64,000 nucleotides of DNA. Origin: Chloroflexi bacterium GWB2_49_20. GTDB taxonomy: Bacteria; Chloroflexota; Anaerolineae; Anaerolineales; Villigracilaceae. Under the pieces are notes generated by a model, which searched no databases, was not told the origin of the DNA, and worked only from the letters and a program-made list of their open reading frames with translations. A program made the position numbers and the translations under genes. Of the stretch, positions 1 through 64,000 are shown piece after piece. The number at the start of each line of letters is the position of its first letter. The stretch's first letter is position 1. The DNA lies in contig MGMF01000021.1 of the NCBI GenBank assembly GCA_001796335.1, forward strand, positions 62,001 to 126,000, read 5' to 3'.

Positions 1-2524
1 GACCAACCGCATTACTTACAATAGCCTGTTCATTCCAAAACATCGGGTAGTACTGGATGTTACGCCATAATTCAGCCATATCAATATAATTTGGATGATA
101 AGCGTGACCAGATTGCCCTGTTGGGTGCACCGTGATAGAGTTGCGCAAATCACTTAGGTCAACAATCATGCGCATGGATGGCAGTGCAGTCACTTCGAAA
201 CCTTTTGCAGCATTCCAACTTGTTGCGTTTACGATTGATGCTCCTCCGCTGGTTGAGAAGGGGCCTCTATTAAATAACATTTCTATAGGGGCAACCCCGG
301 ATTTTCCCAAGGTTTGGTTCTGGAAGGTGGCAGTGTGAAGATCACCCCAGCGCCATTTGGATGGGTCTTTGCCAAGGGTGGATTGTATTTCTGAAACTGC
401 CTGGGAAAAGGACAGCTTTAAAATATCTTCACGGGTTTCGACTATAAAAGTTGTTAATTGCGAGTCCCACCAGTGACTGTCAAGCTGTGAGGCCATATTA
501 CGAACCACTTCAAACCAACGACTGGAACCGGCAGGTTGCATGTCAGCGGGAAGATCGTCGCCAAAGGTATTTGCAAGAAATTTTTGCCAAAATGCAGAAT
601 AGAGAGCCGCTGGTGCGGAATCCATGCCGTCCTGGTAATCCCAATCTTTAAGTATTGAACGAATCTCATCTAGTTTGGTATCACCAAGATCAGTTTTCAA
701 AAGCAATGGGACAAGGGTGGCTGCGCTGGCATCGTAATTATCACCTTGAATTTTTTGGAAATAAGCAATATCAATTGACCCGGGAGCTGTTGTGAGCAAT
801 TCGACAATGCGCTGAGCCCGGAAACCACCATCCCAGTCAGTGGTGATCAGGTTAGGATAATCCCAAGGATTGACCTGATTATTGGCGGTCACAATATAAC
901 CTGATTTTGGATTGAAAACAAATGGTAATTCTTCGAAGGGGATATATCCCTGCCAATCATATTCACCAGTCCAGCCTGGAACAGGTAAGCGACCATCTCC
1001 TGCCTTGCGAATAGGGATATAGCCAGGCATCTGATAGCCAATATTACCTTCCACGTCAGCATAAACGAGGTTTTGAGCGGGTACTACAAAATCGCGGGCG
1101 GCTGCACGAAATTCATCCCAATTTTGAGCTTTATCAAAACCCCAAATGGCATTGAACAATTGAATGGGTTCAAGAGCTGTCCATCGCAGTGAGATCGCAT
1201 ATTGTGCTGGTAAATCAATCCCGGATTTTTGAGTAAAAGTGTCTTGGGGAGTTTCAACCTGCTGTTTAAGCGGCCCATAGCTATCAGAGATGATTGGACC
1301 ATGGACGGTTGAGCGAATAACAACTTCCACTGGGTCTCCACCGGCAACCAGGATGGTTTCCTTGTGAATATCCATATCAACCCATTTACCAAGATACTCA
1401 TATTGATTGGGATTAGCAAGGTTGATTTTTTCAATGAAAAGATCTTGTACATCTGGACCAACATTAGTCACACCCCAGGCGATGCGATCATTGTGGCCGA
1501 TGACTACACCTGGTACTCCTGCAAACGAGAATCCGGTCACGTTATATGGGCAAGTGTCGTTTTTTGGCTGGCAGTGTAATCCAACTTGATACCAGATGGA
1601 AGGCATCTGGATGTTGAGGTGAGGGTCATTTGCCAGCAAGGGCATTCCCGTATTGGTCAGTGAACCACTCACAACCCAGTTGTTTGAGCCAATATCAGCA
1701 CTGCTGGGACCCAGCACGGCATCCATATGGGCAATATTTCCTGAAATGGTTTTCAGCAACGCATCAGGCAAATCTAAATTTACATTAATTGAGTAGGGTT
1801 GAGCTAATAAGACATTTTCTCCGAAAGTTGGGACAATCACGGGATGATCTGGAGAATATAATGGATACAACTCATTTACATAATCTGCAGAAAGAGTTTT
1901 TAAAAGAATTGCACGATTAATTTCCTCCTTCATATTTCCACCCAGATCCCAAGCCATAGATTTTGCCCAGGTAAGGGTATTTACAGGTGTCCAGGGCTCG
2001 GGCCTGTATGATGGATTGAGTAATTTCAAAATTCCGTATTCCAGACTGAGTTCAATCCCAGAGTGATCGCTTAAGTAGGCATTTACTCCCTGGGAATAAT
2101 CCTCAAGCATGGTTCGTAATTCCGGTTCCAACAATTCGTATTCTTGCTCAGCGAGTTGTTTCCAACCGAGGGCACGAAGGAATGCATCGGTTTTTACTTC
2201 AGACGGAAACATTTCAGCCAATCTGGCAGAACCAATATGTCGCCAGAAATCCATCTGCCAAAACCGATCCTGGGCATGGATATACCCTTGAGCCAAAAAT
2301 AAATCATGGGAGGACGTAGCATATATATTGGGTATGCCCATGGTGTCCCGATAAATATTAACAGGGGCATCCAACCCTGGAATACTAACTTCAACATTTA
2401 TTTGCGGGAAAGATCTGGGAGCGGATACTTTCACCCAAAGAAACCCAACAGCAAGAATCAAAAATATAAGAAAAAATATGAATGTGACTAACCGAATAAG
2501 GAACTTACCGACCTTTTTGTTCAT
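1..2524 (-). CDS. Penicillin acylase family Ntn hydrolase (3' end outside window)
   Basis: The frame is open from an ATG at 2524, preceded by a GGAG ribosome site, to the window edge, giving at least 841 residues. Residues about 13-31 form one hydrophobic segment, a signal peptide or anchor, so the enzyme is exported or membrane-attached. The N-terminal part reads PVNIYRDTMGIPNIYA and then AQGYIHAQDRFWQMD, the usual alpha-subunit start of the penicillin amidase/acyl-homoserine-lactone acylase family. The cleavage and nucleophile motif is GSNNWVVSG, with Ser280 as the predicted N-terminal nucleophile of the beta subunit. A later VTANNQVNP matches the family's catalytic Asn region. Such enzymes hydrolyse amide bonds of acylated small molecules after autocatalytic processing. 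The substrate cannot be told from sequence; beta-lactam, acyl-homoserine lactone and other N-acyl compounds are all possible. Confidence 0.9.
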   Translation of the reverse strand, partial: MNKKVGKFLIRLVTFIFFLIFLILAVGFLWVKVSAPRSFPQINVEVSIPGLDAPVNIYRDTMGIPNIYATSSHDLFLAQGYIHAQDRFWQMDFWRHIGSARLAEMFPSEVKTDAFLRALGWKQLAEQEYELLEPELRTMLEDYSQGVNAYLSDHSGIELSLEYGILKLLNPSYRPEPWTPVNTLTWAKSMAWDLGGNMKEEINRAILLKTLSADYVNELYPLYSPDHPVIVPTFGENVLLAQPYSINVNLDLPDALLKTISGNIAHMDAVLGPSSADIGSNNWVVSGSLTNTGMPLLANDPHLNIQMPSIWYQVGLHCQPKNDTCPYNVTGFSFAGVPGVVIGHNDRIAWGVTNVGPDVQDLFIEKINLANPNQYEYLGKWVDMDIHKETILVAGGDPVEVVIRSTVHGPIISDSYGPLKQQVETPQDTFTQKSGIDLPAQYAISLRWTALEPIQLFNAIWGFDKAQNWDEFRAAARDFVVPAQNLVYADVEGNIGYQMPGYIPIRKAGDGRLPVPGWTGEYDWQGYIPFEELPFVFNPKSGYIVTANNQVNPWDYPNLITTDWDGGFRAQRIVELLTTAPGSIDIAYFQKIQGDNYDASAATLVPLLLKTDLGDTKLDEIRSILKDWDYQDGMDSAPAALYSAFWQKFLANTFGDDLPADMQPAGSSRWFEVVRNMASQLDSHWWDSQLTTFIVETREDILKLSFSQAVSEIQSTLGKDPSKWRWGDLHTATFQNQTLGKSGVAPIEMLFNRGPFSTSGGASIVNATSWNAAKGFEVTALPSMRMIVDLSDLRNSITVHPTGQSGHAYHPNYIDMAELWRNIQYYPMFWNEQAIVSNAVG

Positions 2525-2658
2525 AAATTCTCCATCTGGCGATAGAATATTTTCAGAATTATATCTCCAATTATCTGAAATAATGTTCAACCTGGGTTGT
2601 TTGGTTTGATATAATCTCTGCGCGAAGGTATAGTATAAAATCGCAATAAATTCTATAA

Positions 2659-3174
2659 AAATTCAATTTAGAAGAAGATTCTAATGAAACCCTTTTCACT
2701 ATCCTGTTTGGAAAACCTGAAGCATCCAACGATGAATTGATATCAGCAGCGCAGGCAGCTAATGCGCATGATTTTATTTTGGATCTACCAGATGGTTATG
2801 ATACGATGGTCGGGGAAAGAGGCATCAAACTTTCAGGAGGGCAGAAACAAAGGATATCAGTTGCCCGTGCAATTCTTAAAAATGCGCCTATCCTGATTCT
2901 TGATGAGGCAACTTCTTCAGTGGATACTGAAACTGAGATGCTGATCCAGCAAGCGTTGGAACGTTTGATGAAAGGAAGGACCACAATAGTTATAGCACAT
3001 CGATTATCGACTGTCAGAAATGCCGATAAGATCGTTGTATTGGAGGATAAATCCATTCGTGAGATGGGTACACATGAAGAGTTGATCAAATTGAAGGATG
3101 GTCTGTACCATCGCTTATATAACGTCCAGAGACAGCTTGAACCAATGATTCATGATGACGCTTCAAGTATTTGA
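2659..3174 (+). pseudogene. 3' remnant of an ABC exporter ATPase
   Basis: The frame opens after a stop at 2656 and is recognisable from about 2683. Only the last part of an MsbA-type nucleotide-binding domain is present. It has the stretch just after the Q-loop (ILFGKPEAS), the D-rich [13 protein letters not shown], the signature LSGGQKQR, Walker [13 protein letters not shown] and the H-loop IAHRLS. The transmembrane domain, Walker A and Q-loop are missing, and no other frame just upstream carries them. A start codon could be assigned (TTG at 2737), but the product could not bind ATP by itself in the normal way. I read it as the surviving 3' end of a half-transporter gene. Its motifs are undamaged, so the truncation may be recent. 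Confidence 0.8.
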
Positions 3175-3191
3175 TCGATTTGATTTATGGA

Positions 3192-4067
3192 TTACCGATG
3201 CTCGAAAAAAAAGTCCAAAACCAGTTTATTGAATGTTATGGAATCGCATTGATGGGGAACATGACCACAAGTTGGCATGGGAGAAGAAATGGAATTTGGG
3301 AGCACCTTTGCCAGTTTATAAAACGATGATGGATCAAGGGTGCGATCATGTTCCCCCCAAACAACCAATGTGGGAATGGTTAATCCAGATAATTGATCGT
3401 ATAGTTCAACCAGGGTCCTTGGAATGTTATAAATGCCGGGTGCGGCTCGTTTGTAATCCAGGGCAGTTTGGATGCGGACTTCCTCAGGCAGGCTATGATG
3501 TTGCCGGTATTTTAAGCCCAATTCAAGGCTTGTAAGGTCTATTAATATTCTGAAAAGCCAATATGGTGTCATTCGGATTAAGGAAGTATTAAACAACGGG
3601 TGGCGGAAAATCATTCGAAGGAAGCCAGACATCTGATCCATACTGTAATATGGATTTACCAGGACCAGACCTTTGATGCGGTGAGGATTCCGGATGGCAT
3701 GAATGAGTGCCAGATAACCACCCAAGGAATGCCCGATAAGAAAAACCGCATCGAGAGGAAACAATGAATCAAGCCAGCGCGCAAAATGTGCATAGACATT
3801 TTGAATATTATAATCTTCAAGGCGAGCAGGATTAAAACTATCTCCATGGCCTAGTAAATCCAGTGCGCAGGCATCAAAGCCGGCAGAAGCCAAGTCTGGT
3901 AGTAAATAATCCCAGTCGTGAAGCGAGGCTGCCAAGCCATGGATCAGAATGGCAGGCTGTCCAGAACCTTTTCGTAAAAAATTAACAGGTTCAGAGATCA
4001 ATTCTTCTTTTGATGCAAGCTGGGTTTTGAGTTGATCCTGGTGAACCAAACCAATTTTAATTGTCAT
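3192..4067 (-). CDS. Alpha/beta hydrolase
   Basis: This 291-residue protein has the classical alpha/beta-hydrolase fold signature. The oxyanion region is LIHGLAASLHDW, the nucleophile elbow GHSLGG has Ser114, the acid loop GEHD has Asp241 and the catalytic His is His269 in CGHVPH. No signal peptide is seen, so it should be cytosolic. Its ATG lies inside the end of the upstream hydrolase/acyl-CoA-synthetase gene (11-nt overlap), so the two are almost certainly cotranscribed and translationally coupled. It is probably an esterase, lipase or thioesterase acting in the same lipid pathway. The exact substrate is unknown. Confidence 0.85.
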   Translation of the reverse strand: MTIKIGLVHQDQLKTQLASKEELISEPVNFLRKGSGQPAILIHGLAASLHDWDYLLPDLASAGFDACALDLLGHGDSFNPARLEDYNIQNVYAHFARWLDSLFPLDAVFLIGHSLGGYLALIHAIRNPHRIKGLVLVNPYYSMDQMSGFLRMIFRHPLFNTSLIRMTPYWLFRILIDLTSLELGLKYRQHHSLPEEVRIQTALDYKRAAPGIYNIPRTLVELYDQLSGLTIPTLVVWGEHDRTLDPSSFYKLAKVLPNSISSPMPTCGHVPHQCDSITFNKLVLDFFFEHR

Positions 4068-6525
4068 GTTTTTGCTCGTAATGCCTGGTTAGTTCCCGCC
4101 TCAGGACTTTTCCAATAAAAGTACGAGGAAAATCATCCACGAAAATTACAAATTTTGGCACGAGGTTTTTGGGTAATCGTCTTTGGCAATAAGCAATTAA
4201 AGACTCAGCCGTTGGAGAATCACTCCGAGCTATTACAAATGCCACGGGTTGGCCAGCAATTGCGACAACGGTGACTTCTTTTACCTGCGGAACTTCATAT
4301 AGTACTTCTTCAACATCGCGTGGGAAAGCTGGCTTACTATTTTTGTTGGGATACCACATTTCAGATTTTCGCGCAACAATACGAAAATAACCATCTGTAT
4401 CCATTTGGGCTACATCTCCGGTTAATAGCCAGCCATCGTCAGTAAGAGCACGAGCGGTTGCTTCAGGATCTTTCCAGTACCCAAGCATCACCTGAGGACC
4501 ACGAATAGCAAGTTCGCCAATGTGACCAGCTGGTACTTCCTTGCGCCCATGTACCAGGTCAACGATACAAGCTTCTGTAGAAGGAAGCGGAATCCCGATG
4601 CTACCTGATTTTCGAAATCCATTTAAAGGATTGGCGTGGGTTACAGGTGAAGCCTCAGTAAGCCCATATCCTTCAACTAATCTGCCTTTGGTAAGTTTTT
4701 CAAATGCTTCTTGAACTTCAACAGGCAAAGGAGCTGATCCACTGATGCATGCTTTAATGGAACTGATACCAAATTTGCGAACACCATGGAAATTATTAAT
4801 GGCTACATACATATTAGGAGAACCGGGAAATATTGTTGGCTGGTAGCGTTTGATGGTTTTTAGTATGTCCAGTAATTGGAATTGGGGTTTGATTACCATT
4901 GTTGCTCCAAAAGCAATTGGAACCGTTAGTGCCGTGGTAAGACCATATATATGAGAAAAAGGTAATACGGATAAGAAACGTTCTTTGCCTTCCTGTGCAT
5001 TTGCCATCCATTGACGTGTTTGTAATGTGTTGGCCACCAAATTAGAATGGGTTAACATTACACCTTTGGCTTCAGCCGTCGTTCCTCCAGTATATTGGAT
5101 CACAGCCAGGTCATCTGGTGAAACGAAAGTTGCAGGTGAATGTCTATTTTGCCCATTCAATAATTGACGATATTTTATGGCGCCTGGAACGGTTAATCCG
5201 CGATTTCTTCGAGACGAGATTTTTCTTTTGATGAATGAAAGATAATCTGCTCCATCTGTAAGAATAATATGTGGTAGTTTTGTTTTATTTTGTATCTGTT
5301 GGGCAAGCCCAGCCCAGGATGATAAAGTAATGATTACGCTCGCTTCACTATTTCGAACCTGGCGAACAAGATCTTCGGGTTCCATTGTGGGCGGAATAAA
5401 AACAGATACGGCTCCGATTTTTAATATACCGAAAAAGCATATTACCAATTGAGGCGTGTTTGGCAGAAATAAAACTACCCGAGACCCTTTGTTGAGTCCC
5501 AAGGTGAGCAAAGAGTTCGCAAACCGGTTTACTTCTGAGTTAATGAACTTGTACGAAAAACGCTTATTCTCAAATATAATGGCAGTGTGGTTTGGAAAAC
5601 GGCGTACAGCGGAACGAAGGAGTCGGTGGAGAGGTACTCGCGGGATTCCAATAGTATAAGGTACACCTGGATCATAATGTGTCAACCATGGGCGCTCTCT
5701 TCGAAGGGCATCTCTGCTATTACCCTTTGTTGGAGATTGCGATTCTTCCCGCCATGATTTTTGGTTCCCTCCAGCTAGAAATCGCTCCAAAGAGCGATTA
5801 ACAGCTTCGCGACGTTCAAGCATCACTAAATGGCCAGATGCACTGATATCCGCTTCTTCAGCTCCGGGAATTGAGCAGGTTACCTGTTCAAACATGGGGC
5901 GTTCAAAAAGGAGATCGCGATTTCCTCGAATCACAAGAGATGGAATTTGTAGTTTGCGAAATATTTCCAACCCATTCCACGTAGATAATGTGTTCCAATA
6001 CAAGGGTTTGAGAACATGAATTGGCGCCCATAACCAAGGTCGGGTAAGTGGCTGAATAAGGCGTAACAACCAAAGAGGCAGACTTAATGTAAACCTCAAC
6101 AGGAGGTTGAGATTAAACTGAGTTGCTGTGGAGATAAGAACCAAGCGTTCTACACGCTCCGGCCACCTGGCTGTAAATTCTGCGGCTATAGCTCCACCGA
6201 ATGAATGCCCCAATAAAACGACTTTTCCGCTAACGCCAAGAATATTGAGGCTGATACGTATGTCCTCCAGAATTTGTGCCATAGTGTACCTGCCAGGGGG
6301 TTTATCTGAACGGTCATGACCGCGCAAGTCAAATGCTATTACGCGATTTTCCAGTGAAAATTTTTGTAGTTGATAAATCCATTGGACAGCACGACCGCCG
6401 AAACCATGAATGAACACAAGGGTTCTTTGGGGTCTATCAGGAGAGATATCTATGGCTGAAAGACGCAATTGGGGTTGGGACGAGATGCGAATCTCACGCC
6501 TGTAGAGTTCGAGATCTATATCCAT
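4057..6525 (-). CDS. Fusion: alpha/beta hydrolase + AMP-forming acyl-CoA synthetase
   Basis: This is one 822-residue protein with two enzymes. Residues about 1-255 are an alpha/beta hydrolase with GHSFGG (Ser108), GNRD (Asp204) and SGHLVM (His232). A polar linker of about 35 residues follows. Residues about 290-820 are an ANL-family acyl-CoA synthetase: P-loop YTGGTTAEAKG (478-488), EGYGLTEAS (618-626), TGD with Asp704, and FIGKVLRR with the adenylation Lys806. The likely role is to release a fatty acid from an ester or thioester and activate it as acyl-AMP/acyl-CoA. It is cytosolic, with no signal peptide. A second hydrolase gene overlaps its end. A clear promoter ends only 6 nt before the ATG and there is no Shine-Dalgarno sequence, which suggests a leaderless mRNA. 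Confidence 0.9.
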   Translation of the reverse strand: MDIDLELYRREIRISSQPQLRLSAIDISPDRPQRTLVFIHGFGGRAVQWIYQLQKFSLENRVIAFDLRGHDRSDKPPGRYTMAQILEDIRISLNILGVSGKVVLLGHSFGGAIAAEFTARWPERVERLVLISTATQFNLNLLLRFTLSLPLWLLRLIQPLTRPWLWAPIHVLKPLYWNTLSTWNGLEIFRKLQIPSLVIRGNRDLLFERPMFEQVTCSIPGAEEADISASGHLVMLERREAVNRSLERFLAGGNQKSWREESQSPTKGNSRDALRRERPWLTHYDPGVPYTIGIPRVPLHRLLRSAVRRFPNHTAIIFENKRFSYKFINSEVNRFANSLLTLGLNKGSRVVLFLPNTPQLVICFFGILKIGAVSVFIPPTMEPEDLVRQVRNSEASVIITLSSWAGLAQQIQNKTKLPHIILTDGADYLSFIKRKISSRRNRGLTVPGAIKYRQLLNGQNRHSPATFVSPDDLAVIQYTGGTTAEAKGVMLTHSNLVANTLQTRQWMANAQEGKERFLSVLPFSHIYGLTTALTVPIAFGATMVIKPQFQLLDILKTIKRYQPTIFPGSPNMYVAINNFHGVRKFGISSIKACISGSAPLPVEVQEAFEKLTKGRLVEGYGLTEASPVTHANPLNGFRKSGSIGIPLPSTEACIVDLVHGRKEVPAGHIGELAIRGPQVMLGYWKDPEATARALTDDGWLLTGDVAQMDTDGYFRIVARKSEMWYPNKNSKPAFPRDVEEVLYEVPQVKEVTVVAIAGQPVAFVIARSDSPTAESLIAYCQRRLPKNLVPKFVIFVDDFPRTFIGKVLRRELTRHYEQKHDN

Positions 6526-6531
6526 TGCAGA

Positions 6532-6560
6532 AGTTTACAGTAGTTGACCTTTGATGTCAA
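6532..6560 (-). promoter_or_regulatory. Sigma70-type promoter of the hydrolase/acyl-CoA synthetase gene
   Basis: On the minus strand a -35 box TTGACA (6555-6560) and a -10 box TAAACT (6532-6537) are separated by exactly 17 nt. The ATG at 6525 follows after six nucleotides, so transcription should start at or next to the start codon. Confidence 0.75.
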
Positions 6561-6662
6561 ATTATATGATTATTTAAGGTTAAAAAAAATAATAATCAAT
6601 TAATTTAGGGTTTACTTCTCCTCATAGACGCATGAAATGAGGATTAGATGTAAAATTATAAT

Positions 6663-8126
6663 ATGCCGGAAACATTAAATATACTTTTCCTTGCTGCAGA
6701 AGCATACCCATTTGTCAAGATTGGTGGGTTGGCAGATGTTGCAGGAGCTTTACCGCTGGCGTTGCGCTCATTATCCCTACGTCAAACTGGAGGGTATCAT
6801 TTGGACGTTAGGTTGGTACTGCCATTACACCGGATGATTCAAACTGATGTGGTGACAATGAAACCATTAATAAATTTTAAGATCCCAACAGATGTTGGAT
6901 ATAAGGAAGTACAGGCATATGAGGCAATATTAAATGGTATGCCGACATATTTTATCGATGGTTTACCTATTTCTCGATCAGATAGCGTTTATTCCACAAA
7001 CCCGGAGCAAGACCGTGAAAAATACACCTTTTTTTCTCTGGCTGCTTTTGAATTGATGCGCGTTTTAAACTGGAAAGTAAATATCATCCATGCCAATGAT
7101 TGGCATACTGCCCTATGCCTCTATGCATTAAGAAATTGTTCCGATGACCCTTTTTATTCAACTACTGCAGGATTGATTACGGTTCATAACTTGCCTTATA
7201 TGGGGGGAGATAGTGGGGATTTACTGAACATGTACGGATTGAAAGAACTTGTGGATAATGATATGCCGGTCTGGGCGAGAAAACAGGCACTTCCACTAGG
7301 GTTATGGGCGGCAGATTGGATTGTGCCGGTTTCAGAAACTTATGCCAGGGAAATATTAACACCTGAGTACGGTTGCGGTTTACAGGAATTTCTTCGAAAT
7401 CGCACCAATAATATTACAGGTGTTATTAATGGATTGGATATAAACCTATGGGATCCTGCTTCAGATGAAGATCTTTTTTCAAATTATGATCTAGAGACAT
7501 TTGAAGCCCGCGAGAAAAATAAAATTTCATTAATCAAGAAAATTGAACTTGATTTTAACCCTCAAGTGCCACTGATCGGTATGGTTTCCAGAATTGATTA
7601 TCAAAAAGGAATCGATCTTACGATTCAAGCTTTGCGTACGCTTAATGATATATGCTGGCAATTTGTTATCCTGGGGACAGGCGATGCGGTTATTGAGGCA
7701 GAATTACGCCAATTACAAGCAGAATACCCCGACAGAGTAAGGGTTATTCTGCGTTATGATTCAGAGATGAGTCATTTGATTTATGCCGGCTCTGATATTT
7801 TCTTGATGCCTTCCCGCTATGAACCATGTGGATTATCGCAGATGATCGCCATGCGGTATGGTAGTGTCCCTCTTGTACATGCTACTGGTGGATTAAAAGA
7901 TACAGTACACGAAGGTAAGACTGGATTCGTTTTTGATAAATCTGATCCGGAAGCCCAGGCTAAGGCCATGAGAAGGGCATTCAAGGCATTTGCCGCACCT
8001 ATTAAGTGGCGATCTTTCCAGAGAAGTGGAATGAAAAAGGATTTTTCGTGGACTCGATCTGCAGGTAAATATGCCATCATTTATCGCTCAATTGCTTTTA
8101 AATACACATCAGGAGGTGAACAATGA
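6663..8126 (+). CDS. glgA: Glycogen synthase (ADP-glucose type, GT5)
   Basis: This 487-residue protein begins ILFLAAEAYPFVKIGGLADV, the N-terminal sugar-nucleotide signature of bacterial/plant starch synthases; the usual KTGGL is KIGGL here (Lys19). The C-terminal Rossmann domain carries MVSRIDYQKGID and SRYEPCGLSQ, the GT5 donor-binding Glu region. It extends alpha-1,4-glucan chains from ADP-glucose in the cytoplasm. The next gene, glgC, makes ADP-glucose and its ATG overlaps this stop by 4 nt (ATGA), so the two are coupled. No Shine-Dalgarno sequence precedes the ATG; an AT-rich TAAAAT element sits 6 nt upstream, as in other possibly leaderless genes of this window. Confidence 0.95.
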   Translation: MPETLNILFLAAEAYPFVKIGGLADVAGALPLALRSLSLRQTGGYHLDVRLVLPLHRMIQTDVVTMKPLINFKIPTDVGYKEVQAYEAILNGMPTYFIDGLPISRSDSVYSTNPEQDREKYTFFSLAAFELMRVLNWKVNIIHANDWHTALCLYALRNCSDDPFYSTTAGLITVHNLPYMGGDSGDLLNMYGLKELVDNDMPVWARKQALPLGLWAADWIVPVSETYAREILTPEYGCGLQEFLRNRTNNITGVINGLDINLWDPASDEDLFSNYDLETFEAREKNKISLIKKIELDFNPQVPLIGMVSRIDYQKGIDLTIQALRTLNDICWQFVILGTGDAVIEAELRQLQAEYPDRVRVILRYDSEMSHLIYAGSDIFLMPSRYEPCGLSQMIAMRYGSVPLVHATGGLKDTVHEGKTGFVFDKSDPEAQAKAMRRAFKAFAAPIKWRSFQRSGMKKDFSWTRSAGKYAIIYRSIAFKYTSGGEQ

Positions 8127-9376
8127 GAACGCGAGCAGTAATCATGGCTGGCGGAGAAGGGTCGCGTTTAAGCGTTTTAACTGCCAAACGCACCAAACCT
8201 GCGGTGCCATTTGCTGGGAAATACCGGATCATAGATTTTGCATTATCCAATTGCGTCAACTCCAATATTTATGATGTGATGGTACTCATGCAATATCGTC
8301 CTCATTCATTGATTGAACACATAGGGGCAGGCGGTCCGTGGGATTTGAACCGTGACTTTTCGGGGGGTATTCGAATGTACACACCATTTAAGGCTCGTTA
8401 TGGTTCGGATTGGTATTTAGGTACAGCAGATGCTGTTCAGCAAAACTTTGCATTTATAAAACAAACCAAACCTGATTATATTCTGATCCTTTCAGGTGAT
8501 CATATCTATGCGATGGATTATGATCCACTCATTACTTTTCATAGGGACCATGAAGCAGATTTGACCATGGCAACCATACACGTTCCGCCGCATGATGCAT
8601 CCAGGTATGGAATTGTAGGCGTGGACGATGACTACAAAGTCACTTCTTTTGTGGAAAAACCCAAAAATCCACCAACTGATCTGGCGAATATGGGTGTGTA
8701 CCTGTTCAACATGGATACGTTGGATCAATATTTATGGGAAGATCATAAGAATAAAAAAAGCTCGCATGATTTTGGCAAAGATTTGTTGCCAAGATTGGTT
8801 GCAGACGGAAAACGGGTGTATGCTTATCCTTATTCGGGTTATTGGGTGGATGTGGGGACAATCCAATCTTATTGGCAAGCTCATATGGATCTACTGGCGA
8901 ATGAACCTCCATTAAAATTAAATGATCGCTCCTGGGTTATTCACACACGAACAGAAGAACGTCCTCCTGTGCGCATAGCAGCTGGAGCTGTGGTTATGGA
9001 CAGCATGTTGTCAGACGGATGTGTTATTGAGTCGGGTGCAAAGGTTGAGAACAGCGTATTTTCTCCAGGAGTTATCGTGCGGTCTGGAGCAATCGTCAGG
9101 CAATCCATTTTGCTAACGGATGTAATTGTCGATCCGGGGGCTGTAGTGGAACGTGCCATCCTAGATAAACGTGTTCAGGTAGGAGAAAAGGCAAGCGTTG
9201 GGTCATTAGCAGACGAGAGGATCGTTCTGGCAGGAAAAAACAGCCAGATCCCTGCTGGCGCGATTATTCAACCGGGCGCCACCATCGCAAATGATGTTGT
9301 AGTTACTGACTATGCCAACTTAACGATTGGATCCATGGAGATTATTGAAACAAAACGAAAACCTAATGAAATTTGA
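8123..9376 (+). CDS. glgC: Glucose-1-phosphate adenylyltransferase
   Basis: This 417-residue protein makes ADP-glucose from glucose-1-phosphate and ATP, the committed step of glycogen synthesis. The nucleotidyltransferase start is MAGGEGSRL, followed by PFAGKYRIIDFALSNCVNS. It also has LSGDHIYAMDY, the sugar-binding FVEKP and GYWVDVGTIQSYW. The last 140 residues are hexapeptide-type left-handed beta-helix repeats, as expected for the GlgC regulatory domain. A strong ribosome site (AGGAGG) lies about 5 nt before the ATG. It is sandwiched between glgA (4-nt overlap) and malQ (11-nt overlap), a tight three-gene operon. Confidence 0.96.
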   Translation: MRTRAVIMAGGEGSRLSVLTAKRTKPAVPFAGKYRIIDFALSNCVNSNIYDVMVLMQYRPHSLIEHIGAGGPWDLNRDFSGGIRMYTPFKARYGSDWYLGTADAVQQNFAFIKQTKPDYILILSGDHIYAMDYDPLITFHRDHEADLTMATIHVPPHDASRYGIVGVDDDYKVTSFVEKPKNPPTDLANMGVYLFNMDTLDQYLWEDHKNKKSSHDFGKDLLPRLVADGKRVYAYPYSGYWVDVGTIQSYWQAHMDLLANEPPLKLNDRSWVIHTRTEERPPVRIAAGAVVMDSMLSDGCVIESGAKVENSVFSPGVIVRSGAIVRQSILLTDVIVDPGAVVERAILDKRVQVGEKASVGSLADERIVLAGKNSQIPAGAIIQPGATIANDVVVTDYANLTIGSMEIIETKRKPNEI

Positions 9377-10859
9377 GAGGTCGTCGGGTATTCTCTTTCA
9401 TCCAACCAGCCTCCCCGGGAAATACGGGATAGGCGATTTGGGGTCGAGCGCATTTGCTTTAATTGATTTTTTAAAAGAGATAGGTTGTAGTCTCTGGCAA
9501 ATTTTACCGCTTGGTCCTACAGGTTATGGAAATTCCCCTTATCAGTCTTTTTCCGCATTCGCGGGGAATCCTTATCTAATCAGCCCCGACATCTTGTTTC
9601 AAGAAGGGTTATTGCATTCGAATGATCTGGTTGAAGAAACTCGTTTTTCCCAAACGCATGTTGAATATGGGAGAATTATCCCTTGGAAATTAAACTTACT
9701 TGAACGAGCTTTTAATAAATTTTTCGATTCAAATTCATTGTTACGAAATGATTATGACGCTTTTTGTGACGAAAATGTCTATTGGTTGGAAGATTTTGCT
9801 CTCTTCATGGCACAGAAAGAAGCCTTTGGAGGAGGATCTTGGACAAATTGGCCGGAGCCTTTTCGAGTACGAAAACCTGCATTTTTAAACAAAGCCCGAA
9901 AAAATTTGAAACACTCTGTAGAGCGGTATAAGTTTTACCAATTCCTATTTTTCAGGCAATGGATTTCATTAAAATCTTATGCTCACAATTCAGGTATCAA
10001 AATCATAGGTGATATTCCATTATACGTTGCGCACGATAGTGCGGATGTGTGGGCAAATTCTGAATTATTTCTGTTGGACACCAAAGGTCGGCCAACAGTC
10101 GTGGCGGGTGTACCCCCGGATTATTTCTCTCCTACAGGGCAGTTATGGGGAAATCCTATTTATCAGTGGGATGAGCACAGAGCCACAGGGTTTAAGTGGT
10201 GGATTGAGCGTTTAAGATGGACACTTTATTTAGTAGATGTAGTCCGCCTGGACCACTTTCGGGGATTTGCGGGGTATTGGGAAGTGCCAGCTGAAAAATC
10301 CACTGCTGAATATGGAAGATGGGTTCAGGGTCCGGGGATTGAGTTCTTCAGGCAGATGGAGAAAGCCCTGGATAGAGAAGCAGGTTTGCCTTTGGTCGCA
10401 GAAGACCTGGGAGTAATTACCCAAGATGTAATTAAGTTGAGGGATCAATTAAAGTTACCAGGGATGAAAATCCTTCAATTTGCATTTTCAGGTTCGGATA
10501 ATTCCTTTCTCCCGCATCATTATTCTCCAAATTGTGTGGTTTATACAGGTACCCATGATAACGATACAACAACAGGCTGGTTCAATTCAGCCCCTGAACG
10601 AGAGAGATTATTTGCCAAAGATTATTTAGGCGTTGATGGCAGTGACATGGCGTGGGATTTAATTCGCGCTGGTTGGGCTTCAGTCGCTGTTTATGCACTT
10701 GCCCCTATGCAAGATTTCCTAAAACTTGATTCTAAAGCACGAATGAATTATCCAAGTCGAATTGGGGGGAATTGGGAATGGCGTATGTCTGAACATTACA
10801 AGGATGACGGTTTGATTGAAAGATTGAAAAAATATAATGTTTTATATGGACGAAGTTAG
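9366..10859 (+). CDS. malQ: 4-alpha-glucanotransferase (amylomaltase)
   Basis: This is a GH77 enzyme that disproportionates maltooligosaccharides and takes part in glycogen turnover. It begins SSGILFHPTSLPGKYGIGDLG, followed by LPLGPTGYGNSPYQSFSAFAGNPYLI, both hallmarks of MalQ. The catalytic blocks VVRLDHFRGF (nucleophile Asp), VAEDLGVI (acid/base Glu) and YTGTHDNDT (third Asp) are all present. I chose the ATG at 9366 (497 residues), inside the glgC stop region, rather than the in-frame ATG at 9327, because the extra 13 residues are glgC sequence in another frame. No strong ribosome site is seen, so translation is probably coupled to glgC. Confidence 0.95.
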   Translation: MKFERSSGILFHPTSLPGKYGIGDLGSSAFALIDFLKEIGCSLWQILPLGPTGYGNSPYQSFSAFAGNPYLISPDILFQEGLLHSNDLVEETRFSQTHVEYGRIIPWKLNLLERAFNKFFDSNSLLRNDYDAFCDENVYWLEDFALFMAQKEAFGGGSWTNWPEPFRVRKPAFLNKARKNLKHSVERYKFYQFLFFRQWISLKSYAHNSGIKIIGDIPLYVAHDSADVWANSELFLLDTKGRPTVVAGVPPDYFSPTGQLWGNPIYQWDEHRATGFKWWIERLRWTLYLVDVVRLDHFRGFAGYWEVPAEKSTAEYGRWVQGPGIEFFRQMEKALDREAGLPLVAEDLGVITQDVIKLRDQLKLPGMKILQFAFSGSDNSFLPHHYSPNCVVYTGTHDNDTTTGWFNSAPERERLFAKDYLGVDGSDMAWDLIRAGWASVAVYALAPMQDFLKLDSKARMNYPSRIGGNWEWRMSEHYKDDGLIERLKKYNVLYGRS

Positions 10860-10870
10860 ACAAAGATTAC

Positions 10871-11794
10871 TTATTTTTGAGATCGGGTGGCAATAAATAT
10901 TCCTGATAAAATTAAAAATGCTCCACTCAATTTTATAAACCCTGGTGATTCTTGTAAAATAAAATATGCGAGGATTGTGGAGCCGATAGGTTCTCCAAGA
11001 GTTAGTATGGCTACAAGAGTAGCGGGCAAAAAACGTAAAGTCCAATTATAGGTGGAATGACCAATAATTTGTGGAATAAGTGCCAGCAATAAGAGCCATA
11101 AGTAGGTGATCGCAGGATAACCAAAGGGTGTTTGCCTGGCAACTAACATAAAGGCGATCAAGACAAGAGCTGCCATACTGTATACCATAAATATATATGG
11201 GATCAATGACATTTTGGCTCTCAAGCGACGTCCTATCAGCAAGTAACCGGAAACAGTAATGGCACCTGAAAGTGCCAGGAGGTTTCCTTGCATTGATTTT
11301 CCTTGCAACAATGATGAGAGCGATGGGCAAGTCAGACCTGCCTGCCAAGTGCAGGAATCGCTTATTGCTATAATGGTTCCACCTAATAAAGCCAGAACCA
11401 TTCCCCCAAAAATCATTTTAGTTAGTGGCTCGCGCAGAAAAATAGGGGATAATAACGCCACCCATAAAGGGCCTGTGGAAACGAGAACTACAGAACTCGC
11501 GACACTTGTAAATTCGAGAGATGATATCCAGGCGGCAAAATGTAACGCTAAAAAAAAACCAGAGAGCAATCCCAGAATTAGTTCATTTCTGGTGAGTGCT
11601 CGCATCTCATCCTTATAACGAATCAAAGCATGTGGTGCCAAGAGGAGGCTTGCAAAAGCCAGACGAATGGCAGCAATCGCTAGGGAGGGCGCCTCCTGTT
11701 GGGCAAACCTTATGAACAGGGAAGCGGTTGAAACCGACACAATTGCGATGATGATTGCAAAGGGCAAATATACTGGGGAGCGATTTTCCACCAC
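10871..11794 (-). CDS. EamA/DMT-superfamily membrane transporter
   Basis: This 307-residue protein has about ten hydrophobic helices arranged as two EamA repeats. The first repeat contains FIRFAQQEAPSLAIAAIRL and the second the conserved GEPIGSTILAYFILQE. Proteins of the drug/metabolite transporter superfamily export or exchange amino acids, nucleosides or other small metabolites; the substrate cannot be predicted. The start is GTG at 11794 with an AGGAG site six nucleotides upstream. It runs convergently to malQ, only 11 nt apart, and appears to be a single-gene unit. Confidence 0.88.
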   Translation of the reverse strand: MVENRSPVYLPFAIIIAIVSVSTASLFIRFAQQEAPSLAIAAIRLAFASLLLAPHALIRYKDEMRALTRNELILGLLSGFFLALHFAAWISSLEFTSVASSVVLVSTGPLWVALLSPIFLREPLTKMIFGGMVLALLGGTIIAISDSCTWQAGLTCPSLSSLLQGKSMQGNLLALSGAITVSGYLLIGRRLRAKMSLIPYIFMVYSMAALVLIAFMLVARQTPFGYPAITYLWLLLLALIPQIIGHSTYNWTLRFLPATLVAILTLGEPIGSTILAYFILQESPGFIKLSGAFLILSGIFIATRSQK

Positions 11795-11856
11795 GAATAT
11801 CTCCTGGGTAGTGCGGGATTTTCAACGGTTGAATAGATTCTAACAGAATTATTTTA

Positions 11857-12216
11857 TTAGAGGCGAGATTTAGGTTTACGAATATGCCAGATCACTTTAC
11901 CCTTTACAGCTGACCTTGGAATATATCCCAGCCTGCGACTGTTCAAACTGTTTTCTTGAGTGCCTCTAACGAAAAATTCCCCACCTGGTAAAACAGATTC
12001 AATAATTTTAATCAAGGTTCCATAATTATCATGATTAAACACTATAATATCCCCGCGGGATAGCTGTCGAAAAAGGAAGGGGCTCTTCATGATAACCACA
12101 AAGTCCCCTTCCTGATATTCGGGCGACATGCTTGTCCCCGTAACTTTAAAGATGGAAAACCAGAGCTTGCGCTTGATGGATTGTTTAACCGTCTTTATTG
12201 TCGCCGTTGTACGCAA
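11857..12216 (-). CDS. sodX: Ni-superoxide dismutase maturation protease (S26 family)
   Basis: This 119-residue S24/S26-fold protease has the nucleophile motif VTGTSMSP (Ser29) and a Lys in GTLIK (Lys70) as the likely Ser/Lys dyad. RGDIIVF and the C-terminal GKVIW are also typical. It starts 8 nt after the sodN stop, and in known genomes this sodN-sodX pairing marks the protease that removes the N-terminal leader of Ni-SOD so that His1 can bind nickel. The best start is TTG at 12216; there is no ATG at a suitable place. There is no clear transmembrane helix, which fits a cytosolic processing enzyme rather than a secretory signal peptidase. Confidence 0.88.
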   Translation of the reverse strand: MRTTATIKTVKQSIKRKLWFSIFKVTGTSMSPEYQEGDFVVIMKSPFLFRQLSRGDIIVFNHDNYGTLIKIIESVLPGGEFFVRGTQENSLNSRRLGYIPRSAVKGKVIWHIRKPKSRL

Positions 12217-12224
12217 TGAATCGG

Positions 12225-12716
12225 CTAAAGGTTTGGATAAACCATTTCTAGAGCGGGAGCGTAAGGAGCCTTGGCGCGTTTGGTTGCAACACCTTTTGTT
12301 TCCCAGAAAATTGATGCAAATTCGTTGATTGCCTCTACAAATGCCAAACCGGATTCCCTATCTGCTGTTTGCCGGCATTTAGATCCAAGTTGCATGATCT
12401 TTTGAACAAGATCATCTACGTTGGGATGTTTATCTTTCTTGAAATAATCACCCCAGATCACACGAATCTCATGTTTGGCTTTTTCTGCATGTTCTTCTTT
12501 GACGGCAATATAGCGGGACATGCTATTGTGGTAATCAGTTTTACCTTTGTCGTCACCGCCTTGTAATCCTGCCATTAAGTCCATCATGCGGACAACAGTC
12601 AGGGCTGCAATTTGGGCGGGAGCAGGATCGTATATTCCGCAAGGAACATCGCAATGAGCCTGGGCATGCTCAATATTATATTTCTTGTCAAGAGAATCCA
12701 AAATTTTGTAGAACAT
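12225..12716 (-). CDS. sodN: Nickel-dependent superoxide dismutase precursor
   Basis: This 163-residue precursor detoxifies superoxide. A 20-residue leader is followed by HCDVPCGIYDPA, the nickel hook; after cleavage His21 becomes His1 and Cys22 and Cys26 become the Ni ligands Cys2 and Cys6. The helical remainder has the expected family blocks (VRMMDLM, DYHNSMSRYIAVKEEHAEKAKHE). The ATG at 12716 has a perfect AAGGAGG ribosome site; an upstream in-frame start at 12740 has none and would include that site. The protease gene sodX follows at once. A TTGACA-17-TATTAT promoter with an overlapping palindrome lies upstream. Confidence 0.96.
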   Translation of the reverse strand: MFYKILDSLDKKYNIEHAQAHCDVPCGIYDPAPAQIAALTVVRMMDLMAGLQGGDDKGKTDYHNSMSRYIAVKEEHAEKAKHEIRVIWGDYFKKDKHPNVDDLVQKIMQLGSKCRQTADRESGLAFVEAINEFASIFWETKGVATKRAKAPYAPALEMVYPNL

Positions 12717-12760
12717 AAAAACCTCCTTAATAAACAACATCGCGAAAATTGATTAACACA

Positions 12761-12799
12761 TATTATATTCATAATAATGATAAACACATCCGGTGTCAA
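12761..12799 (-). promoter_or_regulatory. sodN promoter with Fur-like inverted repeat
   Basis: On the minus strand the -35 box is TTGACA (12794-12799) and the -10 box TATTAT (12771-12776), 17 nt apart. The -10 box forms one arm of the 16-bp inverted repeat TATTAT-N4-ATAATA (12761-12776). AT-rich palindromes of this kind resemble Fur/Nur-family operators, and Ni-SOD is Nur-controlled in Streptomyces. Binding here is an inference. Confidence 0.55.
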
Positions 12800-12935
12800 G
12801 AAATACCAAGGTTCTTTTATATATTTCTTATACTAATAAGATAAAAAATGGGAACTATAGATCATCCATCAATTTGGAAAATAGGGTAAAATTAAGATGA
12901 TTAGATATATTCATTATTTCCAAAGGAGGTTGTAA

Positions 12936-13334
12936 ATGACTCACATAATTACCAGTCTTTGCCTGCGAGATAGCGGTTGTGTGGATGTATGTCCTGTGGA
13001 GTGTATCGTGCCTGGAAAGCCGCAGGAAAAATATCCGTGGTACTACATTGATCCGGATACATGTATAGATTGTGGTGCCTGTGTCCCGGAGTGCCCTTAT
13101 GCGGCTATTTTTCCAGAGGATGAAGTGCCAAATGCATATTCTGCGCGCGGTGGCGAATATTTAAGCCGGATTGGTTTGACAGGCCATTATGAGGGTGAAA
13201 ACCATGGTGGCGAAGCAGTGATATTGGATACTGTCAAACAACTGGAAGCGGGAGAAAAAGTAGATTTGACAGACGATATAAAACCAAATTATGAATATTT
13301 CAAGGATGGACCTGGTTATGGTTCGAAACCGTAG
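12936..13334 (+). CDS. Dicluster ferredoxin (FdxA-like)
   Basis: This 132-residue small electron carrier has two Cys clusters: Cys9, 15, 19 and 23 (ending CVDVCPVEC), and Cys43, 46, 49 and 53 (CIDCGACVPEC). The second is a regular 4Fe-4S motif. The first has CX5CX3CX3C spacing, which could hold a 3Fe-4S or a 4Fe-4S cluster. The C-terminal half (YSARGGEYLSRIG, then an acidic region) is an extension seen in dicluster ferredoxins of the FdxA type. The AAAGGAGG ribosome site is ideal. It is transcribed away from sodN and followed by a strong terminator, so it is monocistronic. The redox partner is not known. Confidence 0.9.
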   Translation: MTHIITSLCLRDSGCVDVCPVECIVPGKPQEKYPWYYIDPDTCIDCGACVPECPYAAIFPEDEVPNAYSARGGEYLSRIGLTGHYEGENHGGEAVILDTVKQLEAGEKVDLTDDIKPNYEYFKDGPGYGSKP

Positions 13335-13351
13335 AAAAAGCTAGGTTTATG

Positions 13352-13387
13352 ACGTCCGATGGCTGTAATTGTCATCGGACGTTTTTT
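13352..13387 (+). terminator. Rho-independent terminator after ferredoxin gene
   Basis: There is a perfect 10-bp stem (13352-13361 with 13373-13382), an 11-nt loop and a run of Ts directly after it. Confidence 0.9.
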
Positions 13388-13477
13388 GATGTGTCATACC
13401 GGATGCAAACGCTATAATAGAACCATAAGACTTATGGTAGACTTGAGCATAAATAATTAGGGAAGTGAGAAAATGGT

Positions 13478-14080
13478 ATGACTTTTGACCCAACCTATTT
13501 AAGTAATTTCGTATTGGTACTAACAGGGTTTGGGGGAGCTTTCCTGGCTGCATTATGGTTAAGCTTGGTAATTTGGACTTATCGCGACATTAAAAGCCGT
13601 GCGCGTGATAGCCTTGTTTATATATTAGCAACGTTGGTGGTTGCGGTGCTATCTTTACCAGGGTTTCTTATCTATCTGGTTCTTCGTCCCCAATTTACCT
13701 TGGAAGAGGGATATCAAAGAGCACTAGAAGAAGAAGCGCTCCTACAAGCAATAGAGGATCAGATTGTATGCCCTGGTTGTGAGCGGCGTATCGAAGAAGA
13801 TTGGCAAATATGTCCTAATTGCCATACGAGATTGAGCAAACCTTGTCATCATTGTGGAAAATTAATGGATTTACCCTGGAACGTATGCCCATTTTGTGCA
13901 ACTCCAGAGCTTGGGTTGCGTACAGAAAATTTATTTATTTCCGAAAATCTTGAAGATAAAATGGCAGGTGTTGAGTTAAGAACGGAACCGGAGACAAAAC
14001 CAGAAACAGAGCCAGAAACAGTAACATTGCCAGCTCAACAAGATGTGATAGAGCAAGACAATCATTCCTACGAACCATAA
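13478..14080 (+). CDS. Zinc-ribbon membrane protein, unknown role
   Basis: This 200-residue protein has two N-terminal transmembrane helices (about 11-34 and 46-69). A cytosolic double zinc ribbon follows, with four CxxC pairs at 98/101, 112/115, 123/126 and 137/140 (CPGC, CPNC, CHHC, CPFC). A short acidic tail with repeated PET/PETE units ends the protein. This arrangement is common in Chloroflexota and Gram-positive membrane proteins of unknown function. It heads a same-strand run that continues into a small membrane protein, an enolase-superfamily enzyme, a CapA-like lipoprotein and a cyclase-family gene. A TATAAT box occurs near 13411. No function is assigned. Confidence 0.75.
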   Translation: MTFDPTYLSNFVLVLTGFGGAFLAALWLSLVIWTYRDIKSRARDSLVYILATLVVAVLSLPGFLIYLVLRPQFTLEEGYQRALEEEALLQAIEDQIVCPGCERRIEEDWQICPNCHTRLSKPCHHCGKLMDLPWNVCPFCATPELGLRTENLFISENLEDKMAGVELRTEPETKPETEPETVTLPAQQDVIEQDNHSYEP

Positions 14081-14362
14081 ATATTCTATTTTGCGGAGAA
14101 TAAAATTGGAATTGCCAGCATAATCATTGGAATATTTTCTGTTTTCGGAGTCTGTTTTTCATTAATTCCATTACTCAATGTACTAAATTGTGTTGGATTA
14201 CCCCTTGGTTTGTTAGGCGCCATTCTAGGGATTGCAGCCTTGGTTTCAAGCCGGGGAAGAAAAGGGATAGCCATTGCTGGAATTACCTTGAATGGTCTTG
14301 CGGTTTTGGTAGGTGTTGTCCGTTTTGTGATCAGCCTGGTAACCACAGGTGGTATTGTCTAA
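14081..14362 (+). CDS. Small DUF4190-like membrane protein with non-standard start
   Basis: The frame following the TAA at 14078 runs open to the TAA at 14360 and encodes a hydrophobic, glycine-rich protein with two to three transmembrane segments. Pieces include IGIASIIIGIFSVFGV, GLLGAILGIAAL and KGIAIAGITLNGLAVLVG, the pattern of small DUF4190-type proteins. There is no ATG, GTG or TTG in a usable place. An ATT at 14105 is preceded by GGAG (14095-14098) with 6-nt spacing, so AUU initiation (as in infC) is the best guess; the product would be 85 residues. ATA at 14081, or readthrough of the zinc-ribbon gene's stop, which lies in the same frame, are alternatives. Confidence 0.55.
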   Translation: MFYFAENKIGIASIIIGIFSVFGVCFSLIPLLNVLNCVGLPLGLLGAILGIAALVSSRGRKGIAIAGITLNGLAVLVGVVRFVISLVTTGGIV

Positions 14363-14373
14363 GACAACCTTCG

Positions 14374-15483
14374 ATGAAAATTAAGAAGATAAAATTAAAT
14401 CATCTGGCAATGCCATTAGTATCTCCATTTGAGACGTCTTTTGGGCGGATCAGTGAGCGTGAATGTATAGTAATTAGTATTTTTTCAGAGGGGTTAGTCG
14501 GGTATGGTGAATGTGTTGCTGATCGAGATCCGGGTTATGCTTATGAAACCACCGGTACAGCCTGGCATATATTGAGAGATTTCCTGATACCAGCAATTTT
14601 AGGAAAAGATATCAAATCTGCTGATGAGTATCAAGAAATAGTGTCAGAGGTGCGTGGGCATTTAATGGCAAAAGCCAGCTTGGAAATGGCTTTGTGGGAT
14701 CTATTTGGCAAAGCCCAGGAAAAATCGTTAAGAACCTTATTTCAGGGGGAACGCCAGAAAGTTGATGTGGGCGTCTCTATTGGCCTCCAAAATTCGCCCC
14801 AGGCACTTGCCAAGGTTGTCAGTGAGTATCTTGAACAAGGGTATGGCAGAATAAAACTGAAGATCAAACCCGGCCGGGATTTAGGCGATGTAAGCATTAT
14901 TCGGGGCAGCTTTCCTGAAATACGTCTTCAAGTTGATGCCAATTCTGCATATACATTGGATACCGCCCAAACACTTTTACAGTTGGATAATTTCAATTTA
15001 CTGATGATTGAACAACCGTTATTTGAAGATGATTTATGGGAACACCATAAGCTGCAGCTGCAATTCCACACCGCAATCTGTTTGGATGAGAGCATCCTGT
15101 CGGCACGACACGCACGCTCTGCTATCGAAATGGAAGCGTGTCGTATTATTAATATCAAAGCAGGGAGAGTGGGTGGATTGAGCGAGGCTATAGCGATCCA
15201 TGATACCTGTAAGGAAAGGGGTATTCCAAATTGGTGTGGCGGAATGCTTGAAACAGGCGTTGGAAGAGCCTCCAACCTGGCTCTGGCTTCTCTACCAAAT
15301 TTCACTCTGCCTGCTGATATATCTGCAACGGAGCGATATTATAAACAGGATATCACAAACGAGAATTTTGTTTTAAATTCCGACAGCACAATCAATGTAC
15401 CTGCCGGGGGTGGATTGGGGGTAACCATTAACGAAAAAGCATTAAAAACATTTACGCTTACAGAAGCCATTTATGGTAAGTGA
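14374..15483 (+). CDS. Enolase-superfamily o-succinylbenzoate synthase / N-acylamino acid racemase
   Basis: This 369-residue protein of the MenC/NSAR subgroup has a capping domain (1-125) and then a TIM barrel. The catalytic lysines are the KxK pair Lys161 and Lys163 in RIKLKIKPG. The metal ligands are Asp188 (VDAN), Glu213 (IEQP) and Asp238 (LDES), and the opposite base is Lys262 (NIKAGRVGG). Residue order and spacing nearly coincide with the Amycolatopsis racemase. GGMLETGVGRASN closes the barrel. No other menaquinone gene is nearby, while a cyclase-family hydrolase and an aminotransferase follow, so racemisation of N-acyl amino acids is at least as likely as OSB synthesis. The true start is the ATG at 14374; an upstream in-frame start would overlap the membrane-protein frame. 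Its stop overlaps the next start by 11 nt. Confidence 0.85.
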   Translation: MKIKKIKLNHLAMPLVSPFETSFGRISERECIVISIFSEGLVGYGECVADRDPGYAYETTGTAWHILRDFLIPAILGKDIKSADEYQEIVSEVRGHLMAKASLEMALWDLFGKAQEKSLRTLFQGERQKVDVGVSIGLQNSPQALAKVVSEYLEQGYGRIKLKIKPGRDLGDVSIIRGSFPEIRLQVDANSAYTLDTAQTLLQLDNFNLLMIEQPLFEDDLWEHHKLQLQFHTAICLDESILSARHARSAIEMEACRIINIKAGRVGGLSEAIAIHDTCKERGIPNWCGGMLETGVGRASNLALASLPNFTLPADISATERYYKQDITNENFVLNSDSTINVPAGGGLGVTINEKALKTFTLTEAIYGK

Positions 15484-17179
15484 TGCAGATAAAAAAAGCA
15501 CCTCGCTATTAACTACTGTTTTATTAATATTATTAGCGGCTTGCAGCCCTCTATGGGGAAAAACAGCAGATGTAGGCGTTGGAATGGCGTGGACTGAAAC
15601 CCCAACGCCATTTTTACCAGTAGGGATTCTTCCTACACTACTGACATCACCTTTACAACCAAGTCCGGTTGCATCGTCTACTCCACAGATTCCCGAAAAC
15701 GAAGCGTCACAAATCTGGACGAGTGAAGCTGTTTCTCCAAGGCTTATGGTTTATTTATCGTCTTCAGGTCTACAAATAACAAGTGATTCTTTGGCGGCAT
15801 TGTATCACCTGGATATTCAAACCGCAGAAAATGGTCCGCAAACCACCTGGATTTACGCACTGGTTGTTCCATTTCCAACTATTATTGATGACGTACTATG
15901 GGATGACTTTCTCGATGCCTGGCAAGGGAGGAGCGCAGGACCTTTTGCAGGAGCTCCTCTCTGGATGGATTCCTCCACGCTAAAAGCAATAAGCGCTTTG
16001 TTGGGGCCACCAGCCTCGGATAGTGTTCGTACTGCTCCTGCAGATATTTTAACCGAATCGGCTTGGTTGAAACAACCATCTTGGGGGATTGTTCCTTTTG
16101 ATGAGCTTAAACCACGTTGGAAAGTTTTGAACTTAGACGGCCAATCGCCAATTTCAAAGGATTTTGATCCTGATATATATCCTTTAAAGGTTACTTTTGG
16201 TTTTCAAGAAGAAGGATTACCGCCTAATTTTACATTGCCGGAATCCAATCGAGATCCAGGTAAACTTACCACATTGATTATGACCGGTGTCACAGCCATG
16301 GTGCGAGCAACTGCTGCTAAAATGGAACGAAATGGGATTTTGTACCCTGGAAAAGACATTCGGGCATGGCTTCTGTCGGCTGACTTGACTCATATAAGCA
16401 ATGAAATCCCCTTCTCTGAGAATTGTCCATTTCCAGATCCCAACCAGGCAACCCTGGTTTTTTGTAGTGATCCAAAATATATTACCCTACTCGAAGATGT
16501 AGGCACAGATATTGTTGAATTAACCGGAAATCATTTTCAAGACTGGGGATCGGATGCGACATTATTGACCTTGGAAATGTACGACCAAAGAGGGTGGATA
16601 TATTTTGGCGGAGGTGTCAACCTGGCGGATGCTCGGTCTGCAAAAACAATTATCCATAACGGCAATAAGTTGGCTTTTATTGGGTGTAATCCGGCAGGTC
16701 CGCAATTTGCCTGGGCGACAGATTATCAGCCGGGAGCAGCGCCTTGTGATTTTGGGTGGATGGAAAGTGAAATCAACCGCCTGCGTTCTGAAGGTTATCT
16801 ACCGATTGTGACATTTCAATATGCCGAATCATACTCTATTCATCCGCTTCCCGATCAAGTGGACGATTTTCGTGCGATGGCTGCTGCTGGTGCTGTAATA
16901 GTTAGTGGTAGTCAGGCTCATCTCCCGCAGACTATTGAATTTTACAATGAGAGCTTTATCCATTATGGATTGGGAAACCTATTCTTTGACCAGATGGATT
17001 TTCCAGTTGTTGGAACAAGAAGGGAATTCATCGATCGGCATATATTTTATGATGGCAAATACATCGGAACTGAGTTGCTGACTGCTATGCTGGAGGATTA
17101 TTCACGTCCCAGGCCGATGACTTTGGAAGAGCGCTTCACCTTTCTTGAAGAGATATTTTCCGCAAGTGGATGGTATTGA
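15473..17179 (+). CDS. CapA-like lipoprotein
   Basis: This 568-residue exported protein has signal sequence residues about 10-23 and a lipobox LAAC (Cys24), so it is probably membrane-anchored outside the cell. A Pro/Thr/Ser linker follows. Residues about 80-255 look like a solute-binding-type domain (WGIVPFDELKPRW). The C-terminal half matches the CapA metallophosphoesterase-like fold of poly-gamma-glutamate proteins: SADLTHISNEIPF, then ELTGNHFQDWG, then a late SGSQAHLPQ and HYGLGNLFFDQ. The standard early metal site is degenerate: SADLTH replaces the typical GDVML-type motif. It is translationally coupled to the preceding enolase-superfamily gene. Confidence 0.8.
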   Translation: MVSDADKKSTSLLTTVLLILLAACSPLWGKTADVGVGMAWTETPTPFLPVGILPTLLTSPLQPSPVASSTPQIPENEASQIWTSEAVSPRLMVYLSSSGLQITSDSLAALYHLDIQTAENGPQTTWIYALVVPFPTIIDDVLWDDFLDAWQGRSAGPFAGAPLWMDSSTLKAISALLGPPASDSVRTAPADILTESAWLKQPSWGIVPFDELKPRWKVLNLDGQSPISKDFDPDIYPLKVTFGFQEEGLPPNFTLPESNRDPGKLTTLIMTGVTAMVRATAAKMERNGILYPGKDIRAWLLSADLTHISNEIPFSENCPFPDPNQATLVFCSDPKYITLLEDVGTDIVELTGNHFQDWGSDATLLTLEMYDQRGWIYFGGGVNLADARSAKTIIHNGNKLAFIGCNPAGPQFAWATDYQPGAAPCDFGWMESEINRLRSEGYLPIVTFQYAESYSIHPLPDQVDDFRAMAAAGAVIVSGSQAHLPQTIEFYNESFIHYGLGNLFFDQMDFPVVGTRREFIDRHIFYDGKYIGTELLTAMLEDYSRPRPMTLEERFTFLEEIFSASGWY

Positions 17180-17201
17180 TATCATTTTGCAGGAGATAGA
17201 A

Positions 17202-17834
17202 ATGGCGATTTATGATATATCCCTTACTATTTCACCAGGACTTCCGGTTTGGCCAGGAGATCCAGCAATTCAATTACAACAAGTGAGCTTTATGGATAAA
17301 GGGGATGTATGCAATGTTTCGTACTTGGCGATGGGTGTACACGCAGGAACTCATGTGGATGCACCGCACCATTTTCTTAATGATAATCGTACAGTAGAGA
17401 ATTTAGATCTGACTGTAATGACTGGTCAGGCATTCTTGATTGAATTCGGCAATGAAGTAAATGCAATATCATTTGAGATATTGGACAGAGCCTCTATTCC
17501 GATGGGAGTTGAACGGTTATTAATCAAAACTCGAAATTCTGAGATATGGGCACGAAGTGAAAAAAAATTTACTGAAAAATTTGTGGCTATTGTTCAAGAT
17601 GGCGCTGAATGGCTTGTGCAAAGAGGAATAAAATTGGTGGGCGTGGATTATCTTTCAGTAGCGCCATTTGGAGAAGGAGTCCCAACGCATAGGGTTTTAT
17701 TAGAAGCAGGTATCGTTGCTCTGGAGGGATTGAATCTTTCATCTGTATCCCAAGGATATTATGAATTGTACTGTCTACCTCTCAAACTTAAAGGAGCTGA
17801 TGGCGCGCCGGCAAGGGTGATACTCAAGAAATGA
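17202..17834 (+). CDS. Cyclase-family (kynurenine formamidase-like) metal hydrolase
   Basis: This 210-residue protein starts IYDISLTISPGLPVWPGDP and has HAGTHVDAPHHF, the metal-binding HxGTHxDxPxHF signature. SVAPFGEGVPTHRVLLEAGIVALEGLNL is the usual C-terminal block. Family members hydrolyse formylated or cyclic amides, such as N-formylkynurenine or isatin. The ATG at 17202 has an AGGAGAT site and starts the conserved sequence; an in-frame start at 17145 would overlap the CapA-like gene by 35 nt and adds 19 non-conserved residues. It ends the run begun by the zinc-ribbon gene. Substrate unknown. Confidence 0.88.
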   Translation: MAIYDISLTISPGLPVWPGDPAIQLQQVSFMDKGDVCNVSYLAMGVHAGTHVDAPHHFLNDNRTVENLDLTVMTGQAFLIEFGNEVNAISFEILDRASIPMGVERLLIKTRNSEIWARSEKKFTEKFVAIVQDGAEWLVQRGIKLVGVDYLSVAPFGEGVPTHRVLLEAGIVALEGLNLSSVSQGYYELYCLPLKLKGADGAPARVILKK

Positions 17835-18041
17835 TAGTGAAAAAGGCTTGATTTGATTAACCAACCTATTTATTTTGTTTTATTAATTTGAGGGAGAATT
17901 ACCAGTTCTAAGGAAGAGGTATACAATATCCCCTTAGAAACGTTAACAATTATAAAAAGATGATCACAAGCAAGTTGTCCCGGGGAAATTTGTGTTAAGA
18001 TTAAGACAGCGTAACATCTAAAAAAAACAAAAGAGGCTACC

Positions 18042-19394
18042 ATGTTTGATCTCCCGGATAATGATATATTACCCTTGGCTAAAAAACACGTTTTCTGGAC
18101 TTGGTCTGCCCAGGCAAAAGTAAATCCAATAGCTATCAAACGTGCACAGGGAATTTATTTTTGGGATATAGAAGGAAAAAAATACCTTGATTTAAATTCC
18201 ATGACAATGTGCGTTAATGTTGGGCATGGTGAAAAGCGCATTATTCAAGCCATGTCTGATCAGATTCAACAATTGCCATATGCCGCCCCAGGAATGGCAA
18301 CAAATGTTCGCTCTCTGGCAAGCAAGTTGGTGGCAGATATATCTCCCGGGGGGGAGTTGACCAAGGTTTTATTCACTCTCGGTGGTGCGGATGCAAATGA
18401 AAACGCCATCAAGCTGGCGCGAGGGTATACAGGGAGATTTAAAATATTAACCCGGTATCGCTCGTACCATGGTGCGACTGCTGGGGCAATGGCGGCCACT
18501 GGAGATACCCGTAGGTGGATGTGGGAACCTTTGTTAATGCCGGGGGTTGTGCATTTTCTGGATCCGTACAGATACCGCTCTACGTTTCACCAATCAAATC
18601 CAAATATTCCAGAAGAAGAATTTACTCAGGATTACTTGAACCACCTTGAAGAGATCGTCCAATATGAAGGTCCTGAAACAATTGCCGGAATTTTGATGGA
18701 ATCTGTGACTGGAACAAATGGCATCATAATTCCTCCCGCCGGATATATGCAGGGCGTGCGAGCTTTGTGTGATAAATATGGGATTTTGATGATTGCCGAT
18801 GAAGTTATGAGCGGTTTCGGCAGAACTGGCAAGTGGTTTGCTGTAAACCATTGGAATATTATTCCTGATATCATGACGATGGCAAAAGGATTAACCTCTG
18901 CCTATGCTCCCTTGGGGGCTGTTGCAATGAAACCGGAAATTGCATCTGCCTTTGACGACCGTGTTTTCGAATCCGGTTTGACTTATACGTCTCACCCGGT
19001 GTCCTTGGCTGCAGCAATCGCAAACATTAAAGTCATGCAGGACGATAAAATCATCGATCATGCCGCGGAAATGGGTCTTATATTAAGACGGATGTTAAAT
19101 GATCTGGGAGAAAAACACGAATCGGTTGGAGAAGTGCGCTCGATCGGATTATTTGCAATCCTGGAGCTTGTCAAGAATCGATCTACAAAAGAACCAATGG
19201 CTCCCTGGAATAGCTCCAGCCCTGAAATGAATGCTTTTCGAAAGTATTGCCTGGATAATGGAGTATTCCTTTACATACACTGGCACACTGTATTAATAAT
19301 ACCTCCTTTGATCATTAATGAAGATCAATTGAAAGAAGCTATGGCGATAATTGACAGGGCTTTGGAGATCACTGATAAGGCATATAAATATTAA
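18042..19394 (+). CDS. Class III PLP aminotransferase
   Basis: This 450-residue fold-type I aminotransferase has PLP-binding segments GGADANENAIKLAR and YRSYHGATAG. The pocket aspartate is in IADEVMSGFGRTGKW and the Schiff-base Lys is in MAKGLTSAYAPLGAV. The overall type is that of omega-amino acid:pyruvate transaminases (beta-alanine, GABA or taurine as donor). The ATG follows an AGAGG site. It is separated from the cyclase-family gene by 207 nt in which I see no gene or clear terminator. The donor amino acid cannot be settled from sequence. Confidence 0.9.
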   Translation: MFDLPDNDILPLAKKHVFWTWSAQAKVNPIAIKRAQGIYFWDIEGKKYLDLNSMTMCVNVGHGEKRIIQAMSDQIQQLPYAAPGMATNVRSLASKLVADISPGGELTKVLFTLGGADANENAIKLARGYTGRFKILTRYRSYHGATAGAMAATGDTRRWMWEPLLMPGVVHFLDPYRYRSTFHQSNPNIPEEEFTQDYLNHLEEIVQYEGPETIAGILMESVTGTNGIIIPPAGYMQGVRALCDKYGILMIADEVMSGFGRTGKWFAVNHWNIIPDIMTMAKGLTSAYAPLGAVAMKPEIASAFDDRVFESGLTYTSHPVSLAAAIANIKVMQDDKIIDHAAEMGLILRRMLNDLGEKHESVGEVRSIGLFAILELVKNRSTKEPMAPWNSSSPEMNAFRKYCLDNGVFLYIHWHTVLIIPPLIINEDQLKEAMAIIDRALEITDKAYKY

Positions 19395-19488
19395 TCTAAA
19401 TGGATGATGTAATTATCTAGAATCATGTATCTTAATTCAATATTTGGCATCTTAAGATTATCTAATAATGCGATGTGGAGAATAAAGA

Positions 19489-20436
19489 ATGAGTGAAACA
19501 AATAAACCAGATGCTGAAATTCTGAATGTATTGATTTTGGGATCCGGTCCGGCCGGATTATCGGCAGCGATTTATGCTGCCAGAGCAGAATTGGAACCAT
19601 TGGTTTTGACTGGTCTTGAGTTAGGCGGGCAAGTATCCCTTACCAATGTAATAGAAAATTATCCAGGGTTTCCTGATGGTGTTGGCGGGAGTGAACTGGG
19701 TGAGTTAATGCAGAAGCAGGCTGAACACTTTGGAGCTAAGGTTGAATTTGATCTTGCCGTGAAAATTGACTTATCAGAACGTCCATTTCGTGTGCAAACA
19801 GAAAATAAAGAAATTCAAGCAAAAGCCTTGATTATTGCCACCGGCGCAAGCCCGATTTATCTGAATATAGACGGCGAAAAAGAATTAACCGGCAAAGGAG
19901 TTTCTTATTGTGCCACCTGTGATGGGTGGTTTTTCAAAAACAAATCCGTGACAGTGGTTGGTGGGGGAGATAGCGCGCTGGAGGAGGCTTTGTTCTTAAC
20001 GCGATTTGCATCTAATGTTACTATTGTGCACAGGCGTGATATTTTTCGGGCAAGTGCTATTCTTCAGAAAAGAGTCAAGGAAAATTCGAAAATAAAATTT
20101 GTTTTGAATTCAATTGTTACCAGGGTGATTGGTACTGAAAAAGTGGAAGCTGTATTGATCAAAGATGTCATTACAGAAGACGAAACAACCTTAACTACTG
20201 ACGGTTTGTTTGTATTCATTGGACATGTACCTAATACACTAATGCTGAAAGGACAGCTTGATATGACAGAACTAGGTTATATCAAAATTGATTATCTGAT
20301 GCAAGCCAGTATACCAGGTGTATTTGTAGCCGGTGAAGCAGCAGATCCAGACTTTAAGCAAGTGGTAACATCTGCAGGAATGGGTGCAGCTGCAGCCATT
20401 CAGGCTACACGTTTTCTCGAAAATGAAAAAGAATAA
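19489..20436 (+). CDS. trxB: Thioredoxin reductase
   Basis: This 315-residue FAD/NADPH enzyme reduces thioredoxin. The FAD-binding motif is GSGPAGLSAAIYAAR (residues 18-32), the redox pair is CATC (Cys141, Cys144) and the NADPH motif is GGGDSALEEA. EAADPDFKQVVTSAGMGAAAA lies at the C-terminus. Length and domain order are those of low-molecular-weight bacterial TrxB. A GGAG site precedes the ATG. Its partner thioredoxin is probably encoded at 50.4 kb; the downstream neighbour is malate dehydrogenase. Confidence 0.95.
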   Translation: MSETNKPDAEILNVLILGSGPAGLSAAIYAARAELEPLVLTGLELGGQVSLTNVIENYPGFPDGVGGSELGELMQKQAEHFGAKVEFDLAVKIDLSERPFRVQTENKEIQAKALIIATGASPIYLNIDGEKELTGKGVSYCATCDGWFFKNKSVTVVGGGDSALEEALFLTRFASNVTIVHRRDIFRASAILQKRVKENSKIKFVLNSIVTRVIGTEKVEAVLIKDVITEDETTLTTDGLFVFIGHVPNTLMLKGQLDMTELGYIKIDYLMQASIPGVFVAGEAADPDFKQVVTSAGMGAAAAIQATRFLENEKE

Positions 20437-20572
20437 CCTGATATTTGATGATTTTGTCCATATCTTTCTTCGATAAGTTAGAATTAATGTTATGTAAGAT
20501 TCGTTGTATAAAGACTACCTAATAGACTTATTAAGTAGTATAAATTTGTTATTATTTTTACCTGGAGGAACT

Positions 20573-21511
20573 ATGACTGCAAAGGTTTCAATTATCGGAG
20601 CCGGAATGACTGGTTCGACAACAGCTCATTGGCTGGCAGAACGTGAATTAGCAGATATTGTACTCGTTGATATCGTGGAAGGAATGCCTCAAGGGAAGGC
20701 GCTTGACTTGATGGAGGCCATGCCTGTAGTCGGTAAAGATGTGACAATTACCGGCAGTAATGATTTTAAAGCGACTGAAGGTTCAGATATCATTGTTATT
20801 ACGGCAGGTTTACCTCGAAAACCAGGAATGAGTCGTGACGACCTTCTTAAAACCAATGCAGAAATAGTTGGCAAAGCTACTACCGAGACATTGAAATATT
20901 CTCCAAACGCAATCTATATAATCCTGACCAATCCTTTGGATACAATGGCTTTCCTGGCAATGAAAATTGGGAAATTGCCTCCCAACAGGGTTATTGGGCA
21001 GGCTGGAATCCTAGATTCTGCTCGAATGAGGACCTTTGTGGGTATGGAGCTGGGTGTAAGTGTTGAAAATATTAATTGTTTTGTATTAGGCGGGCATGGG
21101 GATACCATGGTGCCCCTCACCCGACATTCCAATGTTGCGGGAGTGCCCCTAAAAGATACCATGCCGGCAGAAAAGTTAAATGCAATTGTTGAACGTACGC
21201 GCAATGGTGGTGGGGAAATAGTGAGCTTGTTAAAGTCAGGATCTGCGTATTATGCTCCTTCGGCTGCTGTTGCCCAGATGGTTGAAGCTATTTTGAAGGA
21301 TAAGCAATTAATTGTTCCGGCAGCGGTGTTTATGCAAGGCGAATATGGTTTGAAGGATATTTTCTTCGGAGCTCCGGTTCAACTGGGTAGGAATGGGATC
21401 GAAAAGATCATTGAATATGATCTGAACGATGAAGAAAAAGCCGCCCTTTTGCGTTCAGCAGCTGCAGTACAGGAAACAACCGAGGCACTTGTAAAGCTGG
21501 TTGCTATATAG
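20573..21511 (+). CDS. mdh: Malate dehydrogenase (LDH-like type)
   Basis: This 312-residue enzyme oxidises malate to oxaloacetate with NAD. The Rossmann start is [19 protein letters not shown] and the NAD-selecting acid is in VLVDIVEG. The substrate loop has [11 protein letters not shown], with the malate-specific Arg. ILTNPLD and GGHGDTMVP (catalytic His) complete the signature. It belongs to the dimer/tetramer LDH-like MDH class used by Chloroflexi and Bacilli. The ATG at 20573 is preceded by CTGGAGGA at normal spacing; a longer in-frame start at 20504 is rejected. Citrate synthase follows 30 nt later. Confidence 0.95.
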
Positions 21512-21541
21512 TAGTTTACACAATAATATGGGAGTTTAAGG

Positions 21542-22843
21542 ATGATCATTCATGAAAAAATCGCCGAACAGTTGCCTGGTTGGCGGGAACGTGTGAAAAA
21601 ATTAGTTAAAGAAAAAGGTGATATTGTCATCGACAAAGTAACCATTGACCAGGTTTATGGTGGCATGCGTGGGTCACAGGTGCTTGTTTCAGATATTTCA
21701 TATGTAGATCCTGCTGAAGGGATACGGCTCCGTGGATATAGCATACCTGAAGTACTTGCCAAACTACCCAAACCAGATGAGGCAGAAATGCCTTATGTTG
21801 GCGGGTTATATTATCTGCTTTTGACTGGCGAAATGCCCACCAAAGAACAGGCATGCCTGGTTGAAAAAGATTGGGCAAATAGAAGTGAAATCCCGCAATA
21901 TGTTTATAACACATTAAGAGCATTGCCCAAAAACACCCATCCAATGACGCTTTTCACACTAGCAGTTCAATCCTTGCAGACTCAATCTGAATTTGCAAAG
22001 CGATATCACGAGGGTATGCGCAAGGATGAATATTGGGAACCCATGCTGGAAGATAGTTTAAACCTGACCGCCAAGCTGCCGATCATTGCTGCTTTTATTT
22101 ATAGTTTAAAATATCGGAACGGTGAGGTCCCGCAAGTTGATTCTTCCCTTGATTGGGGGGCAAATTTTGCCCATATGTTGGGTATTAAAGACAAAGGATA
22201 CGAAGAATTAGCGCGTTTGTATTTTATTATTCATTCAGACCATGAGAGCGGAAATGTCAGTGCGCATGCCACTCACCTGGTTGGATCTTCCCTGGCTGAT
22301 GTGTATTATGCATTTTCAGCAGGGCTGAATGGACTGGCAGGTCCATTGCACGGCCTGGCAAACCAGGAATGTTTTGGCTGGTTGCTGGAAGTTCGTGATA
22401 AGTTTGGTGGTGTACCGAGTAAAGAGCAATTAAGAAAATTCGCCTGGGAAACCTTGGAAAGTGGTAAAGTGATCCCCGGGTATGGACATGCTGTTCTCCG
22501 TGTCCCGGATCCACGGTTTACAGCCCAGATGAAATTTGCAAAAGATCGTTTCCCTCAAGATGAACTTGTACGACTTGCGGACATGGTATTTGAAATTGTC
22601 CCTCAGGTGCTCAAGGAACAAGGAAAAGCAAAAAATCCGGCGCCTAATGTGGATGCGATATCAGGCACGCTACAATACTATTATGGTGTGCGTGAATTCG
22701 ATTTTTACACGGTATTATTTGGTGTGGGTAGAGCACTAGGCGTTACAGCAAACCTGGTGTGGGCAAGGGCTTTGGGACAACCACTTGAAAGACCCAAATC
22801 GCTGACAACCCAAATGCTGGAAGACGCAGCTGTCTCAGAATAA
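21542..22843 (+). CDS. Citrate synthase
   Basis: This 433-residue enzyme condenses oxaloacetate with acetyl-CoA. It contains the active-site blocks DHESGNVSAHATHLVGSS, AGPLHGLANQE (catalytic His) and IPGYGHAVLRVPDPRF (oxaloacetate-binding His and catalytic Asp region). The sequence resembles the longer, eukaryote-like type I citrate synthase rather than the allosteric GltA of Gram-negatives. It is placed directly after malate dehydrogenase, 30 nt apart, so the two likely form one transcript that makes citrate from malate. A hairpin terminator follows. Confidence 0.94.
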   Translation: MIIHEKIAEQLPGWRERVKKLVKEKGDIVIDKVTIDQVYGGMRGSQVLVSDISYVDPAEGIRLRGYSIPEVLAKLPKPDEAEMPYVGGLYYLLLTGEMPTKEQACLVEKDWANRSEIPQYVYNTLRALPKNTHPMTLFTLAVQSLQTQSEFAKRYHEGMRKDEYWEPMLEDSLNLTAKLPIIAAFIYSLKYRNGEVPQVDSSLDWGANFAHMLGIKDKGYEELARLYFIIHSDHESGNVSAHATHLVGSSLADVYYAFSAGLNGLAGPLHGLANQECFGWLLEVRDKFGGVPSKEQLRKFAWETLESGKVIPGYGHAVLRVPDPRFTAQMKFAKDRFPQDELVRLADMVFEIVPQVLKEQGKAKNPAPNVDAISGTLQYYYGVREFDFYTVLFGVGRALGVTANLVWARALGQPLERPKSLTTQMLEDAAVSE

Positions 22844-22874
22844 TTGAATATTCCTGTGATAAAATAATTAATAA

Positions 22875-22916
22875 AACGACTTTGAAGATTTAACCTTCAA
22901 GTTCGTTAGTTTTTTT
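22875..22916 (+). terminator. Terminator after citrate synthase
   Basis: A 13-bp imperfect stem (22875-22887 with 22895-22907) has a 7-nt loop and is followed by a run of seven Ts at 22910-22916. Confidence 0.8.
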
Positions 22917-22927
22917 GGGGGTTGAAG

Positions 22928-23389
22928 TTATTTATTTATTCGTCTATGAGATTGAATGTATCTATCCAAATCGGGGGTCGTTCTTAAATACTCTTCGACC
23001 ATAAGTGGTGACGAGATAATGAAATCTGCAGTGGCTCGATTGTTGGCAGTAGGGATATTCCATAAGACTGCCAGACGAAGAAGCGCTTTTACATCAGGAT
23101 CGTGAGGCTGCGGTTCCAAGGGATCCCAAAAAAATACAAGGAAATTAATCACGCCTTCAGCAATTTTCGCCCCGATTTGTTGATCTCCTCCAAGGGGGCC
23201 ACTCATAAACTTTACAATGGGGATGCCAAGAGCCTCTTCCAAAAAAGCACCTGTAGTTCCAGTTGCATATAATTCATGAAGAGCAAGCGTTCCTTGGTTG
23301 AATTTTGCCCATGCCAGAAGATCATTCTTATTATTATCGTGTGCAATAAGGGCAATATGCTTGCGAGGTTTAAGTGAAATTTCTTTCAT
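22928..23389 (-). CDS. mgsA: Methylglyoxal synthase
   Basis: This 153-residue enzyme converts dihydroxyacetone phosphate to methylglyoxal and phosphate. It has the phosphate-binding IALIAHDNNKNDLL, the ATGTTG loop and SGPLGGDQQIG with the catalytic Asp. The length equals that of E. coli MgsA. I chose the ATG at 23389, 13 nt after the LysM gene's stop; longer in-frame starts run into that gene. The gene is cotranscribed with the LysM protein and ends face to face with citrate synthase. Confidence 0.93.
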   Translation of the reverse strand: MKEISLKPRKHIALIAHDNNKNDLLAWAKFNQGTLALHELYATGTTGAFLEEALGIPIVKFMSGPLGGDQQIGAKIAEGVINFLVFFWDPLEPQPHDPDVKALLRLAVLWNIPTANNRATADFIISSPLMVEEYLRTTPDLDRYIQSHRRINK

Positions 23390-23402
23390 AAATTTGAAAT
23401 TT

Positions 23403-24545
23403 TTATGGAGTTGGTGATGAGACGGGAGCTGCCCCGCTCCAGATAAAGATGCGCAGTTGGCTTGGGGTGCCAGCCTGACTCCATGTTGTTTTGCCCTGAT
23501 CATCCGTATCTGCTTGCCGGACAGTGACAACCTGCCATGTCATTGCGTGAGGCTGGTTATCTTGAGGACGGAAGGACACGGGAACAATGAATTTTGTATC
23601 CGTTACATATTCGCTCAGCTTTCTGCCCAAACCCTCAGTTATATCTTCTACTATGACAAGGTATGCCTCATCACTGCGCAGATTACCTATGGAAGCCCAT
23701 TGCAACGTGACAACGTCATTTGCCAGATTGAACGCAGTTCCGTTGGCGGGTAGTAATAAATTGGGAGCCGGGTAAGGGGGTGGAAGCGTTGGGGTCGGAG
23801 ATGGACCTGGTGTTGCATCGCGCATGCATAACGGAATATCGAGAGGTTGGTTCAAATAAACATTATCCGTGCTTAAGCCATTCCATTGCTTGATGGCATC
23901 CATTGAAACCCCATAATTCAATGAAATTCTACTTAGAGTGTCATTAGATTGAACTGTGATGGTGACTATCTGGCAGGCAGCGCGGGTGGCATCTGCAGAC
24001 ACCAAAGTAGCGGATGCAACCGGCAATGGAGTTGGGGTAGGTTGAGGAATTAAAAGTTTTTGACCGACTACCAGGTCTGTACAAGTTGCTGAAAGATTGT
24101 TAAGAAGAATGATGGATTGTACGGAAACATCAAAAGCAACGGCGATTGAATAGCAGTAGTCGTTAGCTTTAACTGTATACTCTAGCGGTGCGAGCAAAGT
24201 AGGGGTCGGTGTCAGGCTTGGGATAGGCGTTTCTGTTGGAGTTGGAGTTACTGTAGGAGTGTTGGTGGTAGTTGAGATGGGAGTGGGATTGACCAACCTG
24301 TTGCCAGCATTTAATGCAAAATATACTGTCCCAGCTCCTACTGCCAGAATGAGTGCCAACAAGCCGATAGCAATTGGAAGGCTGATTCTAACAACAGGCA
24401 TGCGGCTGCCTTGAATTGATTTTTGTTGGCGTTTTTCTATAGTGAAATCGCTACCGCAAACCAGACAGCGAGTGGCATTTTCGGCCAGTTGGGTGCCACA
24501 TGTTGGGCACAATTTTGTTTTTTTAGTTGAAGTAGAAGGATTCAT
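23403..24545 (-). CDS. Zinc-ribbon/LysM cell-envelope protein
   Basis: This 380-residue protein has, in order, a zinc ribbon CPTCGTQ...CLVCGSD (residues about 13-33), one transmembrane helix (about 53-78), a Thr/Pro-rich linker, two LysM domains (about 125-167 and 193-238) and a C-terminal beta-rich domain of about 110 residues. The topology should be a cytosolic ribbon and external LysM domains that bind peptidoglycan-like glycans. The LysM blocks are YTVKANDYCYSIAVAFDVS and ITVQSNDTLSRISLNYGVS. A TATAAT box 10 nt before the ATG and no ribosome site suggest a leaderless mRNA. The exact role is unknown. Confidence 0.85.
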   Translation of the reverse strand: MNPSTSTKKTKLCPTCGTQLAENATRCLVCGSDFTIEKRQQKSIQGSRMPVVRISLPIAIGLLALILAVGAGTVYFALNAGNRLVNPTPISTTTNTPTVTPTPTETPIPSLTPTPTLLAPLEYTVKANDYCYSIAVAFDVSVQSIILLNNLSATCTDLVVGQKLLIPQPTPTPLPVASATLVSADATRAACQIVTITVQSNDTLSRISLNYGVSMDAIKQWNGLSTDNVYLNQPLDIPLCMRDATPGPSPTPTLPPPYPAPNLLLPANGTAFNLANDVVTLQWASIGNLRSDEAYLVIVEDITEGLGRKLSEYVTDTKFIVPVSFRPQDNQPHAMTWQVVTVRQADTDDQGKTTWSQAGTPSQLRIFIWSGAAPVSSPTP

Positions 24546-24656
24546 ATAGCTGACGATTATACCATGATGGAAATAAATGCAAGTCGCTATAACTTCGCAT
24601 AGACAATCAGTGGGTTAGGATCTCTTAAAAATTACCGAGTGCGATATAATAATATA

Positions 24657-25565
24657 ATGGAAAAAAATTATAGTCTTTACAAACAAATGTTGCTTATTCG
24701 TAGATTTGAGGAGCGTTTGCTTGAGGAATTTTCTTCTGGAAAACTTGCAGGTACAACACATGCCTATATAGGGCAGGAAGCCAATGCAGTCGGGATTTTT
24801 GATGTATTGCATAAAGATGATATTATTTTTAGCAATCACCGTTGCCATGGTCATTACCTTGCATATGGAGGGGATCCATATTTATTGGCAGCGGAAGTTA
24901 TGGGTAAATCAACAGGGCTGGTGGGCGGTAGAGGGGGAAGCCAGCATATTCATTTGCGAAATTTTTATTCAAACGGAATTCAAGGTGGGATAGTACCCAT
25001 AGCCACCGGAATGGCTCTGGCAGAAAAATATATTAAGAGCAAACGAATTACTTTGGTTTTCTTAGGCGATGGCACATTGGGACAGGGAATCATATATGAA
25101 AGTTTTAATTTCGCTTCTTTATGGAATATTCCCGTTTTATTTGTAGTTGAAAATAACCGATATGCACAAACCACCCCAATTGAAATTGCAGTGGCAGGGA
25201 ATATCCCGGATCGATTTAAAGCATTCGGGATTAATACTTGGGAATGTAATTCAACGGATGTAGTAAAAATTCGCGAAGATTCGGAGCAAGCGGTGAATTT
25301 TGTGCGAAGTAATATGCAACCTGCTGGTTTGATCCTGCAAACTTATCGATTTGCAGCCCACTCAAAGGGTGATGATTTCCGGAAACCTGAAGAAATAGCC
25401 AGTAATAAGAAATCTGATCCCTTGTTAATTCACGGAAACCGTTTGGAGAAAACAGACCGTGAAATGGCCGAGAGTGAAATAACTTGGATAATAAATGAAG
25501 CTTTTTCACGAGCAGATCAGGATCCGTATCCTGGTTCCAACAATTTACCTCCAATTTTATTATGA
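24657..25565 (+). CDS. 2-oxoacid dehydrogenase-type E1 alpha subunit
   Basis: This 302-residue thiamine-diphosphate subunit of the PDH/acetoin dehydrogenase class begins RRFEERLLEEFSSGKLAG. It shows IGQEANAVGIF, SNHRCHGHYLAYGGD (active-site His loop) and GGRGGSQHIH. The ThDP motif GDGTLGQG...ENNRYA spans residues 137-170. It decarboxylates a 2-oxoacid and, with a lipoyl carrier, makes an acyl-lipoate. It is short for the family, with a reduced C-terminus. The beta subunit follows with a 4-nt overlap. The ATG is 6 nt after a TATAAT box (24645-24650), without a ribosome site. No E3 gene and no ordinary E2 are encoded nearby. Confidence 0.9.
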   Translation: MEKNYSLYKQMLLIRRFEERLLEEFSSGKLAGTTHAYIGQEANAVGIFDVLHKDDIIFSNHRCHGHYLAYGGDPYLLAAEVMGKSTGLVGGRGGSQHIHLRNFYSNGIQGGIVPIATGMALAEKYIKSKRITLVFLGDGTLGQGIIYESFNFASLWNIPVLFVVENNRYAQTTPIEIAVAGNIPDRFKAFGINTWECNSTDVVKIREDSEQAVNFVRSNMQPAGLILQTYRFAAHSKGDDFRKPEEIASNKKSDPLLIHGNRLEKTDREMAESEITWIINEAFSRADQDPYPGSNNLPPILL

Positions 25566-26557
25566 CAACTGTATTGCAACATCTAACTGATGGATTAACT
25601 CGTTCAATGGAAGGCGATAAACGCGTTTTTCTTCTTGGAGAAGATCTCCTTGATCCTTATGGAGGAGCTTTCAAGGTTACACGTGGAATAAGCACACGTT
25701 TTCCTGAACGAGTACTAACGACGCCAATTTCGGAAGCTGCCATCGTTGGTATTGCAACCGGGATGGCGATGCGTGGTCTTCGACCCGTTGTGGAAATCAT
25801 GTTTGGCGATTTTGTGACCCTGATAATGGATCAGGTCATTAATCACGCATCCAAGTTTAGATGGGTTTATAACAATAATGTGTCTGTGCCTATTGTAGTG
25901 CGAACTCCGATGGGTGGCAGACGTGGGTATGGCCCAACACACAGCCAATCATTGGAAAAATTGTTCCTGGGTATCCCAGGTGTGAGAGTACTTGCGCCAA
26001 ATACAATCGGTGATCCTGCCTTATTGCTTCAGAATGCAATAGCAGACGATGATCCGGTAGTATTCATCGAGCATAAATTGCTTTATGCCTGCCATCGGCT
26101 TGAAATCGGAAAAGGGGATCTGGTCGATGGGGAGGTAGAGCAATTTGGCGAGAGATACCCTACCTATAATATACGGTTTTCTTCCAAGCCGCAAATTTCA
26201 ATTGCCACATATGGCTACAATTTTGAAATTGTCAGAAAGGTTGCGCTTGAAGTTTTGTATGAGCGCGAAATATTTACGGAGATAATCGTGTTCTCCCAAT
26301 TAAGTCCATTTAATTTGATGCCATTAGCCGAATCGCTTTCAAAATCACACCATTTACTTACAGTTGAAGAGGGAAGCTCAAACCTCGGTTGGGGTTCTGA
26401 AATTGCAGCCCGAATTGCTGAAAGTGATTTAAATAATGTAAAAATAAGGCGAGTGGGAGCGTTGGATTTTCCCATTGCGAATACGAAAACTTTGGAAGAT
26501 CTGATTTTGCCATCCCAATCAGTAATAAAAAAAGCGATTTATGATTTAATGGAATAA
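25562..26557 (+). CDS. 2-oxoacid dehydrogenase-type E1 beta subunit
   Basis: This 331-residue partner of the preceding subunit has FLLGEDLLDPYGGAFKVT, TTPISEAAIVGIATGMAMRG (with the ThDP-activating Glu), VVRTPMGGRRGYGPTHSQSLE and the C-terminal transketolase domain ending RVGALDFPIANTKTLEDLILP. These are the diagnostic blocks of PdhB/AcoB/BkdB. The ATGA overlap with the alpha gene fits equimolar synthesis of a heterotetramer. The third gene of the cassette starts 35 nt later and supplies a lipoyl domain. The specific oxoacid (pyruvate, acetoin or a branched-chain acid) cannot be read from sequence. Confidence 0.92.
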   Translation: MTTVLQHLTDGLTRSMEGDKRVFLLGEDLLDPYGGAFKVTRGISTRFPERVLTTPISEAAIVGIATGMAMRGLRPVVEIMFGDFVTLIMDQVINHASKFRWVYNNNVSVPIVVRTPMGGRRGYGPTHSQSLEKLFLGIPGVRVLAPNTIGDPALLLQNAIADDDPVVFIEHKLLYACHRLEIGKGDLVDGEVEQFGERYPTYNIRFSSKPQISIATYGYNFEIVRKVALEVLYEREIFTEIIVFSQLSPFNLMPLAESLSKSHHLLTVEEGSSNLGWGSEIAARIAESDLNNVKIRRVGALDFPIANTKTLEDLILPSQSVIKKAIYDLME

Positions 26558-26592
26558 CGATATGCTGGCTGAAGAAAAAAATTAGAGGAAAA

Positions 26593-27690
26593 ATGGTTGT
26601 TACTGATGTGCTCGTACCGTTACTTAATGCAAATGAACCTGAAGCTCGCCTGGTTGGCATTCATGTTGTAGATGGGCAACCTGTTAATGTAGGGGATATT
26701 CTTTTTTCGTTGGAAACAACCAAGGCAACCGCAGATATAGTGTCACCAGCTTCAGGGTTTGTTCGCCTGCAAGCATCCAAAGAGGATAATGTTTCTGTAG
26801 GGGACCTATTGGCTGTGATTACAGAAATCCAAGATGAGTTGATTATTAGAGAATCAGAAAATAGGAAACAAAAAAATATTGATTCATTGAGAATCACACA
26901 GCCTGCGCTGAACTTGGCGTCTCAATTTGGTGTGAACCTAGACAGCCTGACAACAGATCAGCTTGTCACTGAGTCTATGATACGCGAAATGGTTAAAGAG
27001 CTCCATGAGGAACTACCCGAATCCCTGGTAGTTGAGCCGGAAAAATCAATCTTGATCTATGGTGGTGGGGGGCATGCAAAATCAGTTATTGATATGGTGA
27101 AATCAATAGGATTTTATAATATTGTAGGCATAATTGATGATAATATTCCAGCGCAAACAAACATCATGGGAATACCTGTTTTAGGGACCCGCAATATCCT
27201 GACGAAATTGCGAGAAAAAGGTGTAGAGAAGGCAGCCAATGGGGTAGGTGGAATTCTTGATATTAAGATACGGATAAAATTATTTGAGTTGCTTGAAAGC
27301 GAGGGCTTTTCCTTGCCAAAATTGATCCACCCTCGTGCAACTGTAGAAACGAGCGCCATGGTATGTGAAGGCGTGCAGGTGTTTGCAAATGCGTATATTG
27401 GATCTGAAACCATTTTACAACAACGTTGTATGGTTAATACGAGTGCAGTTGTCTCGCATGACTGTGTTATCGGAGCATACAGCCACATTGCTCCTGGAGC
27501 CATGCTGGCGGGTCACGTACAAGTTGGGGAAGGAAGCCTGGTCGGTATGGGCGTAACGACCGCTATCGGTATAAAAATTGGGAACAATGTGAGAATCGGA
27601 AACGGTGCTATTATTTATTCAGATATCCCGGCTAAAACCATCATCCCTTCCGGAACGATATGGGCTGGGAAGGGAAAGTCCCAAGCTTAA
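26593..27690 (+). CDS. Lipoyl domain + E1/E3-binding domain + NeuD/PglD-type acyltransferase fusion
   Basis: This 365-residue protein has three modules. Residues 4-80 are a lipoyl domain; LETTKATADI supplies the lipoyl-lysine, Lys44. Residues about 100-135 (ITQPALNLASQFGVNLDSL...ESMIREMV) match the peripheral-subunit-binding domain of E2 proteins. Residues 151-365 are a NeuD/PglD acyltransferase: a Rossmann-like start ILIYGGGGHAKSVID, then left-handed beta-helix repeats with VVSHDCVIGAYSHIAPGA, in which His289 fits the catalytic His of PglD. The usual E2 catalytic domain is absent. With E1 alpha and beta upstream, it may take an acyl group from lipoate for transfer to a sugar or amine. A GAGG site precedes the ATG. 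The domain assignment is firm; the chemistry is inferred. Confidence 0.85.
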   Translation: MVVTDVLVPLLNANEPEARLVGIHVVDGQPVNVGDILFSLETTKATADIVSPASGFVRLQASKEDNVSVGDLLAVITEIQDELIIRESENRKQKNIDSLRITQPALNLASQFGVNLDSLTTDQLVTESMIREMVKELHEELPESLVVEPEKSILIYGGGGHAKSVIDMVKSIGFYNIVGIIDDNIPAQTNIMGIPVLGTRNILTKLREKGVEKAANGVGGILDIKIRIKLFELLESEGFSLPKLIHPRATVETSAMVCEGVQVFANAYIGSETILQQRCMVNTSAVVSHDCVIGAYSHIAPGAMLAGHVQVGEGSLVGMGVTTAIGIKIGNNVRIGNGAIIYSDIPAKTIIPSGTIWAGKGKSQA

Positions 27691-28205
27691 TAATGTGATA
27701 AATAAACCAAGTGGAATCAAGGCAAACCATTTCATAGGAAGCAGGGCAAAAGACAGATATATCAAAAATTCTCCGAAGTAATTAATATTACGGGAAAGAG
27801 CCATCATTCTATCTGTTATTAACTCTTTTGAGCGCATCTCCATCATTACATGTTTTTGAATGTCGCTGGTAAAGTGGAAGAAAACCCCAAAAATATAAAT
27901 TGATACGCATAAGCCAAGGTACCAGCAGGGGCGTGCGCAGCCAGGGACATTAATAACCAACCAGGTATCCAATACAGAGCAAGGGCAATCCAACTGACGA
28001 TTCCAAACCAAATACTGGTTTCTTGTTCCCAGGCTAAATCCGGATATATTAGGGATTTAAGAACCCAATGGATGCCATAAGTTCCATGTAATGCCAAATA
28101 AATCCAGGCTGTCGGATTTTGCCATTGATTGTAGGCAGCAATGAGAGCCAGCATAACAAGCGCCGTTATCCCTTTATTAAGATTAATAAATATTTTAAGT
28201 TTCAT
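27619..28205 (-). pseudogene. DUF1295/isoprenylcysteine methyltransferase-like membrane protein, frameshifted and 3'-truncated
   Basis: Two overlapping frames make one gene. The first (28205-27846) gives MKLKIFINLNKG, several transmembrane helices and LAYAYQFIFLG. The second (continuing to 27619) gives VFFHFTSDIQKH, then SRNINYFGEFLIYLSFALLPMKW, the signature of DUF1295/ICMT-type membrane methyltransferases or reductases. A -1 shift at the TTTTTGGGG run near 27886-27894 joins them. After about FALLPMKWFALIPLG the usual conserved tail (SRYPxWxxYKxRTG type) is missing: the frame runs into antisense neuD sequence from 27690 and ends 72 nt inside that gene. It is probably inactive; alternatively the shift is a sequencing error, which would not explain the lost tail. 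Confidence 0.7.
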
Positions 28206-28281
28206 CTGTTTGTACCTTTATAATCTGTCAAGCCAACATGAACAAAAAAAATCAAGTAAGAAACTCAACAGAATATCAAGT

Positions 28282-29379
28282 TTATTCTCCCTTAATATAA
28301 CGATCGAAGAATTCTATAGTTCGATCCATCGCCAAACTAAAATTGCTAGCTATGTTATGATTATCTGCCTGGTAAGAATAAAACTCTGTAATTTTACCTG
28401 CGATTATTAATTCATGATATAGTTTATTTGAAAACTCAAACGGTACAACATCGTCAGTCAGACTGTGGTGAAGTTGAAGAGGCCCAGATATATCTTCCAA
28501 AAAGCTAGTGGAGGAAATAGATGCCCAGAATTCAGGGTTTTGTTCTGGATTGCCAAACTCATTAACAAATCTGGTGCGCCAACTGGGATCCAATTCATGA
28601 AGTGGTGGTGTGACTTGAGGCCAGTCGGTTAGAATCGCCGGATAAGAACCTACTACTCCAGCCCAAATAACCCCAGCTTTTATATCTTTACGAATCACCA
28701 TCGCGCGTAAAGTGATATATCCCCCCATAGAATGTCCCCACATGCCAATGCGGTTTGGATCCGCGCCTGGAAATGATTTGATCGATTGAAGTCCATTAAG
28801 AACATCAATCACATAATCTGGGTAACCATAGGCTCCCCTTGCTTCACCCTCAGATTGATCGTGACCACGATAATCAGATCTAAAGACGATGTAATCTGCC
28901 CGGGCCAGTCGATCTACATAATTTACGTAACGCTCGGTAGTGCGATATTGTGTTGGAGGGATGAAACCATGGTTAAAGACGATAACAGGCCACCCCGTGG
29001 AAGGCTGCTCACCGTAAGGAATAGTCATTAAAGCATTTATTTTCAGACCTTCAGATAAATAGGAAATGATATAACGGTTGTAATTACTTCCAGGAGGAAG
29101 AGTTTGTTCTATTACTATTGGGCTACCTGGGTAATCATGGGAGCGCATGGCTGCAATGCTAAGTGGGAAAAGTTCAGGCGTTGGAGTCGCTGTGCCGGTT
29201 GATGTAGGAGATACTGTTGTAGTTATATAAAGAAAAGGTGTAGTAGTTGTTGTTGGTGAAGGCGTGTGCAGGGGAATGTGCGAAGGTGTTGACTGGGTCA
29301 CTCCTGGATTGAATCCACATGAGCAAATTGTGAAAATCAATATAGTTATGACCGTTGCGAATGTTCTGGTTATTTTCAT
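28282..29379 (-). CDS. Alpha/beta-hydrolase lipoprotein (prolyl-oligopeptidase-like esterase)
   Basis: This 365-residue protein begins with a hydrophobic signal sequence ending ICSC (candidate lipid-modified Cys21). About 50 Pro/Thr/Ser residues follow as a surface linker, then an alpha/beta hydrolase. Visible features are FNHGFIPP (oxyanion region), SDYRGHDQSEGE and MWGHSMGGY with Ser217. SLTDDVVPFE carries the acid and ADNHNI the His, close to the C-terminus. It should sit on the outer face of the membrane and cleave esters or peptides from the medium. It is preceded on the same strand by a GH13 enzyme 176 nt upstream. Substrate unknown. Confidence 0.87.
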   Translation of the reverse strand: MKITRTFATVITILIFTICSCGFNPGVTQSTPSHIPLHTPSPTTTTTPFLYITTTVSPTSTGTATPTPELFPLSIAAMRSHDYPGSPIVIEQTLPPGSNYNRYIISYLSEGLKINALMTIPYGEQPSTGWPVIVFNHGFIPPTQYRTTERYVNYVDRLARADYIVFRSDYRGHDQSEGEARGAYGYPDYVIDVLNGLQSIKSFPGADPNRIGMWGHSMGGYITLRAMVIRKDIKAGVIWAGVVGSYPAILTDWPQVTPPLHELDPSWRTRFVNEFGNPEQNPEFWASISSTSFLEDISGPLQLHHSLTDDVVPFEFSNKLYHELIIAGKITEFYSYQADNHNIASNFSLAMDRTIEFFDRYIKGE

Positions 29380-29555
29380 GCGTACCTTTAAGGCAATAGG
29401 CCTAGATTTAATAGCCTAACACAATCAAGCCCGAAATCTCGAATTGGAAAAAGATGGCAAGGAATCCAACCTTTAATGAAATATTTTTTATAAAGAACCG
29501 GGTAGTTTTTGTAGACAACCATGCTTCAAATGTTGAAGAAACTCATTTTTATAAA

Positions 29556-30953
29556 TCAAGAAAGCCAGGTTCCACTCCAGGGTGGGAGGTCGATAGGAAG
29601 TATATTACCGAATACATTAACCCTTTTGTTCGTAAAAAGATCGAGGACCTGACGACCATCTTGCCAGCCAAGCTTTGAAACCGGTATGTCAATGTGTTGA
29701 GGATGGTCAGAAGCATTCATTGCAATGACTACTTGTTCGTCACCGAGGCTGCGGGAAAATATATAATGTCCATTTGAGTTATCTGTAAAAACAGAAATAT
29801 ATTCGCCCTTGCGAAGAGACGGGAGGCGTTTGCGGAGGGAGATCAGTGTCTTTACCCAATAATAAAGCTCAAGATTCCACGAAGATTGGTTCCAGGGGAA
29901 CGCCCGTCGACAGTCAGGATCTTTTTCCCCTTGCAGCCCTAACTCATCTCCATAATAGATGGCTGGAGCACCAGGATATGCAAATTGAAACAAAAAAGCC
30001 AATTTTGCTTTTTGAGTATTACACCTCACTTTGGTAAAAAGTCTTTCGGTATCGTGAGTGCCTAATGGAACATACATGGAATAAACATTCTCACGCGGAT
30101 ATGTGGACAGCAGCGTTTCAACTTTATTAGCAAAATGAGGCATATCCAGGGTGCCAGTTTGCAACAATCTTAAAAGTGCATCTCGCAATGGATAGTTTAT
30201 CAATCCGTCGAAGTGCTTATCGTTTGCCCAGCGTGGATCTGCTGTCCAAATTTCGCCTAAAAGGTAAGCATCCTCATTAACGGATGTGACAACGTGACGG
30301 AATTCCTGCCAGAATGCGTCGTCATCAATTTCGTTGGGAACGTCCAACCTCCATCCGTCAACACCAAGCTCAACCCAATATCGGGCAACGTCAAATATAT
30401 ATTGACGAACTTGTGGATTGTCTGTGTTGAATTTGGGGAGACTTTTTATTTTCCACCAGGCGGTATAATTAATCGCTTCGCCGGGAGTAAAGGCTTCCAA
30501 AGGAAAAGAGGTTGTATGAAACCATTTTCGAAATGGAGAATGGTCCTCATTTTCCAACAGATCGTTGAATGCAAAAAAGCCGCGTCCGCAGTGGTTGAAA
30601 ACACCATCTATAATGATGCGAATATTATTACGGTGGGCAAGATCCAGTAAATTCTGAAAATCCTTGATATCCCCAAGCTTGGGATCGATTTTATAATAAT
30701 CAGACGTGTTATAGCGATGGTTGGAAGTGGATTGAAAAATTGGATTTAAGTAGATAGCTGTAATACCCAGATCCAACAAATAATCAAAGTGATGCATGAT
30801 CCCGAGAAAATCACCACCTTGAAAATCCCATAATGTCGGTGGATTGCCCCAGGGATGCACATTTTGTGGGTCATTAGTCGGATCGCCATTTGCAAAACGA
30901 TCTGGAAATATTTGATAGAAAACAGAATCCGCTACCCAATAAGGTACTGTCAT
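29556..30953 (-). CDS. GH13 alpha-amylase family enzyme (neopullulanase/cyclomaltodextrinase-like)
   Basis: This 465-residue cytosolic glycosidase has the four GH13 regions in order: DGVFNH (116-121), GWRLDVPNE with the nucleophile Asp204, GEIW with acid/base Glu234, and GTHDTE with Asp301. YQIFPDRFANGDPTND at the N-terminus is typical of the neopullulanase/maltogenic amylase group, but the usual N-terminal CBM34 domain is missing, so the protein starts directly with the barrel. It probably breaks maltodextrins or cyclodextrins to maltose or glucose and could work with the glgA-glgC-malQ genes at 6.6-10.9 kb. No signal peptide is seen. Confidence 0.92.
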   Translation of the reverse strand: MTVPYWVADSVFYQIFPDRFANGDPTNDPQNVHPWGNPPTLWDFQGGDFLGIMHHFDYLLDLGITAIYLNPIFQSTSNHRYNTSDYYKIDPKLGDIKDFQNLLDLAHRNNIRIIIDGVFNHCGRGFFAFNDLLENEDHSPFRKWFHTTSFPLEAFTPGEAINYTAWWKIKSLPKFNTDNPQVRQYIFDVARYWVELGVDGWRLDVPNEIDDDAFWQEFRHVVTSVNEDAYLLGEIWTADPRWANDKHFDGLINYPLRDALLRLLQTGTLDMPHFANKVETLLSTYPRENVYSMYVPLGTHDTERLFTKVRCNTQKAKLAFLFQFAYPGAPAIYYGDELGLQGEKDPDCRRAFPWNQSSWNLELYYWVKTLISLRKRLPSLRKGEYISVFTDNSNGHYIFSRSLGDEQVVIAMNASDHPQHIDIPVSKLGWQDGRQVLDLFTNKRVNVFGNILPIDLPPWSGTWLS

Positions 30954-30980
30954 TTGCTAAAAATAATCCCAATGAATTGG

Positions 30981-32105
30981 TTACCCCGCGATGGAAATGC
31001 CAATTAGCCTACCTATGCCAAAAGTAAGGATAGCGGCAGCCAAACCTACAAGTACCTGCCTGATTCCTGAATAAAGAACCTTTTGTCCCGTCAGCAATGT
31101 AATTAAAGCACCCACCAGGAAAAGACCAAATGCGCTGATTGCCATACTGGCATAAATGGCAGCAGTACCATTCATGAAAATAAAAGAGACTATTGGAAAT
31201 ATGGCTCCAATTGCAAAGAGTACGAAAGACGTTAAGGCAGCAACCCAAGCCGATCCACCAAGTTCCTCGGGGTCTATGCCCAATTCCTCTCGTGCCAGCG
31301 TATCCAGAATATTTTGCTTATCTGCCATCATGTGAGCTGCCATTTCGCGGGCTCTCTCTTCCGGTAACCCTTTGGATTGGTAAATCAGAGCAAGTTCTTC
31401 CTGTTCTTCTTCAGGTGCACTTTCGATTTCTTCGGCTTCGATTTTAATTTGGTGTGCATATAACTCTCTTGAACTTTGAACCGACAACCATTCACCCAAA
31501 GCCATCGAGCCGGCACCAGCTAATAAACCCGCCAGACCAGCAATAAGAACATCATGACTTGAAAGATTAGCCCCGGCTACACCCATGACCAGGCTTAGGA
31601 TGGAAACCAATCCATCGTTTGCACCTAAAACAGCTGCCCGGAGGGCGTTGCCTCCACCAGCACGATGCCGACCTTCAATTTTCGCTACAGCTCCACCAGA
31701 TAAACCGCCTGTAAACTTGAGTGCTTCTGACAAAATGCGGGCGTGAGATTTCTCGTCCTTTGCCATAAAACCAGTTTCTAATTCGGGTTGATTGTTATAT
31801 GCACGGCTGTCGGTTTTCTCATTTCCGGTTATGGTTGGGAGGACAAATTGCGTCCCAAATTTTCGAGCAAGTATCCCAAGGAATTGTGCTCGCCAACTTG
31901 GCTTTCTAGTGGGAACAGTTTCACCTGCGTCAGCTAATTTCATTTCCCAAATTTGGGCATGCTTGTCTTCGCTTTTTGAGAGGCGGCGATACACTTCTGC
32001 CAATTGTGCCTGGGATTCGTTTTCAGCCAGTGCGCGATAAAGTGAAGCACCATCTATTTCTTTCTGCCAATTTAACCGATAACGGGAAAGGTCAGCATTT
32101 TTCAT
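30981..32105 (-). CDS. Ferritin-like + VIT1/CCC1 membrane protein (MbfA-like)
   Basis: This 374-residue protein has an N-terminal ferritin/rubrerythrin-like domain of about 135 residues with metal-ligand candidates in KEIDGASLYRALAENE, SKSEDKHAQIWE and AKDEKSHARIL. It continues into a VIT1/CCC1 transporter domain (AVLGANDGLVSILSLVMGVAGA, GAGSMALGEWLSVQSSRELY) with about five helices. The combination is that of MbfA-type membrane ferritins, which export iron and protect from peroxide stress. Between helices 2 and 3 lies the charged cytosolic Glu-rich loop typical of the VIT family. It ends 28 nt before the GH13 gene; enolase lies just upstream with 6 nt between, so cotranscription with eno is likely. 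Confidence 0.88.
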   Translation of the reverse strand: MKNADLSRYRLNWQKEIDGASLYRALAENESQAQLAEVYRRLSKSEDKHAQIWEMKLADAGETVPTRKPSWRAQFLGILARKFGTQFVLPTITGNEKTDSRAYNNQPELETGFMAKDEKSHARILSEALKFTGGLSGGAVAKIEGRHRAGGGNALRAAVLGANDGLVSILSLVMGVAGANLSSHDVLIAGLAGLLAGAGSMALGEWLSVQSSRELYAHQIKIEAEEIESAPEEEQEELALIYQSKGLPEERAREMAAHMMADKQNILDTLAREELGIDPEELGGSAWVAALTSFVLFAIGAIFPIVSFIFMNGTAAIYASMAISAFGLFLVGALITLLTGQKVLYSGIRQVLVGLAAAILTFGIGRLIGISIAG

Positions 32106-32111
32106 AAGTGG

Positions 32112-33401
<1,290 letters not shown>

Positions 33402-33420
33402 TTACATCTCCCGTGTTAAT

Positions 33421-33434
33421 ACATATAGATATGT
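33421..33434. promoter_or_regulatory. Palindrome upstream of enolase
   Basis: ACATAT-AG-ATATGT forms a 14-bp inverted repeat (6+2+6) centred about 27 nt before the eno start. It may be an operator or overlap the -10 region. No regulator is identified. Confidence 0.3.
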
Positions 33435-33609
33435 GAACTTTCGTGAAATTATAGTTTCAGAGGATATTATTGAGTATATCATCTGAAAATAATTAGAACA
33501 CCGCTTCATAAGTTTTAATTTTAGCTCAGTTGAACGCATAAAGTATAATCCCATTTGTTAAGTTTGTTGGTAATTACTTGAATTTTATTGTAAGTTTGGA
33601 GGAAAGTCT

Positions 33610-34287
33610 GTGGTTGAAACAGAGAGTATTGTTGTCGATCCACGTATGCATACATATTACCCGCTGAAAGAGACCGGTTTTCATAGGTTTGTAGTCAACA
33701 CTCTTCGAGTTTTGTTTAAAACCATAATGACCCTCGAGATTAGCGGTGAGGGCAATTTACCAATTGAAGGTGCGGTTATTGTAGCTGCAAATCATGTCAC
33801 CAACTTGGATATATTTCCAATGCAATTGGCATTGAATCGCCCAATTTTCTTCATGGGCAAAGCGGAATTGTTTAAGTACCCTATTCTGCATTTTATTTTC
33901 CGAAACCTGGGTGCTTTCCCTGTTTACCGGGGGGAAAGGGATGAATGGGCAATAATGCATTCAACAAAAGTCCTTACTGCTGGCCAGGTGTTGGGCATGT
34001 TCCCAGAAGGCACCCGAAGCCGCGGGCGCGGATTGAGAGTTGCAAAAACAGGAGCCGCAAGACTGGCAATTGAACTTAATTGTCCCATTGTCACCATGGG
34101 AATTGATGGCAGTCATAAATTTTTTAAACAATTTCCCCGCAAGAACCGAGTACTGATAAAGATTGGAGAACCAATGTGGCCAGAATCAGGAGAATTACCT
34201 ATAGGACTGACTGACAGGGTAATGTTCCAACTTGCAAATAATCTGCCTGAAGAATTACGCGGAGTCTATGCACAATCTCGGGAGTGA
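33610..34287 (+). CDS. plsC: 1-acyl-sn-glycerol-3-phosphate acyltransferase
   Basis: This 225-residue acyltransferase adds the second acyl chain in phosphatidic acid synthesis. The catalytic HX4D box is NHVTNLD (His62-Asp67), followed by the substrate block MFPEGTRSRG. A membrane-binding hydrophobic stretch lies near residues 29-43. The start is GTG at 33610 with a TTTGGAGGAAA site at good spacing; no better ATG exists upstream. It is divergent from enolase (208 nt between, containing a TATAAT near 33543) and convergent with pyrG. Confidence 0.92.
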   Translation: MVETESIVVDPRMHTYYPLKETGFHRFVVNTLRVLFKTIMTLEISGEGNLPIEGAVIVAANHVTNLDIFPMQLALNRPIFFMGKAELFKYPILHFIFRNLGAFPVYRGERDEWAIMHSTKVLTAGQVLGMFPEGTRSRGRGLRVAKTGAARLAIELNCPIVTMGIDGSHKFFKQFPRKNRVLIKIGEPMWPESGELPIGLTDRVMFQLANNLPEELRGVYAQSRE

Positions 34288-34333
34288 AGGCAATGACAAA
34301 ATCAATTATTGCTGGCAAAAAAGCCAACCAGGT

Positions 34334-36440
<2,107 letters not shown>

Positions 36441-36734
36441 GAATATTCCTCGTGAGTTTATATTTATGTTCAGTTTACCATAGAATTACACGCCATTAAG
36501 ATGTTTATCGCCAAAATAATGACGGAGAGGGGAATGAAGGAGAGAAAAATAATAGGCTGTAAGATAACTGGATTTCTAAAAATGATCCCAACGGTCAAAG
36601 AGGAAAATGCTGTAAAAATATTGTTGACCCCACTCCACCTTCATGTTAAACTGAGCTGTTATCGAGTTTTCATCGAAAACAATGAATACACAATCCAATT
36701 GAAACCCAAGTTCATTTGGAAAGGTGAATCAGAA

Positions 36735-37349
36735 ATGTGGAATTGGAAACTGTCTTTAATAATTGCGCTGGCACTATTTACTTGCGGTGCGGAATCCCTT
36801 CCGGAAATTGTTGCCCAAACCAGTGAAGGAGTATCGATCTCTTCACCGACACAGGATGAAGTACTAACCGGTGTGGTTCCTATTTTTGGGACAAGTGAAA
36901 TTATTGGATTCGTTCATGCAGAAGTTGCTTTCGCTTATGGGACGGATTCACCAAATACCTGGTTCCCAATTTCCAATTCGGACATGAGTGTCAAAGCCGG
37001 GCTCCTGACGAATTGGGATACAACAACAATTACAGATGGAGACTACAAGCTCCGTTTACGAGTTATTTTGGAGGATGATTCGATTCAGGAATTTGTGATT
37101 TCTCATGTGTTTATTCGGAATTACGCTCATTCCGAAACATCAAGTCCAACAGCAACGCCGGTTTTAGTTTTCCCATCCGCTACTATACCAAGCTCGACCA
37201 TTACCCCCGTAGTGTTACCAACAGACTTGCCGGAGAACCCACTTGTTTTATCTCCAAAAGAAATAATTACGAGCGTAATTTATGGTTTCGTAGTCATAAT
37301 TGGTTTGATAATAATTTCGAGTATTTATTCCCGTTGGCAACATAAATAG
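36735..37349 (+). CDS. Exported Ig-like protein with C-terminal membrane anchor
   Basis: This 204-residue protein has a signal sequence (WKLSLIIALALFTCGAES), an Ig/fibronectin-like beta domain (about 34-140; ISSPTQDEVLTGVVPIFGTSEI...), a Pro/Thr/Ser linker and a C-terminal transmembrane helix (about 173-197) ending in a short basic tail. It is probably anchored with the beta domain outside. I use the ATG at 36735, which follows AAGGTGAATC. A frame extension back to 36501 has no signal sequence and is rejected. It sits 16 nt before pth. Function unknown. Confidence 0.72.
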   Translation: MWNWKLSLIIALALFTCGAESLPEIVAQTSEGVSISSPTQDEVLTGVVPIFGTSEIIGFVHAEVAFAYGTDSPNTWFPISNSDMSVKAGLLTNWDTTTITDGDYKLRLRVILEDDSIQEFVISHVFIRNYAHSETSSPTATPVLVFPSATIPSSTITPVVLPTDLPENPLVLSPKEIITSVIYGFVVIIGLIIISSIYSRWQHK

Positions 37350-37365
37350 TAGAGGCTCATTTATT

Positions 37366-37950
37366 ATGTCTGAAACACTATTAATTGTGGGGTTGGGCAA
37401 TCCTGGACGTGTGTATCGTGAGAATCGGCATAATGTCGGTTTTATGATGATTGATTCTCTGGCGGTGCGTTTAAAATTATCTTTCAGCCGGCTTCAATTT
37501 AAGGCTTTGGTCACATCTGGTGATTATAGAGGCACTAAATTAATCCTGGCAAAACCGCAAACATACATGAATCTTTCAGACCAGGCGGTTGTTTCTCTAT
37601 TAAAATTTTATAAGCTGCCTCTGAATAATTTTCTTGTAGCTAATGATGATTTGGATTTGCCAGTTGGTACCATCCGCATTCGCCCATCTGGCGGATCTGC
37701 TGGGCAAAAAGGGATAAATTCAATCATTGAGAACCTGGGAACACAGGATTTTCCCAGATTGCGCCTCGGAATTGGCCGTCCACCTGGTCAAATGGAGGTT
37801 GCGGATTATGTGTTGCAAAATTTTAGCAACGGTGAAATTGGATTGGTTAATGAAATGGTGCAGCGAGCAGTGGATGCAGTGTTATTGTTTTCTGAAAAAG
37901 GACTGAATGCAGCTATGACCAAATATAATGGCCAAATTTCCGGGGAATAA
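37366..37950 (+). CDS. pth: Peptidyl-tRNA hydrolase
   Basis: This 194-residue enzyme recycles peptidyl-tRNAs released from ribosomes. It contains GLGNPGRVYRENRHNVGF with the catalytic His, KPQTYMNLSDQAV and the catalytic-Asp segment VANDDLDLPVG. RPSGGSAGQKGINSII also matches. Length is standard. A hairpin without a T-run (37954-37992) follows, then mfd. Neighbours are housekeeping genes, as often seen (pth near mfd). Confidence 0.97.
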   Translation: MSETLLIVGLGNPGRVYRENRHNVGFMMIDSLAVRLKLSFSRLQFKALVTSGDYRGTKLILAKPQTYMNLSDQAVVSLLKFYKLPLNNFLVANDDLDLPVGTIRIRPSGGSAGQKGINSIIENLGTQDFPRLRLGIGRPPGQMEVADYVLQNFSNGEIGLVNEMVQRAVDAVLLFSEKGLNAAMTKYNGQISGE

Positions 37951-38058
37951 CTTAATAACAAGGTTTACTGCTTCTTGTTTGAACTTGTTATTATCGAATT
38001 ACTCACAAATATGATGATTAATGTTCAGATATTTACTCAATAATATGCAGGCAAGACG

Positions 38059-41000
38059 ATGGAATTAATTATTAATTCGATAAAGAATCTTGATGGCTAT
38101 CAACACCTGGTTGCTCAGCTCAAATCAGCAGCAGGCTGTCATGCAATCGGTTTACCCAGATCGGCACGATTGCCGATTTTGGCTACTCTCTACTCGGATT
38201 TAAAGAATCCTATTTTATTAATAACAGACCGTGCAGACCACGCACGCTCACTGGTGGATGAATTAGTGTTCTGGTTACCGGCTGCAAAAATTAAATTATT
38301 TCCAGAACCAACTCCTTTATTTTATGAAAATGCTGGCTGGGGGCAGGCAACCCGCCTGGAACGCATTCAAGCTTTGATCTCGCTGGCAAGGTACCATCTG
38401 CCATTTGTAAGGAAACCTGAGATTCCACCAATAATTGTTGCGTCTGCCAGAGCTTTGATGACGCGTACCATGACACGGCGTGAATTTCTCAAGGCAACTG
38501 CAATAATTAAAAGCGGACAAATCCATGTTTTAAAGGATCTTCTGGTAGCGTGGGTTCGAATTGGTTATAAACCAGCAGATACCGTACTCGAGCCGGGTCA
38601 AATTTCCCATCGTGGTGGGTTATTGGACATTTGGCCGCCCGATGAAATATTTCCTGTTCGCCTGGATTTCTTTAATAACGAGGTGGAAAATATTCGCAGG
38701 TTTGACCCGGTCAGCCAGCGGACCGTTGAAAAAGTGGATGAAATTGTGGTAACTCCTGCAAGGGAGTACATACTACCTGATGTGATCAATGAAGAGGATG
38801 CTTCGAATATAGAATTTTCGGAATTTGACATCCCTGTATTACATCCTATGCCTGCGAGCTTACTGGATTATCTTCCCCGGCAAGCCAGCATAATGGTAAA
38901 TGATCTTGGAATGCTGGCCAGCCAGGTGGCAGATCATGAAGAGGCAGCAATTAAGCTGAGGCTGGAAAGCCTTGAAGAGGGGATTCTTAACTCTGATTTC
39001 CCAATACCTTATGTTTCCTGGACTGAAATTGCCGATGACCTGAACAACAAACCCTGCCTGGAATTAGGGAGATCTTCGATTGAAGTTGATGCATCCTATA
39101 CCGAGCGGAGAGACTTGGAAAATTTAGCCACAGTATTCTCTCCTGGAGAACGATTTGCGGGTCGGTTAAAACCATTTATCGCACATGTTGACACTCTAAT
39201 AGGCGAAAAAGCCAAGGTTGTGATCGTTTCGCGTCAAGTCAGACGCCTGGAAGAATTATGGTTTGAGAACCCCGAACATAAGGAAGAACCACAAGCACCC
39301 CTGTTTATTGAATCTTCCTTATCCGAAGGCTGGTGTTTAAAGGTGCCGGGAAAAGAGACCGTTCACCTGTTAACAGATTCGGAGATCTTCGGGTGGGTGC
39401 GCCCTCAAGCGCGCATGCGTCCACAGATATCAGCGGAGACACCGGAAACGGTTTACGCAGATTTGACTCCGGGTGATTGGGTTGTACACGTTGATTATGG
39501 GATTGGCCGCTTCACAGGATTGGTGGAGCGTTCACTGGATGGACTGGAACGAGAATTTCTGAGTGTGGAATACAAAAACGGTGACCAGGTTTTTGTGCCA
39601 ATCCACCAGGCTGACCGGATAACGCGCTACCTGGGAGCCAGCGGGGGAGATCCAGCGCTTGGGCAATTGGGGACACAAGAATGGCAGGAAACCAAGCGCA
39701 GGGCGAAACAGGCTGTTCAAGAGGTTGCTTCCGAATTGTTGGATTTGTATGCTTCCCGCCATGTGGCAAAAGGATTTGCGTTTAGCAAAGATAATGCCTG
39801 GCAATCCGAATTGGAAAACAGCTTCCCTTATGTTGAAACCACGGATCAAGTACGTGTTATTGAGGATGTCAAGATGGATATGGAATCAACGCGGCCCATG
39901 GACAGGTTGTTATGCGGAGATGTGGGTTATGGCAAAACGGAAGTAGCACTCCGGTCGGCTTTTAAGGCAGTGATGGATGGAAAACAGGTGGCTGTATTGG
40001 TGCCAACGACTGTTTTAGCTCAACAACATTATGATACTTTTCGACAACGTCTGGCAGCTTTTCCAGTAAGCGTGGAAATGTTGTCCCGCTTTCGAACACA
40101 AAAAGAACAAGGCTCAATTTTGTATGGCCTGGCTCAAGGGGCTGTGGATATTATTATTGGCACCCACCGCTTGATCCAGGCGGATGTCGAATTTAAAGAC
40201 CTTGGACTGGTGATCATTGATGAAGAACAACGTTTTGGTGTCACTCATAAGGAATACTTAAAACGACTTCGAAACGAAGTGGATGTGTTGACATTAACGG
40301 CGACACCGATCCCGCGCACTTTGTATATGGCGCTTACGGGAGTGCGGGATATCTCTCAACTAAATACCCCACCCGAAGAACGTCTGCCGGTCGTCACCCA
40401 TATCGGTCCATACTCGCAAAAGTTGGTGCGGCAAGCCATCCTGCGAGAGCTGGATAGAGGTGGGCAGATATTCTTTGTACACAACCGCGTTCAAACCATC
40501 GATGCAATGAAAATGCATTTAAATAAACTGGTTCCTGAAGCACGCGTTGAGATCGGGCATGGTCAGATGCCCGAGCAACTACTGGCGGCTGTGATGCGAA
40601 ACTTCAATGCGGGGCAGGTGGATATTTTATTGTGTACATCCATTATAGAATCCGGTTTGGATATTCCAAATGCTAATACACTGATCGTGGATCGCGGGGA
40701 CACTTTTGGCTTGGCTCAGCTTTACCAGTTGCGTGGGCGGGTGGGTCGAGGAGCGGTAAGAGCATATGCTTATTTTTTCAGGCATCGCAAAAAACCACCT
40801 ACCGTTGAAGGACAGGAGCGCCTGGATGTGATCGCAGAGAATACACAACTTGGCTCCGGTTATTCCATTGCAATGCGTGACCTTGAAATGCGCGGCGCTG
40901 GAGAATTGCTGGGGAATCGCCAGCATGGTTATATAGCTTCGGTTGGCTTTCACCTTTATACGCGCCTGCTGGCTGCAGCGGTTCGGACGCAGCGGCGTGC

Positions 41001-41499
41001 GCGGGGCATGCCTGTAACTGTGGAGGAAAATAATTTTCTTCAAGAAATGGGTGTTCCTGTGAATGTTGACTTGCCATTGGCAACAGGTATTCCTTCCAAC
41101 TATATCCCTGACCAAAGCTTGCGCTTGCGCCTGTACAGGAGATTGGCTGGTATTAAAGATGAAGCCTCCCTGGATGCATTAGGGGCAGAATTCAGTGATA
41201 GATTTGGAGAGCCCCCGGAAATGGTTTTGAATCTCTTCTACCAGATGCAGGTCAAGCTGAGGGCAGAGGCGGCTGGATTGGCTTCGATCAGTTTCGATTC
41301 GGGTCAAGTTGTATTAAGATACCCCCTGGTACAGAACGGGGGTGAGAATGATGGAGCGGATAAGACGAAGCATCGGTTGAAAGATATCGGACCAGGTATA
41401 CGTAGTGGAAAAAATGCCTACTGGTTGGCGATTGGCAAAGAGTTGGATTGGCGGGAAAGGTTATTAACTACGTTAACTGCCATCAGGAACCAGGATTAA
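38059..41499 (+). CDS. mfd: Transcription-repair coupling factor
   Basis: This 1146-residue superfamily 2 translocase removes RNA polymerase stalled at DNA damage and recruits UvrA. The N-terminal third is UvrB-like ([25 protein letters not shown]). A CarD-like RNA-polymerase-interacting domain follows ([21 protein letters not shown]). The motor has [16 protein letters not shown] (Walker A), [10 protein letters not shown] (DEEQ box), [10 protein letters not shown] and the TRG motif region [16 protein letters not shown]. The C-terminal domain is complete. uvrB follows after 247 nt, so two excision-repair genes sit together. Confidence 0.97.
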
Positions 41500-41520
41500 T
41501 TGAGACATTATTATTTTTGC

Positions 41521-41641
41521 CATTGCGACACCGTCCCGGTGTTCTTCCGGGAAGGAGTGCAGCGACTGACCCTGGCACCAGTATTTCTGTCATTGCGAGC
41601 GAAGCGCAGCAATCCCAGAATTGGATGAGGAGATTGCCACG
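41521..41641. repeat. Dispersed repeat, copy A
   Basis: Bases 41521-41581 match copy B (50088-50148) at 59 of 61 positions, and 41609-41641 match 50166-50198 at 31 of 33. It holds the TGTCATTGCGAGCGAAGC type core (from 41588). The 247-nt gap between mfd and uvrB contains little else; the small open frames across it are chance frames inside the repeat. Confidence 0.85.
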
Positions 41642-41746
41642 TCCCCGCTACGCGGTTCCTACGCACATCGTCCACGTAGGGGAATGATAGATGGCTTGGC
41701 AATTGCCACACCATCTGTCCCCAAGGATTGGAAAGGTTAAATAAAT

Positions 41747-43786
<2,040 letters not shown>

Positions 43787-43827
43787 TAAGAGAATAGAGA
43801 GAGGCATAACCCTATAAGAAAACATGA

Positions 43828-43865
43828 GAAAAGCGAGCCATTATTACACGACTCGCTTTTCTTTT
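43828..43865. terminator. Bidirectional terminator between uvrB and Tad genes
   Basis: A perfect 10-bp stem GAAAAGCGAG/CTCGCTTTTC (43828-43837 with 43852-43861) has a 14-nt loop and Ts on the plus side and As (Ts on the minus strand) on the other. It can stop transcripts from both directions. Confidence 0.88.
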
Positions 43866-43884
43866 GGCTAAATAAAATTGGCAC

Positions 43885-45264
43885 TTACTGGTTCAATTCA
43901 AGCCGGGGGTCGTATGGACCATCCCAATTTTCGCCCCCGTTGTAGATGATATTTGTACTTCCAGTCCCGGTCAGTTCAACTGTATAACCAATTATTTGGG
44001 CATTGATTGTAGTTCCATCTTCAGTACCGTTGATTGTGATGGGCGCCGCGGGTGCCAAAATGGTTCCAACAATTGTCCAATCAGTATTCCCGTTAAATGT
44101 AATAGAACTGGAGTTGGTCATGGGCATAAAAATTAACAACCCATTATATTTACAGGGGATGGAAGTGGGAGCTAATGCACACTCCTCAGACGTAGGTGAA
44201 GGAGCTGTGAGATATATTCCTTCATCACTTCCTGTCCAACTTATTCCACCTGTCATGACCGCAATTGTGACACCTTCCCCCCAAAGTGTATCAGAATTAC
44301 GAATATTGAAATTTTTGCTGTCCGCGTAGACACAATATAAACCGGGTCTCATCTCCGTCACACCTGAAGGAGGAAATTCTCCATACCAATTGCCTGGGTA
44401 AATTACTTCGCCATCCTGATGTGCGGGAGGGTCTTGTTTGTCACAGTCTAATTCGGGCTTAGGTAAGGTGTAATCAGGTGGATAAGCAACCTGGGTGGCT
44501 CCAGTTGTGATCCCCTCAACGGGAATATTTATAGCGCCATCTGAATATTGGATACCACCTACAGATGTAAGCGATGGAGCGGTTAAGGATGCATGAGCAG
44601 CATGGTTAAAGAAAGCTGCATCAGGGCAATCTGAATTTACAAAAACACCTCCAAGAGTCAGGATTGCATCGGCAGTACCTTGATATTTGACGGCTTGGCA
44701 CTCGTGTGGTGCCAGAGCCACGATAGAGTTTCCGTCGTACAATATTGAGCTATAAGGAGGTTCAGCATATGCCACGGCCTCCACACAACTGTGCGTCTGG
44801 CTGAACTCCTCCCCCAAAACTTGAGCGAAATAAGTATCCACTGTGATGTTGATCTTCACCTGGATATACTGATCAGAAATATCCGTAATTCCATCTTCTG
44901 CATAATAAGGTTCATAAGTTTCACCTTTGCAATTGGTTCCAGGGGGTCTGGCGATCACAACACTGTTTGAGGGATCCATATTGTATCCATTTTTTTCTAC
45001 TAAATTGATACCTGCCTGATGCCAGTCGGTGCCATCGCCGTCCTCCGCCAGAATGATGTCACCAGCAGGAGTCATAAACATATCTTCCACATATTCAAGC
45101 GCTGCCGCCATGGCAGATGTATCGGCTGCATTTTGAGCGCGGCGACGTTCTGAGAATGCATTGCCTCCATCGATGGCAAGGGCAGTGATGCCTACCAAGC
45201 CGACGATCCCGAGTGCGATCAGGATGAGAGCCTGGCCTTTTTGAGGATTATTTTTCTTAATCAT
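43885..45264 (-). CDS. TadG-like pilus-associated protein
   Basis: This 459-residue protein has an N-terminal prepilin-like helix (GQALILIALGIVGLVGITALAIDGGNAFSERRRAQNAADTS), the Tad/DUF2134 signature. After that comes a long extracellular beta-rich region with many Asn, Gly, Thr and paired Cys, including parallel-beta-helix-like stretches near the end (SSSITFNGNTDWTIVGTILAPAAPITING). It is likely inserted in the membrane and exposed outside with the pilus apparatus. An AAGGAG site precedes the ATG. It is the last gene of a tadE-tadE-tadG operon. Confidence 0.82.
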   Translation of the reverse strand: MIKKNNPQKGQALILIALGIVGLVGITALAIDGGNAFSERRRAQNAADTSAMAAALEYVEDMFMTPAGDIILAEDGDGTDWHQAGINLVEKNGYNMDPSNSVVIARPPGTNCKGETYEPYYAEDGITDISDQYIQVKINITVDTYFAQVLGEEFSQTHSCVEAVAYAEPPYSSILYDGNSIVALAPHECQAVKYQGTADAILTLGGVFVNSDCPDAAFFNHAAHASLTAPSLTSVGGIQYSDGAINIPVEGITTGATQVAYPPDYTLPKPELDCDKQDPPAHQDGEVIYPGNWYGEFPPSGVTEMRPGLYCVYADSKNFNIRNSDTLWGEGVTIAVMTGGISWTGSDEGIYLTAPSPTSEECALAPTSIPCKYNGLLIFMPMTNSSSITFNGNTDWTIVGTILAPAAPITINGTEDGTTINAQIIGYTVELTGTGSTNIIYNGGENWDGPYDPRLELNQ

Positions 45265-45273
45265 TTTAACTCC

Positions 45274-45759
45274 TTATTCGCAAGCCTCAGTGAGAATTAC
45301 GTTCGTTACGCTGGCATGAAGTGGGATGGTCTGGCTGCCAATTATTGTACCTATGAGAGGCATTGTTAAATTATAGTGGTAACGAACTGTGACAGTAATT
45401 TCATTACCTGTACATGTTTCACCTGGAAAATTAACGCAGATACTATCCGGGCTGTCCTGCAAAAAAGGGGAGCAATCCAGAACGAAAGTGCTAAAATCTA
45501 CAGGAGTATCTGACGAATTTTGAACACGTTCCACAATCGAGTCGGTGTTTTTAGGGTCGATTGAACCATACATGGCACCCTCCTGGGCGGCATCTCGCAG
45601 GGCAATGTAATCCAAGAAAGCACTGCCCAGGTCAAAGGCACCAGCCAGAAGGGTAAGTAAAATGGTAATTGTCAAAGCCAATTCGACCAGGCTTTGGCCT
45701 TTTTGTGGGCGGGACTCGCGATTGGATCGGATGAAAAAATTGCCAGTTTGTGAGTTCAT
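45274..45759 (-). CDS. TadE-family pseudopilin
   Basis: This 161-residue protein has the TadE N-terminal motif QKGQSLVELALTITILLTLLAGAFDLGSAFLDYIALRDAAQEGAMYGS, in which Gln/Ser-Leu-Val-Glu precedes the hydrophobic helix. The external part holds four Cys (two probable disulphides) and ends with a beta domain. It overlaps the upstream TadE-like gene by 4 nt (ATGA) and is followed 9 nt later by the TadG-like gene. It is a minor structural protein of a Tad/Flp-type system; the motor genes of that system are not in this window. Confidence 0.88.
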   Translation of the reverse strand: MNSQTGNFFIRSNRESRPQKGQSLVELALTITILLTLLAGAFDLGSAFLDYIALRDAAQEGAMYGSIDPKNTDSIVERVQNSSDTPVDFSTFVLDCSPFLQDSPDSICVNFPGETCTGNEITVTVRYHYNLTMPLIGTIIGSQTIPLHASVTNVILTEACE

Positions 45760-47279
45760 GGGTTTTGCAAAGGGTTTGTTGATTCAACGTAATAACTATT
45801 TATTCCATCACTTCCCAGGATGGATATTTCGACAGTTATTCCGGTGACACCTTTTTTGGAAAATGTCAGTGACATATTCGATAAACCTGGATCAAGTGTC
45901 CAGCTGACTGGCGTTATATTCTTTCCATTACAATAAGTATTATTTGGTTGAGACTCCTCTGTCCAAACATTGCCACCAAGAGTAAATCCAGTGAGGTTAG
46001 GTTGAGTAATACAACTCTTACCACCTCCCCAAGTAATATTTATGTTGGATATAGATAAATTAGATGATGTATGGTTATTGAGCGTCCAAGGACCTGCAGT
46101 ATAAGAAGTATTTAGAGCATCTGGAAATGGTCCCGAATGAGTGACCGGGTAAAGAATGATCGCACCACCCACCGGGGTACATTCATTTGTAAAACTCGTT
46201 GATATCTGAAAAAGACCAGCCAAGGGGTCATTGGAAAATTCGAATATAAAAGGGTGAGAACCTGGTGCTAGAGGTGCGCCATTACCGGGTATATTTGCAG
46301 TGGGCGCTGGGTATCCGATGGATAGTAAATTTACTCCATCAATGGTGATTTGATCCAGGTTACCACTACCTGCAGGCCATGTAAGAGAAATATTGTCAAC
46401 CTTTGTAGTGATTGAGTTTTCAATCACCCATGTAAACTTGGTGTAAAAAGAGTCAACTTGCGGGGGGATAGTAGTGATCACGCAAGCTGGTGGAGGATTC
46501 ACGCAGTTGCCATCAACTATTATCAAGGGGGGCGGCGGGGTTGCCTGGGAACCGATTATATTCGGACATACATCTGGAATAGCAGGGTCATTTATGCAAG
46601 TGCCATCGACATCAAACACCATACCACTGGGGATAGTGGATTGGACACCAGCGAGATTTGGACATACGTCTGTCCCCGTATCTGCAACGCAATTGCCATC
46701 GACATCAAACACCATGCCGCTGGGTATGGCAGCCTGGACTCCAAGAATATTCGGGCAAACGTCAGTCTCTCCGGCGCCTCCATTGGTGCCCACCCAGGGT
46801 TTTGGCACTGGCACGCTGCCCATAAGGGTATGGGAATTGGATGACGAAAGAGTGCGTTCAGTTAATGGGATAATGCTGACGATCGGGATAAAATCACCTG
46901 AAACGGAAACGTTGATACGATCGCCCATAGTCGCAGAAGTGGGAGGCGTTAATCCGCTCTGACAACCACCACCAGAATCATACGTGATGACAATATTGGA
47001 ATCATCTATCACACCCAGGAAATCTACCTTTTGAGCAGCCGAGCGAATTCCGATACAGTCCGCATAGCGCAGGGAGCTTTCTAATGCGTTTTCCCCTGTT
47101 GCAGAACCGTAACGTACTGCTTCCCGGCTGGCGGTGGTGATCGTCATATAAATGAAAACCATTCGTCCAACTTCCAGTAACCCAAAAACAAGCATCATTA
47201 AAATCGGTAAAACCAAGGCAAATTCGACCATGCTTTGCGCCCGGTTTGAACGTTTATTGTTTATATTCATGTGTTTCAT
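45756..47279 (-). CDS. TadE-like protein with Cys repeats and large external domain
   Basis: This 507-residue protein starts with a TadE helix (AQSMVEFALVLPILMMLVFGLLEVGRMVF). The external part includes three tandem units of about 30 residues (173-262), each starting DVCPN and ending VDGNC or VDGTC, reminiscent of calcium-binding thrombospondin-3-like repeats. About 245 more beta-rich residues with scattered Cys follow. Most TadE proteins have 150-200 residues, so this one is over twice as long, perhaps a tip or adhesive subunit (inference). GGAG lies 7 nt before the ATG. Confidence 0.82.
   Translation of the reverse strand: MKHMNINNKRSNRAQSMVEFALVLPILMMLVFGLLEVGRMVFIYMTITTASREAVRYGSATGENALESSLRYADCIGIRSAAQKVDFLGVIDDSNIVITYDSGGGCQSGLTPPTSATMGDRINVSVSGDFIPIVSIIPLTERTLSSSNSHTLMGSVPVPKPWVGTNGGAGETDVCPNILGVQAAIPSGMVFDVDGNCVADTGTDVCPNLAGVQSTIPSGMVFDVDGTCINDPAIPDVCPNIIGSQATPPPPLIIVDGNCVNPPPACVITTIPPQVDSFYTKFTWVIENSITTKVDNISLTWPAGSGNLDQITIDGVNLLSIGYPAPTANIPGNGAPLAPGSHPFIFEFSNDPLAGLFQISTSFTNECTPVGGAIILYPVTHSGPFPDALNTSYTAGPWTLNNHTSSNLSISNINITWGGGKSCITQPNLTGFTLGGNVWTEESQPNNTYCNGKNITPVSWTLDPGLSNMSLTFSKKGVTGITVEISILGSDGINSYYVESTNPLQNP
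46494..46763 (-). repeat. Three tandem coding repeats in the large TadE-like gene
   Basis: Units of about 93-96 bp encode DVCPN...SGMVFDVDGNC-type modules. The first two are nearly alike; the third is diverged (PPPPLIIVDGNC). Confidence 0.75.
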
Positions 47280-47398
47280 TCCAGATCTCCATCAAATCTG
47301 ATAAGTCTAGTCTTATTATATCTTCTTTCTTAAAGAATTACAAATAGACAAATGTACTACATTGTTGGTGTTCTTAAAGTCGCAACTTATTATTCAGT

Positions 47399-47496
47399 GT
47401 CTTTGCGAGACCGGCGTTCTATGCCGGTCGTGGCAATCTCCTCGCCACATAGAGGATTGCTTTTGGCTGGGGAGAGCATCCAGCCATCGCAACGAC
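47399..47496. repeat. Dispersed repeat, copy D, in the 47280-47585 gap
   Basis: The 306-nt gap between the TadE-like gene and the prepilin peptidase holds no gene. It contains a 98-nt element with near-matching inverted ends (GTCTTTGCGA and TCGCAACGAC). A 22-nt imperfect direct repeat flanks it (47352-47372 and 47524-47545, beginning ATGTACTACATT), like an old target duplication. Confidence 0.6.
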
Positions 47497-47585
47497 AATA
47501 CAGATGGCTATAAGAACGCCGTGATGTACTACATTTGTTGGTATTGAAAAATGTTAAATTTCGTTGTGTTTTGGCATCCATTTTA

Positions 47586-48371
47586 TTAAACTTCCGGGAG
47601 TATGGCAGAGATCCAGTTGGGAAAATAGAGTAAGAACAAGGCAGAAAGGATAAAAAAGGGTCCATAGGCAATAAATACCATCATGGACCTGTATTTTCTG
47701 GTGATGATCAAGCCTAGAATGAGCAGCAGACTGAATACGCCGGCCAGCAGAATTCCCATCAAAAGATTGAACCAGATCAATGGCCAGCCCAGCAGCAAAC
47801 CCAACAGTGTAGCCAGAGTGACATCCCCGGAGCCGAGCGCTTCTTCGCCGTCCTGCGCGCTCCCGAGACGCTTGTTTCGAATGCGGGAGAACAGGATACC
47901 CACAAGGTAAAAGAAGAACATGATCCCAAAGCCTGCCGCCGCTCCCAAAAGCGTTTCCTGCCAGGAGCGCACATGCAGACCTGCCAACAGGAATAAAACC
48001 AGTCCGATCAGGCTTAGGGGGCGCAGCACCAGGCGGGTTTCAAAATCGATCAGCGCCACCAGGAATAAATATACAAAAATGACATACCCATACCAAAATC
48101 CCAAACCGGCAGGAGGTGACATCCAGATATACAGGGTAAACGCAACGCAGATCAGGATCACCAGGTAAACTCTGGGAGAGGGCGCTTTCTGGCATTGCGG
48201 GCACCGTCGAAAAAGTAAATAATCTTTCCAATGCAGATTGGCCTGGCAGGCAGGGTTTTTGCAAGCTGGGCGGGTTAGTTTCAGATCATCCGGCAAAACA
48301 TCCGCGAGATAATTGATCAGGTAACCAGCCAGGAGACCGAGCAAAACAGGAAAAATTAGAGAAAAATCCAT
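47586..48371 (-). CDS. Prepilin peptidase (A24 family)
   Basis: This 261-residue membrane protease cleaves prepilin leaders. It has about seven helices, a cytosolic Cys-rich loop (Cys37, 42, 57 and 60) and both catalytic aspartates: Asp109 in ALIDFETRLV and Asp183 in the GxGD motif GSGDVTLA. The normal methylase-domain start (CPxC region) is present, as in full-length PilD/TadV relatives. It lies just upstream of the TadE/TadG genes on the same strand, and these carry substrates of this enzyme type. It is separated from them by a repeat, so it may be its own transcript. Confidence 0.9.
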   Translation of the reverse strand: MDFSLIFPVLLGLLAGYLINYLADVLPDDLKLTRPACKNPACQANLHWKDYLLFRRCPQCQKAPSPRVYLVILICVAFTLYIWMSPPAGLGFWYGYVIFVYLFLVALIDFETRLVLRPLSLIGLVLFLLAGLHVRSWQETLLGAAAGFGIMFFFYLVGILFSRIRNKRLGSAQDGEEALGSGDVTLATLLGLLLGWPLIWFNLLMGILLAGVFSLLLILGLIITRKYRSMMVFIAYGPFFILSALFLLYFPNWISAILPEV

Positions 48372-48480
48372 ATGAACATTATAGCAAAAATCAAGCTAAA
48401 AAATTGAACTTAAGGAAATTGGAAGGTCTTCCTTAAGCACAGGGCTTTCATAAAATCCATTGGCAAAATAAAATTATTTT

Positions 48481-48616
48481 GTCATTCCCCTAAGGGGACG
48501 ATGTGCGAACCGCCGAAGGCGGTGACACTTGCACCTGCATGCAAATACAGGTGAGCAATCTCCCTGCTTGCCAGGAGACTGCTTCGTCGGGCAAGGAACG
48601 CCCTCCTCGCAGTGAC
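48481..48616. repeat. Dispersed repeat, copy C, in the 48372-48714 gap
   Basis: The 343-nt gap between the prepilin peptidase and murA (divergent) contains this 136-nt relative of copies A and B. The ends GTCATTCCCC and TCGCAGTGAC form an imperfect inverted pair, and the middle reads GAGACTGCTTCGTCGGGCAA. It could form a long folded RNA. I see no gene here; murA's ribosome site lies at the right edge. Confidence 0.65.
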
Positions 48617-48714
48617 AAGCGACCTTGCGAAATTCGTAACTGTAGGCAAGTTATAGGTTGGCAAAACCGCTAAAACGGCATAAAATCCAGGTGCAAGAAA
48701 AAATGGAGGCAGCA

Positions 48715-49995
48715 ATGGAAAAATTCATCATCGAAGGCGGGAATCCTCTGAGCGGTGAAGTCACCCCGGCTGGCAACAAGAACGCAGCCTTACCCCTTCT
48801 GGCGGCCTGTTTGCTGACTGAGAAAGAAGTGATTCTGCATAACGTCCCGACCATTCGGGATGTGCTTGATATGCGAAATTTGATCGAAAGCCTTGGCGTG
48901 GAGATCACGGACCTGGGTGCAGGCTCGTGGCGCGTCACAGCCCGCACGATCCGCCCGGCAGATCTGAACCCGGATGTGTGCCGGAAGATCCGTGCCTCCA
49001 TCCTGCTGGCCGGGCCGATGACTGCCCGGGTGGGTGAACTTCGCCTGCCACCTCCCGGGGGCGACATTATTGGCAGGCGCAGGCTGGATACGCATATCCT
49101 GGCCTTGCAGGCCCTGGGTGCTAAAGTGGAATACAAGCGCATGTTTGAGTTTTCAGCGCATGGTTTACACGGTGCGGACATTCTCCTGGATGAAGCCAGC
49201 GTCACCGGCACAGAAAACGCCATCATGGCTGCTGTGTTGGCAAAAGGGACGACCATCCTCAGGAATGCGGCATCTGAGCCACATGTGCAGGAGTTATGCC
49301 GGATGCTGAATGTGTTTGGGGCGGATATTGAGAATATAGGTTCAAACACGCTTCTGATCCATGGAGTTGATCATCTGCACGGTGGTGAGTTTTCGATCGG
49401 CCCCGACTACCTTGAGGTGGTCAGTTTTATTGGGGCCGCGGTGGTGACGGGTGGTTCCGTCCGCATTAAAAATGCCGCACCCGAATATTTGAACATGGTC
49501 CGCATGGTGTTCAATCGCATGGGCGTTGATTGGAGGGTGGAAGGCGAGGATATTAATGTCCCGGCCGGGCAGGCATTGAAGATCCAGCCTGACCTGGGGA
49601 ATGCAATACCGGAAATCAAGACCAATGTCTGGCCGGCGTTTCCCACCGATCTGATGAGCATTGCCATTGTTGTGGCCACGCAGGCTACCGGCAGCATATT
49701 ATTTCATGATTGGATGTATCCCAGCCGGATGTATTTTACTGACAAGCTGGGAGGTATGGGAGCCCAAATCGTGTTATGCGATCCGCACCGCTGTATCGTG
49801 CAGGGACCGACCCCCTTATTCGGTGAAAAAATGGAAAGTCCGGATATCCGCGCGGGCATGTCCTTGATGATCGCAGCCCTGGCAGCCCAGGGTAAATCCA
49901 CGATAAGGAACATTGAGCAGATCGATAGAGGTTACGAAAATGTGGACGGGAAATTACGAAACCTGGGTGCTAAAATCGATAGAATAAGAGATTGA
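48715..49995 (+). CDS. murA: UDP-N-acetylglucosamine 1-carboxyvinyltransferase, Cys-to-Asp variant
   Basis: This 426-residue enzyme starts peptidoglycan synthesis by adding enolpyruvate to UDP-GlcNAc. It has GGNPLSGEVTPAGNKNAALP (with the conserved Lys-Asn), RASILLAGP and TDLMSIAIVVATQATG. The normal active-site loop PGGCxIGxRP reads PPGGDIIGRR here, so residue 117 is Asp instead of Cys. The same natural change in Mycobacterium and Chlamydia MurA keeps activity and prevents fosfomycin alkylation. The ATG at 48715 has GGAGG six nucleotides before it; an in-frame TTG at 48658 is less likely. Confidence 0.95.
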   Translation: MEKFIIEGGNPLSGEVTPAGNKNAALPLLAACLLTEKEVILHNVPTIRDVLDMRNLIESLGVEITDLGAGSWRVTARTIRPADLNPDVCRKIRASILLAGPMTARVGELRLPPPGGDIIGRRRLDTHILALQALGAKVEYKRMFEFSAHGLHGADILLDEASVTGTENAIMAAVLAKGTTILRNAASEPHVQELCRMLNVFGADIENIGSNTLLIHGVDHLHGGEFSIGPDYLEVVSFIGAAVVTGGSVRIKNAAPEYLNMVRMVFNRMGVDWRVEGEDINVPAGQALKIQPDLGNAIPEIKTNVWPAFPTDLMSIAIVVATQATGSILFHDWMYPSRMYFTDKLGGMGAQIVLCDPHRCIVQGPTPLFGEKMESPDIRAGMSLMIAALAAQGKSTIRNIEQIDRGYENVDGKLRNLGAKIDRIRD

Positions 49996-50002
49996 ATTAT
50001 TA

Positions 50003-50046
50003 ACAAAACAAGGACCTCTTCTCGTAAGAAGTGACCCTTGTTTTGT
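50003..50046 (+). terminator. Hairpin terminator after murA
   Basis: The outer stem ACAAAACAAGG with its complement (50003-50013 with 50036-50046) contains a small inner hairpin. Ts are within the right arm. Confidence 0.7.
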
Positions 50047-50085
50047 CATTTAATGATGAAATTCAATTTGTGTCTAATCAAAGCT

Positions 50086-50224
50086 GTCATTGCGACACCG
50101 TCCCGGTGTTCTTCCGGGAAGGAGCGTAGCGACTGACCCTGGCACCAGCCCGCCAGGGCAGGTGCGCAATCCCAGCATTGAATGAGGAGATTGCCACGCT
50201 CGAAAAGCACTCGCTCGCAATGAC
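50086..50224. repeat. Dispersed repeat, copy B, in the 49996-50376 gap
   Basis: The 381-nt gap between murA and trxA (convergent) holds the murA terminator and this 139-nt element. Its ends are perfect 10-bp inverted repeats, GTCATTGCGA (50086-50095) and TCGCAATGAC (50215-50224). The inner part shares two blocks with copy A. A further related fragment (GGCGGGGAGATTGCCACC) extends to about 50250. There is no coding signal. Confidence 0.85.
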
Positions 50225-50376
50225 GGAAGGCGGGGAGATTGCCACCCTAAAAAGCATCGGGGTCTTCGGCGTCGCTGGGAGGATACGATAAGCCAGTGCG
50301 TATGTGCTCCTCGCACATATATTTTTTGTGTCATCGAGAGCATATACATTCAATTTGCGGAATGGATAAATAAGGT

Positions 50377-50721
50377 CTACTGTTTGGGTTGGGCAGAGAC
50401 ATCCAGGAATTGAGCCACGGCCTCGCGTAACATTTTTTCTGGAAGTGCACCCACCTGGCGATGTACAATCTTGCCATTAAAAACGAACAACATGGTTGGG
50501 ATCCCCTGGACTCCATATTTCATAGCCCATTCGGGATTTTCATCAGTATTGACTTTGGCAACTAAGACTTTACCCGCATTTTCTTTGGCAATTTTGTCCA
50601 GCATGGGGCCAACCATTTTGCATGGGCCACACCAGGGTGCCCAGAAATCAACGATTACCGGCAAGGGATTTTCCAGGACGGTCTTTTTAAAAGCAGCATC
50701 AGTAACATGAACAGGTTCCAT
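50377..50721 (-). CDS. trxA: Thioredoxin
   Basis: This 114-residue cytosolic thiol reductant has the redox motif WCGPCK after VDFWAPWC, then KVNTDENPEWAMKYGVQGIPTML with the cis-Pro. It is a typical thioredoxin of normal length. The ATG at 50721 lies 4 nt after the OsmC-family gene's stop and both are on one transcript; a longer start at 50754 would lie inside that gene. The partner reductase TrxB is encoded at 19.5 kb. Confidence 0.95.
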   Translation of the reverse strand: MEPVHVTDAAFKKTVLENPLPVIVDFWAPWCGPCKMVGPMLDKIAKENAGKVLVAKVNTDENPEWAMKYGVQGIPTMLFVFNGKIVHRQVGALPEKMLREAVAQFLDVSAQPKQ

Positions 50722-50725
50722 AATT

Positions 50726-51172
50726 TTAATTACTCCTTGTGTCGATGGTTTCACCAGGTTTCAATATACGATAATCGGATTTTATGCGAGCGGATTTTCC
50801 GAGCATGATACTGACTGAACAATATTTTTCTTCGGACAATTGGATCGCTTGTTCGACATCTTTAGTTTTGATGCTTTCACCCCATAAAAGATACATAACA
50901 TTGATATCTGTCCAGATCATGGGGTAAGTATCGTTCTTCATGGCTTCAATTTCGACTTTGAAATCAACCAGTTCGATCTTCTTTTTTTGAAGAATGGAGA
51001 CAATATCCATGCCTGTGCAGCCAGCCATTCCAACCAGGAGCAGCTGCATGGGTCCGACCCCGGGTACGTTATTGAGGGTCCCCATCTGAACCTGGCCTCC
51101 AGCCTCATTTTCCCCGATGAAATTCATGTCGCCTTTCCAAGCAGCCGTAATTTTTGTCCATCCTTCTGCCAT
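50726..51172 (-). CDS. OsmC/Ohr-family peroxiredoxin-like protein
   Basis: This 148-residue protein has the two redox Cys in the usual contexts: AGCTGMDIVSILQKKK and EKYCSVSIML. Family members reduce organic hydroperoxides or are induced by osmotic or oxidative stress. The GAGGGATT site before the ATG at 51172 decides the start; a frame extension to 51232 is rejected. It is transcribed together with trxA, a likely thiol donor. Divergent from ftsY. Confidence 0.9.
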   Translation of the reverse strand: MAEGWTKITAAWKGDMNFIGENEAGGQVQMGTLNNVPGVGPMQLLLVGMAGCTGMDIVSILQKKKIELVDFKVEIEAMKNDTYPMIWTDINVMYLLWGESIKTKDVEQAIQLSEEKYCSVSIMLGKSARIKSDYRILKPGETIDTRSN

Positions 51173-51271
51173 AATCCCTCTTTTCATAAAAAAGACGTAA
51201 TCTAAAAATGGATTCTTGGTTAAGTCGTACAAAAGTATAACATAAATGCGCTATGATATAATCTGCCCGCC

Positions 51272-52180
51272 ATGGTTGAAATATTCAGTCGTTGGAAGAC
51301 AGGTCTCTCTCGAAGTAGCAAAGCTGCCTTTGGGAGGGTTGCCAGTTTGCTTGGGGCAAGCGAAATTGCTGCGGATACCTGGAATGAGCTGGAAGCCATC
51401 CTTATCCAGGCCGACCTGGGGATCCATACCACCCAGACGATTTTGACTTCATTACAGGCAAGTGTACGATCCAAAGGGATCATCAAGGCAGCCGAACTCA
51501 GGCCATTGCTGGAATTGGAATTGCGGTCCCGGCTGGGAAATCCACCAAGCATAGAATTTGATACGCGGCCTTATGTTATTTTGCTGGTAGGTGTCAATGG
51601 ATCAGGTAAAACCACCAGCATAGCCAAGTTGGGATATAAATTTGCCGCAACTGGTAAAAAAATACAATTGGTGGCGGCGGATACATTTCGTGCTGCTGCT
51701 GTAGACCAACTCCAGGTCTGGGCTGAAAGGCTGAACCTACCGATCGTATCTGGACAGGCAGGTAGTGATCCCGGGGCAGTTGTCTATGATGCCTTGCAAT
51801 CTGCGACCGCAAAACAGGTGGATATTGTGCTGGTGGATACAGCCGGAAGATTGCACACACGCTTCAACCTGATGGAAGAGCTTAAAAAGGTAGTTCGTGT
51901 TACTGGGAAAGCCTTGGATGGAGCGCCACATGCAACCTGGCTGGTCTTGGATGCCACGACCGGCCAAAATGCACTGCTGCAAGCGCGAGCCTTTAAAGAA
52001 GCAGTAAATATTACCGGGGTCATCCTGGCAAAGCTCGATACTTCGGCAAAAGGTGGTATGGTGTTTGCCATCCAGGAAGAACTTGGGTTACCTATTCTTT
52101 TTGCTGGTTTGGGCGAAGCGCCAGATGATCTACAGTCCTTTGATCCGGATGCTTTTGTGAAGAGCATATTAAATACTTAA
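51272..52180 (+). CDS. ftsY: Signal recognition particle receptor
   Basis: This 302-residue SRP-GTPase docks ribosome/SRP complexes at the membrane. It has an N domain (about 1-95) and a G domain with VGVNGSGKTTSIAKLG (G1), DTFRAAAVDQLQVWAERL (insertion box), VDTAGRLHT (G3) and TKLDSSAKG-type LAKLDTSAKGG (G4). No acidic A domain is seen, a short form common in Gram-positives and Chloroflexi. A TATAAT box nine nucleotides before the ATG and no ribosome site suggest a leaderless transcript. prfB follows 27 nt later. Confidence 0.95.
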   Translation: MVEIFSRWKTGLSRSSKAAFGRVASLLGASEIAADTWNELEAILIQADLGIHTTQTILTSLQASVRSKGIIKAAELRPLLELELRSRLGNPPSIEFDTRPYVILLVGVNGSGKTTSIAKLGYKFAATGKKIQLVAADTFRAAAVDQLQVWAERLNLPIVSGQAGSDPGAVVYDALQSATAKQVDIVLVDTAGRLHTRFNLMEELKKVVRVTGKALDGAPHATWLVLDATTGQNALLQARAFKEAVNITGVILAKLDTSAKGGMVFAIQEELGLPILFAGLGEAPDDLQSFDPDAFVKSILNT

Positions 52181-52207
52181 TTTAGCGATAGTAGATTTGG
52201 AGGAAGT

Positions 52208-53291
52208 ATGCAAGATTTATTAGATAGATTATCCATGGCGGAATCGACAGTATTGCAGTTAATGGAGCGTCTTTGACGTTGCTGGAGCAGAATCGTCCAT
52301 CATAGAACTGGAAAAAGAAATTCAATCTCCCGATTTTTGGGATAACTCTACTTATGCCCAAGGGGTAATGAAAAAAACTACTGCGTTAAGAAACGATATT
52401 GAATATTGGCATCACTTTTTGCATAGACTCCGTGATACCAGGGAATTGGCAGCGCTGGATGACCAAAGTCTTCGGATCGATCTGGAAAAAGAAACCGAGG
52501 AATTGGAAAAAGAAGTGGAAAAACGGTCATTTACTGCAATGCTCTCGGGCAAATATGATTCAGACGACGCAATTTTGGCCATTCATGCAGGCGCTGGCGG
52601 GACAGATTCTCAAGATTGGACAGAAATGCTGATGCGCATGTACCTGCGCTGGGCAGAGATGCGGCATTTTGAAACGGAAGTAATGGATATTACGATGGGG
52701 GAAGAAGCGGGTGTAAAGAGCGTAACCCTTTCTGTAAAAGGGCGATATGCTTACGGGTATCTTCGCTCAGAAAAAGGGGTTCACCGATTGGTGAGATTAT
52801 CCCCATTTGATTCTGCGCACCGCAGGCATACCTCTTTTGCCCTGGTGGAGATCTTACCTCAAATCGCATTTGACAGCCATGAAATTCAAATTGATCCTGG
52901 GGATTTGAAAATCGATGTTTTCAAGTCATCCGGGGCAGGTGGACAGAATGTACAAAAAACCTCAACTGCAATCCGGATTACGCATATTCCCAGTGGTCTG
53001 GTAGTTACCTGTCAAAATGAACGCTCGCAAACTCAAAACCGTGAAAATGCAATGCGGGTGCTGATGGCGCGCCTTGTGGAAATCCAACAGGCGGAGAAAA
53101 GCGAAGAAATCGCGATTCTGCGAGGGGAATATACGAAAGCTGAATGGGGCAGCCAGATCCGCTCTTATGTCCTGCATCCTTATCAGATCGTAAAGGATCA
53201 TCGCACCGAATATGAAATGGGAAATGCCCAGGCAGTATTAAACGGAGATCTGGATGATTTCATGGAAGCTTATTTAAGCCAGGAAAAGTAA
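52208..53291 (+). CDS. prfB: Peptide chain release factor 2, with programmed +1 frameshift
   Basis: It is read as 52208-52273 joined to 52275-53291, 360 residues. The ATG at 52208 follows TTGGAGGAAG. After 22 codons comes CTT TGA C (52271-52277), and the frame moves +1 to GAC for DVAGAESSIIELE. Both frames carry conserved RF2 sequence. RF2 releases peptides at UGA and UAA. The tripeptide SPF recognition motif (VRLSPFDSAHRRH) and the catalytic GGQ in SSGAGGQNVQKTSTA are present. An annotation starting at an internal ATG (52368) would lose the N-terminus and the control element. Confidence 0.97.
52264..52277 (+). promoter_or_regulatory. prfB: prfB autoregulatory frameshift site
   Basis: An internal Shine-Dalgarno-like GGAG (52264-52267) lies three nucleotides before the slippery CTT, which is followed by the in-frame stop TGA and C. 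In E. coli this layout lets low RF2 levels favour a +1 shift. Confidence 0.93.
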
Positions 53292-53326
53292 AATTGCTGG
53301 TTGTGGATTGGCGGCTGAGTTGCTAC

Positions 53327-53355
53327 TTGACGCACCTGTACATCACCGCTATAAT
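53327..53355 (+). promoter_or_regulatory. rpmF promoter
   Basis: TTGACG (53327-53332) and TATAAT (53350-53355) are 17 nt apart. It lies in the 156-nt gap after prfB, leaving a leader of about 85 nt before rpmF. Confidence 0.75.
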
Positions 53356-53447
53356 CAGCCCGCTTGATTCGGGATTTGGAACCATTTGTTAGCATTCATC
53401 TCGGAAAGCCAAATATTAAAAAAGAAGAAACACTTAAGGAGTAAGGT

Positions 53448-53645
53448 ATGCCACCACAACCAAAACGGAAGATTTCCAAAGCCCGGCGCGATCGCCGTCG
53501 TGCGCATGATGCCCTCACCACCAGCAACCTGGTAGCATGTACCAATTGCGGAGAAATGGCATTACCGCACACAGTTTGCCCGAGCTGTGGTTTTTACAAA
53601 GGCCGCGAAGTTATAGACGTAAAGAAAGAAGAGAAAAAGAAATAA
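53448..53645 (+). CDS. rpmF: 50S ribosomal protein L32
   Basis: This 65-residue protein has the N-terminal PPQPKRKISKARRDRRRAHDAL and a Zn-binding CTNC...CPSC pair, the zinc form of L32. The Lys-rich end (KKEEKKK) is usual. It has its own promoter and an AAGGAG ribosome site. The rpmF-fabD order resembles the widespread rpmF-plsX-fab grouping, with plsX and fabH missing here. Confidence 0.96.
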   Translation: MPPQPKRKISKARRDRRRAHDALTTSNLVACTNCGEMALPHTVCPSCGFYKGREVIDVKKEEKKK

Positions 53646-53684
53646 CACCAAAAGGGCCGTGACAAACACGGCCTTTTGGTGTTA
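53643..53684 (+). terminator. Perfect stem-loop over the rpmF stop codon
   Basis: An 18-bp perfect stem (TAACACCAAAAGGGCCGTG and its complement) has a short loop and includes the TAA stop of rpmF. There is no T-run after it, and fabD starts 8 nt later. It may stop, slow or protect the transcript rather than end it fully. Confidence 0.55.
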
Positions 53685-53692
53685 TATGAGGC

Positions 53693-54664
53693 ATGAAACT
53701 AAATTCCGAAAATATTGCATTTATCTTTCCCGGGCAAGGTTCACAGATAGTGGGGATGGGTTATGACCTGGCTAATCAATTTGAAGTTTGTCGGGATATT
53801 TTTAATCAAGCAGACGAAATACTAGGGTTTGAATTTTCAAAAATATTATGGGAAGGACCGTCTGAAGCCTTAAATGATACTGTGAATACTCAGCCGGCGT
53901 TATTTGTGCATTCTTACGCGGCACTAAGATTATTTGAAAATGAATTCCCTGATATAAAACCAACTTACATTGCAGGGCATTCATTAGGGGAGATCAGCGC
54001 GCTGGTTGCTGCCGGGGCGATTACGTTTGAAAATGGTTTGAAACTTGTGCGCAAGCGTGGGGAACTGATGAAGGACGCTGGTGAAAAATCCCCGGGCGGA
54101 ATGGCTGCTGTATTGGGGATGGATGTGAATATCCTGGAAGATATCTGTTTTCAAGCCTCCGATGAAACAGGAAGAGTGCAAATTGCCAACGATAATTGCC
54201 CGGGGCAGATAGTGATTTCAGGAGACCAATCAGCACTCGAGCGGGCTATCGAACTGGCAAAAACAAAAGGAGCGCGCAAAATTCGTCCACTGGCAGTCAG
54301 TATTGCAGCTCATTCAACATTAATGAACATTGCCCAATTGGATTTTAAAAACGCTATTGAGAGCATTGATAAATTTAAAGACGTAGATGTTCCAGTCATA
54401 AGTAATGTTACAGCAATGCCAATGACACATTCCGGCGATTTAAAACTAGATCTTGTGGCACAGTTGACATCCAGAGTTCGCTGGACAGAATCGATTAAAT
54501 ATATTTATTCAAATGGAGTGTCCACTTTCATTGAAATTGGTAGTGGAAATGTTCTGACTGGCTTGCTTAAGCGAATTAACGAAGACTGCAATGGTTATGC
54601 GTTCGGAACATTAGATACCATCGAGGCTTTTAGGCGAGAAATGGATGTATCGACCGAAATGTGA
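53693..54664 (+). CDS. fabD: Malonyl-CoA:ACP transacylase
   Basis: This 323-residue enzyme loads malonyl groups on acyl carrier protein for fatty acid synthesis. It has IFPGQGSQIVGMGYDL (oxyanion), IAGHSLGEISALVAAG (Ser nucleophile) and SIAAHSTLM with the catalytic His, ending with EIGSGNVLTGLLKRI. The ATG at 53693 lacks a good ribosome site and lies just after the rpmF stem-loop, so its translation start is less certain than its identity. Confidence 0.95.
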   Translation: MKLNSENIAFIFPGQGSQIVGMGYDLANQFEVCRDIFNQADEILGFEFSKILWEGPSEALNDTVNTQPALFVHSYAALRLFENEFPDIKPTYIAGHSLGEISALVAAGAITFENGLKLVRKRGELMKDAGEKSPGGMAAVLGMDVNILEDICFQASDETGRVQIANDNCPGQIVISGDQSALERAIELAKTKGARKIRPLAVSIAAHSTLMNIAQLDFKNAIESIDKFKDVDVPVISNVTAMPMTHSGDLKLDLVAQLTSRVRWTESIKYIYSNGVSTFIEIGSGNVLTGLLKRINEDCNGYAFGTLDTIEAFRREMDVSTEM

Positions 54665-54674
54665 CACCTTTCAC

Positions 54675-54702
54675 TTGGGAGGGGCTATAATTAAATTATA
54701 AT
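54675..54702 (+). promoter_or_regulatory. Possible promoter for the aminotransferase-pckA pair
   Basis: TTGGGA (54675-54680) and TATAAT (54697-54702) are 16 nt apart. The leader before the ATG at 54753 then contains TGGAGAAG as ribosome site. Confidence 0.4.
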
Positions 54703-54752
54703 TAGCTCTCTAGTCACATAAGCATGTTATATACCCTAAATGGAGAAGTATT

Positions 54753-55985
54753 ATGAGTTTAAGCCAAGTCGCTCTTTCGATTGCTGAATCACCTACCTTG
54801 AGGCTGAACGAAGAAGCTCGTTTGCTTAGAGAACGCGGCGAACCTGTTATTCATCTTGGTATCGGGGAACCTAAAAATAAAGCTCCAATAAGCGCAATTT
54901 TAAGTTCTGCTGCCAAATTAAGCAGCGGAGATGTGAAATACGTACCAACAGATGGGTTGCCTTCTTTGAAAAAGGCAATTGTTCGGTATACGGAAGACCA
55001 ATACAATAGGATTGTAGAACCGAGAAATATAATTGTTTCTGAAGGTGCAAAGCAATCCCTTTTTAATATCCTCTTTACTTTATGTAATCCGCAGGATGAA
55101 GTAATTGTATTAGCGCCGTACTGGGTAAGTTATCCCGAAATTATTAAGATGATAGGAGCGATCCCTGTCATTGTCACTCCTGAAAATGGACGCTTTCTTC
55201 CAGGTTTTTATGAGATTGAACAAGCCATTAGTTCGTACACAAAGGCGATCATCTTAAACAGCCCCAACAACCCCTCCGGTGTTATTTATCCGGAAGATTT
55301 TCTTTCAAGAATTGTGGATTTATGCGAAAAAAAAGACATATATTTGATCTGTGATGATATCTACCATAAGCTTGTCTTCGATGGAAATATAGCTTCACCC
55401 GCCTATCAATTTTCGAATAAGGATGTAGAAAACACCAAGATAATTGTTGTCAATGGAGTGGCCAAGTTGTATGGAATGACGGGATTTCGAATAGGGTGGG
55501 TGGTGGCATCAAAAAAGATGGTTGAAGTGATGACCAATGTTCAATCTCAAACCACAACATGTGTTTCTCCTGTTATGCAGTCTGCTGCAGAAGGTGCATT
55601 AACCGGTATGCAAAGCATTGTTGAAAGTCTTAGATTGACAATGCAAAATAACCGGGATGTTTTAATGCAGGAATTAAGTGCATTCAGTGACGTCCGTGTT
55701 ACAAAACCGGAAGGAACCTTCTATGCGTTGCCTGACTTTAGAGCTTACCTGAGAGGCAGTGTGGCAAAAAACTCGATAGAACTATCCAATTTCCTCTTGA
55801 AAAAAACCATGGTAGTGACAGTGCCGGGCAAGGAATTCGGTATGGAAGGGCATTTAAGGATAAGTTTCGCTGGAACTGTGAAGAATATAACCGAAGGCAT
55901 CGAACGCATGAAGTGGGCTCTTGACCCCAATGCTCCAAGTGAAATATATATCGGTGATCGTAAACTGGTGAGGGATTGGCTATGA
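54753..55985 (+). CDS. Class I aminotransferase (aspartate aminotransferase-like)
   Basis: This 410-residue fold-type I PLP enzyme has LGIGEPKNKAP, TDGLPSLKKAI, the pocket segment NSPNNPSGVIY, CDDIYHKLVF and the Schiff-base Lys in NGVAKLYGMTGFRIGWV. The C-terminal substrate Arg is in HLRISFAG. It probably converts aspartate and 2-oxoglutarate to oxaloacetate and glutamate, which matches its coupling (ATGA) to PEP carboxykinase, an oxaloacetate user. Other donor amino acids cannot be excluded. GGAGAAG is the ribosome site. Confidence 0.92.
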   Translation: MSLSQVALSIAESPTLRLNEEARLLRERGEPVIHLGIGEPKNKAPISAILSSAAKLSSGDVKYVPTDGLPSLKKAIVRYTEDQYNRIVEPRNIIVSEGAKQSLFNILFTLCNPQDEVIVLAPYWVSYPEIIKMIGAIPVIVTPENGRFLPGFYEIEQAISSYTKAIILNSPNNPSGVIYPEDFLSRIVDLCEKKDIYLICDDIYHKLVFDGNIASPAYQFSNKDVENTKIIVVNGVAKLYGMTGFRIGWVVASKKMVEVMTNVQSQTTTCVSPVMQSAAEGALTGMQSIVESLRLTMQNNRDVLMQELSAFSDVRVTKPEGTFYALPDFRAYLRGSVAKNSIELSNFLLKKTMVVTVPGKEFGMEGHLRISFAGTVKNITEGIERMKWALDPNAPSEIYIGDRKLVRDWL

Positions 55986-57625
55986 ACAACATTCTGGACA
56001 TCAAAACCCCTGCCGAATCCCAGGCAGGAAGCATTCGAAGTGATTATGGGTTGGATAATTTGGGGTTAACCAACTTGAGGAAAGTATATTGGAACCTGCC
56101 TGTTGAAGCGTTGTATGAAGAAGCTATATTTCGAGGTGAAGCTCGAATTTCCCATAATGGGCCAATCATCGTCAATACAGGAAACCATACTGCCAGGGCA
56201 GCCAATGATAAATTTATAGTTCGGGAACCATCGACAGAGGAAAATATCTGGTGGGGTCAATATAACCGTCCATTTCCAACTGAGAAGTTCAATGAACTTT
56301 TCAGCCGTGTACAAGGATATTTGCAGGGGCGGGATGTTTTTGTGCAGGATTGTTATGGTGGAGCAGACCCTGACTATCAACTCCCTGTTCGAATCATAAC
56401 TGAATACGCCTGGCATAGCCATTTTGCGCGCAATATGTTTATTAAACCTCAAACAACTGAGGAATATCGGAGGCATAACCCTGAGTTTACCGTTATAGCA
56501 GTCCCGGGATTCAAAGCCTTTCCGCAAGTAGATCAGACACCATCCGAAACTTTCATCGTACTTAATTTTGATCAGAAGTTGTGTATTATTGGAAACACCG
56601 GATATGGTGGAGAGATCAAAAAATCCGTGTTTACTCTATTGAATTACTTGCTGCCATTGAATGATGGCGTCATGACCATGCATTGTTCCGCGAACGCTGG
56701 CAAGCAGGGAGATGTTGCGCTTTTTTTTGGCCTATCTGGGACTGGAAAAACCACACTTTCGGCAGATCCAAACCGTATGTTGATCGGAGATGATGAACAT
56801 GGGTGGAGCGACAATGGCATTTTTAATTTCGAAGATGGTTGTTATGCCAAAGTAATTGAACTTTCGGAAGCAACAGAACCTCAGATCTATGCCTGTACCA
56901 GGAAATTTGGTACGATCCTTGAAAATGTGGTCTACGATCCCGTCACTCGTATGATAGATCTTGATGACCCAAGCCTGACAGAGAATACGCGTGCTTCGTA
57001 TCCTTTAGATTTTATAGAAAATGCTGTTGTTGAGAAGCGTGGGGGACACCCAAAAAATATAATTTTCTTAACTTGTGACGCTTCAGGCGTTTTTCCTCCT
57101 ATTGCTCGGTTATCTGTTGAGCAGGCAATGTATCATTTCATTTCCGGTTATACGTCAAAAGTAGCGGGTACCGAGATTGGCTTGCGGGATGAACCAGAAA
57201 TCACCTTTAGCGCATGTTTTGGCGGCCCTTTCATGGTGCATAAACCTTCTTTTTATGCCGATTTGTTGAGAAGGAAGATAGAAAGATATAATGTCAAATG
57301 TTGGTTGGTGAATACGGGCTGGGTAGGCGGACCGTATGGTGTGGGTAAACGGATCAGTATCCATTACACCCGCGCTTTGCTAAACGCCGTTTTGGATGGC
57401 AAGCTGGAAAATGTTGAATATTATTCCGATCCAATATTTGGTTTCCAGGTACCTGCAGTTTGTGAAGGTGTTCCTGTGGAAGTACTCTATCCAGCCAAAG
57501 CATGGACCAACGAAGATGAGTACTGGAAAAAATATAGACAGCTTGCGTCCCGATTCGTCGACAACTTTAAGAAATTTGAACAGACAATCCCAAAAAATGT
57601 AATGGATGCGGGCCCCAAGATTTAA
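55982..57625 (+). CDS. pckA: Phosphoenolpyruvate carboxykinase (ATP)
   Basis: This 547-residue enzyme decarboxylates oxaloacetate to PEP with ATP for gluconeogenesis. It has RNMFIKP, the kinase-1a GLSGTGKTTLSADP (Walker A), the metal-binding LIGDDEHGWSDNGIFNFEDGCYAK and GGPYGVGKRIS. Length and motifs are those of the ATP-dependent class. The ATG at 55982 overlaps the aminotransferase stop (ATGA). The pair supplies PEP from aspartate via oxaloacetate. A weak hairpin may lie in the 167-nt gap before hflX, which is otherwise empty. Confidence 0.97.
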   Translation: MNNILDIKTPAESQAGSIRSDYGLDNLGLTNLRKVYWNLPVEALYEEAIFRGEARISHNGPIIVNTGNHTARAANDKFIVREPSTEENIWWGQYNRPFPTEKFNELFSRVQGYLQGRDVFVQDCYGGADPDYQLPVRIITEYAWHSHFARNMFIKPQTTEEYRRHNPEFTVIAVPGFKAFPQVDQTPSETFIVLNFDQKLCIIGNTGYGGEIKKSVFTLLNYLLPLNDGVMTMHCSANAGKQGDVALFFGLSGTGKTTLSADPNRMLIGDDEHGWSDNGIFNFEDGCYAKVIELSEATEPQIYACTRKFGTILENVVYDPVTRMIDLDDPSLTENTRASYPLDFIENAVVEKRGGHPKNIIFLTCDASGVFPPIARLSVEQAMYHFISGYTSKVAGTEIGLRDEPEITFSACFGGPFMVHKPSFYADLLRRKIERYNVKCWLVNTGWVGGPYGVGKRISIHYTRALLNAVLDGKLENVEYYSDPIFGFQVPAVCEGVPVEVLYPAKAWTNEDEYWKKYRQLASRFVDNFKKFEQTIPKNVMDAGPKI

Positions 57626-57792
57626 TAAGCTAACTAAATTTTTAAGGAAAGCATGAAACCATCCAGCGCCAATATCTATAATCTATTAAGCAGAAGGTTG
57701 GTTTTTTTTGTTATCCACCCTAATTGAATGAATTGAAATAATGAATTTAGTAAATTCAAACCAATTCTGATTTCTGATTATGAATCGAGGGT

Positions 57793-59166
57793 TTATTTAA
57801 TAGCTGTTTCATCTGTTTCATTTTGAACCTCGTTTTGAGTGGCGGAGTTGGAATCCAGCCAGCTATTGAATTGTGCCAAGACTCTTCCAGGAATACGACC
57901 TTGAATCAGAACATTGGTGCGTTCGTTCTCTATTCTGTCGATCTGCCCGGTTTCATGAAAAAGGGAAATTAACTGTCCCTGGTTATAGGGTAGTCTGACC
58001 TTGATCGGCACCATGTTTTCGTAAAGGACTTTGCGAATAAGATCCAGCATTTCAGGCAGACCGTCGCCTGTTTTGGCTGAAATTGCGACAGATTGGGGAA
58101 AAGAGGTGATTATCTCTTGAGCGATTTTGGGTTCTGCGAGTTTGTCGATCTTATTCAATACGTTAACAATCGGAATTCCTGATGCTCCAATTGCTTCAAG
58201 GGTTTCAATAACAGAACGGGCATGTCCTTGTGTGTTGGGATGAGATATGTCTATGATATGAAGAAGTAAATCTGCTTCAGAGATTTCTTCCAGTGTCGCC
58301 TGGAAGGCTGCAACAAGGGTGGTAGGAAGTTTTTGAATAAACCCGACAGTATCCGTTAAAAGAGCTTGGTATCCACCTTGTAATTCAACGCGTCTTGTGG
58401 TTGGATCAAGAGTTGCAAATAACTGATCGGCAACATAAACATCTGAATTTGATAAGAGATTAAGGAGAGTAGATTTTCCAGAATTCGTGTAGCCAACTAA
58501 TACTACAATAGGCAATCGTGAACTTTTTCTCTGAGATCGATATCTCTGCCGATGAGAACGAACTTTTTCCAACTCCTTCTTTAGATGAGAAATTTTATTG
58601 CGAATACTGCGACGATCCACTTCTAGTTGGGTTTCTCCGGGACCTCTTAAACCAACACCGCCCACGCTCCCTGCGCGACCGCCGCCTCCACCTGCCTGGC
58701 GAGCAAGGTGAGTCCATGCGCCTGTCAAGCGCGGAAGATAATATTCATATTGTGCCAATTCCACTTGTAGCATACCTTCGCTAGTATTGGCGTGTTGGGC
58801 AAAGATATCTAAAATTAATGCAGTGCGATCCAATACACGAACATCTTTTCCGAGAGATTTTTCAAGCTCGCGTTGGTGGCGCGGAGAGAGCTCATCATCA
58901 AAAATAATTACCTCGGCTAGAGTTTCTTCAGTTAAAGCTTTCAGCTCCATGACTTTTCCGGACCCGATAAAAGTTACAGGATTTGGATGTGCAAGGTGCT
59001 GGGTGAGTTGACCAACGACCGACAAACCTGCTGTTTCCGAGAGCAGGCTAAGTTCCAATAACGAATCCTCTAAAGAAAGAATATTTTTATTACCTGCAAC
59101 GGAAACCCCAACTAAGAATGCTCGCTCTCGTTTTTTAGTGGTTGGCTCTGGTATTTTTTTGGACAT
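57793..59166 (-). CDS. hflX: HflX GTPase, ribosome rescue
   Basis: This 457-residue protein starts with the HflX N-terminal domain: GLSVVGQLTQHLAHPNPVTFIGSGKVMELK and the glycine-rich RQAGGGGGRAGSVGGVGLRGPGE linker. The G domain shows LVGYTNSGKSTLLNLLSN (G1), DTVGFIQKLP (G3) and LNKIDK (G4). HflX splits stalled ribosomes under stress. A TATACT box sits 6 nt before the ATG and there is no ribosome site, in line with leaderless expression. Confidence 0.96.
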   Translation of the reverse strand: MSKKIPEPTTKKRERAFLVGVSVAGNKNILSLEDSLLELSLLSETAGLSVVGQLTQHLAHPNPVTFIGSGKVMELKALTEETLAEVIIFDDELSPRHQRELEKSLGKDVRVLDRTALILDIFAQHANTSEGMLQVELAQYEYYLPRLTGAWTHLARQAGGGGGRAGSVGGVGLRGPGETQLEVDRRSIRNKISHLKKELEKVRSHRQRYRSQRKSSRLPIVVLVGYTNSGKSTLLNLLSNSDVYVADQLFATLDPTTRRVELQGGYQALLTDTVGFIQKLPTTLVAAFQATLEEISEADLLLHIIDISHPNTQGHARSVIETLEAIGASGIPIVNVLNKIDKLAEPKIAQEIITSFPQSVAISAKTGDGLPEMLDLIRKVLYENMVPIKVRLPYNQGQLISLFHETGQIDRIENERTNVLIQGRIPGRVLAQFNSWLDSNSATQNEVQNETDETAIK

Positions 59167-59344
59167 AAGTCTAGTATATCCTTGGTTTGTTGTATTTTGT
59201 TAGCAAATATTGAAAACCAGCACGAGCAACAGAACCGAAAGCCAGATTATTATTAACTCGTTCCAACTTCTTTGATTGGATAAGCTTGAGTATATCCAAG
59301 ATATTCATATTTCAAAGACTAGACAATAATCTGATTTTTGCAAT

Positions 59345-60246
59345 TTAATTTTGTTGATTGATCCAGAACAAAATTGTTGATCCAACAATCGCCAGGCTGT
59401 CTGCAGAAATTTTGTCTATTGTGTCTGCGGTTGTGTGCCAGTATGGATAATCAAAATCGATAATATCTACTGCGGGAATACCTGCCTCGATAAATGGGAT
59501 ATGATCATCGCTGATTGAATACTTTGGAGTATTTATGAAGTTTTTTTCATATCCCAATAATTGGGCGGTAGACCAGATCTCGTCTGACAGCTCAATATTT
59601 GAATTTCTCTCAATATGAATGTTCAAATTCTCATCCCCTATCATATCAAGGAGAATGACAGCCTGAGGTTTTGTTTCGAGCTTCGAAACAAAATATCGTG
59701 ATCCCAAAAGCCATTCCCACCCTGGAATATTACCGTTGTCTTCTGCATCAAGGAATACCAGCCAAATTGGTTTGGATTTGTCAGGTATGTCCGGGCGAGC
59801 TCAAGAAGGGCTGCTACACCAGAAGCTCCATCATTTGCTCCTGGTACTGGATTCGAACGCAGGTTTGGATCCGGATCATTGTCTGAAAATAGACGGCTGT
59901 CGTAATGTGCTGCGATGATGATTCTTGGAGGTTCATTGGAATTATGGGCAATAATATTATTAATTGGATGGCCTTGAAACATACCTGTTTGAAGTGTAAC
60001 CCTCCAACCTGCTTCAATTATTTTTACTTGAAGCCATTTTTGGAAAACAGTATGTGCATTGCTATTGGGTGTTCGTGGTCCCATATTTAATTGTTCAATT
60101 GCATCATCCAGGGCACGTTGTCCATTAAAAACCACGGTTTCGTATCTATACATGTAAATGGGCATGGCAACTTTTCTTGATAAAGCTACCACTACAGCAA
60201 AAATTATAATTAACCACAATGACAAAAAAAAACGAATGCGTTGCAT
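59345..60246 (-). pseudogene. M28 zinc aminopeptidase, frameshifted
   Basis: It starts at the ATG at 60246 with a signal anchor (residues 5-25). The first frame gives AAHYDSRL and GANDGASGVAALLELART (metal-binding His and Asp). Around 59764-59778 the reading must move by -1: the other frame continues KPIWLVFLDAEDNGN (catalytic and ligand Glu/Asp), GSRYFV, LLDMIGD and YPYWHTTADT (last His) to 59345. All metal ligands of an M28 peptidase survive when both frames are joined (about 300 residues). A single lost base, an assembly error or slippage are possible. Its ATG overlaps the trmFO stop by one base. Confidence 0.8.
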
Positions 60247-61598
60247 CAGAGATTTTCCATAAAAATTTTCAAGTCCTTAGATGAACGTTCTGAATAGAGT
60301 TGTGCGCGTTCAAGCTTTCCCGCCTTGCGATCCAAATGGAGTGGAGGCAAAATGCCAAAGTTTGCTTTCATCGGTTGAAAATTTGATAAGTCTGCGTGAG
60401 TAATATAATGGCATAAAGCGCCCAGTATGGTTGTCTCTGGTAAAGTAAGAGGTGGTTGGTTATTTATCAATCGGGAGGCATTCCAGCTTGCCAGCAACCC
60501 TGTGGCAATACTCCCTGCATAACCTTCAACCCCGGTAATTTGCCCAGCGAAAAATATGTTAGGACGATCCCTGAGTTGGAGAGTAGGAAGAAGTAGCTTT
60601 GGGGAGGATATAAAAGTATTTCGATGCATCTGTCCAAAACGTTCAAATTCTGCGTGCTCAAGTCCAGGGATGTTGCGGAATACTCGAATTTGTTCTCCAT
60701 AAGTTAAATTGGTTTGGAAACCTACCATATTATAAAGGTTACCAACCAGGTTATCCTGCCTCAATTGGATGACTGCAAATGGGCGTGAATTTGTGTGCGG
60801 ATCTGTCAAACCAACCGGACGCATTGGACCAAACGCAAGAGAGTCTTGTCCGCGTTGAGCTAAAATCTCAACAGGCAAGCAACCTTCGAAGAACTCATGA
60901 GCGCCAGCTCTTACGCCTTTCTCAACCTCCAGTTCGAAGGATCTCAAGGGAATTCGTTTGGCTGCGGTTAACAATTCTACGAAGTGGTAATACTCGGCTT
61001 TTGTGAAAGGCAAATTGATATAATCTCCACCGGAAGACTCGACATTTTGATAACGGGAAGCGCGGAAAGCAATGTTTAAGTTAATTGATTCAAAATTGAT
61101 AATCGGAGCTATAGCATCATAAAAATGTAACGCATCCTCCCCGGTTAGCTCTGATATTGTCTTGGAGAAATTGAGCGAAGTGAGGGGGCCTGTTGCAATA
61201 ATGACGGCTCCATCTGGAATAGTGTTCGCTTCTTCTCGCGTGATGTGTATATTTGAACTGGCAGAAAGACGATCTGTGACAAGTTGCGAAAACATATTTC
61301 GGTCGACTGCAAGAGCCCGACCGGCAGGGACAGATGTTTTTTCAGCAAAGTCTAATAAATAAGAACCCATTTGACGGAGTTCCTGTTTTAAAACACCAGG
61401 GGCACGATCAGGTAGTGTAGATCCAAGTGAATTGGAACATACCAATTCAGCGAGATTGTTTGAGATATGAGCTCCTGTTGTCACGGTTGGGCGCATTTCT
61501 ATTAGTTGCACATTTAAACCCCATTTGGCAGCCTGCAATGCTGCTTCGCTGCCAGCTAAACCACCTCCAATGATCGTTAAGTCATAGAAATTTTTCAT
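60246..61598 (-). CDS. trmFO: Methylenetetrahydrofolate-tRNA-(uracil-5-)-methyltransferase
   Basis: This 450-residue folate- and FAD-dependent enzyme makes the T54 ribothymidine of tRNAs. It has TIIGGGLAGSEAALQAAKWG (FAD), EMRPTVTTGAH and CSNSLGS; it ends with FFAGQITGVEGYAGSIATGLLAS. The ATG at 61598 places GGG near the N-terminus as in TrmFO, and a TTGACT-19-TAGAAT promoter lies just upstream. The M28 peptidase gene follows with a 1-nt overlap. Confidence 0.95.
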   Translation of the reverse strand: MKNFYDLTIIGGGLAGSEAALQAAKWGLNVQLIEMRPTVTTGAHISNNLAELVCSNSLGSTLPDRAPGVLKQELRQMGSYLLDFAEKTSVPAGRALAVDRNMFSQLVTDRLSASSNIHITREEANTIPDGAVIIATGPLTSLNFSKTISELTGEDALHFYDAIAPIINFESINLNIAFRASRYQNVESSGGDYINLPFTKAEYYHFVELLTAAKRIPLRSFELEVEKGVRAGAHEFFEGCLPVEILAQRGQDSLAFGPMRPVGLTDPHTNSRPFAVIQLRQDNLVGNLYNMVGFQTNLTYGEQIRVFRNIPGLEHAEFERFGQMHRNTFISSPKLLLPTLQLRDRPNIFFAGQITGVEGYAGSIATGLLASWNASRLINNQPPLTLPETTILGALCHYITHADLSNFQPMKANFGILPPLHLDRKAGKLERAQLYSERSSKDLKIFMENL

Positions 61599-61609
61599 AG
61601 AATGCAAGC

Positions 61610-61640
61610 ATTCTATCACGGCAAATAATGCATCAGTCAA
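61610..61640 (-). promoter_or_regulatory. trmFO promoter
   Basis: TTGACT (61635-61640) and TAGAAT (61610-61615) are 19 nt apart. The -10 box ends 11 nt before the ATG, so the leader would be only a few nucleotides. Confidence 0.5.
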
Positions 61641-61776
61641 AAGGTTAAAAACTCAAGGTCAATTGATGAATTAATTGTATGTTCAAGTGATATTCTCGGA
61701 AAGCTAAGGGGTTGAAAAAGAAAATAATGGTAACCATCAAATATTATTTATTATCACACTCGATAAATTAAACATA

Positions 61777-61800
61777 AAACCGCCATTTTTTTGGCGGTTT
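61777..61800 (-). terminator. Terminator of the tRNA-Gly gene
   Basis: An 8-bp perfect stem AAACCGCC/GGCGGTTT (61777-61784 with 61793-61800) with an 8-nt loop, T-rich downstream on the minus strand. Confidence 0.75.
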
Positions 61801-61816
61801 AGTGATGGTACATTGA

Positions 61817-61887
61817 GCGGGTGATGGGACTCGAACCCACGATATTTTGCTTGGGAAGCAAACGTTCTACCACTGAACTACACCCGC
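61817..61887 (-). tRNA. tRNA-Gly, anticodon CCC
   Basis: This 71-nt cloverleaf has acceptor arms GCGGGTG and CACCCGC, D arm GTTCAGTGGTAGAAC and anticodon stem TTTGC/GCAAA around TTCCCAA. The T arm is GTGGG TTCGAGT CCCAT. Anticodon CCC reads GGG. No CCA is encoded. It stands alone between trmFO and the polyprenyl synthase. Confidence 0.96.
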
Positions 61888-61925
61888 GAATAGTTTTACG
61901 ATTATAGTCAGGGAGAGGGACGGTG

Positions 61926-62942
61926 TCAAGCATCACGCTTTAGAAGCTGAAAAGTAAGATCAAATAAAATCTCACCTGCTGAACCCTGAGGAGCCATTAT
62001 ATTAAGAAATTTTAAAGCCATTTCAACCATCTGATCAGTTGTTTCCTCTGCATAGAGTCGAGCTCCCTCTTTTGCCAATTGATCAGCAATTTCCGGAGCT
62101 TCATCAACCATAATATTACCTTCATACCAACGCCTGGAAAATATACCTTTTTTATGAATTCCATAAAGCACTGGCAAAGTTTTTTTTCCAGTTATCAAGT
62201 CGCTTATTACCGATTTTCCTGTTTGAATTTCGTTCCCCCAAATTCCAAGAATATCGTCTTTTATTTGATACGCAAGCCCGAGGTAATGGCCGAATTGGCG
62301 ATAGACTTCAGAGCTTTGTTTGTTTAAGCCAGTAAGGATAGCACCAATTTCTGTAGATGCTGATATCAAGGCTGCTGTTTTGTTCGCGATCATTGGCCAA
62401 TACTCCTTCAAAGCTAGGTTGGTTCTGGACTCATAGGACATATCCATGTATTGACCACGGGTGAGATTGAGGCAAGTATTGTGGAAGATCAGGGCAGCCC
62501 GCATTACTATTTCAGCTTGATTGTTTCGTAATAAATCAAGAAGAACAAGATTAGAAAGTGCGTATAGTCCATCGCCTGCATTAATCGCTTGTGGCACACC
62601 CCACTTTCGCCACACCGTCGGACGATTTCTTCTTTTATCCGAATGATCCTGAATATCGTCATGGATCAAAGAAAAATTGTGTACTAATTCGATTGCCGCA
62701 GCACCGGGAAGGGCATTTTGCCACGCGTAATCAGGATTTCCGGAGGCTGAACAAAGAAGCAACAGTAACGGACGTATCCGTTTACCACTTGTATTTTCGC
62801 CAAGACCTTCCCCGCTCCATCCCATATGGTATGTCATCATTTCGTAAAACTCATTGGTGTTGGGTTCATTAAGCCTGCCAATTTGTGATTGAAGTTCTTT
62901 TTCTACAGCGCTTTGCATATTATTGGCGAGGTTTAATGTCAT
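61926..62942 (-). CDS. Polyprenyl diphosphate synthase (FPP/GGPP synthase type)
   Basis: This 338-residue trans-isoprenyl diphosphate synthase has two Asp-rich motifs: LIHDDIQDHSDKRR (first, DDxxD) and YQIKDDILGIWG (second). It condenses IPP with allylic diphosphates for farnesyl or geranylgeranyl diphosphate; chain length cannot be read with certainty. GGAAG lies 6 nt before the ATG. The isomerase gene fni ends four bases upstream, so both are in one isoprenoid operon. Confidence 0.93.
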   Translation of the reverse strand: MTLNLANNMQSAVEKELQSQIGRLNEPNTNEFYEMMTYHMGWSGEGLGENTSGKRIRPLLLLLCSASGNPDYAWQNALPGAAAIELVHNFSLIHDDIQDHSDKRRNRPTVWRKWGVPQAINAGDGLYALSNLVLLDLLRNNQAEIVMRAALIFHNTCLNLTRGQYMDMSYESRTNLALKEYWPMIANKTAALISASTEIGAILTGLNKQSSEVYRQFGHYLGLAYQIKDDILGIWGNEIQTGKSVISDLITGKKTLPVLYGIHKKGIFSRRWYEGNIMVDEAPEIADQLAKEGARLYAEETTDQMVEMALKFLNIMAPQGSAGEILFDLTFQLLKRDA

Positions 62943-62946
62943 GGGT

Positions 62947-63984
62947 TTACTTCCTTTGTTCCACGGATATTAATTTCTTGCTTAATTCAGATATATCCCT
63001 AGACCCCGTAACAAACATGGTGGTTTTAATCTGTTGCCGTAGCAAATTGATAATATTCACAACCCTTTCTGGCGATATTGCTGCTTCGCTCAAGAATATT
63101 CCAGCTGAACCTGCCAGAGTCGCTCCTAAAGCAAAACATTTAGCCATTTCTACGCCATTTTTTATCCCTCCACTGGCAAAGATCGGCATCTCTGGAGCTA
63201 TTTTCTTCACATTAATAATTGATTTTGCCGTTGAGATCCCCCAATCCTTAAATACAGCAGCAAGTTGGCGCGAAAATTCGTCAGGCGCACTATACATTTC
63301 GACTTGGGACCAGCTTGTTCCTCCAGCACCGGCCACATCTATGGCAGAAACACCACACTCATATAACATCTTGGTCGTATTTTCCGATATTCCCCAGCCG
63401 ACTTCTTTAACAATAACTGGAACTGATATTTTTTGGCAAATCCTCTCAATTTTTTCTGCCAATCCTTTAAAGTTTGTATTGCCTCCGGTTTGTAAGGCCT
63501 CTTGAAGAGGATTCAGATGCAAAAGAAGTCCATCGGCATGAATCATATCGATTGCGCGCTGGCAAGCATCATAATCCATACCATTATTCAATTGGATTGC
63601 ACCAAGATTAGCAAACAAGATGATATCAGGAGCAATTTTTCTAATATCAAAAGTTCCGGATAAATCTGGTGTCTCTAATGCAGCGCGTTGGGATCCAACT
63701 CCCATGGCAATTCTGCATTCTTGTGCGCCAAGAGCTAGATTTATATTTAGTGTCTCAGCCTCAGGAGTTCCCCCCGTCATAGATGAGATCAGGATTGGCG
63801 CTGAAAGGTGTTTTCCATATAATTGTACGCTTGGATTTACTTCAGATAAATTAATTTCAGGGAGTGCCTCATGTATAAATCGAAATCCTCCTAAACCATT
63901 ATCGATTCCAGAGCGAACATCTTCTTCCAAGTTTATTCGTATTTGATCAGCTTTTCGTTTAGAAATAGGCGTAACTTTTTTCAT
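62947..63984 (-). CDS. fni: Isopentenyl-diphosphate delta-isomerase, type 2
   Basis: This 345-residue FMN/NADPH-dependent isomerase interconverts IPP and DMAPP. It has LISSMTGGTPEAETLN, MGVGSQRAAL, LHLNPLQEALQTGGNTNF, VIVKEVGWGIS and VAGAGGTSW, the FMN- and substrate-binding blocks of type 2 IDI. The start at 63984 fits the family start (SKRKADQIRI). It lies in an operon with the downstream polyprenyl synthase; only 16 nt of upstream sequence are in view. Confidence 0.95.
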   Translation of the reverse strand: MKKVTPISKRKADQIRINLEEDVRSGIDNGLGGFRFIHEALPEINLSEVNPSVQLYGKHLSAPILISSMTGGTPEAETLNINLALGAQECRIAMGVGSQRAALETPDLSGTFDIRKIAPDIILFANLGAIQLNNGMDYDACQRAIDMIHADGLLLHLNPLQEALQTGGNTNFKGLAEKIERICQKISVPVIVKEVGWGISENTTKMLYECGVSAIDVAGAGGTSWSQVEMYSAPDEFSRQLAAVFKDWGISTAKSIINVKKIAPEMPIFASGGIKNGVEMAKCFALGATLAGSAGIFLSEAAISPERVVNIINLLRQQIKTTMFVTGSRDISELSKKLISVEQRK

Positions 63985-64000
63985 TTGTATGTGTTCCTGT

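Follow-up and report, generated by a model that had tools for sequence, protein, structure and literature searches.

The locus described here appears to encode a 2-oxoacid dehydrogenase in which the acyltransferase core of E2 has been exchanged for a nucleotide-sugar N-acyltransferase that would feed surface amino sugars; judging from sequence, we give this reading a probability of about 0.7. In textbook 2-oxoacid dehydrogenase complexes the output enzyme is a CAT-like E2, which forms acyl-CoA. If the reading is true, a lipoyl arm can act as an acyl carrier in glycan synthesis, and a surface sugar of Anaerolineales becomes both predictable and testable.

The locus occupies positions 24657–27690 of the window, the 64,000-nt stretch of Chloroflexi bacterium GWB2_49_20 that was analysed (GCA_001796335.1, MGMF01000021.1, 62,001–126,000; all coordinates are within the window). 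It comprises genes for E1 alpha, E1 beta and a 365-residue fusion of a lipoyl domain, a peripheral subunit-binding domain (PSBD) and a NeuD-type acyltransferase, all in open frames without stops (Table 1).

Table 1. Genes, domains and key residues of the locus, in window coordinates.
Feature	Position	Strand	Evidence
E1 alpha (thiamin-diphosphate 2-oxoacid dehydrogenase alpha subunit)	24657..25565	+	Pfam E1_dh, 190 bits
E1 beta	25562..26557	+	Pfam Transket_pyr and Transketolase_C; 4-base overlap with the end of E1 alpha
Lipoyl–PSBD–NeuD-type acyltransferase fusion, 365 aa	26593..27690	+	Pfam, NCBIfam, aligned homologues
Lipoyl domain, residues ~1–80	26593..26832	+	Pfam Biotin_lipoyl at 18–76
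Lys44 of ETTKA, expected lipoyl attachment	26722..26724	+	Lys in 50/50 aligned clade fusions
PSBD, residues ~100–137	26890..27003	+	Profile, shuffle and predicted-fold comparisons
PglD_N (Rossmann) sugar-nucleotide-binding domain	27043..27312	+	Pfam; His161, Asp182 and Asp183 conserved
Left-handed beta-helix acyltransferase domain	27313..27672	+	AlphaFold model; best PDB matches PerB, PglB-C, VioB, PglD
His289, predicted catalytic histidine (= PerB His141, PglD His125)	27457..27459	+	Alignment; His in 49/50 fusions

Domains of the fusion protein

A sequence-only reading of this DNA had proposed E1 alpha, E1 beta and a lipoyl–PSBD–NeuD fusion devoid of an E2 catalytic domain, and this composition is borne out by Pfam and NCBIfam matches. 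The fusion matches Biotin_lipoyl (34 bits, cut-off 22.1), PglD_N (52 bits, cut-off 23.4) and Hexapep (48.6 bits, cut-off 27) in Pfam and exceeds the NCBIfam NeuD cut-off (TIGR03570, 175.3 versus 160.8 bits); the E2 catalytic domain PF00198 is not listed for it at E ≤ 1. We aligned the fusion with 27 relatives of 49–63% identity, seven short, partial or NeuD-only loci (L031, L034 and L037–L041) having been omitted from 34. Biotin_lipoyl matches all 28 members, and the 18 families with a match in at least one of them (E ≤ 0.1) do not include PF00198. Lys44 and His289, singled out earlier as the lipoyl lysine and as the histidine of the acyltransferase, are invariant in all 28. Chance fusion and strain-specific decay are ruled out by the 27 relatives and the two invariant residues, and the view that the E2 domain was not lost in a single strain only holds.

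Three tests identify the central segment as a PSBD, as the sequence-only reading had supposed. Pfam largely misses it: at E ≤ 0.1, only one of the 28 members matches E3_binding (E = 0.092). When a profile of the segment was compared with all PDB sequences, PSBDs ranked in the first three places (E = 8e-4, 9e-4 and 0.11). Scored against four canonical PSBDs, the profile also beat all 200 column-shuffled versions; the four were those that a motif pattern gave in four of seven canonical-E2 loci (none in L002, L064 or L065). For the predicted fold, taken from the best of five AlphaFold monomer models of the fusion (pLDDT 70.8 to 87.8), PSBD structures occupy ranks 1–4 with weak E-values of 0.3–0.96. 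Relative to canonical PSBDs, this domain lacks about 3 residues of the loop, and its Arg100, Pro104 and Ala105 do not vary across 50 aligned fusions.

This conservation bears on a reading in which E1 would perform carbon–carbon chemistry on a keto sugar and the lipoyl domain would be vestigial. Thiamin enzymes act in branched-sugar pathways, and E1-like proteins occur in sugar branching, which lends the idea some precedent. However, a vestigial arm would have no need of Lys44 and the three PSBD residues, which are kept in every one of the 50 fusions, and we consider the idea barely credible.

In the acyltransferase part, the C-terminal motif GVPA(K/R), which we take to be usual in NeuD/PglD-type enzymes, is missing from the fusion. 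It is missing from the NeuD-only sisters as well, and its absence was therefore dropped as a mark of lost CoA binding. The His289 column corresponds to PerB His141, the residue changed in both deposited PerB mutants (H141N and H141A), and histidine is kept in 49 of 50 fusions; the exception, L167, has Gln and shows no E1 on the available stretch. All 50 retain Asp182 and Asp183. Together with His161, they were paired by eye with PglD His15, Asp35 and Asp36, which are named in PMC8040287; the roles of the catalytic His and of the Asp-Asp pair at the sugar-nucleotide site of PglD are also taken from that paper.

A scan of all NeuD positions found three residues, 264, 283 and 316, that are F, T and L in 50 fusions and L/M, A/N/V/S and Q in 23 NeuD-only proteins, with no exception. 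An argument from these residues for a distinct donor pocket was rejected: three switches on the tree suffice to explain them, well-supported branches force only one, and a sign test is powerless. Thr283 also occurs in PerB, PglB-C and VioB, so that the change at this position lies in the NeuD-only group.

Distribution and gene neighbourhood

The lipoyl–NeuD gene was found in 102 of 301 sampled genomes of Anaerolineales (hand count), and the pairing with E1 noted in the window recurs among the fusion loci fetched. E1 beta lies upstream of the fusion in 50 of 51 fetched loci (L059, the same place as L015, and L055, of a second lineage, being excluded), compared with none of 23 NeuD-only loci, whose stretches of 9–20 kb hold neither E1 gene. 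It is upstream on the same strand at 29/29 loci of the window's kind and at 21/22 other Anaerolineales fusion loci. The 29 are the 34 from the homologue search minus five: L034 and L037, which do have both E1 genes; L041, which is NeuD-only; L012, which starts too near a contig end; and L031, with no E1 within 4.4 kb upstream.

The E1 betas from 28 fusion loci form a single clade, separate from the other sampled E1 betas; in that analysis the row for L081 (genome G335) was labelled canonical, though it is actually a second-lineage partner. Among 13 hand-picked genomes, E1 beta at a minimum of 51% identity is restricted to the four that bear the fusion. The solved chain nearest to the window's E1 alpha is that of human PDH (E = 1e-43). 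We name no E1 substrate, because this nearest chain is PDH rather than BCKDH, yet the protein falls far below the PDH equivalog cut-off (263.6 versus 393.85 bits).

In other families the operon often runs phosphoglycosyltransferase, E1 alpha, E1 beta, fusion, DegT sugar aminotransferase. From the genome survey, 20 fusion and 20 NeuD-only loci were chosen for spread over families rather than at random; orthologues of at least 50% identity no more than 10 kb away were counted as sugar neighbours. A PglC-type phosphoglycosyltransferase is near 12 of the 20 other-family fusion loci, always upstream on the same strand, and a DegT aminotransferase near 10, in nine cases downstream on the same strand; one or the other is present at 15. 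(L040 was scored without E1 in this count because its fusion fragment is too short; both E1 genes are in fact present.) At loci of the window's kind, many of whose flanks end at contig ends, a tested sugar gene is nearby in only 1 of 29 (L039), and L013 has distant sugar-gene matches of 30–32% identity. The proposal that the acceptor is a sugar amine thus finds independent support in the PglC-like/DegT operons of other families and none in the loci of the window's own kind. The window genome does carry a DegT match (65%) and a short phosphoglycosyltransferase (69%), both off the window's contig; in the window's family the unit has probably left the vicinity of the sugar genes, which persist elsewhere in the genome.

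The 28 window-kind loci that have no tested sugar gene nearby would fit a disguised complex of energy metabolism, with the beta-helix trimer substituting for the E2 core in making acyl-CoA and the sugar genes as bystanders. Of 52 fusion loci compared, 13 have genes nearby that were assigned by eye as malate dehydrogenase-like and citrate synthase-like (Pfam identifies the citrate synthase of the window), which points the same way. Against this, the sugar-nucleotide site is conserved, phosphoglycosyltransferase and DegT genes are same-strand neighbours in other families, and the window genome already has four PF00198 E2s, all with an E1 beta gene no more than about 1.1 kb away. We regard such a role as improbable.

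No E3 was seen in the window. One E3 above cut-off is encoded on another contig of the genome (C25), in agreement with the earlier expectation of a distant enzyme, and lipA is also present.

A proposed route for the acyl group

By family chemistry, E1 alpha and beta would decarboxylate a 2-oxoacid and reductively acylate the lipoyl group on Lys44, while the PSBD would tether E1, or E1 together with the shared E3, to a presumably trimeric NeuD core. There the NeuD domain, with His289 as base, would transfer the acyl moiety onto a nucleotide sugar at its amino group. Judging from the genes found nearby in related families, the acceptor, probably a UDP-4-amino sugar, would be made by the DegT aminotransferase, and a PglC-like phosphoglycosyltransferase would then load the acylated sugar on a lipid carrier. 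The genome's shared E3, encoded elsewhere, would reoxidise the dihydrolipoyl arm. The sequence-only reading had likewise suggested that lipoate hands acyl groups on to a sugar or amine, perhaps bypassing free acyl-CoA, and it is partly supported.

More tentatively, at somewhat under even odds, we propose that the lipoyl arm is itself the direct acyl donor. The route would then be free of CoA: a single complex would decarboxylate a 2-oxoacid and, coupled to this, N-acylate a surface amino sugar. Lipoate would take the role that acyl carrier protein has for LpxD, and the arrangement would have arisen twice in Chloroflexota. In that case the group transferred may be one outside the CoA pool. Alternatively, it could leave first as acyl-CoA, through the beta-helix domain or a canonical E2, and the sugar be acylated from CoA, so that the fusion would merely lift the local acyl-CoA concentration. 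Close relatives with solved structures were crystallised with CoA or acetyl-CoA (by their entry titles), acetyl-CoA is presumably the donor for the subfamily's NeuD-only members, and the four PF00198 E2s of the window genome could supply such a route. However, carrier-arm donors are possible for beta-helix relatives, since entry titles among the structural matches name acyl carrier protein and lipid A (matches that we take to be LpxD); and ordinary CoA pools would not readily explain the separate, fusion-tied E1 beta clade or why E1, PSBD and lysine are missing together elsewhere. We think this alternative unlikely.

The system has partial parallels among known ones. LpxA and LpxD are beta-helix enzymes that take fatty acyl groups from a separate acyl carrier protein. 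They share with the fusion the beta-helix acyltransferase and, as proposed here, a protein-bound arm as acyl donor; in the fusion, by contrast, the arm is built in, and its scores are far below their family cut-offs (LpxD-type profile, 53.5 versus 207 bits; LpxA-type, 43.1 versus 226). With the PDH, BCKDH and OGDH complexes, the system has in common E1 alpha and beta, a lipoyl domain with its attachment lysine, a PSBD and a genome-encoded E3, but the fusion carries a left-handed beta-helix sugar acyltransferase in place of the CAT-like E2 domain. NeuD, PglD, PerB and VioB share its PglD_N and beta-helix domains, catalytic His and Asp-Asp pair and, in related families, neighbours in the roles of PglC and PglE; the fusion differs from them in its built-in lipoyl domain and PSBD, its genomic pairing with E1 and its lack of GVPA(K/R).

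The pepteridine cluster (PMC5384830) combines a PDH-like E1 with an E2–NRPS fusion, and E1/E2 chemistry is proposed to be diverted from CoA to biosynthetic acylation. A proposed E1-based diversion from CoA and a cluster devoid of E3 are thus common to both; for pepteridine, priming of a carrier protein is the role suggested for the E2-like subunit, whereas here a sugar enzyme is found and no E2 catalytic domain. Pfam lists no pepteridine-type thiolation or condensation domain for the fusion at E ≤ 1. A limited search of open-access papers found no description of a system composed of E1 and lipoyl–NeuD.

Sister loci and a second lineage

At sister loci L129, L132 and L133 the operon is present without its E1 and lipoyl parts. 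NeuD-only relatives retain the whole acyltransferase and so are presumably able to work without lipoate. In genus g10 (L136, L143 and L056) no E1 is adjacent, Arg, His or Thr replaces the lysine of the lipoyl-like domain, and there is no PSBD. The NeuD-only sisters and these lysine-less forms constitute natural controls. Several observations weigh against the main reading: the presumed ability of NeuD-only relatives to do without lipoate, the loci L167 and L031 described above, genome G303, which carries the fusion but lacks a DegT match, and genomes G028 and G064, where DegT and phosphoglycosyltransferase genes occur but no NeuD of the fusion's kind.

A lipoyl–NeuD lineage in G158 and G335 is probably separate from the main one. 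Among 334 matching plasmid records, none covers 80% of its protein in one place. The genes of this second lineage encode a sugar oxidoreductase, lipoyl–NeuD, E1 alpha, E1 beta and DegT, and in G158 a Wzz gene comes next.

Domain make-up of the fusion protein

The three genes of the unit lie consecutively on one strand, and a LysM protein gene diverges from them; proteins that look similar to the latter, as judged by eye, recur beside many units of the same type as the window's.

Genes of the E1–fusion unit and its divergent neighbour in the window
Feature	Position	Strand	Remark
LysM protein with zinc ribbon	23403–24545	-	Zinc ribbon slightly under Pfam cut-off; directly upstream of, and divergent from, E1 alpha
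E1 alpha	24657–25565	+	First of three consecutive genes
E1 beta	25562–26557	+	Four-base overlap with E1 alpha
Lipoyl–PSBD–NeuD fusion, 365 aa	26593–27690	+	Third of three consecutive genes

Pfam assigns residues 18–76 of the fusion to Biotin_lipoyl and 153–232 to PglD_N, with hexapeptide repeats also present, and the protein scores over the NCBIfam cut-off for NeuD. The E2 catalytic domain, PF00198, has no match in the fusion at E ≤ 1, and it is likewise absent from the Pfam matches of 28 homologues at E ≤ 0.1. The structure predicted by AlphaFold (mean pLDDT 87.8, pTM 0.65) has an N-terminal domain rich in beta structure, helices spanning 103–112 and 127–137, an alpha/beta domain and then an extended series of short strands. 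Its closest solved relatives are the GDP-perosamine N-acetyltransferase PerB (Z 31, 35% identity), PglB-C, VioB and PglD.

Despite a near-absent Pfam signal (E3_binding in 1 of 28 fusion members, E 0.092), three tests agree in supporting a peripheral subunit-binding domain (PSBD) in the central segment. Profile–profile comparison of residues 97–140 with four canonical Chloroflexota PSBDs scored 25.2, against a maximum of 16.0 in 200 column shuffles and at most 10.0 for fusion windows not overlapping the segment core. A 54-column profile searched against 177,635 distinct PDB sequences ranked PSBDs first, second and third (E 8e-4, 9e-4 and 0.11), the interhelix loop being about three residues shorter than in the matched domains. 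When the segment was predicted separately (pLDDT 75), PSBD structures took ranks 1–4, at E 0.3–0.96. The sequence-only observation of E1 genes beside a fusion that has a PSBD and no E2 catalytic domain is confirmed.

Spread and linkage to E1

A search for related loci yielded 34, of which 33 come from records titled Chloroflexi or Anaerolineae of some kind. The motifs ETTKA (containing K44, the expected lipoyl attachment), SHDC (containing H289, the predicted catalytic histidine) and GGHAK are invariant in an alignment of the window protein with 27 full-length relatives. The cross-genome search proposed earlier found the fusion to be common: 130 of 301 genomes of the order match at E ≤ 1e-55 and, by hand count of the printed match ranges, 102 span lipoyl to NeuD, 25 cover NeuD alone or little more, and three (G324, G450, G510) are cut off. 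In a phylum-wide sample, 12 of 301 genomes match at E ≤ 1e-40, seven of them from the window's order.

E1 beta lies upstream on the same strand in all 29 analysed loci of this first set, and E1 alpha in 28 (L030 lacks it). For 22 further Anaerolineales fusion loci the counts are 21 and 20; locus L167 lacks both genes and L150 has no E1 alpha on its contig. Neither gene occurs in any of 23 loci with NeuD-only relatives (9–20 kb stretches examined). Among 13 genomes searched, E1 beta of at least 51% identity is confined to the four fusion carriers (G000, G072, G168, G200), and paralogues in the searched NeuD-only genomes (G104, G176, G216) are at most 39% identical. In the tree, E1 betas of fusion loci form a single clade (28 rows, SH-aLRT 100).

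Genus g10 has a NeuD protein that keeps a lipoyl-like domain with Thr (G216), Arg (G672) or His (G693) at the lysine position; the PSBD is absent and its loci (L136, L143, L056) have no E1. G216 shares its epimerase and bactofilin flanks with G168 and G200, where the set is complete. That lysine and PSBD are missing together where E1 is missing is expected if both serve E1. The lysine-less domains are possibly decaying or re-used.

The L167 fusion (9807–10991) retains the lipoyl lysine, with Gln replacing the catalytic His and no E1 within the 12.7 kb examined; its genome is listed with 7% contamination. At L018 and 14 more fusion loci, an antisense membrane-protein gene (DUF4013 in L018, 9242–9928) separates E1 beta from the fusion gene; members of the cluster to which it belongs occur at 15 of the 52 fusion loci compared, and the 36-base gap in the window is too small for such a gene.

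Sugar-gene neighbours

A second set of 20 fusion loci was hand-picked from the order-wide matches for spread over other families. In 12 of them a PglC-type short bacterial sugar transferase (the window-genome orthologue is a Pfam Bac_transf) precedes the fusion on its own strand. Ten have a DegT/DnrJ/EryC1 aminotransferase, whose nearest curated model is PseC at a score under cut-off, at a distance of 10 kb or less, and one or both of these genes are found at 15. Five loci (L149, L157, L160, L161, L164) read phosphoglycosyltransferase, E1 alpha, E1 beta, fusion, aminotransferase, and L129, L132 and L133 have the same order with NeuD and without E1, lipoyl and PSBD parts. One of the two sugar genes accompanies 17 of 23 NeuD-only loci. 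PglC, PglD and PglE, which have the same gene roles as phosphoglycosyltransferase, NeuD and aminotransferase, act in bacillosamine synthesis. PglD function is described in PMC8040287. Genomes G028 and G064 have orthologues of the aminotransferase and phosphoglycosyltransferase, and no NeuD of the fusion's subfamily was found in them.

In the first set, a sugar-gene neighbour occurs at 1 of 29 loci (L039). In the window genome, contig C1 carries the orthologue of the aminotransferase (65%) as part of a block of epimerase, DNA glycosylase, enoyl reductase (these two named by eye), bactofilin and DegT; the short phosphoglycosyltransferase (69%) is on contig C22. Similar blocks in which E1 alpha, E1 beta and fusion precede bactofilin occur in L159 and, without DegT, in L057, L058 and L166. 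It is therefore most likely that the unit in the window once belonged to such a sugar block and has since left it.

Proposed mechanism and a second lineage

Judging from the families, E1 would put an acyl group from a 2-oxoacid onto lipoyl-Lys44, Asp182/Asp183 would bind the sugar nucleotide, His289 of NeuD would act as base and E3 would reoxidise the lipoyl arm. The window genome has lipA and a single E3 over cut-off, on contig C25, distant from the unit as anticipated. It also has four PF00198 E2s, each at most about 1.1 kb from an E1 beta, so the fusion unit is not its sole lipoyl complex. Domain make-up, conservation, gene context and joint absence of parts are observed, and the earlier interpretation, in which acyl groups would pass from lipoate to an amine, perhaps directly, is strengthened; in a bolder reading, sugars may be acylated from lipoate without CoA. 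PMC5384830 proposes that pepteridine synthesis diverts PDH-like E1/E2 machinery from CoA to a biosynthetic carrier, with E3 from elsewhere, and cites a like proposal for naphthyridinomycin. The new element here is a sugar acyltransferase, unrelated to E2, at the E2 position.

A more distant genome of the phylum, G158, has a run of genes that all share a strand: a sugar transferase, a Gfo/Idh oxidoreductase (closest to the UDP-GlcNAc 3-dehydrogenase model, under cut-off), lipoyl-NeuD, E1 alpha, E1 beta, DegT, Wzz, O-antigen ligase and a glycosyltransferase. Its lipoyl-NeuD protein shares 27.5% identity with the window protein and keeps the lysine and His; no PSBD is recognisable in its sequence. 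In G335, the oxidoreductase and lipoyl-NeuD share one contig, and E1 alpha, E1 beta and DegT another. Because the E1 beta and NeuD domains branch outside the Anaerolineales clades, albeit on long branches, this lineage likely arose separately. About 11–17 kb from the G158 lipoyl-NeuD gene lie two large proteins (L080, 2419–8031) with N-termini that by eye resemble asparagine synthase.
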